Assembly: GCF_027942865.1 (NCBI RefSeq)
Contig: NC_134524.1
Span: 7,551,536 to 7,615,535 of the forward strand
Direction: 5' to 3'
Source: Odontesthes bonariensis
Lineage: Eukaryota > Chordata > Actinopteri > Atheriniformes > Atherinopsidae
DNA: 64,000 bases
Position 1 is the first letter of the stretch. Every line of letters starts with the position of its first letter. Positions 1 to 64,000 of the stretch are shown piece by piece. A model generated the notes under the pieces. It saw nothing but the letters and a program-made list of their open reading frames with translations. It did no database searches and was not told where the DNA came from. Made by a program: the position numbers and the translations under genes.

Positions 1-139
1 CTTCAGCACAGCGCGCAGCTGCAGCGGCGCATCCTGCAGAGTCAGAGCGCAGTTTGGGTGAAGCCCCTCATGCCGCGCGGGCCCCGGGGGCGTTTTATCT
101 TCCTGCTGCTGCTCCGTTTCCTCAAAAATCCGCTTGGTC
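1..139 (-). other. Candidate second exon of an unidentified gene leaving the window on the left
   Basis: Read on the minus strand, a pyrimidine-rich tract ending in CAG lies just before position 139, followed by sequence open to the window edge in one frame (it starts TKRIFEETEQ). Joined to the first exon at 930, that frame has no upstream ATG, while the ATG frames stop quickly, so this may be 5' untranslated sequence. I recognise no protein. The whole exon could be a chance acceptor in GC-rich DNA. Confidence 0.22.
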
Positions 140-929
140 CTGCAGTGGGAAAAAGGGCCGGGGCTCCCTTCCGGGTTCCACCAATTGACTCCCGGGTTTC
201 CAGCGTGCACAGAGCTGCCTCAGTGGCGCAGCAGCCTATAGAAACTGAGGAGGGAAAACGGAGAGGGGGGCGGACACAGGGGCGTTAATTCACCAAATCA
301 TAAAGTGATGCGAACAGTCTCCTGCTCTAAAAACTCCGGCTGCTGCCGCCGGGGTGGTGATGGCTGTGACTGCAAATAATTACACATCGGGCGCGAGCTT
401 TAAAGGCATGAATGAGCTGAAGAGCGACTGTAAAAAAAAAAAAAAAATGTGCTTAAGCCTGAAAACCGGTGTCATGGAGCCCTTCCTCGGATATTTTAAG
501 GTCCAAATTTCAGTCAGTTAACAGAACCCGTTGGTCGCTGATAAGAGCCGTGAATACAGCACGATATCACCGTGCGTGCGTGCGTGCACTTTGCCCACAC
601 AGTCGGCCTTTACATTTGATGCAATCAAGCAGACGGCATTTAAAACTCAATCATGGGGGGGGGGGGGTCTCTTACAAACCCCCATAGCGTTCGCTCGTGC
701 GTGCGCGCGCGCGTGCAGCCCCTGGGATCCTGATGCCAGCCCCCCCTCCACAGCCGGACTGCGGTTTGTAAATTATGGATGTCAAACTGAGCCGAGTTTG
801 TGGGCTCGTCTGTCACTGACTCAATCGCACGCGCACACTGGACAAAAATCGGCAGAAAACGCTGACGCACGACTAGGCAGAGCTCGTGCGGAGACGCGTG
901 CTTGCCCGCAGAGGAGGGTCCGGACTTAC
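140..929 (-). other. Presumed first intron of the unidentified minus-strand gene
   Basis: This GC-rich stretch lies between the donor at 929-928 and the candidate acceptor at 141-140. It holds an A run near 432, a G run near 655-667 and CG/TG-alternating stretches near 570-710. Several short open frames here are compositional. No other feature is seen. Confidence 0.25.
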
Positions 930-1125
930 CTGGCCTGCTCTGAAACGCATAACCTCCACAGTCCTCCGGTAAGAGTCCCGATCAGCTGCGGCGTCCGGTC
1001 ACTTTATTCTACTGATTCATCATCTCTGAGCGCCCGCCCGCCTGCACGCACGCAGGCTCGTGTGGTTTTGTTTTACGTCCTCGCCGCCGCTTCTCCGGTT
1101 GCCTGCTCGGCTGCGCTTTGGCTGC
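930..1125 (-). other. Candidate first (5' untranslated) exon of an unidentified minus-strand gene
   Basis: On the minus strand the sequence ends CAG and continues GTAAGTCC, a consensus splice donor, at 930/929. The upstream part is CpG-rich and contains only short ATG frames, consistent with a leader exon. The right-hand limit (transcription start) is a guess from the promoter motifs just beyond it. The gene would extend left past position 1, so its product cannot be named. Confidence 0.4.
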
Positions 1126-1200
1126 TTGAAGGAAATGGTGCGGTGACTTCTGCTGTGCTTTATTGGAGGCGGCGGGGCGGGGCGTGTCCCCACGTGATCA
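1126..1200 (-). promoter_or_regulatory. GC-box/CCAAT/E-box promoter for the minus-strand gene
   Basis: On the minus strand, in order, there is a CACGTG E-box (1191-1196), overlapping GC boxes (1171-1184) and a CCAAT box (1162-1166), within a CpG-rich island. This arrangement, followed about 200 bases later by a consensus donor, is typical of a TATA-less vertebrate promoter. No experimental start site can be inferred. Confidence 0.4.
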
Positions 1201-1599
1201 TCACAAAAAAATGCACCTGTGGGGGCGCATGCACAGGCCGTGCACTCATCTATACACACTACGTAGTGCACACACTCGGATCATAAGGCGTTATTCCCGG
1301 TGATTACCCCCCTTCTGCCTTCTTTAATGTCGGCTTTATCCATCGGTAAACAGAGCAAGGACAAAATATGTTGAAGCTGAGGTGATTGGTTGTTATTAGG
1401 AAAAATCAGCTGTTAGCCAGAGCTGTGGGAGCTATCAGGTGCTACTTTATTAAATATTCCTAAAATGAAATATAAAAAGACGGGTGAAGCTGCTTAGTAT
1501 TACTATTTATATATTACATTTATTGTTTCTCTATTTTATTGGTAAATTCATTTTTCATTTATATATATTTCCTCCTCACTCTACCCCCCCCAACATGTT

Positions 1600-1735
1600 C
1601 TATTGTTCTATTTTGTTATTCTTGTAGTTATTTTACTTTATTTACTTTGTATATTGATCTTATTTGTAAAGCACTTTGAGCTACATTTTGTGTATGAAAG
1701 GTGCAATATAAATAAATTATTATTTTTATTACTAT
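1600..1735 (+). repeat. LINE-type 3' tail (L2-like)
   Basis: The stretch ends with the motif TAAAGCACTTTGAGCTACAT, then GTGCAATATAAATAAATTATTATT. This is the characteristic 3' end of fish L2-type retrotransposons. No reverse-transcriptase coding sequence is attached, so it is a short 5'-truncated copy. Confidence 0.5.
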
Positions 1736-1894
1736 TATTATTTGTTATTTTGTAATATTCGGCTCACTTATTATTTAGTTATATTTTGTAGGTTTAGTTA
1801 GAATACATCTTTTTTTGGTTGTTTATGATATTTAGTATTGTTTGAGTTAATTTGGGTATTTAATTATGCTTTTATTCTGAAAGCACTGGTTAGA

Positions 1895-2140
1895 GTTTAC
1901 TTAGATGGGCAGGCAGTCACAGGTGAGCAGGCACCTGGGAGGGCTAATGGTTTCCTACCAGGGCAAGAGAGGCGGCAAAGCCCTTTGTTCTTTGTTTGTT
2001 TGCCTGTTTGTTTGCTTGCTTGCAGTTGGAGCAATAAACCTAAAGAAACCTAATTTTTTTGCCTGGACAATGGACTCATTTTACCTGCGTAAATTCACTC
2101 CCTCTGTGTCTCAGTGGCCGTTTGATTTAATTTAGTTTAT
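1895..2140 (+). repeat. Unclassified interspersed repeat, copy 1
   Basis: This stretch shares a string of features with 16771-17040 in the same order: GGCACCTGG, GGCTAATGGTTT/CCAATGGTTTTTACCAGGG, a TTTG/TTGTTT-rich tract, an AATAAA-like motif, TTTGGACA/CTGGACA and CCTGCGT. The pair is an interspersed repeat, perhaps the end of a retroelement or a solo LTR. I cannot name the family and see no coding sequence. Confidence 0.4.
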
Positions 2141-2324
2141 TATGGTTTTGACATTCTTTTAGTTTTGATTATTGACACAAGAGGATGAATAGCCACTACA
2201 AGAGTATTCACCTGAAACATTTATACTGAGAAACCATCTTTAAGGTTTTTTTTTGTGTCTACAAATTAAATCTAACTAATATCTAGCTAAAAAGAATGAA
2301 AAAGTCCTAAGAAATCTGGCTGAA

Positions 2325-2422
2325 ACCCTGTAAAGCTGCAATACTTTAATTTTATGTGAAGCACTATGAATTGTTTTGTACATGAAATGTGCTATACAAA
2401 TAAATTTGATTTGATTTGATAT
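2325..2422 (+). repeat. LINE-type 3' tail
   Basis: The motif TTTTATGTGAAGCACTATGA followed by TACATGAAATGTGCTATACAAATAAA and a TTTGA tail recurs almost unchanged at 41100-41180. It is a retrotransposon 3' end. The stretch from 2423 to about 3100 shows no recognisable gene or repeat. Confidence 0.5.
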
Positions 2423-3106
2423 TAAACGGTCAGGATCTTAACGTGTTGAAAATCAGCTGCATGGGTGAAGAAACTGCTCTAAAATCTGTTGTCAGTGAGC
2501 ACAGATCAGCTCTGCACCCACAAATGTAGGTCAAAACACGAGCGTTCAAAGGAAGAAACGCACCTCAGCAGAGCGGTTTTCCCTCAGCTTGAGCTCATCG
2601 AGTTAGGTTTGTTTTTACAGTGATGCTATGGTGCCATACTGAATGATAAATTCAAGTCTTTCAGCAATTTTCGCTGCCACCCAGACGACTTTTTTAACCG
2701 GTAAAGCTCCTTTTCAGTCCATTTGCACACAATACACTCGAAAGGAACACAACCGTGTGTAGGAATATGCACAAAGTGAGCTAAATTACAACTAAAATCA
2801 AAGGATTTCTCTATAGATTTTGATAGTGACCCCTCTAAAACAAAACAAAATTAGCTAATAATTCAGATCCTGTTTCACACTTAGTTGAATTTCAAGATCC
2901 CCCCACAAGTCATTGCTAAATAAATCCGACAGATTGATGTGTGAAAGAAGATAAAGAAGCAGAGGAAAAAGTGTTTAATCTCATCAGAGTGAAGCGAGTC
3001 TCAACTTTAGTCCTGAGTAGAAAGCAAGCTCAATAGGCTTGAAGTCTCTCCTAAAAAAACAATAAAAAAAAAAAAAATCTTCATACTGTAGATTTGTATA
3101 TAGCGA

Positions 3107-3245
3107 ATGTTTATTCACTATTTTTATTTTATTTTATTTTATTTTATTTTATTCTATTTGATTGTTTTTACTTTAATTGTTTTCATATCTTTTACTGTAT
3201 GCTGCTGCAACAAAACAATTTCCCAAATTGGGATGAATAAAGTAT

Positions 3246-3326
<81 letters not shown>
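3107..3326 (+). repeat. Retrotransposon tail with ATTTT and TATC microsatellites
   Basis: An ATTTT-type run (3118-3155) and a sequence ending AATTTCCCAAATTGGGATGA, then ATAAAGTATT, match the usual fish RTE/Rex-type 3' end. About 20 TATC units follow (3247-3326). The tetranucleotide array probably grew from the retroelement tail. The open frame across it is only the repeated tetramer. From 3330 to 4000 nothing else is recognised. Confidence 0.55.
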
Positions 3327-3328
<2 letters not shown>

Positions 3329-3998
3329 CCCTGCAGAAATACTGCAAATAAGCCTGATGAAAAACTGTTTTTAGGGTGTAATGAGAGATAAACTTGGATG
3401 AGTGAGCCAGAGTAAAAGAATGAGCTGACAAAAACACACAAAAAGACTGGCGCATTTCATTTTTGGTGTATTTATCGAACCTTTGAGCACTTTTTCAACA
3501 CCGAGATAAGAGTTTTATTCAAGGCAGTGAATTAAAATGCATTTTTCTGCATTCAGATCACGTTTTAACCTAAACAAAAACACATCAAATCAGCTCTGTT
3601 TGTACAGAATAAAACAAAGAAAGACATTTCTCAGGTCAAATCAAGCCAAGTTCTCACAGAAATGTTTGCTTTAGGATGATGATCCACATCCAGACCTGAG
3701 TATTTATGTCCCTAACAGCCCACTGTGAATAATGTTTGATTGCCAGAGAGCCATAAAAAACCGTGTCATACAGCAACGAGCCACGTCTCACCTCACAGCC
3801 ACATACTGCGAGCGAGTGTCAGGACTCCATCGGGCTGCCGTGTCATCGCGTCCATCCTTCTGCTTCCAGTCCAGAAGAGAAAGAATAATACGAAGTATTC
3901 ATTATTCAGAGCCGCCCATCACTAATTCATCATGTGTGTTGTGAGTTCACGCTGCGCTCTGCTGCTCCTGTTGTGGGGACAACGTGCAAGCATTCAGG

Positions 3999-4000
<2 letters not shown>

Positions 4001-4040
<40 letters not shown>
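4001..4040 (+). repeat. (TG)20 microsatellite
   Basis: Uninterrupted TG dinucleotide run. Confidence 0.95.
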
Positions 4041-4041
<1 letters not shown>

Positions 4042-4211
4042 CGGGGATTATTTGGACCTCTGCTGACCTCTGTTACATCATCATCCAGCACAGCCCGGCA
4101 TACTGTCGTCTTTACGCTGATCTGATGGAAACTTTCTGGAGAGAACACACACAAACAAAATGATGACTGACAACATGGGGCCACTTTATCAGGTACCTGC
4201 TGGTAAAAGGT

Positions 4212-4440
4212 ACCTTAATTCTTCATACTTTCAACAAGGTGTTGGAAACATTCCTCAGAGATTTTGCTCCATATCAACATGAAAGCATCAGGCAGTTGCT
4301 GCAGATCTATGATGCCAATCTCTGGTTCCACCACATCCCAAATGTTCTCTGTTGGACTGAGATCTGACTGTGGAGGCCATTGGAGTGCAGGGAACTCACT
4401 GTTCATGTTCAGGAAACCAGTTTGAGATGATATGAGCTTT
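4212..4440 (-). mobile_element. Tc1/mariner transposase remnant (C-terminal end)
   Basis: Minus-strand translation of 4215-4406 contains a WPPQS...NIWDVVEPEIG segment and ends ISEECFQHLVESM. This is the C-terminal part of a Tc1-type DDE transposase around the last catalytic acidic residue (the E of the ENIW motif). Only this end is present: the N-terminal helix-turn-helix and the first two acidic residues are missing. The adjoining hAT MITE begins at 4458 and lacks its own left end, so the two elements were joined by deletion or nested insertion. Confidence 0.7.
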
Positions 4441-4457
4441 GTGACATCAGAAGATGT

Positions 4458-5053
4458 AAAAGTCTGTTGCTCATAGGCTTTTATTTTGTAAAAGTCTGCT
4501 GCTCACAGGCTTTTATTTTGTAAAAGTCTGTTGCTCCCAGGCTTTTATTTTGTAAAAGTCTGTTGCTGTCTGCTGCGGAACCGGAAAAGAAAGTAATTCG
4601 CAGATCCACCAAACATGGAGAAGGGTACGGAACTTTTACTCGGCCGTTTTCATTTTAAAGTTCCTCCAGACGGCGGAGTCGACAGAACCAAAGTCATCTG
4701 TAAACACTGCCAAGTTGAATTGTCTTCTCAGCGTAGTAGTTCCAGTCTAAAATATCACTTCAAGGCAAAACACACAACTGATAGCAGCAAGTCATTCAAG
4801 GAAACAGACAGTGGAGCGAGGCTTCTACATAAAAACTACAGAAAGATGCTGATGTTAAAAGTGTGTTTGCACAAAAAATGTTATGGCACTTTCATTCATA
4901 TGGCAGCACATTTAAAATAAAACTAAATGCTAAACGCTATACACTACTTTTGGATTCATTTTTGGATTTTGCGTACAAATGCGATTAATCGTGATTAATC
5001 AGGGAAATCATGTGATTAATTAGATTAAACATTTTAATCGTTGCCCAGCCCTA
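4458..5053 (+). mobile_element. BED-finger hAT MITE, copy 1 (left end missing)
   Basis: This begins inside the ~30-bp subterminal repeat (GTAAAAGTCTG...CAGGCTTTTATTTT, about four units) and ends with the terminal GCCCAGCCCTA. It contains an intact 101-codon frame (4615-4920) with a CKHC...H-x4-H zinc finger of BED type, as found at the N terminus of hAT transposases. There is no transposase catalytic domain, so the element is non-autonomous. It matches copies at 11147, 33259 and 43184. The left terminal inverted repeat is absent. Confidence 0.75.
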
Positions 5054-5647
5054 GTAAATTGTTAATTTGTGGATATTTGCCATTTAACTGACCACAGCTA
5101 TTCTCCCTAAAAGAAATGAACACTTTTTTCATTGTATTTTCCAGGTTTTCGTCTCATTTTGACTCAAACTCCAGTAACTGAAACGCATCTCTCTGCTTGA
5201 CTCGAGGTCACATTTGCATCCCTGACATGAACTGACAACGGTCGATGGAGCACTCTTTTAATGTCACGAATGCCGGTCTCCATCTTGATAAATGGATTGC
5301 TGACTGCTGTCAATACAACAGATCAAAGGCCCAAATCAATAGGTAATTTGTCTAAGCGAGAGGTTTTCCAAAGTCAGGGACTGTCCCCTCAGCACAGCAG
5401 GGAAAGAGACAAACTCCTTCTTCAGTTCAGCCTCCACGTGCTGATAGGAAGCTCCAAAGGGATCCGCTAGTTTCTCATTCAGAAAAATGGTTGTGTTGAA
5501 TCACTAAAAAGGCATTTCTCTATCTTCCTCTGTGATTTTCAGTGTCTTTGTCGTCTTTTTTTTCTCTTTTTGTGGGATAGTTTGTCCACATAGTCAGTCT
5601 GAGGCTCTTTTGTTGTCATATCTCAGTAGCTGTCTGACACATATGGT
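5054..5647. other. Intergenic, nothing recognised
   Basis: No exon, repeat or regulatory signal is convincing here. The last 100 bases become T-rich as they approach the minisatellite. Confidence 0.5.
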
Positions 5648-7595
5648 GGTTGTTTTGTGTCTTTTGTTGGTATCTTCTTCTTCTTCTTGGTTGTTTTGTG
5701 TCTTTTGTTGGTATCTTCTTCTTCTTTTTGGTTGTTTTGTGTCTTTTGTTGGTATCTTCTTCTTCTTTTTGGTTGTTTTGTGTCTTTTGTTGGTATCTTC
5801 TTCTTTTTGGTTGTTTTGTGTCTTTTGTTGGTATCTTCTTCTTTTTGGTTGTTTTGTGTCTTTTGTTGGTATCTTCTTCTTCTTTTTGGTTGTTTTGTGT
5901 CTTTTGTTGGTATCTTCTTCTTCTTTTTGGTTGTTTTGTGTCTTTTGTTGGTATCTTCTTCTTCTTCTTGGTTGTTTTGTGTCTTTTGTTGGTATCGTCT
6001 TCTTTTTGGTTGTTTTGTGTCTTTTGTTGGTATCTTCTTCTTCTTTTTGGTTGTTTTGTGTCTTTTGTTGGTATCTTCTTCTTCTTTTTGGTTGTTTTGT
6101 GTCTTTTGTTGGTATCTTCTTCTTTTTGGTTGTTTTGTGTCTTTTGTTGGTATCTTCTTCTTCTTTTTGGTTGTTTTGTGTCTTTTGTTGGTATCTTCTT
6201 CTTCTTTTTGGTTGTTTTGTGTCTTTTGTTGGTATCTTCTTCTTCTTCTTGGTTGTTTTGTGTCTTTTGTTGGTATTTTCTTCTTTTTGGTTGTTTTGTG
6301 TCTTTTGTTGGTATCTTCTTCTTCTTTTTGGTTGTTTTGTGTCTTTTGTTGGTATCTTCTTCTTCTTCTTGGTTGTTTTGTGTCTTTTGTTGGTATCGTC
6401 TTCTTTTTGGTTGTTTTTTGTCTTTTGTTGGTATCTTCTTCTTCTTTTTGGTTGTTTTGTGTCTTTTGTTGGTATCTTCTTCTTCTTTTTGGTTGTTTTG
6501 TGTCTTTTGTTGGTATCTTCTTCTTCTTTTTGGTTGTTTTGTGTCTTTTGTTGGTATCTTCTTCTTCTTCTTGGTTGTTTTGTGTCTTTTGTTGGTATCG
6601 TCTTCTTTTTGGTTGTTTTTTGTCTTTTGTTGATATCTTCTTCTTCTTTTTGGTTGTTTTGTGTCTTTTGTTGGTATCTTCTTCTTCTTGGTTGTTTTGT
6701 GTCTTTTGTTGGTATCTTCTTCTTCTTTTTGGTTGTTTTGTGTCTTTTGTTGGTATTTTCTTCTTCTTTTTGGTTGTTTTGTGTCTTTTGTTGGTATCTT
6801 CTTCTTCTTTTTGGTTGTTTTGTGTCTTTTGTTGGTATCTTCTTCTTCTTTTTGGTTGTTTTGTGTCTTTTGTTGGTATCTTCTTCTTCTTTTTGGTTGT
6901 TTTGTGTCTTTTGTTGGTATCTTCTTCTTCTTTTTGGTTGTTTTGTGTCTTTTGTTGGTATTTTCTTCTTCTTCTTGGTTGTTTTGTGTCTTTTGTTGGT
7001 ATTTTCTTCTTCTTTTTGGTTGTTTTGTGTCTTTTGTTGGTATCTTCTTCTTCTTTTTGGTTGTTTTGTGTCTTTTGTTGGTATCTTCTTCTTCTTTTTG
7101 GTTGTTTTGTGTCTTTTGTTGGTATCTTCTTCTTCTTTTTGGTTGTTTTGTGTCTTTTGTTGGTATCTTCTTCTTCTTTTTGGTTGTTTTGTGTCTTTTG
7201 TTGGTATTTTCTTCTTCTTCTTGGTTGTTTTGTGTCTTTTGTTGGTATTTTCTTCTTCTTTTTGGTTGTTTTGTGTCTTTTGTTGGTATCTTCTTCTTCT
7301 TTTTGGTTGTTTTGTGTCTTTTGTTGGTATCTTCTTCTTCTTTTTGGTTGTTTTGTGTCTTTTGTTGGTATCTTCTTCTTTTTGGTTGTTTTGTGTCTTT
7401 TGTTGGTATCTTCTTCTTTTTGGTTGTTTTGTGTCTTTTGTTGGTATCTTCTTCTTCTTTTTGGTTGTTTTGTGTCTTTTGTTGGTATCTTCTTCTTCTT
7501 TTTGGTTGTTTTGTGTCTTTTGTTGGTATCTTCTTCTTTTTTTGGTTGTTTTGTGTCTTTTGTTGGTATCTTCTTCTTCTTTTTGGTTGTTTTCT
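5648..7595 (+). repeat. 41-bp minisatellite array, about 48 units
   Basis: The unit starts GGTTGTTTTGTGTCTTTTG and ends TTGGTATC plus a (TTC)n-TTTTT tract. Most units are 41 bp; others lose 3 or 6 bases by changes in the TTC tract. The + strand has only about one A per unit, giving extreme strand asymmetry. Because 41 is not a multiple of 3 and the unit has no stop codons, three plus frames and one minus frame stay open for hundreds of codons. They are artefacts, not genes. Variant units (GGTATCGTC at about 5991, 6392 and 6593; GGTATTTTC pairs near 6956 and 7202) show block duplication. Confidence 0.95.
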
Positions 7596-10198
7596 ATCAT
7601 TTTTTTGTCACCTTATGTATCTTTCTGGTCATTTTGCCTGTTTTTGTGGCTGTTTAGTCTCTTGGTGGTTGTTTTGACTCTTTGGAACGACCGATAAGAT
7701 TCCTCCAAAAACAATAAAATAATCTATGAACTGTCCCTTCAACAAAACCTTTTTGATAATATAATCCAACACCCAACATGATGTTTCTTTACTTCTGTTC
7801 ACTGAGCGTCCCCTCAAGCTGTTTGGAGCCCCCGTGTGGAGGCCCACCTCTGGTCTAAACATCTGTGGAAACAGTAGCCAGTTGCTTTAACTCCAAACAT
7901 TTGCCTTCATATTAACTAACGAGGCTTATGGCTTATAAGGGACGAGCTGAAACATTTTAACGATGCTTCAACCGTCCACCCGAGCTGCTCAGGTCCCACT
8001 CAAGGGGACAGATCCACCCCCGCAGAGCACGGCGGGGAATAGAGGGCTAAATCAGATGCTCAAGCTTCGAGTTAAGTTGATTTGAAAGGTCTAAATATTA
8101 ACCTTTCCTCCGCATAAAGAGACCCGTCTCTGAGGGTTTAGCTGATTATATTTACTCCTTTTATTATCAAGTCGAGGCCCCTGAAAAGCAGGACCTTGTA
8201 GTGTAAATAAAACATGAAAGACAGACCTTTCGCCCTTCTGAAAGACCGGTGTTCACCTCTACCACCAGGTCTGGGTCATTACTATCATTATTATTATTAT
8301 CTTGCTGCCTCTTCCTCTTCAGAGCTCATGTGCGGGTGCTAACGATCGCCTGCCTGCTATGACGGGCAGCCGGGCAGGGGGCCCAGGGCCTTTATAATTG
8401 GTTTTTTGGAGCACACCAGCTGTTTGGTGTGCCCGCACGCCTGTCCCCAAAGGAGGAACAGGGCGATGAAGGGGGGGTTACCACATGGGATGCAACACTC
8501 CCCCATTCCACTTCAAACTTCCCCCTCCTGAGAAATAAAGCAAATAACAAAGTGGGGACGGTGCCAACGCGTATAAATACAGAGTAAATGTTGGGCCGAC
8601 GCTGGTGGGAGTTTATTTAAAAAGAAAGGGAAATGCAGAGCCTGGTAATTAACATCAGAAGGGGTTCAATTATTGTTTTAATAATGCACTAATTCATCAT
8701 TTTATAACCTTTTTTTAAAAAAAAAACAGTCAATATTCAAATGAATTAGATCAATAATACAAGCAAACAAAATAAAATTAAGGATATAAACGCATTTTCA
8801 AGCATTTCAGGAGTTATTAAGTGACTCCATCTCATGTTTAAGAGAATCTCAGCTTTTTCATAAAAAACGGCAACGATTTAAAGCCTTTTTCTTCACGTGT
8901 GAAAAAAACTGCAGGATGGGATCTAATAAAATAAAAAAACTTAAATAAAACACACACAGTGTGACAAGTGCAGCAAGAGAAAGATTCCAACATATCCAAC
9001 TATAAATCTGCAGTATTAACAGAGACGACAGAAAGCAACGAGAAAGTAAGACAGAAATCAATGAATCACCAGGTTTCTCAGGCAAATGAAGATTCTTGGT
9101 CTGAGTTTTTTCTTTTTACTTTATATAATTCTGGTGTTTAACATTTAGAGCAATTACCTGATGAAATGCAAAATATAATATTAAAAACGTGGTTTTCATT
9201 GTTCTGTTTTTACACCCTAAAACTAAAGCAGTTTATATCCAAACTGCAGGTTTCCCCTCATTGCCTGTAACTACAGAAGCCCAGGAGGGACAAACCAAAC
9301 ACTCACTCCACTGCAGGTCTTCTGTGGTTTTTCCTGCGCATGTGGAAAGGAAGTGACACCTTTTACACCTTTAATATTGTGCTCCTATCACACTTTGAAC
9401 TCTGAATATTCTTAATATTTCTCTCTATTGCTGCTCATTCTTCTTCGAGCTGGAGTTTGCTTTTTCTCTCTGGCTTCTGCTCACCGTCCAAATGGATGGA
9501 TGGTTTCTTTCTTACGATGACTTGTGTGCACAAACTGTAGAGGCTTCAGGGGGAAAGTTGTCCTTTTGTCCTAAATAGGTAAAAAAGTATTTGACTTACT
9601 ACTAATTTACTTGGTGATTGATTTAAAGGCGCTTTCAACTAATCAGCATCATAAACCAACGTTTTAAAAGACTTTTCTACCCTGCCGAGGGGCATCAGGG
9701 CAATCTCTTTGGATACTTGTAGTTTTAACAAATGAAAACGGTGACAGCCACAGACACCCCAGGGGATCGACTCATCAGACTCCATTGGTCTCCTGGGCAG
9801 AGGGGAGGTTATACAAAGTGGATGAGTGGGAAGAGCTCAGCTCAAAATAAATCACCGTCCACTCAGAGATAACTGGAGGCAGAGAGGGGGGGTTATATCT
9901 GAGATCTTGTTAAGAAAATTAAACGACCGGTTAATGCTTTAAGTAGAGTTTTAAAATAATCAGTCACGTTTTATTGGGGTGCCGGATTTGGAGGTTGTAG
10001 ACGGCATAAAGCCATGGGCGTTGCACCCGTGGGGGATGGGAGTGTTTCGACACCCTCACTTTTACAGCAAGGTGATTTCACCCCCCCCCCCCCACCACCA
10101 CATTTTCCAAAGGTAAACCCGTTTGCCCCATGGATGTATTATATTAATGGCCACCCTCGTAATGCACCAACGTACAATGTGTTTTAAAGACCCTGTAC
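7596..10198. other. Intergenic, no gene recognised
   Basis: I find no exon pair or transposon end. The segment 8300-8480 is more GC-rich and complex than its surroundings and could be a non-coding regulatory element, but nothing proves it. Short open frames here lack family resemblance. Confidence 0.45.
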
Positions 10199-10466
10199 CC
10201 TCTTTAGAATAATTCCATCCAGATTTGAGCAGTGTAACTATTGTAGTTTCCATACAGGACCCAGTTTAGGGTGATGAGAATACAAAAAAAGCATTAAAAT
10301 GACCCTGTTCTGCATTTTCACAAATCAGAAAAAGGTTTCACAAATCCTAAACAAGGTTTTAATGAATCTACAGCCTCTTTAGAATAATTCCATCCAGATT
10401 TGAGCACTCTAACTATTGTAGTTTCCATACAGGACCTAGTTTAGGGTGATCAAAATGCAAAAATGC
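10199..10466 (+). repeat. Diverged tandem duplication, period about 176 bp
   Basis: CCTCTTTAGAATAATTCCAT and the following ~90 bases (through CATACAGGACC and TTTAGGGTGATGA) occur at about 10199 and again at about 10376 with a few differences. A poly-C/CCA tract lies just upstream (10080-10100). From 10467 to 11146 nothing further is recognised. Confidence 0.7.
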
Positions 10467-11146
10467 AGTGAAATGGCCCTTTATGCCCATCCATTTAATT
10501 TGCGAATCGGAGGCCAACTTCAGCGTCGTGTCTATGGGCTTGATGTGGTGCTCGTGTGCCACCCCTGGAACACCCCCACATTTAAAATCACTGCTCCACC
10601 CCTGCATAAAGCCATCCTGCTGTGGTTCTCTGACCCCGAATCATTTCAGCCTGGAGCTCTGCAGCCTGGAAACAACAGGCAGGTAAACCTCCTGCAGCTT
10701 CACCTCCTCTTGTCTCTACATGCCCGGCAGACGTGCGAGCCTCAGGTTTCAGCTTACAGCTGATGGGGTCGACTGTTTTTTCTCCACTTGGCTGGGATTG
10801 TGATATGTTAGTGTTGTATTCTCAGACTGGGCGTACCCCTGATCATTCATCCTTTTAATCTCCCGAGCGACACTTTGATTTGTAAACCGAGCGTGTGGTT
10901 TGTTTGCATCTCAGGTGTGTTGGTGGGATAAAAGGCTGTGGGTCTGTGTGCAAACGGTGGCAGCGTTTGAAAGCGTGCCACACATTAATTTCTGCCATTT
11001 GACAGCAGTGAAACTGAACCGATCTCTGCCTCCGAGCGTCCTCTCCTGATCCAAAAACCTGCGAGATGAAGAGCTCAGCAGGATGTTGCTGCCATTCTGT
11101 TTCTACTACTAATATCCCATAAGTTTCATTCATGAAGTCAAACCAC

Positions 11147-11795
11147 TAGGGCTGGGCAACGATTAAAAGTTTTAATCTAATTAATCACATGATTTCCCTG
11201 ATTAATCACGATTAATTGCATTTGTACGCAAAATCCAAAAATGAATCCAAAAGTAGTGTATAGCTTTTAGCATTTAGCTTTATTTTAAATGTGCTGCCAT
11301 ATGAATGAAAGTGCCATAACATTTGTTGTGCAAACACACTTTTAACATCAGCATCTTTCTGTAGTTTTTATGTAGAAGCCTCGCTCCACTGTCTGTTTCC
11401 TTGAATGACTTGCTGCTATCAGTTGTGTGTTTTGCCTTTAAGTGATATTTTAGACTGGAACTACTACGCTGAGAAGACAATTCAACTTGGCAGTGTTTAC
11501 AGATGACTTTGGTTCTGTCGACTCCGCCGTCTGGAAGAACTTTAACATGAAAATGGCCGAGTAAAAGTTCCGTACCCTTCTCCAGGTTTGGTGTATCCGC
11601 CGATTACTTTCTTTTCCTGTTCCACAGCAGACAGCAACAGACTTTTACAAAATAAAAGCCTGGGAGAAACAGACTTTTACAAAATAAAAGCCTGTGAGCA
11701 ACAGACTTTTACAATAATAAAATAAATAACAAAACCTGGGTTAATGCGCGATAAAATATTTGTCGGCGTTAAATAATTAAATAATCCCAGCCCTA
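11147..11795 (-). mobile_element. BED-finger hAT MITE, copy 2
   Basis: Both ends are present: TAGGGCTGGGC at the left and GATTAAAT...CCCAGCCCTA at the right. The internal BED-finger frame is on the minus strand but has lost the ATG used in other copies (CTG instead), so the open frame starts later, at 11480. The 8 bases on each side differ, so no target-site duplication is visible. The right flank runs straight into a Tc1 fragment. Confidence 0.75.
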
Positions 11796-11900
11796 GTTTT
11801 CTCCAAACGTGCTGCTGTGCATTATGAGCAAACATCTCCACTTTGGTTTGGTCTGTCCAAAGGACATTGTTCCAGAAGTCAATATAAAAGTAGATATTAA
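11796..11900 (-). mobile_element. Tc1/mariner transposase fragment
   Basis: Minus-strand translation reads FWNNVLWTDQTKVEMFAHN, then HVWRK. This is the segment around the second catalytic aspartate of Tc1-type transposases. It is short and abuts the hAT MITE, which interrupted or replaced the rest. From 11900 to 12440 no other feature is clear. Confidence 0.65.
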
Positions 11901-12440
11901 CCCCGATGTATCCGTGTGAAAGTAAAACTAAACAATTGTACGTTAAACTAATGCAATGAAGTGAAAAAAACAAAAAACAAAAGAAAGCCTGAGACAACTG
12001 GAACTACTCATGTACATCAGCTCATTCAGATTTATACTGAGCACAGCTTGAGTTGATGCAGTTAACTCCCACATGGGGTGTTACAGTCAAACAATAAATG
12101 CATGTTTGTAGCTGTGTGCCCACCAGACGTAAACACAGAAAAAACATCAACTCTAACCCACTGACCTGCATTGCAGTGGCTTCTCTTTGCTCAGTTTGCT
12201 TAGCGTTTTCTTCAGCGGTGCTTCCCTCTAGTGGTGACTCACGGTTACTTCACTGTTTGTTCAACAAGAGCCGCTGGCCCTCTTCACTTAGAATCTGAAT
12301 CTTTGAAGTCAAAAAAAGGCAGAAGTGACTTTTAACTGACCAAATAAAACAAACTGTGTTACACTGTTACATGTAAAAGTCATGCCCATGAGATTGGACT
12401 TCACAGAGAGGGTCTTTCTCTCTTTTATTTAGGGAGGTCC

Positions 12441-12605
12441 AGAGAGATCCATCCATCTGTTACTTTCCGCTTATCCGAGGTCGGACAACACTCCCCAGCT
12501 CCCTCTGAGGATCTCTTTCCAGGTCAGATGGGATATACAATCCCTCGGGTGTGTTCTGGGTCTGCTCTGGGGCCTCCTCCCAGTTGGACATGCCCGAAAA
12601 AGGCC
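12441..12605 (-). repeat. Non-LTR retrotransposon fragment (RTE/Rex-like)
   Basis: The segment starts CCATCCATCTGTTACTTTCC and continues with GGGATATACAATCCCTC and CTGGGTCTGCTCTGGGGCCT. It resembles the widespread fish repeat from the C-terminal part of an RTE-like reverse-transcriptase ORF, also present at 45176. It is read on the minus strand and heavily decayed. Confidence 0.5.
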
Positions 12606-12828
12606 TTTAAAAGTGCATTTTAAAAGTAAAGCGTGTAGTAGTGCTTCACTGGAGAATACTTACAAATGTGTATAATCTAACATTAAATACAGAATATTGA
12701 AAACGAATTATGCTACATCAATAATGTATTGGTAAGAGATGGTTATCAATCATTCTGAATCTATATTAGTATAATTCTTAGATGCTAAGAAGGCACTGAA
12801 GCATAAAAAGATTAAAGTTTAATATTAA

Positions 12829-13690
12829 TTAAATTCAATTCAGTTTTATTTATATAGCGCCAAATACAAAAAGTGTCGTCTCAAGGCACTTAGATAATAA
12901 AGTCCAATTCAAGACAATTGGAAGTCAATTCATTGTAATCATAATTATTTTCAAAATAATCCAATTCATTCATATAGAGCCAAATCAAAAACTATTTCCC
13001 AGCTAAGGAAACCAACAGATTGCACCAAAACTTGTCTTCAGTCCAATCTCCCGTCCTGAGCGTGCCTGAGGCGACTGTGGAGAGGAACGACTCCCTTTGA
13101 ACAGGAAGAAACCTCCATCAGAACCAGAACCAGAACCAGGAAGGGTGGCCATCCGCCTCCACCAGCTGGGGTTTGAGAAGACAAAAAAGAGGGAAAAACC
13201 CACTGTAACACCATTCAAAGGATACCTGTTGGAACAGGGAAACACCAGTTAATGACCACAATAATGTCACATATACATAATATCATTTGAGAAATTAAAC
13301 GGGGGAAAAAGAGAGTAAAGAGAGGAAAGGTGTGACAGATGAGACCCCCCAGCAGTCTGGGCCTTTAGCAGCTTAACTATGGGATGTTTCAGGGTCACCT
13401 GAGCCATATAAGAGCTTTATATTTGAGGAAAAGAATCTTAAATTGTATTCTGAATTTAACAGGGAGCCGATGAAGAGAAGCTAAAACTGTAGAAATATGA
13501 TCTCTGCTGTTAGTTCTCATCAGAACTCTGGCTGCAGCATTTTGGATCAACTGAAGGCTTTTCAGAGAATCTGTGGGACAGCCCAATAATAAAGAGTTAC
13601 AGTCGTCCAATCTTGAAGTAACAAATGCATGGAGCAGTTTTTCTGCATCACTCTGAGACAGGAGGTTCCTGATTTTACACTGCTCCGCAA
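12829..13690 (-). mobile_element. L2-like LINE fragment (3' tail plus ORF2 C-terminus)
   Basis: TTCAATTCAGTTTTATTTATA at the left is the complement of a typical L2 tail. Minus-strand translation of 13395-13610 gives DDCNSLLLGCP...LQLIQNAAARVL...HRLPVKFRIQFKIL, the C-terminal block of L2-clade reverse transcriptases. The part between (13060-13250), CCCTTTGAACAGGAAGAAACC and onward, is the usual intervening repeat sequence. There is no intact ORF. Confidence 0.65.
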
Positions 13691-14553
13691 CAGTGTATTA
13701 AAATATGATATACCTAACTCAAAATGAAGAAAAGTACATGAAAAAATGACTGTTTATGGAAATAATGTACTAACTTATTCCTTTTGAGTGGATCAGTGTC
13801 TATAAAACTGTTTTTTTATGCAACTTTTATAGAATCTACCTTATTAAATCACCAGTTAATCCCATGAACTTTCCATAAATCTAAGTGAGTACTGTGCCTT
13901 TGTCCGAGAAGTCACAGATAGATTTAGAAAAAAAGGATTTCAGTCCCTCACTGAAGCCTCATTATCGAAAGCAACAGTCATATCTGATGGTAAGGCCCAG
14001 GATATGCATTTAAATGCTGTTGTGGACATATTTAAATCAAGAAAACATAGATGGAGAATATTAACAGCAGGCTTTCATGTTAAGAAATATTTGTTTATTT
14101 TGATTCCATTTTATATCCAGAAAACAGATCAACTCATTAAAACCCAACATAGGATGTCTTAAAAGTAGTATTAAGAAAAAGTGATTCAAAGACTAATAAA
14201 AGGAAATAAAGCTTTTGTTTTCATATTTCATGAAGATCTCAGAGTGTATCTGTTAATTAGGGATTCATGGAGCAAATTCAGTAATATGAATATTGCGGCA
14301 GGGACCAATAATTATTTTTTATTTTTTTCATCTGAAATGCAGTGAATTAAGGCGGAAAGAAGCCGGAAATAGTAAAAGTAAAAGCAGCCCTGAGTGCTTT
14401 TATTTTGAAGGCGGACACCAAACATCCGGTTGCGGCCTCCTCCTCTCTAACCTGCGCCATCTTGATTTTCAGGAGCAGACACTTCCCAGCCGTTGGACGT
14501 CGGGAGCTGTTTCGCAGCCGTTGACCTTCCGTCCTCTCTCCGCAGTGTGAAAC
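13691..14553 (+). promoter_or_regulatory. FAAH2 upstream region and 5' untranslated sequence
   Basis: 13691-14290 is AT-rich and shows no recognised element. From about 14390 the sequence becomes more GC-rich, with CpGs up to the FAAH2 start codon at 14554, so the promoter and 5' leader most likely lie here. No TATA box is evident. An exact start site cannot be given. Confidence 0.4.
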
Positions 14554-17500
14554 ATGGCCCTGAGCTGCCTGGAAAAGGCCCAGGTATGGCTCTTCAAAGC
14601 GTTCACGGGGATCTGCTTCATCATTTTCCGCTTCTTCTCCTCCCCTCGGAGACCCGCTGAGCCCAGGAAGAGGCTGCCGCCCGTCAGCAACCCGCTGCTG
14701 CTGGAGCCAGCGACGCAGCTGGCCAAAAGGATCCGGCGAAAAGAGGTGCGTGTGTTCAGCCAGATAAAGCGGGACGCAGAAACTCCATCAGGTTGAACCG
14801 TCTCGCAGATTATCTCCTCTTTTGGGGGTATTTTCATGAACTACGAGCTGTTTTTTTTACACCAGAATTCAGCATCTTAAAGTGGCTGACGGTTATAAAT
14901 CCTTGTTTTAATCAAAGCAGCAACACCACAGGTACAGTCAACAGGAGACATCTTCTCCCTGTGGTTTTATTCTGCTTCCACACGCCTTCAGGAGGAGGCT
15001 AACTAACACCTGTGGAATGGTAACACACTGAACTGTCGGCTGTTTTAAGAGCAGGGAAGTTATAGGACTGGAAAACATCCCTGCATCAGGTTAAATGTCC
15101 GCTGAGGACCTCACCTGTGGAAAGTTTTTAAACTCACAATATAAAGAGAATCATTAATAGATTAACTCAGAAATGTTAGGAGGCATGTTATTACATTGTT
15201 TTATGCATGAGTGCACATCAGAAAGCTGTTTAAAACTGTTTTTTTTGGGTCTGGATCTAAAAGATTGAGTCAGTTTGAGCTGTATGTGTCTGTAACTGAT
15301 CCCCACGTGCACTTAGGTGGTCTGAACGGTGTGTTTCTGCAGGTGTCCAGTGTGGAGGTGGTGCAGGCTTACATCGACAGGATCCAGGAAGTTAACCCCT
15401 TTCTCAACGCTGTGGTGAAAGACAGGCACGCTTCACTTTTATCTCCTCTTTTTATGGTTATTGTGCATCAGCACTGCAGGGCCTGGAGTTTTTTTTCCTT
15501 CTGCAGGAGGGCAACTGCACCGGTTTAATGACATTTAGCTGACCCAGCTTCTCATATTTGGGTATTTTATGCACTTATTGTGTGCCCATGTTTCTTTTTT
15601 TAAGAATTATCTTGGAATAATGGAAGAGGAAGTATGTTAACGGAGGATGATGAGGGATAAATATATGACTAGAATAGGGTTAATTGTTATATTGTAATTT
15701 AATTAGTATATGGTATATATTTATTTATAGGGATAGTTATATATATATATATATATTCATATTTACATTTATATTTACAAGGATATGTGTGTAGTATATA
15801 TTTATTTTTGTGATTATATATTTATTTAGATATTTAGGAAGTGTATATATGGCATATATTAATATAGGTGTATTGTAGCTAGGATATTTACAAACTGAAG
15901 AGTAGTTACAAAGGGGAGGGAAACTAAAAAAGTATTGTACTTCTTCCCATTCCTTTTTTGAACAATGTTTTTTTATGTATTAGCACTTTATGTGATAGAA
16001 TTTTATTTATTTTTTTTTAAATTGCTCTTTTTCTTTCTTTTGTATATACAAATAGTTACATATATTTTCTTTTTTATACATGTTTGAAAATAAAAATCTA
16101 TCAATCAATCTTCCTTTTGGATGTTTGGAGCCAGGATATTTTTTATTTTAACGCTGATATGCTCCCTTTTTTAAACAGAAAATGTATCGGTGCTGCATCA
16201 CAGATTGATGTATAATCTGAACGCTGAGCTTTTATTAACGGAAATGAGTCCTAATCTCTGCGTTTCCTCTGTGCAGGTTCGCATCTGCCCTGCAGGAGGC
16301 GGCTCAGGTGGATAAGCTGATTGAGGAGGAGACAGGAGGAGAGGAGGTGCTGGAGGACCGGCTGCCTTTACTGGGAGTCCCGCTGTCTGTGAAAGAGTCT
16401 TTTTCCCTCCTGGGTAATTCCAGGACTCTAATCTCCAGCCCGCCACTCTGGTTACACACACGTTGCGTGTAATTGAGTCAACATTTGATACTGGTCACAT
16501 ACATCCAGCCACACCTGGATCCAACAGCTGCTTTGACTGGTCAAACCCACAGTAACAGTTTTAGGATCATAAAACCTTTCTCTGGGAGATAAACACGCTT
16601 GTAGGAGCTATTTGTAGAGTTTTTGTTTTTTGGTTCTAGTTGTAAATTTAATTAGCTAATTATGAGTAACTTTATTTGATTAATTTCAGTGCTTTATTTA
16701 GATTAGATTTTTCTTGCTAATATTCTTTGTTAGTTATTTGTTTTGAATATTTTGCTAATTGGGTCACACTGGGCACCTGAGTCTATTTATGTAGGTAGGC
16801 ACCTGGAGTCCCAGCATGCACTGGGGTGGGCCAATGGTTTTTACCAGGGAAAGGGAGAGAGCAGCAGGTTTTCTTTGTTCTTTTGTTTGTTTTATTGTTT
16901 TGGAAATAAAAAATCAGAAAAACGCAAGAATTAATTTTTGGACATTCATCTTTTGCCTGCGTTAAACCACATCCCCCATGGTGCATCAGTGGTCTTTAGA
17001 TTTTGTTTGGTTTAAGTTTAATTTGTTTTTCATGGACAAATGGCCACTACAACGCTTCATCCCCTCTTTCAGGCATGCCCTTCACCACCGGCGTCATCTC
17101 CAGACGAGGAGTCGTGGCCTCCGTCGATGCTCCGCCGGTGGCCCTGCTGAAGAGAGCGGGCGCCATACCGCTGGGCGTCACCAACACCAGCGAGCTGTGC
17201 ATGTGGTCCGAGGCGCACAACCACCTCTACGGGGTCACCAACAACCCGTACGACCTGGAGAGGATACCAGGGGGAAGCTCAGGTGACTGCAAGGACGCAG
17301 CATTTGATAACACGAGATTAGACTGCTTCACTCTCATGATCTCTCTGTCTGTGTGTGTCCTGGGGCCTCAGGGGGGGAGGGCAGCATCCTGGCGGCAGCA
17401 GGAGCGGTCATCGGCGTGGGCTCCGACATCGGCGGCAGCATCCGCATGCCCTGCTTTTTCAATGGAATATTTGGCCATAAAACCACTCCGGGTAAGACAG

Positions 17501-20500
17501 ACCGGCCGGCTTTGGTCTCAGCTGCACACCCCGCCTGCTCTGGAGTCGTTTTCGTGTGACGGTTTCGGGTGTAATTTGGTTCGCAGAGCTTTCAGAGGGC
17601 TCAGACAGTCGTTACTCTGGGAGTCCGTTGCTCTCCTGCTGTAGTGTCAGCTACAGTTGGATCATCTCGTCTTTAACCCTAATCCCTGATAGGGGACATT
17701 TTTGTCCACTTGGGCTGTACTTTCTCCTCTAATTTCACACTGTAGATAGTGATACTCATCATATTTGGTCCAGTTGTGCATTTTTGACTATTTTTTCGAA
17801 TTTCAAACACACATCATATACAATGCAATTTTTCATTGTGTAGGAAAAAAACTCCTTAATTTCTGAAAAGGGACATTTTTGTCCCCTTTTAAAACGACCT
17901 AAAAACATCATATATTAATATTTCTTTCCACTTTTTTTTTCATAAATCTTTTATTCCACTTCAGTTCTGGTCATAACTACCAAGTTTTCAAATATTTTTT
18001 AAAAAATTAACCCTTTAGATGCCAATTTGAACTTTTTAGCCCAAATTTTAAGCCTTTAGGTGCCAGTATTTTCAAAATATGGAATGCAAAGTGGAATTAT
18101 TGAGTAGGGATGATTATGGTCTGGGATATGTCAATGATTAGCAACAACTTTGATTTTTAGGGATTTTGAATTTTTTTGTTATTCCTGATTTTTAAAAAAA
18201 CTCCTTAATTTCTGAAAAGGGACATTTTTTGTCCCCTTCTAAAATGATCCCCAAAATACCATATATTAATATTTTTTTCCACTTTTTATTTTTCAGAAAT
18301 CTTTTCTTCCACTTCAGTTCTGATCATAACCACCAAGTTTTCAATTATTTTCAAAAAATTAACCTTTTAAATACCAGTGTATATGAGGAAAACACCAATT
18401 TCTGTGAAAAAACACACACAAAAACTGCTTTATTTTCAATATATGCAATGCAAAGTTAAATATTCTATGGGGGATTATTAGGTCTGGGATATGTCATTGA
18501 TGAGCAACAACATCAGTTTTTACAGCTTTTTAGTTTTTCTGCAGTGGCAGATTACAGAAACGGCTCCCATAGACATCCATTATAATGAATACAGCATTAG
18601 ACTAATAGCACACAAGCTTATATTATCAGAACATGTATAACTGCGGCTTCAATTGAGATTTAGCTTGAAGGGGGCTAAAGAAAAACCAAGATGTTTCGAG
18701 TGTAAAGGATGTATTCATATATACTGGGGCTGCCCTGCAGGTGTGGTGTCCAGTGAGAACCAGTACCCCCCTACCTCCGGCAGACAGGAGGAGTACCTCA
18801 GCTCCGGTCCCATGTGTCGCTACGCTGAGGACCTGCTGCCCATGCTGCAGATCATGGCGGGACCCAGGGCTAACATGTAAGATCTCTGCTTGTGTTTGCT
18901 ACTGTAATTACGTTTCCCTGAAGGTGTTTAGCCGCATTCCCACTGTAGGAACCTTCTGCAGTTCCTATAACCTTTTCAGGAACGTTTTTTCCCACATTCG
19001 CACATACAGGAACTCGGGACCACGGCCCTCAGTTCCTGGAACCATTTCAGCTCCTTCTCCTCAGCTGGGTCTGTTCTGGTTTCCATAGGAACACATCTGA
19101 CGGAGGTGTTTTGTGGTCGGTAGCTCCGCCCCTTGTCATGTTGTCAGGCTGAAATGTTTCCTCATACGACACGCGTGTTTAATAAGTTAAACCTCCACGT
19201 GGTCTCCTTTGTCTGCGGCGCTCTGCTCTCCTTCCTTCATGAAACCAAGAAGTATGGCCTGCGCTCCATCCTTCGTCTCCTGACTCTCTCTGTGAGCTCT
19301 GCCAGCCTCCATGTTAGACGCCTGATGTGATCGTCCATGATTAATATCACCGTCATGCAGACCATGAACACGGTGGCCTCCCCGCTCTCCATGTTAGCTT
19401 CTTTGTGGTGTTTTTTTCTTCTCTCCTTAAGGCGGATTTACAGTTGATGCGTCGCTCACGGCGCAGCCGGCCCGTGACGTCAAAATGACGTTTCAGGCAT
19501 GGGGCTTCCCTTGAAAAGACAGCGCAGCGCGTTGTCGTGCACCGGTCGATTTTTGTAACTCGGCTGCGCCGAGAACGACAAACTGGATGGACCGATGTGA
19601 GACCGGCTCAGTGAGGAGGTGCGTTTGTATGAAACTGCAGTGAAACAGCACAGGGACCAACGTAAACTCCCAAAACTGGTGCACAGAGATGGGCAGAACT
19701 TTGGGGAAAGAGGGAGAGTTCTGTAAGAATGTGTGGAAGAAGCTACGGGACAGATACGTGAAGGCAAAGAAGAGGGCAGAGACTCTGTTGATGCCGGGGG
19801 CTTCAGACCTTCACCTCTATTGACTGAATTAAAAAATTAAAATGATCCAGATACTGCAGCAGCATCATTAATGACAGTACTCCTGCTCTTCATTGTTTTC
19901 TTCTCCACTTTCGTGGTTGTAGAGTAGCGCTAACCTTCACGTAGCAGCGCCACCTCTGTGACGGAGAAGATTGCAAATACTGGCGCATCGATTTGCACCA
20001 CTATATATAGCCGGCACGAAATCGTGACGTCATCAACACCGCTCGCGCTAGCAGACACGGCAACCATGCTAGAGCCTTTACTTTTGGCGGGTTTTGTTTA
20101 GTTTTGTTTTGTTGTTGAATGTGGAGCTAAAGTAACACGTCGCTGTCGCATCAGTCCCGACTCATGTGCGAATGCAGACTGAAACAGTTCCCCTGGAGAA
20201 GGACAGTTATCAGAACAAAATTAGAGGAGGACAGTTCTTAGAACGTCTCTGTCCGCATGCGGCTCTTGTTGATCTGTGGTCTTATCGACGGTGTTTTCTT
20301 TCTTCATGTGATCACAGGCTGTCCTTAAACACAAAGGTCGACCTAAAGAAGCTGCGCTTCTTCACCATCCCTCATGACGGCGGCTCTACGTACACATACC
20401 CCGTCAGCAAAGAGCTGGTGGACATCCAGAGGAAGGTGAGCAGACCGCGTCCGTCCACTAACTTCCACGAGCTGTCGCCTGTGTGAAACGGCTCAGATTT

Positions 20501-23500
20501 GAACCCTCGTGTGGTGTCCCGCAGGTGGTGGAGCGTCTGGAGGCGGACCTCGGGGTGAAGGTCCAACAAGTGTGTTTACCTGGGCTGCGCTACGGCTTCC
20601 AGATCTGGGACACGTACATGAGTCTCCCTGACAAGGATGGGAAAGTAGGTCCATGTGACAGAGTTTTCTGTTTGTCTTCCTGTGGAGAAAAGAGAAGTCG
20701 GACTCAGCTGTGCAGCCTCTTAATTTATTGATCAGAAGCGACATGAACATGGCAGCTTGAGATTGAGATTGAACTTTATTGTCATTACACATATACAAGT
20801 ATAGCATAACGAAAAGTAGTTTTTGGCATCTGACCAAAAGTGCAAACAGCAGCAATAAAAAAAATGAAGTAATGAGCAAGTGAAAGCAGTAATATAGTGC
20901 ATTTTTACAGATTAGTAATTACAGATAGTGAATGAAATACAAATAAATATACGGATTAAAGTGCAGTGGTAATATATACATCTATAGCTCTTGATATCAT
21001 TGTGTGGCCCAAACCCAACCTGCTGTCTGAGAACGCTGCTACAGCTTCGTCATCGTCTAGACAGAGTTAATTCTGGTCCTTAACATGTGGTTCGAGCAGA
21101 GCCAAGGCCTCAATCCAAAGAATTGTACATATCCTCCAGTTTTAGCTCAGAGATGCTACTGTTACTCTAACATATTATCATGTACATTTCTGTGAAATAC
21201 AGCCTGAGAGCTGATGGAAAACACGGCGTTGGAGGTCCAGTTTGGGGGTGCAGATACATCAATACCCTCCACAAAACTTAAAACTTGTAGGTGAAAGGCC
21301 GACTCCGGAGCTGGAGTTTTGTTTGTCCCTTCTGGGATGCCGTAGTAACATGACTCGGCATGCTGGTGAAAAGGAGCAGGACACACAGGCAGAAGGTGTG
21401 GTTAAAACTTTCCTTTGTTCCTTGTGTTGGGACTAAACTCAGGCCAACAGCTATAAACCTTTTTAAATATCTAGAATACAAAGTCAATCAGCTGTATTTC
21501 CAGCTGTTAGAGGTGCTGGAGGGATATTAAAAGAACTATTAACTCGTTTGCAGGAAAGGAAAACAACGGCTTGAAAAGTCATTTGAATTCTGCAGGCAGC
21601 TGCTTTGGCTTAGCTATTCGGCTCAAAGGGTCAAACTTCAGGAATAAGTAGGGCTCGCATACACATGAGATTGTTTTTTTTTTCTTCTCCCAACCCAAAG
21701 AAACCTGGAGGGTTGGGCGAGTACGGACTGACCCAGCAGGGAAGCGGGCATTTGTTCCTTCTCTGTTGCCACGGCTTGAGTTAATAAGACATGTTTCACT
21801 GTGAGAGAGAGCAGGCCGAGCCTCCGTCACTGCGGCCATTGTGCGCCGGGTCCAGTAATCCGTTTAGCTGCCAGCACTCTGCACGCCGCTCATTTTTATC
21901 ACCTCAGAGGACATCACGCTGCCTCTGACCCACTTACCCCGACCGAACCTGAAAGCAGTTCTTCCTTGTAGGGACACCACAGAAACCCTCACAGTGTGAA
22001 CGTGTGAACAGATTTATAGCCCCACAAACATTGTGGCCTGAGGCTGTGACTCATTTACAGCCTCGTTAACCCGGGAACACACCGGAGAACTCCTCAGCTC
22101 ACAGACAAAGTGTTCACTCTGGTCACAGGTAAAGTTTGGCAGCGCTGGACTCAGAGAGCGAGCGAGCAAATGATTCACATTCTTGGGATGTGATGAACAA
22201 TGTGCGTGTTGTTTTTAGGCGCGAATCTAATGTGACAGACCCACCTGACCCAGTTATTTAGTCCAGTGACGCCATCTCAAAGTCTTCTCGGTTTGCTCTT
22301 ATTTAAAATAAGACGATGGATGTGGAACAAAGTTCATTTAGATATATTTTCTGGTACTTTGGGCCTCTCCTCCACCACATTTGAGAGGAAAACATTGCTT
22401 TTTTTTTTTTTTTTTTTAACCTTTCTGTGTCTATCTGACAGCTGCAGTTACACAAACCTTTTTTTTTTTCAAAAATATTTTTATTGGATTTTCCTTATCC
22501 ACAACAATGTGAGGGCACATCCAGCATAAATAGTAGAAGTAATAATAAATAAATAAAATAAAGTAAAAACAAAACAAACACTTTGGGTATATAGAAAGTA
22601 AAATAAAATAAAACAAAACAAACACCTTGGGTATATAGAAAGTAAAATAAAATAAAACAAACACCTTGGGTATATAGAAAGTAAAATAAAATAAAACAAA
22701 ACAAACACCTTGGGTATATAGAAAGTAAAATAAAATAAAACAAACACCTTGGGTATATAGAAAGTAAAATAAAATAAAACAAATCAAACAACTTGGGTAT
22801 ATAGAAAGTAAAATAAAATAAAACAAAACAAACACCTTGGGTATATAGAAAGTAAAATAAAATAAAACAAACACCTTGGGTATATAGAAAGTAAAATAAA
22901 ATAAAACAAATCAAACAACTTGGGTATATAGATAGTAATAATGCCAAGGTGCAGTTACACAAACCTGACACAGCAAACAGATCCCAGATTTCACAAGACG
23001 AACCCAAACCATATTTCAAGTCATTAAAAGAGCGGAAATCCTCCAGAAATGAGCAGATTACAGTTTTAGTAGATTAAAGTGACAATAATGAGCTTATTCT
23101 CACTGTTTTCTGTGGTTTGGAACTATTTTTCAGGCATTTGAAGACTTCGCGTTTGTTTCTCCGGTGCAGAGGTTCTCCTCCATTAATAAATGACTTATTT
23201 AAAGTGGCGCCCGATGTTGAGATAACACTGTGGCAGAGGTTGTTGTTTCGGGTGGATTATCGACCCTTCGGCTGGTGGTTGTGGTCGGGCTAGAGCTACA
23301 CGGCGCCTCCACCCAAAGATAAGACGCACGCAAACTTGGCGTGACCTCAGAAAGTTAATGTTTGGATGTTTTTTTATCCCCCAGTCTCCGCTGCCTTTCG
23401 CCGAGTTGATGGGAGAGCCGGGTCGACCTGCGCTGCCCCCGTGGGAGCTGCTGAAATGGATGATGGGAAAATCGGAGCATACGATGGCTGCCATCTGTAA

Positions 23501-25095
23501 GAGCAGAAAACATTTCTGGCTTCATTTGAGTCGTCTTGTGTTACACGTTTTCCTTGAACTGAGCTGAGGTGTTTTTATGGTGCGGCGCCGGCAGTGTTGG
23601 GCATGCTGGAGATGACCCGGCGGTCCAAAACCTCGCCCTTCCTCGTCCAGCAGAAGGAGAAGCTGCAGAAGGAGGTGGACGAGCTGCTGGGCGCCGACGG
23701 CATTATTCTGTACCCCACGCACACCAGAGCGGCACCCAAACACCACCACCCGCTCTTCAGACCCTTCGACTTCGCCTACACCGGTTCGTGATTCCTCTTA
23801 TTTCTACAGTTGTGTTTCACAGCTGGATCGAAGCTGGGGGGGGGCTGAGATAGGCCCCGCCCTCCCAGTGACCCTGAACTGGATCAAGTGGGAATTGAAA
23901 ATAGATGGAAATAGATGAACATCTATTTGTTTAAAGGTTATATTAAACCTTCAAACAAAGATGACGTCTTACCAAAAAACAGAAAGATTGTTCAATAAAA
24001 CTGAATAAATACTGAAGTTTATCAATGTTTCTGAGACTATTAAACATTTCAGTCAAATAAAAAGTTCTGAACAACAATAAAGTCGACCGACAAGCAGCTT
24101 TGAAGTATTTTTAAGCAGAATAGGCGGCTTTTAGCTCCAGCTGCACCTTTAAAGGGACGTAAAAATAAATAAATAAACTGAATTAAAATGGAGATGAGAT
24201 AGTTTGACAAATACAAACACCGACCGTCTTCTTGAAAATAGATGGACATGAACATCTGTTTCAATTCAAATCAGAAATTAAACATGTTTAAAGGTTATAT
24301 TAAACCTTTAAAAAAAAGATGAGATCTAACCAAAAAAAGAAGGATTGTTCAATAAAACTGAATAAATACTGAAGTTTAGCAATGGTTCTGAGACTTTTAA
24401 ACATTTTAGTCAAATAAAAAGTGTAAAAATAAAGAAACTGAATTAAAATGGAGATGAGATAGTTTGACAAATACAAACACCGACCGTTTCCACTAACAAA
24501 CGAACCAGCAGTGACGTGTAAAACTTACAAAGTTCAGCTTTTCAGGCAAAGAAAAGTGATGCTTCTTCTTCTTCTAGACAGAAATGACGGGTCACAAATA
24601 AAATCTCTCCTTTTAGGTTCCAGGTGGATTATTCTGTCCGTTGTTCTCTTTTTAAATCCAGTCATTCATCCAAGTTATTAATAAATAAACCGATAACAGA
24701 GCTGTTTAAACATGTATTTACTGCTCCGTCTGAAACCTGAACGCCGTCACTTTAACAGACAGATAGAATAGAAAATTACTTTATTTATCCCCCAATGGGG
24801 GAAATTCAAATTCATCAAGTAGCTCAACATTTTTTTTTAAATATTTACAGTGATTGAATAATTGTACGTATGAATAATAGTTGTCTGTAAATCAGCACCC
24901 TCGTCTTCTCCGTCCTCAGCGATACTGAACATCCTCGGGCTGCCGGTGACCCAGTGTCCTCTGGGCCTGGGGGAGGAGGGTCTGCCCCTGGGCCTGCAGG
25001 TGGTCGGCGGGAAGCTGCAGGACCACCTGACGCTGGCCGCGGCCGTCTACCTGGAGAAATCGTTCGGAGGCTGGAGGGACCCCGGAGCGGACTAA
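14554..25095 (+). CDS. faah2: Fatty-acid amide hydrolase 2 (11 exons)
   Basis: Coding exons are 14554-14745, 15343-15425, 16277-16413, 17073-17282, 17372-17491, 18741-18876, 20318-20435, 20525-20644, 23385-23496, 23595-23783 and 24920-25095. They join in phase to about 530 codons, close to the usual FAAH2 length. The product hydrolyses fatty-acid primary amides and N-acyl ethanolamines at membranes; a hydrophobic N-terminal segment (WLFKAFTGICFIIFRFF) fits a membrane anchor. Amidase-signature residues are visible: the lysine in GVPLSVKES (exon 3), the cis-serine in GGSSGGEG (exon 4/5 junction) and the nucleophile serine in GSDIGGSIR (exon 5). The C-terminal LPVTQCPLGL...LPLGLQVVGG block is typical of the family. 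All introns look GT-AG except intron 2, whose donor reads AG/GC. Introns carry several repeats listed separately. I cannot tell which fish paralogue (a or b) this is. Confidence 0.93.
15600..16115 (+). repeat. AT-rich LINE-like segment in FAAH2 intron 2
   Basis: This stretch is strongly AT-rich with TATATA runs. It ends in a T-rich tail and AAAATAAAAATCTATCAATC, resembling an L1-type 3' end. No reverse-transcriptase frame is visible. The family is uncertain. Confidence 0.3.
16771..17040 (+). repeat. Unclassified interspersed repeat, copy 2 (FAAH2 intron 3)
   Basis: This is the partner of the repeat at 1895-2140, with the same ordered motifs (GGCACCTGG, AATGGTTTTTACCAGGG, a TTTGTTTG-rich tract, GAAATAAA, TTTTTGGACA, CCTGCGTTAAA). 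It lies just before exon 4. The family is not identified. Confidence 0.4.
17690..18520 (+). repeat. Diverged ~350-bp tandem repeat with GGGACA/TGTCCC palindromes (FAAH2 intron 5)
   Basis: The block beginning CTCCTTAATTTCTGAAAAGG appears at 17850 and 18199. Both copies continue through GGGACATTTTTGTCCCC palindromes, CATATATTAATATTT, CCACTTCAGTTCTG and GGGATATGTCA. A third palindrome (GGGGACATTTTTGTCCAC) at about 17691 starts a partial unit. The rest of intron 5 up to 18740 shows nothing else. Confidence 0.7.
18930..20264. mobile_element. Composite MITE in FAAH2 intron 6
   Basis: The left end, AGCCGCATTCCCACTGTAGG, is mirrored by the right end, whose complement starts AGCCGCATGCGGACAG. Further in, CATTCGCACATACAGGAACT at the left pairs loosely with CATTCGCACATGAGTCGGGA at the right (complement). 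Between the arms sits another element of different composition (19434-20050). I infer a transposon nested in a transposon; the outer family is unknown. Confidence 0.45.
19434..20050 (+). mobile_element. Harbinger-like element remnant with decayed MADF/Myb-type segment
   Basis: Plus-strand translation, with frame changes, gives SEEVRLYETAVKQHRDQRK and later NVWKKLRDRYVKAKKRAE. Their spacing and composition resemble the MADF/Myb-like protein of PIF/Harbinger transposons. The sequence begins GGCGGATTTACAGTTGATGC and is CpG-rich, unlike the surrounding intron. No transposase is present. The assignment rests on a short resemblance. Confidence 0.4.
20755..20960 (-). repeat. LINE 3' tail (FAAH2 intron 8)
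   Basis: GATTGAACTTTATTGTCATT with following ACACATATACAAGTATAGCA is the reverse complement of a common fish non-LTR retrotransposon tail. There is no coding sequence. From 20961 to 22577 the intron shows only poly-T runs (22399-22418, 22458-22469) and no other feature. Confidence 0.5.
22578..22935 (+). repeat. Minisatellite of 41/46-bp units (FAAH2 intron 8)
   Basis: About eight units contain CTTGGGTATATAGAAAGTAA followed by AATAAAATAAAACAAA. Units differ by the number of ACAAA pentamers, giving 41- and 46-bp lengths that roughly alternate. The last unit degenerates (GATAGTAATAATG). The long minus-strand frames across it come from the repeat itself. Confidence 0.9.
23918..24500 (+). repeat. 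Diverged tandem duplication of ~300 bp (FAAH2 intron 10)
   Basis: GTTTAAAGGTTATATTAAACCT through AATAAATACTGAAGTTTA and GAATTAAAATGGAGATGAGATAG occur twice, starting near 23930 and near 24285. An internal stretch (GACAACAATAAAGTCGACC region) is missing from the second copy. A short LINE-tail complement with TTTATTTATCCCCCAATGGG follows at about 24771-24830. Confidence 0.7.
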
Positions 25096-25660
25096 AAGCG
25101 CGCGCTAACAGAGACTATTCATCAGAGGCTCTGAGTCCGCCTCGCTGCCTGCTGTAGCACAAACACGGGAGGTAAAGTCAGTGTGGCCAATGCTTCAGTG
25201 GCAGAGATCCATTGTTTTTGCACTAATGAGGAATCACTCATTACAGTAAGTGTGATCATTTAATCAAATACGGGTCAGACAAGCTTTAAAAAAACTCAAA
25301 TGGAAGGAAACCGAGCATTCACACCATCGCACAGGATGAGCTTTTATGTCCTTCATCAAATGAGTTTCTCTCGTTTTTAGGTCGCAGCTAACAGATGATT
25401 ATCAAATGTTATTAACCGATTTTAACACATTTAAAAACTACTGAATGAGAAGGTTAACGAGACGAGGCAGAAGATGTTGATGCATGCTGTGGATTTAATT
25501 CTTAAGAAGACGACTCACCCGACGTCTGTAGAGGAAAAACCAACCATAAAAACGTGATAATGTGAATGCTGTTCGATGGCAGATCGACAATTGCTGTGCG
25601 TGTTTTTATGTTGCAACTCATTTAAGTTAATAAAAATGGTTCTGGATGTTCTTCTCTCCC
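25096..25660 (+). terminator. FAAH2 3' untranslated region with poly(A) signal
   Basis: After the stop codon at 25093-25095 the sequence runs about 530 bases to AATAAA at about 25629-25634, followed by a GT/T-rich stretch, as expected of a cleavage site. Nothing is recognised between 25661 and 26028. Confidence 0.6.
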
Positions 25661-26032
25661 TATTCTCTCGTTATAGATTGAAACGGTTTCAGCAGGATTT
25701 ATCCGGTTATCATAGTTATGAAGGGACCGGTCGACTTTCTGCAACCAAAAACTAAATCTGGATTCTTCAGACTGCAGGTCGGGGTCATAAAAATCCAAAT
25801 CTTACGGGTAAAGGTGGCGTCGAACCGTGGAAACACATCATTAAAAGAATCTTCAGCATCTGGGAAACAGCTGCATGTTTAAGGGGAGGTTATTAACAGC
25901 TGAGATACGGACCTGGAAGTGAAGTAACTTCACAGAAGTGGAAAACAGAGCCTGAACCCTGCTTTGTGTCTGTGGCTAACACTTTGTGTAGAGGCTTAAA
26001 CGCCGTCTACGATGTCAAGAACTCCCCCTTAA

Positions 26033-26668
26033 AGGGATAGTTCGCCTCTTTTGACATGAAGCTGTATGACGTCCCATATTAGCAACATCATTTATGAACA
26101 TTTTCTTACACCGTTAGCCGAGTTCCAGCCTCGTTTTGGCGTTGACGAAAGTAGTCCGGCTAGTTGGCTGGGGTTTAAAAAAATAAAGCGTTTTGCTTCT
26201 CAAAACAATATGCGTTCAAAAGAGTAATACATTTGCATCACAAAATCGTTCTCCAGGAAAAAGTCAGACCTCACAGTCGCTTGGCCCTATTTTCTCTCTC
26301 CCTTCGTATCACTGCACGCTGTGTAGACCGAGCAGTAAACACCGTAACAGGCGCGGCTGTCGGCAGGCGGCAGCATGCAGTGATACGAAGGGAGAGAAAA
26401 TAGGGCCAAGCGATTGTGAGGTCTGACTTTTTCCTGGAGAACGATTTTGTGATGCAAATGTATTACTCTGTTGAACGCATATTGTTTTGAGAAGCAAGAC
26501 GCTTTACTTTTTAAACCCCAGCCAACTAGCCGGACTACCTTCATCAACACCAAAACGAGGCTGGAACTCTGCTCACAGGACGCAGCAGGGGGTAAGAAAA
26601 TGTTCATAAATGATGTTGCTAATATGAGATGTCATACAGCTTCATGTCAAAAGAGGCGAACTATCCCT
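26033..26668. mobile_element. 636-bp fold-back MITE with TTAA target site
   Basis: The element begins AGGGATAGTTCGCCTCTTTT and ends with its exact complement, flanked on both sides by TTAA (26029-26032, 26669-26672). The two arms are complementary over nearly their whole length, meeting near 26350 around a short unpaired centre. A TTAA duplication suggests a piggyBac- or Kolobok-related transposase, but no coding sequence is present. A second copy, truncated in its right arm, starts at 45788. Confidence 0.85.
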
Positions 26669-26759
26669 TTAAGGGTGAACCTGCGTGTTGAGCCATGAGA
26701 GATTTCATGCCATGGGGGTTATTTCAGGTGAATAGATGAGAAAAACACTCCTTAAGTCT

Positions 26760-27323
26760 GTCACTTTATTGTCTTCCCTTCTTCTGAAAAAGGATGTAAA
26801 ATGAGTCTCCAAACAGAAGGCGACAGCATCAAGAACCATTTACTTTTCTCTTTATTTTCTGGTCACCTCTAATGATGACGCTCATATCGTTTTTATCTTT
26901 TTGTTTTGTCACAAAACATGATTCTGTTCTGAAGGGCAGAAGAACAAAGCTGCAAAGGTCACGTTTGTACAGAAAAATACAGACTGCTCGTCTTCTCCCC
27001 GGAACGCGGGACATTCAAGTCAACGGTTACTCCCACCCCCCCACCCCCACCCCGATCGCAGCGTCACTCAGGAACTGGAAGCGACTTAAAAACAGAGACA
27101 ATAAAAGGGTAAAGGAAACAAAAACAGAAAGAAAAATACCCTTCAGAGTTCTGGATTTGTTTGGCGGTGCAGTCAAAGGGAGGATGTCTCTCTCCTTGTC
27201 AGTCGCTCAGCCTCCCAGCGCTCGTTTTGGCCCAGATGTGTGTGTGCATGTGTGTGAATACTTGTGTGTGTGTGGAAGCGTACATGAAATTCTGGGTTGC
27301 CATGTTTGAACGAGCGCGGCGCC
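26760..27323 (-). terminator. NELFA 3' untranslated region with two AATAAA signals
   Basis: On the minus strand, AATAAA occurs at 26856-26851 and again at 26770-26765, downstream of the NELFA stop. Either could direct cleavage. A run of CCCCACC repeats (27031-27050) and a TG-rich stretch (27237-27272) lie inside. Confidence 0.55.
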
Positions 27324-30300
27324 TCAGGAGGTGTTGGTGATGGGTTTGTATTTCTTGAGGCGTGTCCACTGTCCTGTGGAATAGTTCATTTCGAAGACTG
27401 TGTCCACCAGCATGGTGGTGCTGCCGGTGCCGTCGGCTTTGGGCAGAACCTCTGTGTGCTCGCTCAGCTTGATCTGGATGATGTCACCCTGCTCCGGGCA
27501 CGGGTTCTCTGCGAGGGGCACAGGAGAGAGCGGGCTGGTTAGTCGAGCGCTTTATCAGAATTTCATTTTACCGACTCTTCGTAGACAAATGGAGGCTTTA
27601 TGTGAAGACATAAGAGTGGGGGACGGGCGAATAGGCGCCTCTTGCCTCCCAATTATAAGACTAGGGCTGTGTTCGAAACCGCATACTTCTCCTACTACTT
27701 ATACTAACATTTTGAGTTAGTAAGTGAGTTTGAGTAAGCGAGAAGTTCCCGGATGCATACCAGATTCGCCGAATTGTTGGGTATGCATCATGAGGTTACT
27801 ACTCATACTCAAACTACCCAAGATGCAACGTAACGTGACGTCGCCGATCGTCATTTCCTGTCAAAACGGCAGTTTCAAGCTAGCTACAGCGAGGGTAGGT
27901 TCACTTCCTGTTTTCAAAACAAAAGCACCAACTGTATCGTAATGGCTTTCCCTATGATAAAAGACAACGGGTATTTTATTTTGTGAAAATAACCGGAAGT
28001 GCGTTGCTCACTGCGGCTAGCTTTAGTAGCGCCGAATTCGTGGGAACAGAATTGTAAATAGCCGGTATTTTGTCAGGTTTTCAACACATTGGGGATCTAA
28101 ACGACTACTTTCTCACCTGAAAATGTTTCAAATGTTGCTAACGTTTACAGAGTTTAGAGCTTTAGAGAAATCAGCTTCAGGCCGGCTGATTTCGGCTCGG
28201 GTAGTAACGAAATGCATTGTGGGTAAACGCTCTGCATACTGTCTGATCGATCAGTATGTAGTAGGGTTGGGACTTTTCAGGAATTTTCATGTTCGAATAT
28301 TGATAACGTTATCAAACAATTAATCGATTATTCACTAAAGCATGACGTCACTTGTCCCCGCTCAGAGCCATCGACATGGTTTTGCCTTCACCATCACCCC
28401 CACACAAATTAAGGTCAAAACACGCACACGACAGGACTGATTTATCAAAAATAGATTTATTAAGAAAATATGCCATTTAGTAGTCAACTTTAGATTATCA
28501 CAGTGCATTATGGCATCCGACGGATTTTTAACAAGTAGGCTATGCAAACGCATCACTGCCTGATCACTTTGAAAAAAAAAGTAGGCTACAGCCTTGACTA
28601 AACCTTTGAAAAATGAAAATAATAATAACATTGGAAAATAATGACATTAAGAAATAACACGGTCTAATGACTGTATTCTGTTAAACTTCAGCTCAACGCT
28701 GGCGGCAATTAGCCTATTTGACAATTGAGTTTTAACTTAGATTACGTTACCGTAGGCTACGAACGAAATTGACGGTCATCAAATTGGACATAAATACACA
28801 ATAATGAGATCAAAACCTGGCTTATTGCCATATTGTATCACTGAACTGTTAAAGCTGACTGTCGTGCCAACGTATTGGCCAGATGCAGGCTACCTTACAG
28901 GCTACAGAAAGGTAAGAAATGGGCTAACAAACAACAGTAGGCTAATAAACAACTGCCTGCACGGACTGCCTGCATACATTATCTATCACAGACTCGCCCA
29001 TGTGTTTTTGTTCATAAAAATCTGGATGGAATACGGTATCCTGGCTCATTAAATCCCATAAGTTCCCGAAAACCCTCGCCGTCAGCCACACTTAAAGGCA
29101 ACATATCTTTCACAATCATATTTACTATGCGTTTGGTGATTTCATTAGCTCGCTTGTCATCACACATCCTCCTAGCTAGTGTAGCCTGAATGGTTGGCTG
29201 CCCTCCGCTTGAGCTGGCTTCGCCGGAATTAACGTTCGGATGTACATTTTTTAGATGATATATTAGTGGAGACGTTGCACTATGGTAGGTAAACAGGGCC
29301 TCACAATAATTACATTGGACTTTATCGTCTTTTCTAGAGAAACGGTCCCACACTGCACTTCTCCTAGCCCGCTTCATCACTGCTAGTCTGTTGTCACCCA
29401 AGATACCGGACGTTATAGCTGTTCTCATAATGCGCGCGACTAGAACAATTATTTATTAGGCTTAGAATTTTATTCTAATAAATTCTTACAAACAAATAAT
29501 CGATCACCAATTATTCATTACCAACCCTAGTATGTAGTATGCGGTTTTGAACACAGCCACAGACTTCTCATACTGACAGAATATGTTGTGTTTCTGCGCC
29601 GGTATGGAACTCAGTGACCCCCCCCCCCCACGTACCTCTGGATCCAGCCATGAAGCCCAGGATGAGCGCCTTCTCTGGTCTGGTGACCTTGTTGGCCGTC
29701 TTGAACATCTCCTGGGCCGCGTACATCTGGTCTCTCTGAGGAGCACAAACAGAGCGAGCTTTAAAACGCAGGGAAGGAAAGATAAAACAAAGCCGCTCCT
29801 TTTGTGGCCTTTACCGTGAGCGAGAGGTTCTTTTTGGGCTGGGGCTGTGGCGGCGTAGGGGCCGGCGTCGGCGTGGGGGTCTGCGGCGTGCTGGGAGGCT
29901 GGGTGGGGGTCTCCGGCTGGCTGGCGGCGGTGGCAGCCGGGGGCCCGTTGCTGGCCGGGGTGGAGGCCGGCGTGCTGGGGGATGTGGGGGTGGCGGGGTT
30001 TGCTGCGGTGCTTGCGTTGTACATCGGCGTCCTCTGCTTGTACTGGTTGGGAAGGGTGGAGTTGGCACCATTGCCCGCTGTGGCCGACTCCTCCGGCTGG
30101 CGAGCAGCCTGCAGCGTGTCCCGACCCGAACCGCCGGCGTTCGCTGTGGAGGAAAGTTGATGAAAAGATGCAATGAGCTCAACGTAAGCGGGGAGTTAGC
30201 GACGTTCCCTTCACACCACGCTCAGGACGGCGTGTTGACCTCACTGACCTGGCTGTGCCTCGGAGCTGGGAATGTAAGAGGAGGAGGGAACCATGCTGGG

Positions 30301-31741
30301 CGTGGCTGGTAGGTAGCTGGTCGATGGCAGAGGATTCTCGTTGAGCGCCCCCAGTTTCTGAAGAAGAAAAACAAAAAGAGTGATGATGGCTGTGTTCGAA
30401 ACCGCATACTTCTCCTACTACTCCTACTAACGTTTTGAGTTAGTATGCGAGTTTTAGTAAGCGAGAAGTTCCCGGATGCATACTAGATTTGCCGAAATGT
30501 TGGGTATGCATCATGAGGTTACTACTCATACTCAAACTACCCAAGATGCAACGTAACGTGACGTCGCCGATCGTCATTTCCTGTCAAAACGGCAGTTTCA
30601 AGCTAGCTACAACGAGGGTAGGTTCACTTCCTGTTTTCAAAACAAAAGCACCAATTGTATGGTAATGGCTTTCCCTATGATAAAAGGCAACGGGTATTTT
30701 ATTTTGTGAAAATAACCGGAAGTGCGTTGCTCACTGCGGCTAGCTTTAGTAGCGCCAAATTCGTGGGAACAAAATTGTAAACAGCCGATATTTAGTCAGG
30801 TTTTCAACACGTTGGGGATCTAAACGACTACTTTCTCGCCTGAAAATGTTTCAAATGTTGCTAAAGTTTACAGAGTTTAGAGCTTAAGGGAAATCAGCTT
30901 TAGGTCAGAGCGAAATGCATTGTGGGTAAACGCTCTGCATACTGTCTGATCGATCAGTATGCAGAATGGAAGTATGTAGTATGCAGTATGCAGTATGTAG
31001 TATGTAGTATGGAAGTATGCAGTATGTAGTATGCAGTATGTAGTATGTAGTATGCAGTATGGAAGTATGCAGTATGTAGTATGTAGTATGCAGTATGCAG
31101 TATGAAGTATGCAGTATGGAAGTATGCAGTATGGAAGTATGCAGTATGGAAGTATGCAGTATGCAGTATGTAGTATGTAGTATGCAGTATGCAGTATGTA
31201 AGTATGCAGTATGCAGTATGTAGTGTGCAGTATGTAGTATGCAGTATGCAGTATGTAGTATGCAGTATGGAAGTATGCAGTATGCAGTATGGAAGTATGC
31301 AGTATGCAGTATGTAGTATGCAGTATGCAGTATGTAGTATGCAGTATGAAGTATGCAGTATGGAAGTATGCAGTATGTAGTATGCAGTATGCAGTATGAA
31401 GTATGCAGTATGGAAGTATGCAGTATGCAGTATGTAGTATGCAGTATGTAGTATGGAAGTATGCAGTATGTAGTATGTAGTATGGAAGTATGCAGTATGT
31501 AGTATGCAGTATGTAGTGTGCAGTATGTAGTATGCAGTATGGAAGTATGTAGTATGCAGTATGTAGTATGCAGTATGCAGTATGCAGTATGAAGTATGCA
31601 GTATGGAAGTATGCAGTATGCAGTATGTAGTATGGAAGTATGCAGTATGTAGTGTGCAGTATGTAGTGTGCAGTATGCAGTATATAGTATGCAGTATGCA
31701 GTATGTAGTATGCAGTATGCAGTATGTAGTATGCAGTATGT

Positions 31742-31775
<34 letters not shown>

Positions 31776-34700
31776 GAAGTATGCAGTATGCAGTATGCAG
31801 TATGGAAGTATGCAGTATGCAGTATGTAGTATGTAGTATGCAGTATGCAGTATGTAGTATGGAAGTATGCAGTATGTAGTATGTAGTATGGAAGTATACA
31901 GTATGTAGTATGTAGTATGGAAGTATGCAGTATGCAGTATGTAGTGTGTAGTATGCAGTATGCAGTATGTAGTATGCAGTATGTAGTATGCAGTATGCAG
32001 TATGCAGTATGCGGTATGCAGTATTTAGTATGTAGTATGCAGTATGTAGTATGTAGTATGCAGTAGGTAGTATGCAGTAGGTAGTATGCAGTATGTGGTG
32101 TGCAGTATGTGGTATGCAGTATGTAGTATGCAGTAGGTAGTATGCAGTATGTGGTATGCAGTATGTAGTATGCAGTATGCAGTATGTAGTATGCAGTATG
32201 CAGTATGTAGTATGCAGTATGTAGTATGCAGTATGCAGTATGTAGTATGCGGTTTCGAACACAGCCGATGATCATGACGGAGACTCAGAGAAAGAGACGA
32301 AGTGAAGAACCTGAGCAGAAACGAGGCCGGCGGCGTAGTCTGGCGTGGTGTTCTCCACCACCGCCTCTTCTTTGGTTGCTTTCTCTCCAGGATCCGTTTC
32401 TACATCAGAAGGAAACATCACGTAAGCATCAGCACCATCACATATGTCCGTTTGGTGTGACAGACGGATAAATTACCCAGAGTCTTCCTTCTCCTCTTGG
32501 CCTCTCTTCCGGCTCCCACCATGTCCAGCTCTGAAATATCTAAAAGCTGAGCAGAAGAAACCTTCTTTTAGATCATGAAATGCGCTCAGAGAGCCACGAT
32601 GGATAACCAAACGACTCCGGACGAACCTTGACCCCTCGCTCTTTCCGCAGGGGCGTCCGCGCGGGAGCGATGGGAGTTCGGTTACTGGGAGGGCTGAACA
32701 TGCTGGGGGCGGTGGGACTGCGAAACGGGGCTTTGGGAATCCCCTTCAGAGGAGCTGTGATGCAGACAGCAAAATGAACGATGGTCGTCTTTAACAGTAA
32801 AACAGCGGCTCTGAGGAGCATTTATGGGCCTGAAACTCACTTGTCGTGTCGATCTTCTTCACCAGTCCTCTCCCTTTGGCGTGAAACGGCACCCCGGCCG
32901 TCTTTTTCAGCTGCTGTGCCGTCTCTGTAGCTGGAGCAGAAGGGAAAGGAAACAGTTTAAACAAATAAAAACAGGTAAACCTTCCTGTAAAAGAAGCACT
33001 GCAGGAGGAACCGTGTTTCAGTCACGATTTTAAGATGTAATAAATGTCAAAACGTCGTTTCTGAGCGTCTGATTTTCACTTTAACTGCATTATTAGAAGG
33101 GGGGGATATGACTCCGGTTAAACTTCACTCTCAAAGTACAACACTCAACAATAACATAAAAGAATAAAATTAGAAATAGAAAGAAGCTGCAGCGAGGACT
33201 ATAGCCTCTGTACATGGGGCGCCTTCTTAACACACTACGCCACAAACCACCCCTGTTTTATTATTTATTTTATTTTGTAAAAGTCTGTTGCTCACAGGCT
33301 TTTATTTTGTAAAAGTCTGTTGCTCACAGGCTTTTATTTTGTAAAAGTCTGCTGCTGTCTGCTGCAGAACTGGAAAAGAAAGTAATCGGCGGATCCACCA
33401 AACATGGAGAAGGGTACGGAACTTTTACTCGGCCGTTTTCATTTTAAGGTTCTTCCAGACGGCGGAGTCGACAGAACCAAAGTCACCTGTAAACACTGCC
33501 AAGTTGAATTGTCTTCTCAGCGTAGTAGTTCCAGTCTAAAATATCACTTAAAGGCAAAACACACAACTGATAGCAGCAAGTTATTCAAGGAAACAGACAG
33601 TGGAGCGAGGCTTCTACATAAAAACTACAGAAAGATGCTGATGTTAAAAGTGTGTTTGCACAACAAATGTTATGGCACTTTCATTCATATGGCAGCACAT
33701 TTAAAATAAAACTAAATGCTAAAAGCTATACACTACTTTTGGATTCATTTTTGGATTCTACGTACAAATGCGATTAATCAGGGAAATCATGTGATTAATT
33801 AGATTAAACATTTTAATCGTTACCCAGCCCTATTAGAATCGAAATAAGTGTTTGGATGCAGAGACTTGCTTCTGCAGACTTGCTAACCGACTCCTGCCTT
33901 TCAACAAGCTGCAGTTCAGCCGTGTGCTTTGAGTTGTTGCCAGGCTAATATTTAAAGTTTGTGGCCAAGTCAGGAAACTCATCATTAGGGATGGGAATCG
34001 AGAACCGGTTCCGATTGGTTCAATCCATCGACATCACTAAAAAGGAATCTGACAGCAACATGTAACCTGTGCCACACCATCCTTTCATGCAAGGGGGCAA
34101 ACACCAACTACACGCTAAAGCATTTGTTGACGGCGTACGGCATAAAGCATCAGGAGTGCCGTGTATTTGACGCTCTACGCCGCCAATCATCCAGTCCTAC
34201 ACGGTCCATCAGTAGCTTTGTATTCTAATTTAATCCTGTAAGAGATCCAGGATCCAGAGAACAGTTCTACATTTGTTTTAACAGACACACTTTCATTTAT
34301 TTTAATGGGGCAAAAGTTTCATAATAAGTATGAAGACGCTTTGAGTAGCTGTAAAATACTGTCATGGGCTGTGTTCGAAACCGCCTACTACTCCTACTAC
34401 TACTAACTTTAACTTTTTTTTAAGTTCCCGAATGCATACTAGATTCTCTGAAATGTTGGGTATGCATCATGAGGTTACTACTCATACTCAAACTACCCAA
34501 GATGCAACGTAACGTGACGTCGCCGATCGTCATTTCCTGTCAAAACGGCAGTTTCAAGCTAGCTACAATGAGGGTAGGTTCACTTCCTGTTTTCAAAACA
34601 AAAGCACCAATTGTATCGTAATGGCTTTCCCTATGATAAAAGGCAACGGGTATTTTATTTTTGTGAAAATAACCGGAAGTGCGTTGCTCACTGCGGCTAG

Positions 34701-37663
34701 CTTTAGCAGCGCCGAATTCGTGGGAACAAAATTGTAAATAGCCGGTATTTTGTCAGATTTTCAACACGTTGGGGGATCTAAACGACTACTTTCTCACCTG
34801 AAAATGTTTCAAATGTTGCTAAAGTTTACAGAGTTTAGAGCTTAAGAGAAATCAGCTTCAGGCCGGCTGATTTCGGCTCGGGTAGTAACGAAATGCATTG
34901 TGGGTAAACGCTCTGCATACTGTCTGATCGTTGAGTATGCAGTATGGAAGTATGTAGTAAGCAGTTTGGAACACAGCCACGGTGTCTCCCAACATGGTCA
35001 GAAAATGTGACATTTGAAGTCCTGAGGACAGTAAAAACTAAGTTTTATGCTGGTTTGCTGGACACAGCAGCAGCAGCTCTGTGCTGCAGGATGTTCAGCG
35101 TCGGTTAGGACGCGACTTTAAATGCTTTTCGACATCCGTAGTGTGAAGGAAGGCAGCGTCTACAAGCTGAATTTTAAAGGAACTTACATTTCTGTAGCAG
35201 TTCTGCTCTGAGCGTTGCACTCTTGGGTTTCCTCTTGAGCTGGAAATGTTTGACGGGAGGAGTAAGGGGTCCCACTAAGGTGGTCAACGCACTCTTGTTC
35301 AGGTACTGGCATTCCAGGGGAAGCATGGCGGACGCCTCGCACTCTCCCACTGAAGAGGAGGAGAAGAAGAAATTAACCACAGGACAGACCAACTAACCTG
35401 TGCAGTTAGAGGAAGGGTTCCCAAACCTTTCTCCCTGAGCTCGCCAAGAATGTCCTGCACGTTCGGATTCTGCTCCTCCAAGTCCAGATTGAGAGAGCCG
35501 GTCTCCGGGAAGGACTTGAGGATGTCTGCGACCATCAGCACCCAGGGCTCCGAATCCACCGTAGCCAGCTGGATGATCTCCGACAGGGCCTCCTTCATCT
35601 GGCAGAAGAGAAGGCAGCTTGGTCACATCACCTGAGGTCAGCTTTCAGTTCAGCAGGTGCAGTTTAAACACAGGTGGGACCACCTTCCTTCTAACAGTAT
35701 CGACTGAGGCCGAGAAAACATCCAAGACAGTCAGCTGCCTCCAACTTCCTCTGTGTGAGTGGAGCTGAATCCACCGCACAGACCCCTTTAAATTACTTAA
35801 ATGGTGACTTTGTGTCACAAAGTGTTCAAATAATGTGACACAGAGCAGCTTTATGAGGAATTTAACTGTATTAATATAACTTTGGAGCATGAGCAGAGCT
35901 TCCAGGTCCATTTAGGTTTAGCTGAGTGTATCCCTGCACTGTGATTTGAGCCCAAACTGCGTTATATGGGCGTAATAAGCCGTTACATTCACTGTAACTG
36001 GACCACCAAAATTAATATAAGTTATGGTTTATGTTAGCAGACAATCCCAGCTTATTACAGCCGGGAAAAGATGATTGTTTTGATGTTATTACAGTTACAA
36101 GGTGCTCAACTAACTACATTTACAGACCGCTGTACAACCACTGAAGCAATTTTCATCAGCAAAACAACTTTATCAGCAGATAAAAAGCACATTTGCTGCT
36201 TCAGACCTCCTATTTGAGACATTTCTGTCACATAAAACCAGAAACTGGGGATTAAACCTCAGAAGATTTTCGTTTTACCCAAATAAAAGCCAAACAAATC
36301 AGTTTTGAGAAAAAGAGCATCTCAACTTTATAATAATTCATTTTATGATTTCTCAGATTTACTTAATTACAGCTTAAAGTAGCCGATGATTCAATAGTAA
36401 ATGGTCCAAACCAGTAGGTTGTTGTCAGTACTTATAGAGTCTAAATAAACCTTTTTCTCATCTATTTAACCAAGACGCAAAATAGCGCAAACACAAGAAA
36501 ACACCAAATAATATGTGCATGTTTACGTCATTAAAGGGAACCCGTCAGATCATTTTATCATCACAGTCATGACGGGCCAAATAGAGGCTGAACAGTCATT
36601 TAAAACCACACAAACATGCTTTTAATACCTTTGAAATTGGTTTAAATTAGGAAAACAGCTCCCGCAAGAATATTTAATTACACTTTTCTATATTAGGTTC
36701 TTGGCTAAATGTGGTGCAGGCTTCCTCTGATATAAGCAAAGGAGGAATTATGGACATATAAAGGCAGTTTAGTGCACTTGTGTTATAAATGAACAACAAC
36801 CCAAAATGTAAAAAACGCACTTCTTGGGGGGGGGGAGCGCGTAAAGTCTCGCGATAAAGGAAAAAAAGAGTCTATCACACGTTTGGTTTTACATTTGTAT
36901 GACTCCAAGGGATGAACTCTCTGGGAGCTGGGCGCGTTACACTTTATGAGTGGATACTGGTGACGGGTTTTGGGCAGCGGAACAGGTGATATGTCGGACT
37001 GAGAGTTGGTACCGCCCTCCTGCGTCCGTCCCACCACAATGTCTGCGACTGGCGCCAGGCTAATGCTGCACAGGCAGCCGGGGAAGTTAGCGGCTGAGAA
37101 AAACAAATATGAACACGCCGAGAAAAGTAGTCACAGAGGAACCCGTCAGTTGGGGCGATTCGTAACCAAGTTGTCGGCTCGAAGCGAAGCTGAGGTGACA
37201 ACAAGAAGGTGCGCTGCGGATTTAAACACCAGCCTGCCGCTTCTCGCGTTAGCTAGTTAGCGGTTAGCTAGCCGCCAACAACAACCGGCGTTAAGTCCCG
37301 AGGCAGGCTTTCCGCGAGCACGCCGCGCACTCGCGGTGTTTTGGTTCAATGTGAAAGCCGCGCGGTGAACTCCTCTGTCGGCTGTGACCTGAGAGCGAGC
37401 AGCGTCCCCTTTTACCTGCCAGGCTAGCGGCTAGCTAACGCCAAGCGACCCACCTCGTCCATGGTCCGCCTGGGAAGATGCAGCATCCCGAGCAGCAGCT
37501 TCAGCTTCACCGGCGGCGACAGGCTGGAGAAGCACAGCCGTATGTTGTCGATCACCGACAGGGTGAGGAGCGAGGCGATGCTCGGAGGCGTCCACAGCTC
37601 GTCCGTGGATCCCAGTTTGTTGTGCAGCCACAGGCCGGTGTCGCTGTCCTTCATCGACGCCAT
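27324..37663 (-). CDS. nelfa: Negative elongation factor A (11 exons)
   Basis: Coding exons in transcript order are 37663-37454, 35598-35427, 35349-35188, 32930-32841, 32754-32627, 32546-32477, 32399-32311, 30357-30249, 30143-29815, 29735-29636 and 27508-27324. They join in phase to 548 codons including the stop, near the usual vertebrate length. The product is the NELF-A subunit, which with DSIF holds RNA polymerase II paused near promoters. The N terminus (MASMKDSDTGLWLHNKLG) and the conserved PWVLMVADILKSFPETGSLN and PLTPPVKHFQLKRKPKSATL blocks carry the HDAg-like Pol II-binding region. The Pro/Thr/Ala-rich exon 9 is a low-complexity linker that seems longer than in mammals. The C terminus (MLVDTVFEMNYSTGQWTRLK) is highly conserved. 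Introns 3, 7 and 10 hold MITE insertions; intron 7 carries a 1.3-kb minisatellite. The start is fixed by the family N terminus in exon 1. Confidence 0.95.
27665..29558 (+). mobile_element. MITE family 'GGCTGTGTTCGAAAC', copy A, interrupted by a hAT element (NELFA intron 10)
   Basis: The left terminal repeat is GGCTGTGTTCGAAACCGCAT (27665); the right end is its complement ending at 29558. The ~630-bp MITE is split after 28261 by a 1268-bp hAT insertion. The internal sequence (TGGGTATGCATCATGAGG, CGTAACGTGACGTCGCCGAT and so on) matches copies B-F in this window. No open reading frame is shared by the copies, so it is non-autonomous. Confidence 0.85.
28262..29529 (-). mobile_element. hAT element with transposase N-terminal remnant, nested in MITE copy A
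   Basis: The ends TAGGGTTGGGA and ACCAACCCTA are flanked by an exact 8-bp duplication GTATGTAG (28254-28261, 29530-29537), diagnostic of hAT insertion. On the minus strand, 29428-29012 encodes about 138 residues: a BED finger (VQCNYCEALF...LIYHLKNVHP) and the following hAT helical segment (KRIVNMIVKDMLPLSVADGEGF). The frame then ends and the RNase H-like catalytic domain and dimerisation region are absent, so this is an internally deleted, non-autonomous copy. Confidence 0.85.
30388..32266 (+). mobile_element. MITE copy B carrying an expanded heptamer array (NELFA intron 7)
   Basis: The terminal repeats are at 30388 (GGCTGTGTTCGAAACCGCAT) and, inverted, at 32247-32266. GATGAT flanks both sides (30382-30387, 32267-32272), a possible target duplication. 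The body to about 30956 matches other copies; the rest is the minisatellite described next. At 1879 bp it is about three times the normal family length. Confidence 0.85.
30957..32250 (+). repeat. 1.3-kb minisatellite of AGTATGC / AGTATGT / AGTATGGA units
   Basis: About 180 tandem 7-8-bp units fill the right subterminal zone of MITE copy B. Copy C has only about five such units in the same place and copy D about 23, so the array grew inside the transposon. The unit resembles the inner part of the terminal repeat itself (complement of GCATACT). Long frames read as repeated HTAYCILHTTYCI-type peptides are artefacts of a stop-free heptamer. Confidence 0.93.
33186..33258 (-). mobile_element. tRNA-derived SINE head, fused to hAT MITE copy 3
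   Basis: On the minus strand the sequence reads TTTGTGGCGTAGTGTGTTAA, a degenerate A box, followed by GGCGCCCCATG and CTATAGTCCTCGCTGCAGC. The B box is lost. The same ~75-bp block is next to hAT fragment 5 at 50918-50996, so it travels with some copies of that MITE. Confidence 0.5.
33259..33832 (+). mobile_element. BED-finger hAT MITE, copy 3 (NELFA intron 3)
   Basis: This contains about three units of the GTAAAAGTCTG...CTTTTATTTT subterminal repeat, an intact 101-codon BED-finger frame (33404-33709, CKHCQVELSS...HLKAKH) and the right terminus ACCCAGCCCTA at 33832. The left terminus is replaced by SINE-like sequence. It differs from copy 1 by only a handful of substitutions. Confidence 0.75.
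34367..34978 (+). mobile_element. MITE copy C (NELFA intron 3)
   Basis: A near full-length copy of the GGCTGTGTTCGAAAC family, 612 bp. The right subterminal zone holds only about five AGTATGN units before the inverted terminus GGAACACAGCC. Flanks do not show a clear target duplication. Confidence 0.85.
35599..37453 (-). other. NELFA intron 1, no feature recognised
   Basis: Apart from AT-rich stretches at 35900-36780 and a G run near 36826-36836 I see no transposon end or exon. The last ~450 bases toward exon 1 are CpG-rich and continue the promoter island. Confidence 0.5.
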
Positions 37664-37790
37664 CTTGGAAAAAGAAGTGTTTTGAGTTCGGGCATTTTAA
37701 CAGGCTACCTAAGAAAACAGCAGTCAGGACCCCGCCCACACCGGGGAGGGGAGGAGAGGGAGGGGGGGCATTTGTCAACAATTAACTATG
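37664..37790 (-). promoter_or_regulatory. NELFA promoter region
   Basis: On the minus strand a GC box (GGGCGGGG) lies at about 37737-37730, about 70 bases before the ATG. The start codon itself sits in CCAAGATGGCGTC, which matches the YY1-type AAGATGGCG element typical of housekeeping promoters. The flanking purine-rich GGGGAGGGGAGG tract (37743-37768) adds to the GC-rich island. Confidence 0.5.
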
Positions 37791-38216
37791 AAAACAAAGG
37801 GAAAAGTATGAGTTTTATCCCTGCTGTGACAAGTTTTAAATTGTGTGAATTTGTGCTAATAAAGGTTTTAAAAACGCACTCTTTTGCTTGACCAGTGTTT
37901 TTTTGGACATGAATTCTTGAATATTTAATCCTTTCATCTCCTTATTGTTATCTCCAACTGCTTAATAATTGAGGGCCACAGAGTGTCGACCTCTTTCTGA
38001 CTATGTGATGAATTGATTTACGTTGGGAATGTTTACAGCTAACACAAAGTACCCACTCCTGGGTGGGTTGCAGATTAATGAGTGTCCAGATTCCTTTTTC
38101 CATTTGTTCTTAGCCACACTGTAGTGATGAAAGGGGCTTTCCTATGCCTCCAAAAGCTAAACAGATCAATTTTAAAGTATATAACCATCTCTGGCTTTTA
38201 AGAGAACCACTTATAG

Positions 38217-39090
38217 AGAGAGTTGAGGACTCGACTAGTCCAATTTAAAATATTACGTAGAATATACTGGACTCCTGTTGGGCTACACAGGGTGGGATTA
38301 GCAAATAATGGTAAAGGTTGGAGATGCCAGCAGGATAGCGGCACATTGTTACACATGCTGTGGGAGTGCCCAGATGTTCAGGTATCTTGGGTAGCAGTTC
38401 ACAGGACAGTGAGATCCTTGGCAAAGATATTCCTTTTTGTAATAGACTCTACACTCTTGGAGACCCTTCAGTTATGAGTGCTCTGCCTTCATTTCTTTCT
38501 CAGTGGGGCCCAAACAGCGATTATGCTGGGTAGGAAATTATTAATATTGGAATGGAAATCTTCTTCAGCTCCATCGCTTAATCACTGGCATACTTCTCTC
38601 GGCCAACTAGCTTCTTTAGAAAGGTTATCATTTAAATTATTGAACAAACTAGATGATTATGATCGAAAATGGGGCCCCTACCTGGCTTATATTCAATTAG
38701 CGACCCTCTCCAGCTCAAATACTTAGGCACCTGAATAGGCTTATACAGCTGAACTCTTGAAACTTCATGTCCAGATTTCGTTTGGCATCACTTTTGTTTG
38801 TATTTATTTATTTTATTATTATTTGTTATTCATTTTATTTTTTTACTAATATACTAATACTGATGTGTATGATTATGTTTATATATATATATTTTTTATT
38901 TGTTAATTTTTGTTTTTGCATACATTCGTTCCTTTTACTATTTAATTTTGTGTGTGTAGTGTTGTACAATTCACTTGAAGTCACTTGTTAAGGACTGAAT
39001 TTATATTGTATAATAATATAATGTGGATTATTGTTTGTTCATTGTTATTGTTTGAAAAATAAAAAAAAGTTTAAATTGTAACAAAAAAAA
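38217..39090 (+). mobile_element. 5'-truncated L1 insertion with 16-bp target-site duplication
   Basis: AGAGAACCACTTATAG occurs at 38201-38216 and again at 39091-39106, directly after an A-rich tail. The insert translates (38223-38477) as FKILRRIYWTPVGLHRVGL, then GWRCQQDSGTLLHMLWECP, the C-terminal zinc-knuckle-like segment of L1-clade ORF2. The remaining C-terminal codons continue in another frame (38478-38726). Only the last ~0.9 kb of the element is present. Confidence 0.85.
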
Positions 39091-39106
39091 AGAGAACCAC
39101 TTATAG

Positions 39107-40039
39107 ATTGAATTAAGATAATAACAACAGTGAAAGACAACAGATCATCTCTTCTTCTGTGTTTTTTGGTATATTTGTGTCATCGGTTTCATTTTAAAAA
39201 ATCCCGCTTTGCTCTTAATTTGATAGAGATTTTATATCTTTGAATTATTTGAAGTTGCCCCCAGTTTTTTCTGCCAAATATTGTTGTAACATTTGAAAAT
39301 CACAAATAAAGTTCCTGTTTTTCCCATGTAATTGAAATATTATTCTGCTAATACAGCTTTTAAAACATCTTTATGGATGTATGAGACATAAATGTACACG
39401 GCTAACATTATATTTCCACATTAGTTCATATTTGAGCAGGCATGAGTATGAAACTAACCAGCTCGTAGTTGGGTTGGGCAGAGACTGGCAGGTCAGGTCT
39501 TTTCCTTGGTAGGAAAATAAAAATGATCATGAAAGTGAAGCTTAATTCTGAGGCTTATTCGTGTTGAATATTAAAGATTATTTAACTTTAATTATTACTG
39601 AAATATAACCTTTTTCTCACATTATATGAGTGAATCCAAATAAAATTGCATCAAATGACATATAATTCTATTTATATTCACATACATCTTATTAAATATG
39701 ATTGTTTAGTATTTTAGACCCTTGATGACAGAACATTAGTAGGAAAATTAAGTTGAATTTCAGCTCGGTACTAAACATAGGAGGAGATTTAGGATCGTGT
39801 ATAGGACTAAAAAAAGAGTCTTTCTATCTGTCTAAGCTGTGAAATAAAGAAAGTTACAGTATTTTAAAAGAAATAAAAGAACACAGAGCCTTAAAATACA
39901 CATGTTGAGTACTTCCTTAAGTAAAAAACAACCTTTTATCATTTAATTTATCCAAATGTAGTTTAAAAATGCTTTATTTTGAACATTGTTACCACCCGGA
40001 AGCCTTTATTCTGGCCCCCAAAACAAATTATCGGTGAAC
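39107..40039. other. Intergenic AT-rich DNA between NELFA and NICOL1
   Basis: No exon or repeat end is recognised in this stretch, which is AT-rich with many short homopolymer runs. Confidence 0.5.
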
Positions 40040-40125
40040 CCACACGCATGCGCAGTTCGCAGATCCACATAAAACATCTCTCGGTGGTCATTTCACACTA
40101 ATCTGGTTCCGCTGAATATCCGACG
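40040..40125 (+). other. Candidate 5' untranslated exon of NICOL1
   Basis: The sequence after the ACGCATGCGCAGT motif (40041-40053, an NRF1-like site) ends CCGACG and continues GTAGGT, a good splice donor at 40125/40126. The coding exon begins after an acceptor (CATCTTAG) at 40349-40350, two bases before the ATG. This spacing supports an untranslated first exon and a ~225-base intron. The transcription start is not determined. Confidence 0.45.
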
Positions 40126-40352
40126 GTAGGTTAATATTATGCTGTTTGTTGTCTTTTCTCTCTGCGGACTGCATTTATAACGACAATATTTACCGATGAA
40201 AAAAAAAAGGACATTTGATCAAGAAAGCCGGTTATTTATGTGCATTTTATTTTATTTGTTGTCCGCCGTGCAGACGAATCAGTGTAATTATCCACGAAGC
40301 TTTCTATATTTTTGTTATATCCTTATTTAAAGAACCTGACTGCATCTTAGCC

Positions 40353-43300
40353 ATGCCATCCAGTGGGTATATCCAGGCTGCGGTGGTCCTGCTGGCGGTC
40401 CAGCTCGTCTGTGTCGGCGCATCCGATGCGGACCAGGAGGCAGGGACCGTCATCCCAGCTGAAAGTAGGTGGATTCAAAAATAACATTTGTTTTATTTTG
40501 TCCGTTCAGTGCGCGTTTTTGAACGTGTGTGGAGGTGGAAATGTGTCAGCCATTGTGGTGTTTTCACCACCTAATGATGAGGCGTCCCGCAGGGAGCACA
40601 CAGTGGGAATTGGAGGTCACTCTCATTGGTGAATGGCTCACATCATGAATCTGGGCCTTTTTTTTTTTTTTTTTTTATCAGGGATTTAACAAAGCAAACA
40701 TTTATACACCCAGACCTTTGTTTTATATGATTGATAATTGTTACCGTGGACTTGATTCATGTTAATGGTAAAAGCCAACTGCACTTAATATAGCACAATT
40801 CAACAAGAAGGTGATTCAGAGTGCTTTACATAAAGAATAAAAGCGTCAAAAAGGAACAAAATTACAGTTAAACGAAGAGGAAAACACATACAAAGAGATC
40901 CAGCGCAGCAAAAACGATTAATCAAAGTCCCTCAGTCCAATCAAATCGGTTAATAAATGCAGTGGACAGGAAAGTATCAATGTTTTTGCACGATATCTTT
41001 AAATTCATTTGGACTGTTGCTTGTTTTTAAATTCATTTAAATTATTTTATTTGTTTCTTTACATACTTTTATGTATTTAATGCTTCTTCCACTCCCTGTT
41101 GCAATGCTTTTATTTTATGTGAAGCACTTTGAATTGTTTTGTACATGAAATGTGCTATACAAATAATTTGATTTGATTTAAAAGAAGCACGTGTGGACGC
41201 AGACCTGCATTTATCTGTGAGTTTGTTCCACGTTTATGGTTCATAAAGACTGAAAGCAGCTTCTTCCTGGTCAGTTCTAACTGTGTGAACAGAAATCAAA
41301 CCTGTTCCCAAAGACCTGAGACGTCTTAAAGGTTTTAATTTAGAGATTAAACCATTTAAAGTCTAACTTTAGTAAACTAACTCTACAGTGTAGAGACCTG
41401 AGATGGGGTGATATGATCCACTTTTCTGTTACTGTAATCTACTTTAATCCTTAAATTATTCTTCAGCTCGTAGTCGGCCGACTTCATAACTGAGTTGATA
41501 CGACTGATAAAGTTCAGGTCTGAGTCCATAATAACAAGCAGATTTCTGTCTTGGTTTTGAGGTTTTTAACATTAGAAACTGAACTTGAGCACAGATTTTT
41601 AATCGTTCTTCTTTGGCTCCACAGCCGGTGACTTCTGTTTTCTCTTTTTTTTAACTGAAATAAAGTCTGGATCATCCGGTTGTTTATTTGTTTTAGACGC
41701 TTAATTTGTGTTTGTAAAGGATTATAATCTCCAGGCGACCTGGTGATGTAGATTTGTGTGTCGTCTGCGTAACCATGGAAGCCTGTAAATGTTGAATAAA
41801 AGAGGCTCCAGTATTGAACCCTGAGGAACTCCACATGCCTTTTTTTGTCCTGTCAGACGTGTAATTGCCCACACACAAAGTATTCTCTGTGTTTTAAATA
41901 AGGTTTAAACCAGTTTAGTGTTATAGTAGAGAGTGCCACCCGGTTTTCCAGCCTGTGGATCAATATGTTCAGGTCGACTGTATCAAATGCAGCACCGAGG
42001 TCCAGAAACGTCGTCATGATCTGCGTTTAATTTGATGTTATCACTTTAACACTTAGGAGTCAGTAATATAAATGTAAAGAAGTGGACCGATGACCAGCTC
42101 TGTAAATCTCAAAACCCACCGCATACGCCACAGACGTCTTTTACACATAAACACGATGCAAATTGAGATAAAAATGATTTCTGTGCTCGTCAAACACGAT
42201 GCTCGTCAATATTTTCCCGTGAGTTATAGTTTTCTTCTCACCAAACCTACGAATGAACACCTGAACTCTTTCTTTCTGCTTCCAGGTCGTCCTTGTGTGG
42301 ACTGTCATGCCTTCGAGTTCATGCAGAGAGCGCTGCAGGATCTAAAGAAGACGGCTTTCAACCTTGATGCCAGGGTCAGTCGAGTTCATTTGCACGTCAA
42401 GTTCTTCTTAAAATCCTTTAATTTAAGGAATGTTCAGGGTTTTAAATGCACGACAAACACCAGCTGAGGATGATTGTGTGGAACACGCTGCACAGTGTAT
42501 CTTATGTGTGTCTGTATTACAAAGAAACCTCCTCTCAGGTCCAGGATAAGTGGTTTAGCGTGGTAACGAAAGAGAGACGGATCGTTCAAAATCTCTTTTC
42601 TGATAACTTTCAAAGATTTTAACCTTTTTTTTAAATCCAAATCATGACTGAAACATACGATATCTTTGTCTTTGTCCTTAATTTGAACCAAATGCATTAA
42701 ATGATGTCTGTGTGGTTGTATTCATATCCACATACGTCTTATAAAGTAAATCACTAAACAACTAAAGCATTTTAATTCCTGGATGAGCAACTGCTTCCCT
42801 AACAGCCAGAGATTCACCTGCTTTACATTCATTAAATAAAATAAAATGTAGCTCAGCAGATGACTGACCTATAATTAGAAGGCTGCAGGTAAATGGACTG
42901 TTATTTATTGGGTTTTTCTAGTCTAGTTTTTACACTCCAAACAGCTCCTCTTAGTCTGCACATGGCTTTTTCTCTCTATCGCACACATGTGGGGGGGGGG
43001 TGACATGTGGTCAAAGTGTCCTAAGAGAGCCAGGAATCGCAGCCTTCTGGGCGGCAGACGACCCCTCCCTCTCTTCCCCATCTTCTCCAGCTATAAGTCG
43101 CTTTACATCAGTTGAATTAACGTGGATAAGACGGAGTTTCTGTTCCTATCGGGTTCTATTTGCGGCTCTACGTGTATCGTAACTAGGGCTGGGCAACGAT
43201 TAAAATGTTCACGATTAATCGCATTTGTACGTAAAATGCAAAAATTAATTTAAAAGTAGTGTATAGCTTTTAGCATTTAGCTTTATTTTAAATGTGCTGC

Positions 43301-44175
43301 CATATGAATGAAAGTGCCATAACATTTGTTGTGCAAACACACTTTTAACATCAGCATCTTTCTGTAGTTTTTATGTAGAAGCCTCGCTCCACTGTCTGTT
43401 TCCTTGAATGACTTGCTGCTATCAGTTGTGTGTTTTGCCTTTAAGTGATATTTTAGACTGGAACTACTACGCTGAGAAGACAATTCAACTTGGCAGTGTT
43501 TACAGATGACTTTGGTTCTGTCGACTCCGCCGTCTGGAAGAACTTTAACATGAAAATGGCCGAGTAAAAGTTCCATACCCTTCTCCATGTTTGGTGGATC
43601 CGCCGATTACTTTCTTTTCCTGTTCCACAGCAGACAGAAACAGACTTTTACAAAATAAAAGCCTGTGAGCAGCAGACTTTTACAATAATAAAAGCCTGTG
43701 AGCAGCAGACTTTTACAATAATAAGATAAATAATAAAACCTGCGTTAATACCTGATAAAATATTTGTCGGCGTTAAATAATTAACGAGTTAACGCGATAA
43801 TAACGAGTTAACTCGCCCAGCCCTAATCGTAACTCGTGACTCGTCTTAGAATAAATTTAAATCTAAAAGATGTGAAAACCTCCTTTAAAGTTTCATTTAG
43901 CAGATACTGGATGTGTTTCCTGCATGTATTATCCAAACAAGTGGAGTCAGTGTTCAGATTTGATTCTGTTTCTTGTTAGATTTTTGTATTTTCATTCAGA
44001 AACCATCATCTTTGTGTGTTTTCTAAGCGTTTGACTGCTGGGAAAAACACAAACTTCCCTCTCTGGAGCGCTGAGATGCTTGTTTTTTTTCTTTGCCTTG
44101 CAGACGGAGACGCTGGTGCTGAGGGCGGAGAGGAGGGCTCTGTGCGACTGCATGCCCACCAACTCGCTGCGCTGA
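40353..44175 (+). CDS. nicol1: NICOL1 (C4orf48) secreted peptide, 3 coding exons
   Basis: Coding exons 40353-40464, 42286-42374 and 44104-44175 join in phase to 91 codons including the stop. The N terminus (GYIQAAVVLLAVQLVCVGA) is a signal peptide. The mature part carries RPCVDCHAFEFMQRALQDL and ends RTETLVLRAERRALCDCM plus PTNSLR. This is the highly conserved core of neuropeptide-like protein C4orf48, now NICOL1, reported in mammals to act with NELL2 in lumicrine signalling. Four mature cysteines are seen; a further cysteine that I recall in the mammalian middle segment is phenylalanine here (KKTAFNL). The gene lies head-away from NELFA, as in human. The start is chosen because the ATG begins the signal peptide directly after a splice acceptor. 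Confidence 0.92.
40770..42035 (-). repeat. LINE-derived block in NICOL1 intron
   Basis: Several retroelement pieces follow one another: a tail-like segment (40795-40970), a plus-strand 3' tail (41098-41180, near identical to 2331-2420) and an L2-type block (41380-42035) with AGACCTGAGATGGGGTGATA and GTATCAAATGCAGCACCGAG. No intact frame remains. The exact number of insertions is unclear. Confidence 0.5.
42375..43183 (+). other. NICOL1 intron sequence, nothing recognised
   Basis: Between exon 2 and the hAT MITE I see only a G run at about 42991-43000 and no mobile-element end. The stretch ends with the left copy of the MITE's target duplication (43176-43183). Confidence 0.5.
43184..43825 (-). 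mobile_element. BED-finger hAT MITE, copy 4, complete with 8-bp duplication
   Basis: The element starts TAGGGCTGGGCAACG and ends GCCCAGCCCTA, flanked by exact ATCGTAAC (43176-43183 and 43826-43833). It is 642 bp and is the reference full-length copy in this window. On the minus strand it keeps the 101-codon BED-finger frame (43588-43283). The 8-bp duplication places it in the hAT superfamily. It lies in the NICOL1 intron before the last exon. Confidence 0.9.
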
Positions 44176-44955
44176 GCTCCACCCGCCCCGACACTCTGAA
44201 AACAACACTGTTCCAAAACCGATTCTCACCCGAGCTCATCTCCACAACAGGCTCTTTTTTATTTTTCTTTTAGTTTCTGTCGGGTGAAGCTTTGATTTGA
44301 ACCACGAATCATTCGGGACCACCAACGTTTGTCAGCCACACGCCTCCGTCTCTCATCGGCTCATTTCTTTTGTACTTTTTAGCATTCGTCCGTATAACAG
44401 ACACGGTAGAAAGCATCCGTAAAGGATTGCGTCGTATGAATTTATCGTTTACACACATCGAATTGTAGCATCACAAGAACTTTATTCGACTGCTCGAACG
44501 AACAGTTTTTAAGTTTAGGTTTTAGTCGTTTTAGGTGGAGGAATCTGACTGCAGTTTCACAGCTTCCACAAGCAGTTGGGTTACTCTTTGTGAAGAAATA
44601 TTTAGGCAGAGAGTACTTGTAGGTCTTGATTTAGCACAGCACTGTAGCATGAATTTACAGCACTTTCTGTTAAATTGTTAATATACATTGTATGTATAGA
44701 TTGTACATTTGTAATTGGGCACAGACCGTCTTTTCTGCGAGATAAAAGTGACAAAAGTGCTAAAAGTGACGAGGTGGACGCGGCGGGATGTGCTGCAGCA
44801 CCGGATAAGAAAGAGGACATCAGCAGGGAACGGCGAGCTAACTTAATGTTATTACGTAGGTCTTATTGTTGCTTGTTCATGAACAGCGTGCTTTGTTAAT
44901 ATGTGAGAAATTCACTCTTAATGTAAAACTTGTGATTAAAAAAAACTGAGTAACC
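44176..44955 (+). terminator. NICOL1 3' untranslated region with ATTAAA signal
   Basis: No AATAAA is found in the ~760 bases after the stop. ATTAAA occurs at 44935-44940, followed by a T-rich stretch. This variant signal is the best candidate for the mRNA end. Confidence 0.4.
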
Positions 44956-45175
44956 TTCTCTGCTTTCATTCTTTTCTCTGACGGGGGGGGGGGTTTGTCC
45001 GTTTTTAACGCGTCAACACACACAAACACGTGTTTCTGTTTTACATTCAGCTCATTTGTAGGCGCAGAGCTTCAAATGAATGAAAAAATATTCAATGTTT
45101 CCATGATGAATAAAATCAAGGTGCCCGCTGGGAGATTTTTAGCAAAATTAGCCACAGAGAGTCTCAGATGGGCGA

Positions 45176-45535
45176 GGTCATCCGTCTACGATCTTCCACT
45201 TCCAGATACAGCAGGGAAACCCAGACTCTCCTCCCCAGCTGCTCCTGGGGGATCCCGGGGGCGCTCCCAGGCCAGAAGGGATATATCGTCCCCTCAGTGA
45301 GGTCTGGGTCAGCCCCGGGGCCTCCTCCCAGCAGGACGGGCCTGGAAAACCTCCGAAGGGAGGCGACCCGGAGGCATCCTAACCAGAGGAACCACCTCTA
45401 TGTGGAGCAGTGGCTCCTGCCTGTGAGGCTGAGCCCAGCCACGCTCACAAGAAACTCATTTCGGCCGCGTGTAACTGCGTCACTGCCCAGATCTGTGAGC
45501 AAAAAGGTGAGGGTTGGAACAAAGATGGAGCGGGA
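45176..45535 (-). mobile_element. RTE/Rex-like LINE fragment
   Basis: Minus-strand translation gives a decayed version of the RMPPGRLPxEVFxACPTGRRPRG-type block typical of fish RTE-like retrotransposons (seen here as CLRVASLRRFSRPVLLGGGP). It is the same family as 12441-12605. It has frameshifts and stops. Confidence 0.5.
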
Positions 45536-45583
45536 AAGCTTCACCTTCTCACTGCCGAATCTTTCCATCTTTAAAGACTCAGC

Positions 45584-45783
45584 AGCCGTGGCCTAGTGGT
45601 TAGGGAGGTGGACTTAAGATCAGAGGGTTGCAAGTTCAAATCCTGCCATTACCTCTATCCATGACTGAAGTGCCCTTGAGCAAGGCACCTAACCCCACAT
45701 TGCTCCAGGGGCTGTAACCAATACCCTGTATCTAAATAGCTGTAAGTTGCTTTGGATAAAAAGCGTCAGCTAAGTGTAATGTA
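45584..45783 (+). mobile_element. tRNA-derived SINE (V-SINE-like)
   Basis: The head has an A box (TGGCCTAGTGGTTAGG) and a B box (AGTTCAAATCC) about 35 bases apart, as for an RNA polymerase III promoter. The body contains TTGAGCAAGGCACCTAACCC, and the tail reads TTGCTTTGGATAAAAAGCGT then CAGCTAAGTGTAATGTA, the LINE-type 3' end of fish SINEs. A fold-back MITE was inserted immediately after it. Confidence 0.85.
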
Positions 45784-45787
45784 TTAA

Positions 45788-46210
45788 AGGGATAGTTCGC
45801 CTCTATTGACATGAAGCTGTATGACATCCCATATCAGCAACATCATTTATGAACATCTTCTTACCCCCTGCTGCGTCCTGTGAGCCGAGTTCCAGCCTCG
45901 TTTAGGTGTTGATGAAGGTAGTCCGGCTAGTTGGCTGGGGCCACAAAAATAAAGCGTTTTGCTTCTCAAAAGAATATGCGTTCCAAAGAGTAATACATTT
46001 GCATCACAAAATCGTTCTCCAGGAAAAAGTCAGACCTCACAATCGCTTGGCGCTATTTTCTCTCCCTTCGTATCACTGCGGGCTGTATAAACTGTGCAGA
46101 CCGAGCAGCAAATACTGTAACAGGTGCGTCTGTCGGCAGGCGGCAGCAGGCAGTGATACGAAGGAAGAGAAAATAGCGCCAACTGATTGTGAGGTCTGAC
46201 TTTTTCCTGA
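45788..46210. mobile_element. Fold-back MITE, copy 2 (right arm truncated)
   Basis: TTAA (45784-45787) precedes AGGGATAGTTCGCCTCTATT. The left arm and hairpin centre match 26033-26668, but the right arm stops after GGTCTGACTTTTTCCTG. Unlike copy 1 it keeps CCCCTGCTGCGTCCTGTGAG in the left arm, so the copy at 26033 has a deletion there. Confidence 0.8.
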
Positions 46211-46289
46211 ATATCTGCTGGCTGGTTACTTGGTGAGTTTACCTTCTGTTTATGGCTTCTCGGAGACAACTCCATGCCAAGCGCATTTC

Positions 46290-46890
46290 ATACCACAGGC
46301 AACTCAATGGGCTTTACATGAAGACAAGGCATTTAAAAGAACAGAAAAAAAAGCAATTTAAAGAGAATAAAAAAAATAGAATAAAAATTAAAACACAGTT
46401 AAAAGCAATCAAAGAAGAGGGGAAAAAGAAAAATATATATATAAGAAAAGATATAAAAGTGCTTCCAGTTGGGGCTGATTTCAGTTCTGCTGGTAGTTTG
46501 TTCCAGTTTGTGTGCAGCATAACAGCTAAAAGCTGCTTCACCGGGTCCAGTTTGAACTCTGGGCTCCACTTTCTGACCTGAGTCAGCAGATCTCAGAGCT
46601 CTGCTGGGTTTATACTCTGCTAGCATGTCATTCATGTATTCTGGACCTAAACCATTCTGTGATGTGTAGACGAGTAGCAGAACTTTAAAATCTATTCTGT
46701 ATCTAACCGGGAGCCGATGTAAAGACCTGAGAAATTCAAACACGTAGGGCTGAATAACCCCAAATGTCGGAAGAGGAGACTGCATAGCATAGCAGAGAGT
46801 CATCTGGTGTCGGGTGGTGATGTGGGCGGGGCCAGGATGACAGTGAACGTGGCGGTTAAAGATGCTTTTCTTGCAGTTTTTGAGGAGCAC
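46290..46890 (-). mobile_element. L2-like LINE ORF2 C-terminus
   Basis: Minus-strand translation gives LHRLPVRYRIDFKVLLLVYT, then NGLGPEYMNDMLAEYKPSRA and LRSADSGQ. This is the conserved C-terminal block of L2-clade reverse-transcriptase ORFs. It is broken by small frameshifts near the end and has no 5' part. Confidence 0.75.
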
Positions 46891-47103
46891 AGGTGAGTTT
46901 CTGGTGGGAAAGTAATCATTGGAGAAGGACTATTTCCACCATCTTGGTTATTTCATTCATTTATTTTGGTCAAACACTTCTCACAACCCGCTTTCGTAGT
47001 TTCACGCCACCATCTGAGACGTTATTGTGTTACATTTACACAAGAGCCTGGAACATTGACCCAGTAACAGCTGCTGTTTCAGTGTCCGCAGCCCATTAGA
47101 CCA

Positions 47104-47302
47104 CAGATCTACTTCTTTACTTCTTCTTAAAACACATTTTTATTCCCTGGCTTTTAACCCAGCATGAGACTCTGTTTCTGTTATTGTTTTAATATTGTTA
47201 TTGTTTATTATTGTTTTTACATTGTTCTTATGTTTCATGCCTTATATTTCGTGTTGTTATTCATGTACAGCACTTTATAAATAAAGTTGAGTTGAGTTTA
47301 AA
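47104..47302 (+). repeat. L2-like LINE 3' end
   Basis: TTAAAACACATTTTTATTCC then CTGGCTTTTAACCCAGCA encodes the last residues of an L2 ORF2 (KTHFYSLAFNPA). A T/A-rich 3' region with ATGTACAGCACTTTATAAAT and a GAGTT tail follows. Confidence 0.65.
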
Positions 47303-50300
47303 ACGGCTTCCATGAATCCCGTTTTCTCAGCTGTGGGCAAAACACAGATTTCTTTTTAAGATGCGACTCTGCTCTGCTGGTTTAGAAGTCCAGAGTTTCA
47401 TCCAGAGGTCTAATGAAATAGATTTTCTATGCTGTGCTTTAAGGCCTCAGTTTATTCTAAGTGGTCATTATGAGGGGGCATTATTCATATGTGTTACACC
47501 GTGACCTACGTCAGAAAAGCCATAAAACACCCATGATACACAAGATAACCCCCCATAAATAAGCTTTATGCTAAATGATAAATAAAAACAAAGTTCAGGC
47601 CACGTTGTAACAAAATTAAATGTTTTTTTCTTTTAAAACACGAGTTTTTGCTCCAATTGTCTGCTTTATATAGCAGAAGATCAGCATTTTAGCATTTTAG
47701 ACTGAACAGGTGAGAAGATTCAGCTCCCAGAAAAAGAATCATCTTCTCTAAATCGAGCGATGAAAGGTTCTGGATTTAATCTCAGGCCGCAGGGCTTTCC
47801 TTTTGCCATCATTTGGAGCATCTTTTAGGTTTTTAACGCCGCTTTTACACACCGGATGTCTGGGAGTAACCCTCCGATCTGTGTGTGTGTCTGTCTCTGC
47901 TGTGTTATAAGCTCCTGCTGTTTTAGCTGATCTCACCACCTTCCACTTACACACACACACACACAGCTTTTTATTTATTTACAGCAGGGATTACCGCAAG
48001 CAGAACATCCTGGACGACCCTCGTCTGAACCAGCAGGAGGAGCCCTGAGTCGAGCCGGTGTCGCAGCACTGCAGCATTCTCCGCTTCCCTCGCGGCTTTA
48101 AATGCAGATGAGCTGAAATACTGTAAATAGACACAGAAAAAAGGGGGAAAAGGGATGAGCTTCGCTGGCTAAACAAAGAGGCTGAGGGACTTTAATCTGC
48201 TGGAGGCTGTGAAAGGAGTGATGGAGGTTTCAGTGTGAAGGGACGCAGACTTTATGCTGAATCACTCTCGCTGTTAAGCAGCCTCCACCTTCTTTCTCAG
48301 CCCGTCTCCCACTCGCTCTGCGGTTTCAGGCCTTGCAACTTTTCTTTCATGTGCTCCTGGAGACGCCGTTCCTTTCGATCCCTTCATCTTACTTCAGCGT
48401 CGCTTTGACTCAGAGGTGTCCTCACCTCGCCCAACTGCAGGGCTTCCTGGAGCACATCCGCCAGAATGACTCTGAAACATGAATGAGATCAAACCCAAGC
48501 ATGAATCTATGAATCTATAATTCAGTCGAGTGATCCTGTGGACCGTGTGGCCTGATATCTGGTGGCTGGTGGGACATTTTTCACATGTTTAACACCTAAA
48601 ATGGTAGTAAATTGTGGAAGAATGGGTCAGATGCAGACAAAAAACAGGCTTTTTATTGCTGTTTGTGGACTGCAGCACCAGCTGACCTAAAGTCAGGCTC
48701 TTTATTTGGTGGTTAACGCCATCACAGCCGGAGTTTTTTCTGAATGTTTTACATTTATTTCATTTGTAGTGGAGCCGAACAGGAAATGGGGGGAAACAGC
48801 AACACAAGTTAAGCCCTGACGAGCAAAAACAAGTCTCATAAATGGTAAAAATGAAGAGCTGCTCAGTCTTTTCACATATACAGGACTGTAAAAAGTACGG
48901 CGCAGTGATCCAGGCCGTTAGGATGTTTGGAAAGGGCCGCAGGAATTCAGCTGGCTGCAAAATGTCTGCAACCTCTGGACTTTCGTTACCACGGCGCCCT
49001 GAGATTCCTCACAAGTTGCAAAGCGCTCACTCACGGCTGCACCTTCTATGGAGTTGAGTGGCCTTCATTGGATTTTGTAAAGCGTTTACAAGTTCTTTAC
49101 AAAATCCTGCACATTTGTGGATATTGAAACTGATTTAGCTCCGTAGGGACCAGAGCTCATCTCTCATCCCATAAAGTGTGTGAATACATAAACAAGCAGG
49201 AACCTGCCGGTGTTGATGTGTCAGACTCCAGCTCTGATATATCCTGCACCATAAAATGACAGCAGCAGTTTTACAGCTGGTGCAGGAAGATTCACTGTCA
49301 GAGGCGAACTGGTCAGCGACTGAAATGAGAACAAAATGTCCTGCGTGCACGACTTACGGATCAATAATAAATCCTGCCGCTCCGAAGCTGCTCTGTTGAC
49401 ACCGTCATCGAGATCTTAATTCAAATAAGTCACTGTCTGATTGTTTAACACCTAAATACAGTGAATGCTCAAAGAAGCATTGAGCTTTACAATTCTTCTT
49501 TGAAGAACTCCATTTAATCTGACTCAGGTGTGTCGAAGCAGGGAAACATGTAAAAAATCGAACTGGTTTTGAGCGACCAACAGGCTTAAATCCAAATATA
49601 TTCCATTCATGTCAGTTTAAGGTGTCTACATGCACTTAATAACTCAGTCTCATTGTAATTTAGCCAATTATCTGATCCTTTCAGTGCCATGTGACCCCAC
49701 TGAATGTCATGTTCATGGAATTTGTTGAAATGCTAAACCTCAGATTCCTTCCTCGTCACCCACATTATTCTCAGTATCTCAGTCATCCATCACAAGTTGT
49801 TTAGATGTGAAAAATTACAACGGATTTGAGTTCAAAAGACTAATTATCTCATCTGATTTGGTTCCTACGCATATCTCATGTTCAGAGCTTGTTTTCATAC
49901 TGTTAGCACAAGGCTAATGCAAAGGTTCCGTTGGTTTACATAAAGTTTCCACCGTGGGACATTTCTGTTATAAGGTCAGAAATTCAGGGTGATTATAACC
50001 AGGTTAAGAGGTTGCATCGTGCTTTGCAGTGAGAGGAATATTACTGGTGGTATTGACCACAGTTTACACTGGTTTTGAGCAACCAACAGGCTTCAAATCC
50101 AAATATATTCCATTCATGTGCATGTGTGACAAAAGGCAAGCAGCAAATAACCGTCATTAAGAAGTGAAAACAGCCATTTCTGCTTACAATGGTGATGAAA
50201 ACAATTACAAAGCTAACTGCCGAAGCTCTGAGTTCTACGTGTTTGCTAAGTTATGCTAACCTGAAGTCAGTTTTACCATCATAGAGTCATGGGCAGGGAG

Positions 50301-50826
50301 GAGAACATCTGACAAAGCATTTAATTGGGTTCATTAAGAGCATCTAAGGGTGTCGAATGAGTCCTCAGAGTGTTTTTATTTATTTCCTGAAAAGAAATCT
50401 CTGCAGTGACGTCCAGAATAACTGCGTAGCTGGGCCACATGGAGTGTAGGTCAATGCACGGCACAAGACAAAGAGTTTAAAAGCATTTGAGTGGAAAGTG
50501 GACCTTCCAACGGGACAGGAAGCATTCAGCTGAAGTCGCCCAGAGATGAACAGAGAACACAGTTCCATCCAGAATCTGTGGGTGGAACTACAGACCAGAA
50601 GCCTTCAAACCTGCAGATCATCCCAGAATGAGGTCCAGTTCTCCAGTGGAGGCATGAAGAAAGCAGTCGTGGGTTCCATAATATACAATTAATATGTTAA
50701 AACCGACCTGGATTAAATAACATTTTGAGATCCAGGTATTTTGATCCAAATGTCTCCACCTACTGAGGCCTACTTTTCCACTGTAGGCCTGTTTTGACTC
50801 CCCCTGTAAGCATGTAGTGTTTTAAC
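47303..50826. other. Intergenic DNA downstream of NICOL1, mostly unassigned
   Basis: Visible features are a short AC microsatellite (47947-47965), an orphan exon-like segment at 47989-48048, and a pair of ~50-bp direct repeats (TGGTTTTGAGCGACCAACAG at about 49564 and its near copy at about 50072, 509 bases apart). No gene is recognised. Confidence 0.45.
47989..48048 (+). other. Orphan terminal-exon-like segment
   Basis: A T-rich tract and ACAG/CAG acceptors precede a short frame that reads DYRKQNILDDPRLNQQEEP and then stops. The composition looks protein-like, and the following bases fall to ordinary non-coding content. I find no upstream exon between NICOL1 and here and do not recognise the peptide. 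It could be a last exon of a gene I failed to identify, a gene relic, or chance. Confidence 0.2.
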
Positions 50827-51035
50827 TAGGGCTGGGCAAGTTAACTCGTTAATTATTTAACTCTTTCACACGTTCTTTTTTTTTTAAATTAAGCAAAAAT
50901 GTTATTAAAAAAATTTGAACCGGGGCCAGCTGCAGCGAGGAGTATAGCCTCATGGGGCGCCTGCTCAACCCACTACGCCACAGACCGCCCCTGTTTTATT
51001 ATTTATTTTATTATTGTAAAAGTCTGTTACTCACA
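50827..51035 (+). mobile_element. hAT MITE fragment 5 with inserted SINE head
   Basis: TAGGGCTGGGCAAGTTAACT begins a MITE left end. Within ~90 bases a minus-strand tRNA-like block follows (complement TGTGGCGTAGTGGGTTGAGC with CCCCGGTTCAAATT as B box, 50918-50996). The MITE then resumes with TATTATTTATTTTATTATTG and one GTAAAAGTCTG unit before ending abruptly near 51035. The BED-finger segment is missing. Confidence 0.6.
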
Positions 51036-51463
51036 ACCAAAGAAGATCTCCGAACCCGTGGAAGAGGAAACAGAACCAGAAACGGCCTCTGCAGACACAC
51101 AGGAAGTGGTTCCATTAGACTTGGCTCATCAGGCTGGATCGGACACGGAACTGGTGAGTCAAGTCGAAGTGGAATTAGTCCAACAGTCAAAACATGTCTC
51201 GGAGCCAAATCCAAGAAAGACTCGTCATCGTCCTTGAAATGGAACCAGCCTCCCAACATCCAGAGGACTGTGAAACATCAGCAGCCTCACATCCCACAGA
51301 AGACACAGCAGGTCCAGAACAACTGGCGGACCAAAGCGAGCCCTCAGAACAAAGAGCAGAGGTGCCTTCAGCGTGGAGGAAGTTAAAGAAATACATGACG
51401 CCAAAACACCGCCGCCAGTACAAAGAGAAAACCATCGAGAGAGGAAGACACAGCAGCGTTTAG
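51036..51463 (+). pseudogene. Coding-like sequence with a frameshift, unidentified
   Basis: Two plus frames join near 51200-51237. The first reads KKISEPVEEETEPETASADT and onward, rich in Glu, Thr and Ser; the second continues through PAEQ-like acidic sequence to VPSAWRKLKKYMTPKHRRQY and stops at 51463. The acidic stretch ending in a basic WRKLKKY motif looks like real protein sequence rather than noise, and the frame change suggests decay. I do not recognise the family. It directly abuts the truncated hAT MITE. Confidence 0.3.
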
Positions 51464-52556
51464 AAGACTCGTCAACAGCTTGTCAACCTCAAATGAATAT
51501 AAAACCTTCTCCATACTTCATATTATAACATCAATAAAATATGATTCAAATTCATATAACTTTTGTTCATCTGTATCTTTTCATCCTGAACAACTGCCTG
51601 AAAGCATCAGAGCATTGTTCTCCCAGCTGTTAACAGCATTAATGTGTCATTCAGATCAGAACATGAAGATATGTTCCTTCACTAATCATCATTGCATTAA
51701 TTTATGTGTTTAAATAGAATAAATTCTTAAAAAACAACTAAATTAAACACTTGTTTAACACTTGTTGTTTGGGTTCTGTTATCAAAATAAGAAACGGTTT
51801 TACAGGGTCAATTAAAAGGTAATTTTCTTCAAAAGTCATTCTTCCGAGCACAAATCAGGTGTTTTTGATATTGTTGAGGGTTTAATATCACCTCTTACTG
51901 AACATATTTATGCTTATTTATGCCTCTGTGGCCAGTGTACATGGCATCTGTCTGCATGTGTGTGTTCAACAGCTGCCAACCTGGATGGGTTAAAAGCGGA
52001 GGAGAAATTTCATGTATTTCGTGCATCTACATGACAATAAAGTCTTAATCTCAGTCTTAAAGTATCACACTCTCTGCTCTCCTCATCTGTATTCACACGA
52101 ATCCCACAAACACAACGGTGTGAAAATAACTGAGCTTCGCTTTGAAAGCGCTCAGAGATGGAGCTGCGAGGAATTTGCATATTTCCTGTCGCCTCACACA
52201 GGATGATCCAACACGCATTGAAGCTCATTTCCGCAGCATTTAGATCATTTCAATGCTGCATTCCTCGTTCTGAGTGCAGCTTCGTAAGAAAAGCCACTGA
52301 AGTGGAGCTAAATCCAGTTTTATGAAGACGCTCAACACAACAGAGAAATTCTGTCGCTCTGAGGGTCAAACTGAGGGCACAAACACACACCAGCAGATGT
52401 GAAAGTTACTTTGGCGCAACTAAGCTTAAAGAGGATCTCCAGAACACGATGAGTCTGACCAGTGGAGGCGTAGTTAGGTAGTTACAGGCTGAATTAGGGC
52501 GAGTTTTCAGCCCAACACGTCTAACTGTGGAGGAATATCCACCGGCTGCAGAACTG
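51464..52556. other. Intergenic, nothing recognised
   Basis: No exon or repeat end is evident. One short stretch (52010-52060) resembles a LINE tail (CTACATGACAATAAAGTCTTAATCTC). Confidence 0.45.
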
Positions 52557-53136
52557 TGGAAGTTTTTCTGTGCCATCAGAGTTTGAATAGGAATTTCTAA
52601 TATTGAATTTTTACAGCATCAAAATCAGACTTTGAATTTGAAAAACCAACAGTGTAAAAAAAAAATCTAATTCTAAAAACAAAAATCAGTGTAAAAAAAT
52701 TCAACATCTAAAAAAAAAATTCTGTGGGAAAAAAATCAACTTCAAAAAATTTAATGGAAAAAAATTCAGTGGAAATTTTTTTACAGATCAGCTCAATGTT
52801 ATTAAGTAATATCTATTACTCAATTTTACTAACACAAATGGCGTTGGTGGACATGGCTGATCTGTCCAATGGAGCGTAAGTTGATTGGCTGCCGTTGGAT
52901 GAATTGAGACAGGGATCGATTGCTTCTCCCTGTTTACCCGGATTTTGAGTCTGGTTCTTTTTCCACTGAATTTTTTTCCACTGAACTTTTTGAAGTTGAA
53001 TTTTTTTCCATTGAACTTTTTGATGTTGAATTTTTTTACACTGATGGTTTTTCAAATCCAAAGTCTGATTTTGATGCTGTAAAAATTCAATATAAGAAAT
53101 TCGTATTCAAACTCTGATGGCACAGAAAAACTTCCA
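52557..53136. mobile_element. 580-bp MITE with ~100-bp inverted termini and AAAAATTCA-type subrepeats
   Basis: The left end, TGGAAGTTTTTCTGTGCCAT, is the complement of the right end, and pairing continues inward past CAGCATCAAAATCAGACTTTG for about 100 bases. Further inside, both arms carry A-rich (left) or T-rich (right) subrepeats such as TTTTTTTCCACTGAACTTTTT. The minus-strand frame reading as repeated QKVQWKKIQ is produced by these subrepeats. There is no transposase, and I cannot assign the family. Confidence 0.75.
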
Positions 53137-56100
53137 TACAGAACACCAACAAATGAGTGTTGGATCATTCAACATATTCTGACTTTCAGATCCTTTAAAA
53201 TAACCGACTGGGTCTCTGTGCACTGGTTCTGTTGGTTTTGAAGGAAAAAGATCACACCCAACGTCAAGGTCAAGACACGTTGACAGCAGGCAGTGTTCAT
53301 CCAACAGCCAAAGGTCAACGGTATCCGTGGCAACGATTCAAAAGCCCCTCTCATCCCCTGCATTGTTCAGAGCTGCACTCTTCAGATTGATGATGCGTCT
53401 CAAGAGGCTCCAGGACTAAAAGCACCACAAATGGCCACAAATCTAAGGCCTCAGACGTCTCAGAAACCAGCTCAGATTCAGCGTCTGACCACAAGAGGGA
53501 GACAGGCTTCTGGTAAGTCCCAAACACAGAAAAAACAACACATACATGCCTTAAAAAAACCCACGTCTCAGGCTTAAAGAGCTGCGTTCAGCTGCATAAA
53601 TATAACACAGATGGATTCTGGGTGCTTCCATCACCGTCACAGCCCTTCTTTTCCTGGTTTCTACACTCGAGAAGCCTCTCTGTAGCCGCTTTGTCTGGTT
53701 CCTTCAGTTGTTTCCCATTAGCATCCGCTGGCCTTTATTTAACTTTTGCTAAGCCTACAAATTCAAGTTTCCCCAAAAACAGATGGTGCACACCAGTAGG
53801 GATTAAGAATAAAAAAATAAATCTATCTGAAATCAAACCGTAAAAAAGATTTCTGCAAGAAAACCAGCGCAGTCGAGGTTAATTTATTCATTTCCTGCGA
53901 CTGTTCCTCTAAATTTGAGGGCCTGAAAGTCTTGGCCGTGCATGCAGATGCAGAGCGCTGTTAGAACTCACCTGATGAAAGCAGAGCTCTGTGGGAAACA
54001 ACTTTAAACTTCAAAGCAGAGCTCTGCTGAGCTGCGAGGAGGCGGCGGCGGGGACAGAAGCAGCCGGGCTTTTATACGGACGGACGGACGGAGGGGGGGG
54101 GGGGTTTCCTCAGCTGCGAGTTAGAGTCAAAGGTCACGTGCAAGACTATTGGAACAATATGTGGAGCTCTGTGTGGGGATTTTGAACTTTTCTGCGAGTG
54201 AAAAGCAGGAAAAACGCACGTTTGGTCGAGGTTAAGATCACAGAGTTTGGACACTTTTCAGGCTGAATGGTAAATGTGTTGTTGGCCCGTGAATGCAACA
54301 GCGTCTGAATAATTTAAAGTGCCCCTCGGAAAATAATCCATCAACACTCACTTCTGGCAGCTGAAGAGCAGGAAATTCGAACTTACATCTCAGCACAAGG
54401 AGATAATCTGATAAGTGATGCTTGAACCCAAATAACTTACAATCCATTAAACGCTTTTAAATCGCTGAAACACGATTAGAGGATTTACAACCTTTGAAAA
54501 CAGAGTACATCTCTGTGTAGTATATGACCTAAATGGGTAATAATTACAAATTATATCGTCTCTTAGTAATTGTTCATATTTCCACGCTGACGAGAAGAGA
54601 ATTTAATCAAGTAAAAGATTAAAAAAATGAATAATTCAGATCAAGGACACACAAGTTAAAAAAAATGGTTTCCAGTTACCATGAGAACGGTTATAAAATA
54701 CCTCACAAATACCAGAACTGCCTCAGTTCTGGAGCTCTGGGCTGAGTATATGTGCAACGAGGCTCTTCACGCTAAAGAATCCACAAAAAGAACAGAAAAG
54801 TTCTACATATGAGATCTAAAAACGACGGAAAAGGAAACAAAACTATCAGAGGACAAATGAAAAAATGTGTAGAAATACAACTGAAGCAGTCGGGAGATAA
54901 GAATTAACCATAAAACGCTCAAAAACTGAACCGTAGCGGGGTTTGTTTGTAAATATTTACATCAATTAGATTTGATAAATAAACATAGGCTATTGCTTGT
55001 TAAAACAATTACATTCAATTGTGAATGTTGTTTTCTGTGAAACAAGCTAGAATAAATTACTAAAAATACACATAAACCCAACAATTCATTTGAAATACCT
55101 CAGCTTTACCGTTCATATCGCATAATTATCACATTAGCTGTATTCGTATGTTTTATGGTTTATGTTTATTTGTTTTGGAATTAAAGGGCATAAAACCTAC
55201 AAATCGAGCCTAAATATCTGCGTTATATTGGCTGGATGAGTCGCCTCAGCGCCACATCAGTGTGTGCTTACACACAGCACTCTTTATATGATTCTGCAGG
55301 TGGCGAGTTATTTATAGTATCCGTTGGTGACCTTGTGTTTTTGCTTTAATGACGTGTGGACACCAGACTGCCAAACAGCACAAGAATTTATCCGCATTTT
55401 CACATTTTTGAGTTTAAAAACTTCCAATTTGAAGGTGAAAACCTCCTCAAATCAAACAGCTTTTATGTCCTCTGACTGCAGAAGGTCCCACTGTGTCAGA
55501 CTCTCATGCACGTGAACATAATCAATATGTGTATTCAATCGAACTGCGGCTGGTTTCCATGTTTCTTAATTCCTGAAGCATAGGTGTTTTTGTGGAAGCC
55601 AAATATTTCTGTGTTCTCATCTTTCAAAATCAGGACACAAGAGCAGCAGCTGCAGTAAAGCGCTAAAACTGCAGCAATAAAATGACATTTACATCCATAA
55701 ACACATCTGTTTATCGCCTTTTATTGGATCATTTGGATGTTATAACAAGGGTTTTTGTGCCATTTGCTCAAAAATATTGATGCTTTCTGCAACTTTTGCC
55801 ATAGATGCTCACTCATCACACGACATTACCGACAGCCAATGAGCCGGCTCAAAGGATGCGCATGCGCAGAGCATCCTCCTAAGTGGATAACGGCGCACTT
55901 CGCTGTGCAGGGTGTGCTGGTGCGCATAAAATGCTCTTTCGACCGCATTTTTTTTTCCATGGAGTAAATGTTCGGGCTGAGCAGAGTATGCGAGGACACG
56001 GACACGATGCAGAGCATCTGCCCGCACTCCTCCTCCTCCTCCTCCGCCGCTCCCTGGTCAGGAGGAGGGGAAAGCTTATACCTTCAGGAGGAGGGAATGG

Positions 56101-57210
56101 GGGTGGATGCAGCCTTTTATCTATCGCAAGTTGCCTCTGATGATCCAGTTCAAACTAGTTCTGCTTTATGCGACTGTGGCTCGCAGAGCTGCAAAAAAAA
56201 CCAAAACACTCCTGGAGCCGAATCAAGGCGCTAATTCCAGCATGTTTTAGATAATAACTGGATGGACAACTTGACAAACTCGTCTTTATTCAGGGATAGA
56301 CTTTATTGGCGTATTTTCCGCAAACGCAGTTCTCATATTTGAGGGGAGGTGGGGGTGTTATGATTGACTGTAAACGTGATTTTTTTTCACGCTGTGGAAA
56401 AATAACCCCGCACATATATATAAAAAAACAGAGCATTTGATCAGGAGAGCAGGAGTCACGGTCAGATGCAGGGTGTGTGTGATGGGGGAAGACAAAGCAT
56501 CGCTCAGCAGCCCCTATTGTGCGCCACAAGCCGCCGATAGATCACAGACGGGGTTTGAGATGCGCAGTAAGGAGAGACGTAATCTCCATGTTGGGAGTGA
56601 TGTATGTGGAGCGGGGCGAAGGGAAGCCATGCGGGGATCACTGCAGTGCAGCAGAGCTGTCAGTCACCCGGCAAACAGCCCGCCGCCAGTCTGCTCAATG
56701 TCACTTTAATGTCTGAATACAGATTGAAATGGAAAACACCAGGATATTTTCTTATTAAACGCACCATTGGCCTATTTGTGCGTAAAAATGAGCCCGTTTC
56801 TGCAGAATTTCACCTCGGATTTAATGATAAGACGTTAATACAGGCTCACGCGATTTAAAGGGTCTGAAACACTGTAAAAAAAAAAAAAAAAAGCCTTTTA
56901 AAAAGATCTGCAGTCGGTGCGACCTGTTGGAGAAACGCCCCCGCTTTACCTCGCGCCTCCCCGCTGCGTGTTGCATCCCAACAACCCGGGGATCCTCCTC
57001 ACTGAAGGCGAACCTGCACAGAAACATACGCACTCTCGCCATCACACCCTCCTCACGGGCCCACTTTCTCAAAATACACACTTCTCCGGCACACATAAGC
57101 CTCTCCAGATCTCTCCCCCCCACCTCCCTCCTCCCTCCCTCCACCGCCAGCATCCAATCTGCGCGGCGGGAGGACCTCCCCAACCCCTGAACCCGAATCT
57201 ACCCGCCCTG
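53137..57210. other. Upstream region of NAT8L, no gene recognised
   Basis: This contains a G run near 54091-54104, (GGAC)n-type GGACGGACGGACGG at about 54077-54090, and increasing CpG density after 55850 that merges into the NAT8L promoter island. Small open frames show no family resemblance. Distal regulatory elements for NAT8L may lie here, but none can be named. Confidence 0.45.
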
Positions 57211-57216
57211 CGCGCT

Positions 57217-57224
57217 TATAAATA
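57217..57224 (+). promoter_or_regulatory. TATA box of NAT8L
   Basis: TATAAATA in a GC-rich context (CGCGCTTATAAATACAGC), 212 bases before the start codon, predicts transcription starting at about 57245-57255. The surrounding 57000-58350 is CpG-rich. Confidence 0.55.
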
Positions 57225-57435
57225 CAGCTTGAATCACGCCGGCAAGCCTTGGTCGTCAGAAACTCTCAGGGTTGCAGCAGAACATCCCCCTTCGTCTTAT
57301 CCCCCCCTTCATCATCGTTTCGCTGTTTTTTAAGAAAATCTTCCGCATCGTCCATTTCCATTCATTCTTCCTCTCTTTTATTTTTCTCCCCCCGCCTCTT
57401 TCCGAGCTGTAGTTGTGTCCTTCGCGGCCAGTTGC

Positions 57436-59054
57436 ATGCATTTTTCGTCTCCCAAAATGGTTTGCGAGACTAAAATTGTTGCGGATGAACACGATGCTAT
57501 ACCTGGGACGAAAAAAGAGTCGATGATGTGGAGCTCTCCCGCCTCCAGCGCGGCTCTGAACCCCGCCGAAGCCATGGATGTGAGGAAAGATGCGGTTTTT
57601 ATCCGCGAGTTCGAGCGCGGGGACCAGGAGGAAGTGCGGCGCATCTTTTATGAGGGTATTATGGAGCGAGTACCCAACACGGCGTTTAGGGGGATCAGGC
57701 AGCAGCCCAGGACCCAGTTTTTATACGCTCTCCTGACAGGTAAGCGCCGCTATTACGCACCATGTAGCCAAATAATAATAATGAGACCCACTTTTCTGAA
57801 GCTTCATTGTGCTCTGACATTAATTATGTATAAAGCCTCGTTTATTCTCTCCAAGCCTGCATTAGAAGACATGTCCCCGCTGCGCTTTGTTTTGGTGTCC
57901 GCATCCGGACGTGATTTATGACTTGTCCCCAAATCCCACACAAATCTTTTGTCTCTTGCACTTTCTGGCCCCAACAGGAGAGGTATACAGTTGGGCAGAA
58001 ATCTGTTGCGGCTCCGCGCTTCGCCGCCGCGGCTCCCCCTCACCGGCATGTTGCCCCCACACAACAAAAGGCATGGGCAGGCGCCGGTGCCGTGAATGAA
58101 TGAGTGAATGAATTTGAGGATTTGGCCCACAGGGTGCGCGCACGTACTAAAAAACGAAAAAAAGGAGAAGATAAAGGCTCCCCAGCACACACATGAAAAA
58201 TCCCCTGTGGTGCGCACACGCATTGTGCTGACTCCCCCCCCCCCCATCCTCCTCCTCTTCCTCCTCTTCCTCCTCCATCGCCTCCGCACAGCAGCCAATG
58301 CGCCAGCCGCGCACTCATTTCGTTTTGGCTTTTGTTGACGTTGCCGGCGTCGATTAAAAGCCTCGTGCATCCTGACCGGTGACTTTCTGGAGATTTTTGC
58401 TTACAACCCCCCCCCCCCAAATCATTATTGTTATCCCAGCGGGTCTAAATGCGTCTTTTTTATTTAAAAAAGAACTCGGTCTAATTAAGCAGAAAGTCTC
58501 TTTGCTCTACATTTCAAAGCTTGCACGTCAGCTCAACATGCGATGCGCAGCATCCATTCTGCTTGTTTCTGTTTTCCTTTACCCCCCCCCCCCCCCCCCT
58601 TCCCAGACCAATAACTCCAATTTGAGCAGGTTTAATGAAAATAAAACTAACATTTTCCTCTGTTAAAAAGAGAAGTTTTCACTTTCAGCTAAAGCCACGT
58701 GGAGAATGTGGGTTTGTTTGACAAATAATCCGGATTTTTCCTTTGTGTGAGAATTTTGTGCAGCTGTGATGTTTGTTGTCCGTGTGCTGGTTTCTTCTGT
58801 GTCTTTGTGGGGTAAATTTCTGCCAAAAATCAAACATGTGATTCTCTCTTCTGACAGGTTTCGTTTACTTTTCTTCCATTTCTCCATAGTAATGTGCTTT
58901 TTCGTGACCAAATCTGTCACGCTGACCTGCTGTGCACCCCTCATTCTCATGGGTGCACGCTACTACTACAGCAGGAAAGTTATCCACAATTATCTGGACT
59001 GTGCTCTGCACACGGACATGGCTGACATAGAGGCTTATTACATGAAACCCACAG
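57436..59054 (+). CDS. nat8l: N-acetylaspartate synthetase, first two coding exons (gene continues past window)
   Basis: Coding exons 57436-57739 and 58890-59054 join in phase (304+165 bases, next codon begun). The product transfers acetyl from acetyl-CoA to aspartate to form N-acetylaspartate, mainly in neurons, on endoplasmic-reticulum or mitochondrial membranes. Exon 1 carries the conserved MVCETKIVA start region, the EFERGDQEEVRRIFYEGIME segment and VPNTAFRGIR. Exon 2 carries a hydrophobic membrane hairpin (SVTLTCCAPLILMGARYYYS), then LDCALHTDMADIEAYYMKPT. The acetyl-CoA-binding GNAT core should be in the next exon, not found up to 64000. The ATG at 57436 parallels the usual MH...MVCETK start; an in-frame ATG lies 21 bases upstream. 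The acceptor at 58888-58889 (ATAG), not the earlier GACAG, keeps the frame. Confidence 0.93.
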
Positions 59055-59625
59055 GTAAGAACCAGGAGAAAGCTCACTGTCCTCACACACATGTGCGGGT
59101 TTTTATCAGAAGACAATGCTCCAACCAGGGTTTAAAAAAAAAAAGAAATCAGAATGATTGTTAAAGGCCACGTTCAATGGCTGCTTTGCAAAGTTAGCAG
59201 CAGAGTAGATGAAACAATAATCCAGGTGACAACATGAAGGCCAGTGGGGCTGATATGCGTTTAAAGCTGGACAGAGCTGGCTGTCTCTCTGCTTTCTTTC
59301 CCCTTCGTCTCCACCCCTCCTCCCTCTTCGTCTCTCCACTCCTTCCCCCACTCGCTTCCTCGCCAAACTCCTCTCTGGCCACCCTCTCTGGGTGGGGGTG
59401 GAGGGCATCGCAGGGCTATTGATTGCTCAGAGGAGACTGCTGATTCACTTTCTGCGGTACACTCGGTGTCGGGCAAGGCTCATTTCCTCCACTAACGTTT
59501 CTAATTGGAAAAATCAATCCGGCCCCTGGTGTCATCTCCAACTATTAAATCTCCTCTTTTGGGGGCGGCTGCCATCCGTAAACGTTTTCACACATTCTCC
59601 TGCCGTGTAACTTATGGGAGACTTT

Positions 59626-60391
59626 GGCTGTGTTCCAAACCGCATACTACATACTTCCATACTGCATACTACATATTTCCATATTACATACTTCCATACT
59701 TGCATACTACATACTACATACTGCATACTGCATACTGCATACTACATACTTCCATACTGCATACTACATACTTCCATACTGCATACTACATACTGCATAC
59801 TGATCGATCAGACAGTATGCAGAGCGTTTACCCACAATGCATTTCACTCCTGCCCGAGCCGAAATCAGCCGGTCTGAAGCTGATTTCACTTAAGCTCTAA
59901 ACTCTGTAAACTTTAGCAACATTTGAAACATTTTCAGGCGAGAAAGTAGTCGTTTAGATCCCCAACGTGTTGAAAACCTGACAAAATACCGGCTATTTAC
60001 AATTTTGTTCCCAAGAATTCGGCGCTACTAAAGCTAGCCGCAGTGGGCAACGCACTTCCGGTTATTTTCACAAAATAAAATACCCGTTGCCTTTTATCAT
60101 AGGGACTGTGTTCGAAACCGGATACTTCTCCTACTACTCATACTAACTTTTTGAGTTAGTATGCGAGTTTGAGTAAGCGAGAAGTTCCCGGATGCATACT
60201 AGATTCTCTGAAATGTTGGGTATGCATCATGAGGTTACTACTCATACTCAAACTACCCAAGATGCAACGTAACGTGACGTCGCCGATCGTCACTTCTTGT
60301 CAAAACAGCAGTTTCAAGCTAGCTACAACGAGGGTAGGTTCACTTCCTGTTTTCAAAACAAAAGCACCAATTGTATTGTAATGGCTTTCCC
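59626..60391. mobile_element. MITE copy D, split into two oppositely oriented halves (NAT8L intron 2)
   Basis: 59626-60104 is the right half of the GGCTGTGTTCGAAAC family in reverse orientation, with about 23 heptamer units near its end. At ATAGGGA it switches to the left half in forward orientation (60105-60391), which stops at GGCTTTCCCT. The two break points are the same internal site (TCCCT) of the family sequence, so the halves add up to exactly one element. Confidence 0.8.
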
Positions 60392-60392
60392 T

Positions 60393-61004
60393 GGCTGTGT
60401 TCGAAACCGCATACTACATACTTCCATTCTGCATACTGATCGATTAGACAGTATGCAGAGCGTTTACCCACAATGCATTTCGCTCCTGCCCAAAGCTGAT
60501 TTCTCTTAAGCTCTAAACTCTGTAAACTTTAGCAACATTTGAAACATTTTCAGCCGAGTAAGTAGTCGTTTAGATCCCCAACGTGTTGAAAACCTGACAA
60601 AATACCGGCTATTTACAATTTTGTTTCCACGAATTCGGCGCTACTAAAGCTAGCCGCAGTGAGCAACGCACTTCTGGTTATTTTCACAAAATAAAATACC
60701 CGTTGCCTTTTATCATAGGGAAAGCCATTACGATACAATTGGTGCTTTTGTTTTGAAAACAGGAAGTGAACCTACCCTCGTTGTAGCTAGCTTGAAACTG
60801 CCGTTTTGACAGGAAATGATGATCAGCGACGTCACGTTACGTTGCATCTTGGGTAGTTTGAGTATGAGTAGTAACCTCATGATGCATACTCAACATTTCA
60901 GAGAATCTAGTATGCATCCGGGAACTTCTGCTTACTCAAACTCACATACTAACTTAAAAAGTTAGTATGAGTAGTGGGAGTAGTATGCGGTTTCGAACAC
61001 AGCC
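60393..61004 (-). mobile_element. MITE copy E (NAT8L intron 2)
   Basis: A complete reverse-oriented copy, 612 bp, with terminal GGCTGTGTTCGAAACCGCAT at both ends. Only a few heptamer units are present (ACTACATACTTCCATTCTGC). It directly follows the inverted copy D. Confidence 0.85.
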
Positions 61005-61368
61005 TTTGTCCTCCGTTAACCCGACGCACGCAGCCGACATGAAAAGCAGGTTGTGGGTTAAGCCGGTGAGTCCCCCCCCCCCCATCGCCTTTTGTCCGTT
61101 TCTCTCTGACATTGTGCCCCGAGGCTTGATAATCCACAGCAATCACAACTGCAATTTAGCATTCCCATTATTGCTGCCAGGCCATGATGGTTTAGAAGGG
61201 GTCAGGCACCACTGCTCCTGGACAATGCTAATGACCCTGCAAACTGAATGGGCCCGTATGGATGACCACCTGGGTCCAGTTCTGATGGAAAGGCGCAGCT
61301 GGCGTGTGCTACAGCACGTCGGTCGGGTGGCACAAAACGTAGGAGCGTGTCGTCAAACACGGAGCGAA

Positions 61369-61777
61369 CACTGGAAAAAATCTAAATCTTACCAAGTATA
61401 TTTGTCTCATTGAGTATCTCATTACACTTAATATAAGACACAACTGCCTAACAAGTACCATTTCAGCCAGATATAGGGACTTGTTTTAATACAATACATC
61501 TTGAATATCTTGTTGAGTGAAAAAGTCTGGAAAAGAAATTGTTTTTGAGTCATATTTCACATGAAACAAGCTTTTTTTTTCATTTGAAGAGGTTTTTAAG
61601 CTAATTTCAAGATCACTTTTATCTCAAAAGTCCTAAATATCACATTTTATTTAAAAAAATCTTGACAAGCCGATTTTCACTAGTTCCATCGGCATATTTA
61701 TTTTGCTTATTTCAAGCAAAAACGTCTTGTATTTGTTGTTTTTTTACTTATTTTTGGAGGGGCATTTTTTTCCAGTG
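61369..61777. mobile_element. 409-bp MITE with CACTGGAAAAAA ends (NAT8L intron 2)
   Basis: The left end, CACTGGAAAAAATCTAAATC, and the right end, GGCATTTTTTTCCAGTG, are inverted copies. The interior has CTTACCAAGTATATTTGTCT and other AT-rich sequence that I recognise as a common teleost MITE with CACTG termini. There is no clear target duplication and no coding sequence. Confidence 0.65.
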
Positions 61778-63412
61778 AAACATTTGGCCAACAGCGGGGG
61801 GAACTTAAAGGCACAGGACGCAGATTTTCTCAGTCAAACATGAGAGATACTCGCGTGTTCGACGCTTTTCTGACCGGGAAAAAAGTCTCATTAGCCAACA
61901 TACATTTAAAAGAGTAACCGCTGCTTCTTTGTTTGCTCATCGACCGACGAGCTCAACCAAAGCAGACCAAAAAGTATCTCTTAAATCAATCAGGAAGTCA
62001 CGCTGCCACCTTCTGCCCTGCTAACAGTGGAAAACAGCATCCAAAGAAGGCCTGCACAGCATGCAGATATAGACTCACGCCTTTAAAGACACGGAATACA
62101 AAGAGCATGAATGCATATATGAGAACATATTTGTGGTTTAAGAGAAGCTCTAATGAAAGTTCTGAAAGCTGAAATATTATTTTAATCAATATTCATATTC
62201 AGATTTCAGTAATTAATCAACTTAACGGAGAAACGTCACTTTAAAGAGGACATTTGGTGCCTTTTTGGGGTCTCCCTTTTCTTCAGTGTGTTATAAAGCT
62301 GTTGCACATACAAGATGTGCAGCAATTAAGGGAGTTATTCTCTGCCTGAAATGCCTCGTTTGCTGGTACCTCACGATGAGCCACAGCATTGCCTGCTGGG
62401 AGTCTGAACAGAGCAGCTCAGGCAGAAGGTGACAAGAGATGCTTCTGCACTCAGCAGAAGGAGAGTTAACCTACTCTACCAGACTTTAAATATAATTATG
62501 AGCCTTTAAAGAAGCATAATGTGGGCTCTAAATGTTAAAAAACAAAGGGATGATCCATTCTTTACGTTTTATGACACTTAAGTGAACCAAGTAAGCTCTA
62601 ATAAGCAGACACGGACTACATTATAAAAGAAATCAGACTGAATGATCCCTCTCCACATGTCACAGCTACAACAATCGATGATACTCTTCACCGCTGCGTC
62701 TGTTGCGATCACTCACAGCTGTCGCCTCTTTCATCTGAGCTGTAATAAAGCGTGGCTGTAGGCAGAGAGGCTGGAAAGCAAACTGAAGTAATCCTGGTTC
62801 AGATAATAAATCTGGAGAGGTTGTTTAAAAGTAACTAAATGCCTGTTTCTGTGACTAAAACCGGTCCGCTCCACACTGAATTTAATTTTCAAATCACCCT
62901 TTGAAGTGAAGCCGAAACACTTGAAAGTTAATGAGTCTGTGCAGTCAGTTTGGGTTACTCTTGGTTTATAATACTTTATTACTCAAATTCAACAGGAAAT
63001 CAACTGCATCAGAGTGCAGCAGTCTTGTAGTCTTACTCAGAGGGGATAAATCAACGATGAGTCCATCGATAAATCTCCAACACTGGTTCATAAACGACTG
63101 CAGAGAAACTCCAAAACTCCAAATCCCCCCAAAAACCACAGCAGAATACAACAAGATTTACCCAAAAGTCGCTCTGCTGCTCGTGCTACGTTCATATAAT
63201 CGTCCCGTTCCAATGTAGTGGAGTTAATTCATCAGATTTATCAATAAATGTGTGTTATCAGACAAAAGGATTGATTGGCAGCCGGTGTAACAAGGTGGAA
63301 ATAGATATATTTGATATCTGTATATGATCCATAAAAGGCAACACAAAGACAGTGTTTTGAATGGCTGGTGGTACCATTAATGTGGGTGTTTGTTTCCCCT
63401 TTAAGAGCTTTG
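61778..63412 (+). other. NAT8L intron 2, nothing further recognised
   Basis: No GNAT-domain exon, transposon terminus or microsatellite is seen in this stretch. Short open frames lack family resemblance. Confidence 0.5.
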
Positions 63413-63622
63413 AGCCCAATCCCAGTTCCCACCCCTGACCCTACTGATAAGGCTGTTCTTTAAGGGATCAAAGAGTAGCGGCCATCCAGCTCTTCAGCTG
63501 GGGAGTTAGGGCCCATAACCAATACTTCCTCCATCCTCAGAAGAAACAGGGTTGGATGCGACTATCCCTGCAAAGCAGGGGTTAAGGACAAGGGAAGGAA
63601 CTGGGACTGAGACTAGGTTCAA
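63413..63622. mobile_element. ~200-bp MITE-like inverted repeat
   Basis: CCCAATCCCAGTTCCCACCC at the left is roughly complementary to AAGGACAAGGGAAGGAACTG plus GGACTGA at the right, and the middle contains CCCTTTAAG/TTAAGGG-type palindromes. It is probably a small non-autonomous element. The boundaries are approximate. Confidence 0.4.
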
Positions 63623-63681
63623 CTCCTCAAACACGCTTCAGCTTTGAGAACGTGATTACAAGCAGCATCTCTGTGCAAAGT

Positions 63682-64000
63682 GGACTGTGTTCGAAACCGC
63701 ATACTACTCCTACTACTCCTACTACTCCCACTACTCCTACTAACGTTTTGAGTTAGTATGCGAGTTTGAGTACTCGAGAAGTTCCCGGATGCATACTAGA
63801 TTCTCAGAAATGTTGGGTATGCATCATGAGGTTACTACTCATACTCAAACTACCCAAGATGCAACGTAACGTGACGTCGCCCATCGTCATTTCCTGTCAA
63901 AACGGCAGTTTCAAGCTAGCTACAACGAGGGTAGGTTCACTTCCTGATTTCAAAACAAAAGCACCAATTGTATCGTAATGGCTTTCCCTATGATAAAAGG
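63682..64000 (+). mobile_element. MITE copy F, cut by the window edge
   Basis: The left half of the GGCTGTGTTCGAAAC family in forward orientation, with an extended CTACTACTCC run after the terminal repeat. It continues to TCCCTATGATAAAAGG at the last base; the right half lies outside the window. Confidence 0.85.

Follow-up and report, generated by a model that had tools for sequence, protein, structure and literature searches.

Both halves of the situation reported here, a tandem repeat borne by a MITE and a minisatellite expanded at chromosome ends, have precedents in Xenopus; in the present case they are joined in one DNA-transposon family and are unusually well replicated. In the Xenopus tropicalis element SINE/tRNA-V, a 52-bp minisatellite is expanded only in subtelomeric copies, for which recombination has been proposed (PMC10794172). 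The likeness is close, with intact elements dispersed genome-wide and minisatellite growth near chromosome ends in both cases. However, SINE/tRNA-V is described there as a retrotransposon with the 52-bp unit in its 3' tail, whereas our family is a DNA-transposon MITE whose 7-bp unit corresponds to the inner edge of the terminal inverted repeat (TIR) and grows at one end, and whose many short unexpanded seeds serve as an internal control (PMC10794172). The Xenopus MITEs Xstir and Xmix (Hikosaka and Kawahara 2004, as cited in PMC9659126 and PMC2872659) are comparable by their description in the citing papers, since lineage-specific short tandem repeats ride on a MITE there as well. Similarly, the account of miDNA4 of X. 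tropicalis (Scalvenzi and Pollet 2014, as described in PMC9659126) has a satellite unit arising within a MITE before its tandem amplification, although miDNA4 is a Tc1/mariner MITE whereas our element displays 3-bp target duplications (PMC9659126). In Drosophila virilis Tetris, tandem repeats of the TIR region (TIR-220) also seed long arrays, but with a 220-bp unit in a foldback element of beta-heterochromatin instead of a subterminal 7-bp one (PMC4079207). Finally, BrickBuilt of Porphyromonas gingivalis is a further minisatellite within a MITE, reported as bacterial with a 23-bp unit present in 19 copies in one strain (PMC4596501). Among the papers retrieved by our literature search, none was recognised as describing the present MITE family, and the heptamer string gave 0 matches.

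The window, i.e. the whole stretch of 64,000 nucleotides from Odontesthes bonariensis analysed here and located at C24:7551536-7615535, contains at least six pieces of this family (Table 1), whose TIR GGCTGTGTTCGAAACCGCATACT finds 11 matches at up to three mismatches where none is expected. The existence of a minisatellite array inside copy B is confirmed. TRF reports a 7-bp period at 30955-32250 with 182.1 copies and 83% matches, and AGTATGNAGTATG at up to one mismatch matches 179 times in the 64-kb window against 0.18 expected. The array (about 1,294 bp) is enclosed between the CATACTGTCTGATCGATCAGTATG edge and the 3' TIR. The preliminary description had named an array continuing past the terminal repeat at 32266 as the case that would speak against it; the array stops at the 3' TIR, which is directly followed by the flank. 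The same description had noticed that the unit resembles the inner edge of the TIR, and indeed the AGTATG core equals CATACT at this edge. Besides, CATACT/AGTATG occurs five times in the body of copy B once the array is removed, versus 0.25 in 2,000 Markov versions (largest 4); a role in transposase binding would be no more than a guess. The heptamer array alone also generates open frames of 461 and 456 codons at 30877-32262 on the minus strand, an artefact that results from the absence of stop codons in the 7-bp unit and may mislead gene prediction.

Table 1. Coordinates of the MITE copies, of the parts of copy B and of its host intron in the window
Feature	Position	Strand	Remarks
NELFA intron holding copy B, 1,953 bp	30358..32310	-	NELF-A is matched across the junction by the exon peptides AAGLVSAQ / KLGALNEN
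MITE copy A	27665..29558	+	Heptamer site interrupted by an insert of ~1.26 kb
MITE copy B, complete, 1,879 bp	30388..32266	+	Both TIRs intact; other genome-wide copies match the body
Left target-site copy GAT	30385..30387	.	GATGAT flanks both sides, hence 3 or 6 bp
5' TIR of copy B, GGCTGTGTTCGAAACCGCATACT	30388..30410	+	23 bp
Conserved body/array edge CATACTGTCTGATCGATCAGTATG	30938..30961	+	Near-palindromic; served as anchor
Heptamer array of copy B	30955..32250	+	181 AGTATGN units (up to one mismatch), with 8-bp GAAGTATG steps
3' TIR of copy B	32244..32266	-	23 bp, 100% complementary to the 5' TIR
Right target-site copy GAT	32267..32269	.	Read from the flanks of copy B
MITE copy C	34367..34978	+	5 units at 34934-34968
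MITE copy D	59626..60126	-	22 units at 59643-59801; 5' half inverted
MITE copy E	60393..61004	-	4 units at 60410-60437
MITE copy F	63683..64000	+	5' part only, continues past the window end; nonamer repeats at 5' edge

Copy B makes up 96% of its NELFA intron, of which 74 bp remain without the element when the splice sites are read from the sequence. The minus-strand peptides GEKATKEEAVVENTTPDYAAGLVSAQ (32311-32388) and KLGALNENPLPSTSYLPATPSMVPSSSYIPSSE (30259-30357) both correspond to NELF-A, with the junction falling at the correct residue, and further exons matching NELF-A are found on the 5' side. Copies B, D, C and E form the size series noted earlier at one subterminal site (181, 22, 5 and 4 units, respectively, at up to one mismatch). 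Its assignment to one intron of NELFA is correct for copy B and fails for the series, as copy C is located between other NELF-A exons and copies D and E are 27-29 kb away from B. In the same gene region, a 101-aa frame at 33404-33709 on the plus strand encodes a BED zinc finger (PF02892, E 2e-8) and is probably a transposase remnant.

In the 945-Mb genome, the TIR was matched 6,099 + 6,086 = 12,185 times at up to three mismatches, against 1 + 0 for a reversed-pattern control. Five successive perfect heptamers were found at 67,161 + 74,554 places (control 0 + 0), copy B contributing 58. Since 22 arrays with a total of 27,108 bp hold 1,297 such places, this one MITE would supply about 3 Mb of heptamer repeat to a vertebrate genome, an extrapolation that is rough because imperfect arrays contain few perfect runs. 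The element has the hallmarks of a MITE, with 23-bp TIRs, a body of ~550-600 bp that is too short to hold a transposase, a high copy number and a target-site duplication, and its head-to-tail units, within the 6-100-bp range and extending over hundreds of bp or more, are those of a minisatellite. The target duplication is 3 bp long and imperfect, with on average 2.11 of three matching bases in 38 elements versus 1.14 after shuffling (largest of 2000: 1.66). Without the elements selected by an ATA flank, the mean is 1.78 versus 0.94 (n = 23), and all three bases match in five of the 23. Duplicated targets include GAT, CAT, CCT, ACA and TTA in the palindromic context A-S-W-C-NNN-G-W-S-T. The 3-bp duplications and their palindromic context suggest, without establishing it, a relationship to PIF/Harbinger, elements whose target is TWA, to which the duplications of this MITE do not conform. 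Genome-wide, 150 of 3,145 candidates gave scored matches to PF13359 (DDE_Tnp_4), which were seen without their surroundings and of which none was linked to the MITE TIR. A 6-bp duplication, raised by GATGAT around copy B and typical of IS3EU-like elements, was rejected, as matches at k = 6 are at the shuffled level in the 38 elements (0.202 versus 0.209) and only k = 3 exceeds it.

Array length was followed in two samples. The ATA sample relies on TIR ends flanked by ATA, an arbitrary choice (168 exact matches, of which 100 were read at least partly), and comprises 48 3' ends and 52 5' ends, arrays of at least 100 bp being called long. The body sample comprises 123 distinct bodies over all loci obtained, with a threshold of at least 150 bp. 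Three 3' ends abutting unrelated or rearranged DNA (L042, L122 and L139) count as short among the 48, while four long arrays without the anchor (L044, L081, L084 and L137) are included in the 48 3' ends and excluded from the 123 bodies. In keeping with the earlier proposal that the MITE carries its own seed, heptamer-like units are present at this site in the 123 sampled bodies. A few AGTATGN units are common to the family, and in a minority of copies they have grown to between 100 bp and more than 3.5 kb. Among the 123 bodies, arrays range from 7 bp to over 3,528 bp and reach 150 bp or more in 19. In the ATA sample, 11 of the 48 3' ends carry at least 100 bp, whereas none of the 52 5' ends exceeds 42 bp, so that growth is one-sided and equal growth at both ends is rejected. 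Copy B, with its 180 units, is not extreme for the family, since two arrays exceed 3.5 kb (no array end was reached after this distance in L020 and L028). At C1:48355627-48365271, variant matches (among 100 of 138) are spread over 9.6 kb. Intermediate lengths are few: 37 of the 48 3' ends are below 100 bp, one is at 100-150 bp and 10 exceed 450 bp. An intact MITE body and TIR flank the array in 15 of the 123 bodies, and the TIRs have usually been retained. Of the four arrays with a 3' TIR but no body edge, two (L081 and L084) run into a truncated MITE body and two (L044 and L137) into unrelated DNA. The flank of L044 resembles what we take to be a retroelement tail; this array was dropped as evidence, as it may simply be interrupted by that flank.

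How far a copy lies from the chromosome end, a property that is invisible within the window, is the strongest predictor of its array length. Each of the 11 long 3' ends in the ATA sample is located within 5 Mb of a contig end, versus 10 of the 37 short ones (Fisher 1.6e-5, Mann-Whitney 3.4e-4). Among the 123 bodies, the fraction of long arrays is 5/7 in the first Mb and then 3/5, 1/13, 3/9, 4/19 and 1/14 up to 5-6 Mb, followed by 2/19 at 6-8 Mb, 0/16 at 8-12 Mb and 0/21 beyond, i.e. 8/12 within 2 Mb and 0/37 beyond 8 Mb. The two long copies at 6-8 Mb are copies B and D of the window, and copy B is somewhat unusual in its distance of 7.6 Mb from the contig end. In a logit model on the same bodies, distance contributes strongly (LR p 2e-5), unlike seed purity (p 0.19) and divergence (p 0.47), and the 30 B-like loci alone show the same trend (p 0.05). 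The effect recurs in searches that yield positions only. Within 2 Mb of an end, we found one of 62 short intact seeds versus 24 of 33 arrays carrying a rare variant that served as a tag (100 of 138 matches of the tag). The seeds were exact 21- and 29-bp forms (24 and 39 matches, 62 usable, the match on C91 being left out); lengths of contigs C22, C23, C26 and C29 were estimated, and the tag favours large arrays, the 33 including L010, from which the variant was taken. Two of the 33 are farther in, on C1 at 5.9 Mb and on C16 at 18.5 Mb. A second variant tag gave 16 arrays; once L044 and L081 were removed as already sampled, the 14 outside the discovery sample were all within 5 Mb, one on C23 possibly being the same as an array from the first tag. 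The 5-Mb and 2-Mb cut-offs were chosen after viewing the data, and the rank tests are independent of them. Taken together, the regions near contig (chromosome) ends are strongly enriched in long arrays, and neither relatedness nor divergence of the body is predictive. Expansion is not strictly limited to ends, as shown by the array on C16 at 18.5 Mb and by copy B. In each of 14 contigs, some with a single array, arrays are confined to one half, a placement that would fit the distal arm of an acrocentric chromosome. Flank GC rises weakly towards the ends (rho -0.30, n = 59) without being clearly followed by array length (rho 0.19, p 0.14).

Copies of the MITE, taken overall, are unevenly spread. 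Among the matches listed, TIRs crowd one end of several contigs, e.g. at 40-46.5 of 48.5 Mb on C1. Interior clusters of the MITE are seen on C2 (26-32 Mb), C13 (15-20 Mb) and C16 (18-20 Mb), where the sampled copies have only short arrays and the C16 cluster holds one tagged array at 18.45 Mb; these clusters are possibly former chromosome ends.

We consider it probable that the best explanation is a common seed near the 3' TIR with position-dependent local growth in recombination-rich chromosome ends. Each insertion would lay down one short seed that is stable in chromosome interiors, while near the ends unequal exchange, gene conversion or break-repair slippage would lengthen it locally, often in blocks; copy B may be one such local expansion. 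Recombination, which is usually high near chromosome ends, would be the driver of growth. In L020, L028, L030, L068 and L129, exact repeats of 209-380 bp within the array (largest of 10 shuffles: 132) point to block duplication, and an internal exact repeat beyond the largest of 10 shuffles is present in 10 of 22 arrays. In copy B, no internal duplication exceeds chance (77 bp versus shuffles of up to 84), and it looks grown in small steps. This last observation, together with the scarcity of intermediate lengths, is what would be expected under the main rival, i.e. slippage operating anywhere once enough pure units are present, with an excess at ends that stems from chromatin or replication timing and not from meiotic recombination. 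In the same vein, interrupted seeds are found in 2 of the 19 long copies versus 36 of the 104 others (p 0.056). We nevertheless find this threshold model unlikely, because purity is no longer a predictor once distance is included, pure short seeds are common and yet almost absent from the terminal 2 Mb, and large exact block duplications misfit single-unit slippage.

Lengthening during transposition, followed by the spread of expanded copies as a subfamily, appears improbable in spite of the frequent long arrays among the 30 loci closest to the body of copy B. On the body tree, the 19 long tips require 17 changes, like shuffled labels (mean 17.9, sd 0.96 over 300 shuffles, 89 of them at 17 or fewer), so that growth looks sporadic; weak inheritance could go unseen on this tree, which is poorly resolved as the 320-bp bodies have little divergence. 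In addition, the nearest short copies of long ones share 88.8-99.4% body identity with them, as illustrated by L018 (1,393 bp) and L136 (28 bp), which are 99.1% identical, and unit make-up varies between arrays as locus-specific mixes. Unit order is common to loci little above chance with some exceptions, which also speak in favour of a spreading subfamily: in seven of the top 25 pairs (231 in total), the exact stretch in common is longer than in any of 10 shuffles, two of these pairs involve copy B, and stretches of up to 118 bp are common to two arrays. Some copying of already grown arrays, limited in extent, may account for them. Age was rejected as a driver, as array length set against body divergence for the 123 bodies, which is close to a check proposed by the preliminary description, gave no relation (rho -0.04, p 0.65). 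The interpretation given in that description is partly supported: the array lies inside a MITE, but nothing shows that the copies of the window are steps in a single growing lineage, their lengths being scattered over the body tree like shuffled labels and their unit order being shared little above chance. An assembly artefact, with wrong array lengths or positions, would be very surprising. Tandem arrays are the hardest sequences to assemble and the lengths given here come from the assembly alone; against an artefact, intact body and TIR surround arrays in 15 of the 123 bodies, unit mixes are specific to each locus and separate tests agree on the effect of position.

Whether sequence or position causes a repeat to grow is difficult to test because a minisatellite is usually one of a kind. 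In this family, near-identical seeds at thousands of places have grown or not, which keeps sequence and age nearly constant while position varies. With about even chances in our view, the family is a natural genome-wide experiment in which the fate of one seed at some 6,000 places reveals how the rate of expansion depends on position, most copies having grown within ~1-2 Mb of one end per chromosome and none of 37 beyond 8 Mb. If true, the MITE marks the regions of the genome in which tandem repeats are generated.

The window holds several further arrangements. In the heptamer site of copy A, the foreign DNA of ~1.26 kb (28265-29526) starts with GGGTTGGGAC, ends with CCAACCCT and is probably another TIR element. 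The segment 59600-61030 is an inverted composite, in which copy E directly adjoins the inverted 5' half of copy D. Copy F displays its own nonamer repeat TACTACTCC at its 5' edge (63702-63742, 4.6 copies), 5' ends elsewhere being short. A 32-33-bp unit in 2.6-3.5 tandem copies at 4455-4567, 11636-11722, 33268-33356 and 43641-43724, in both orientations, is a second dispersed repeat carrying short tandem repeats. Finally, a 41-bp minisatellite occupies 5647-7593, with 48 copies, 95% matches and a higher-order period of 281 bp.
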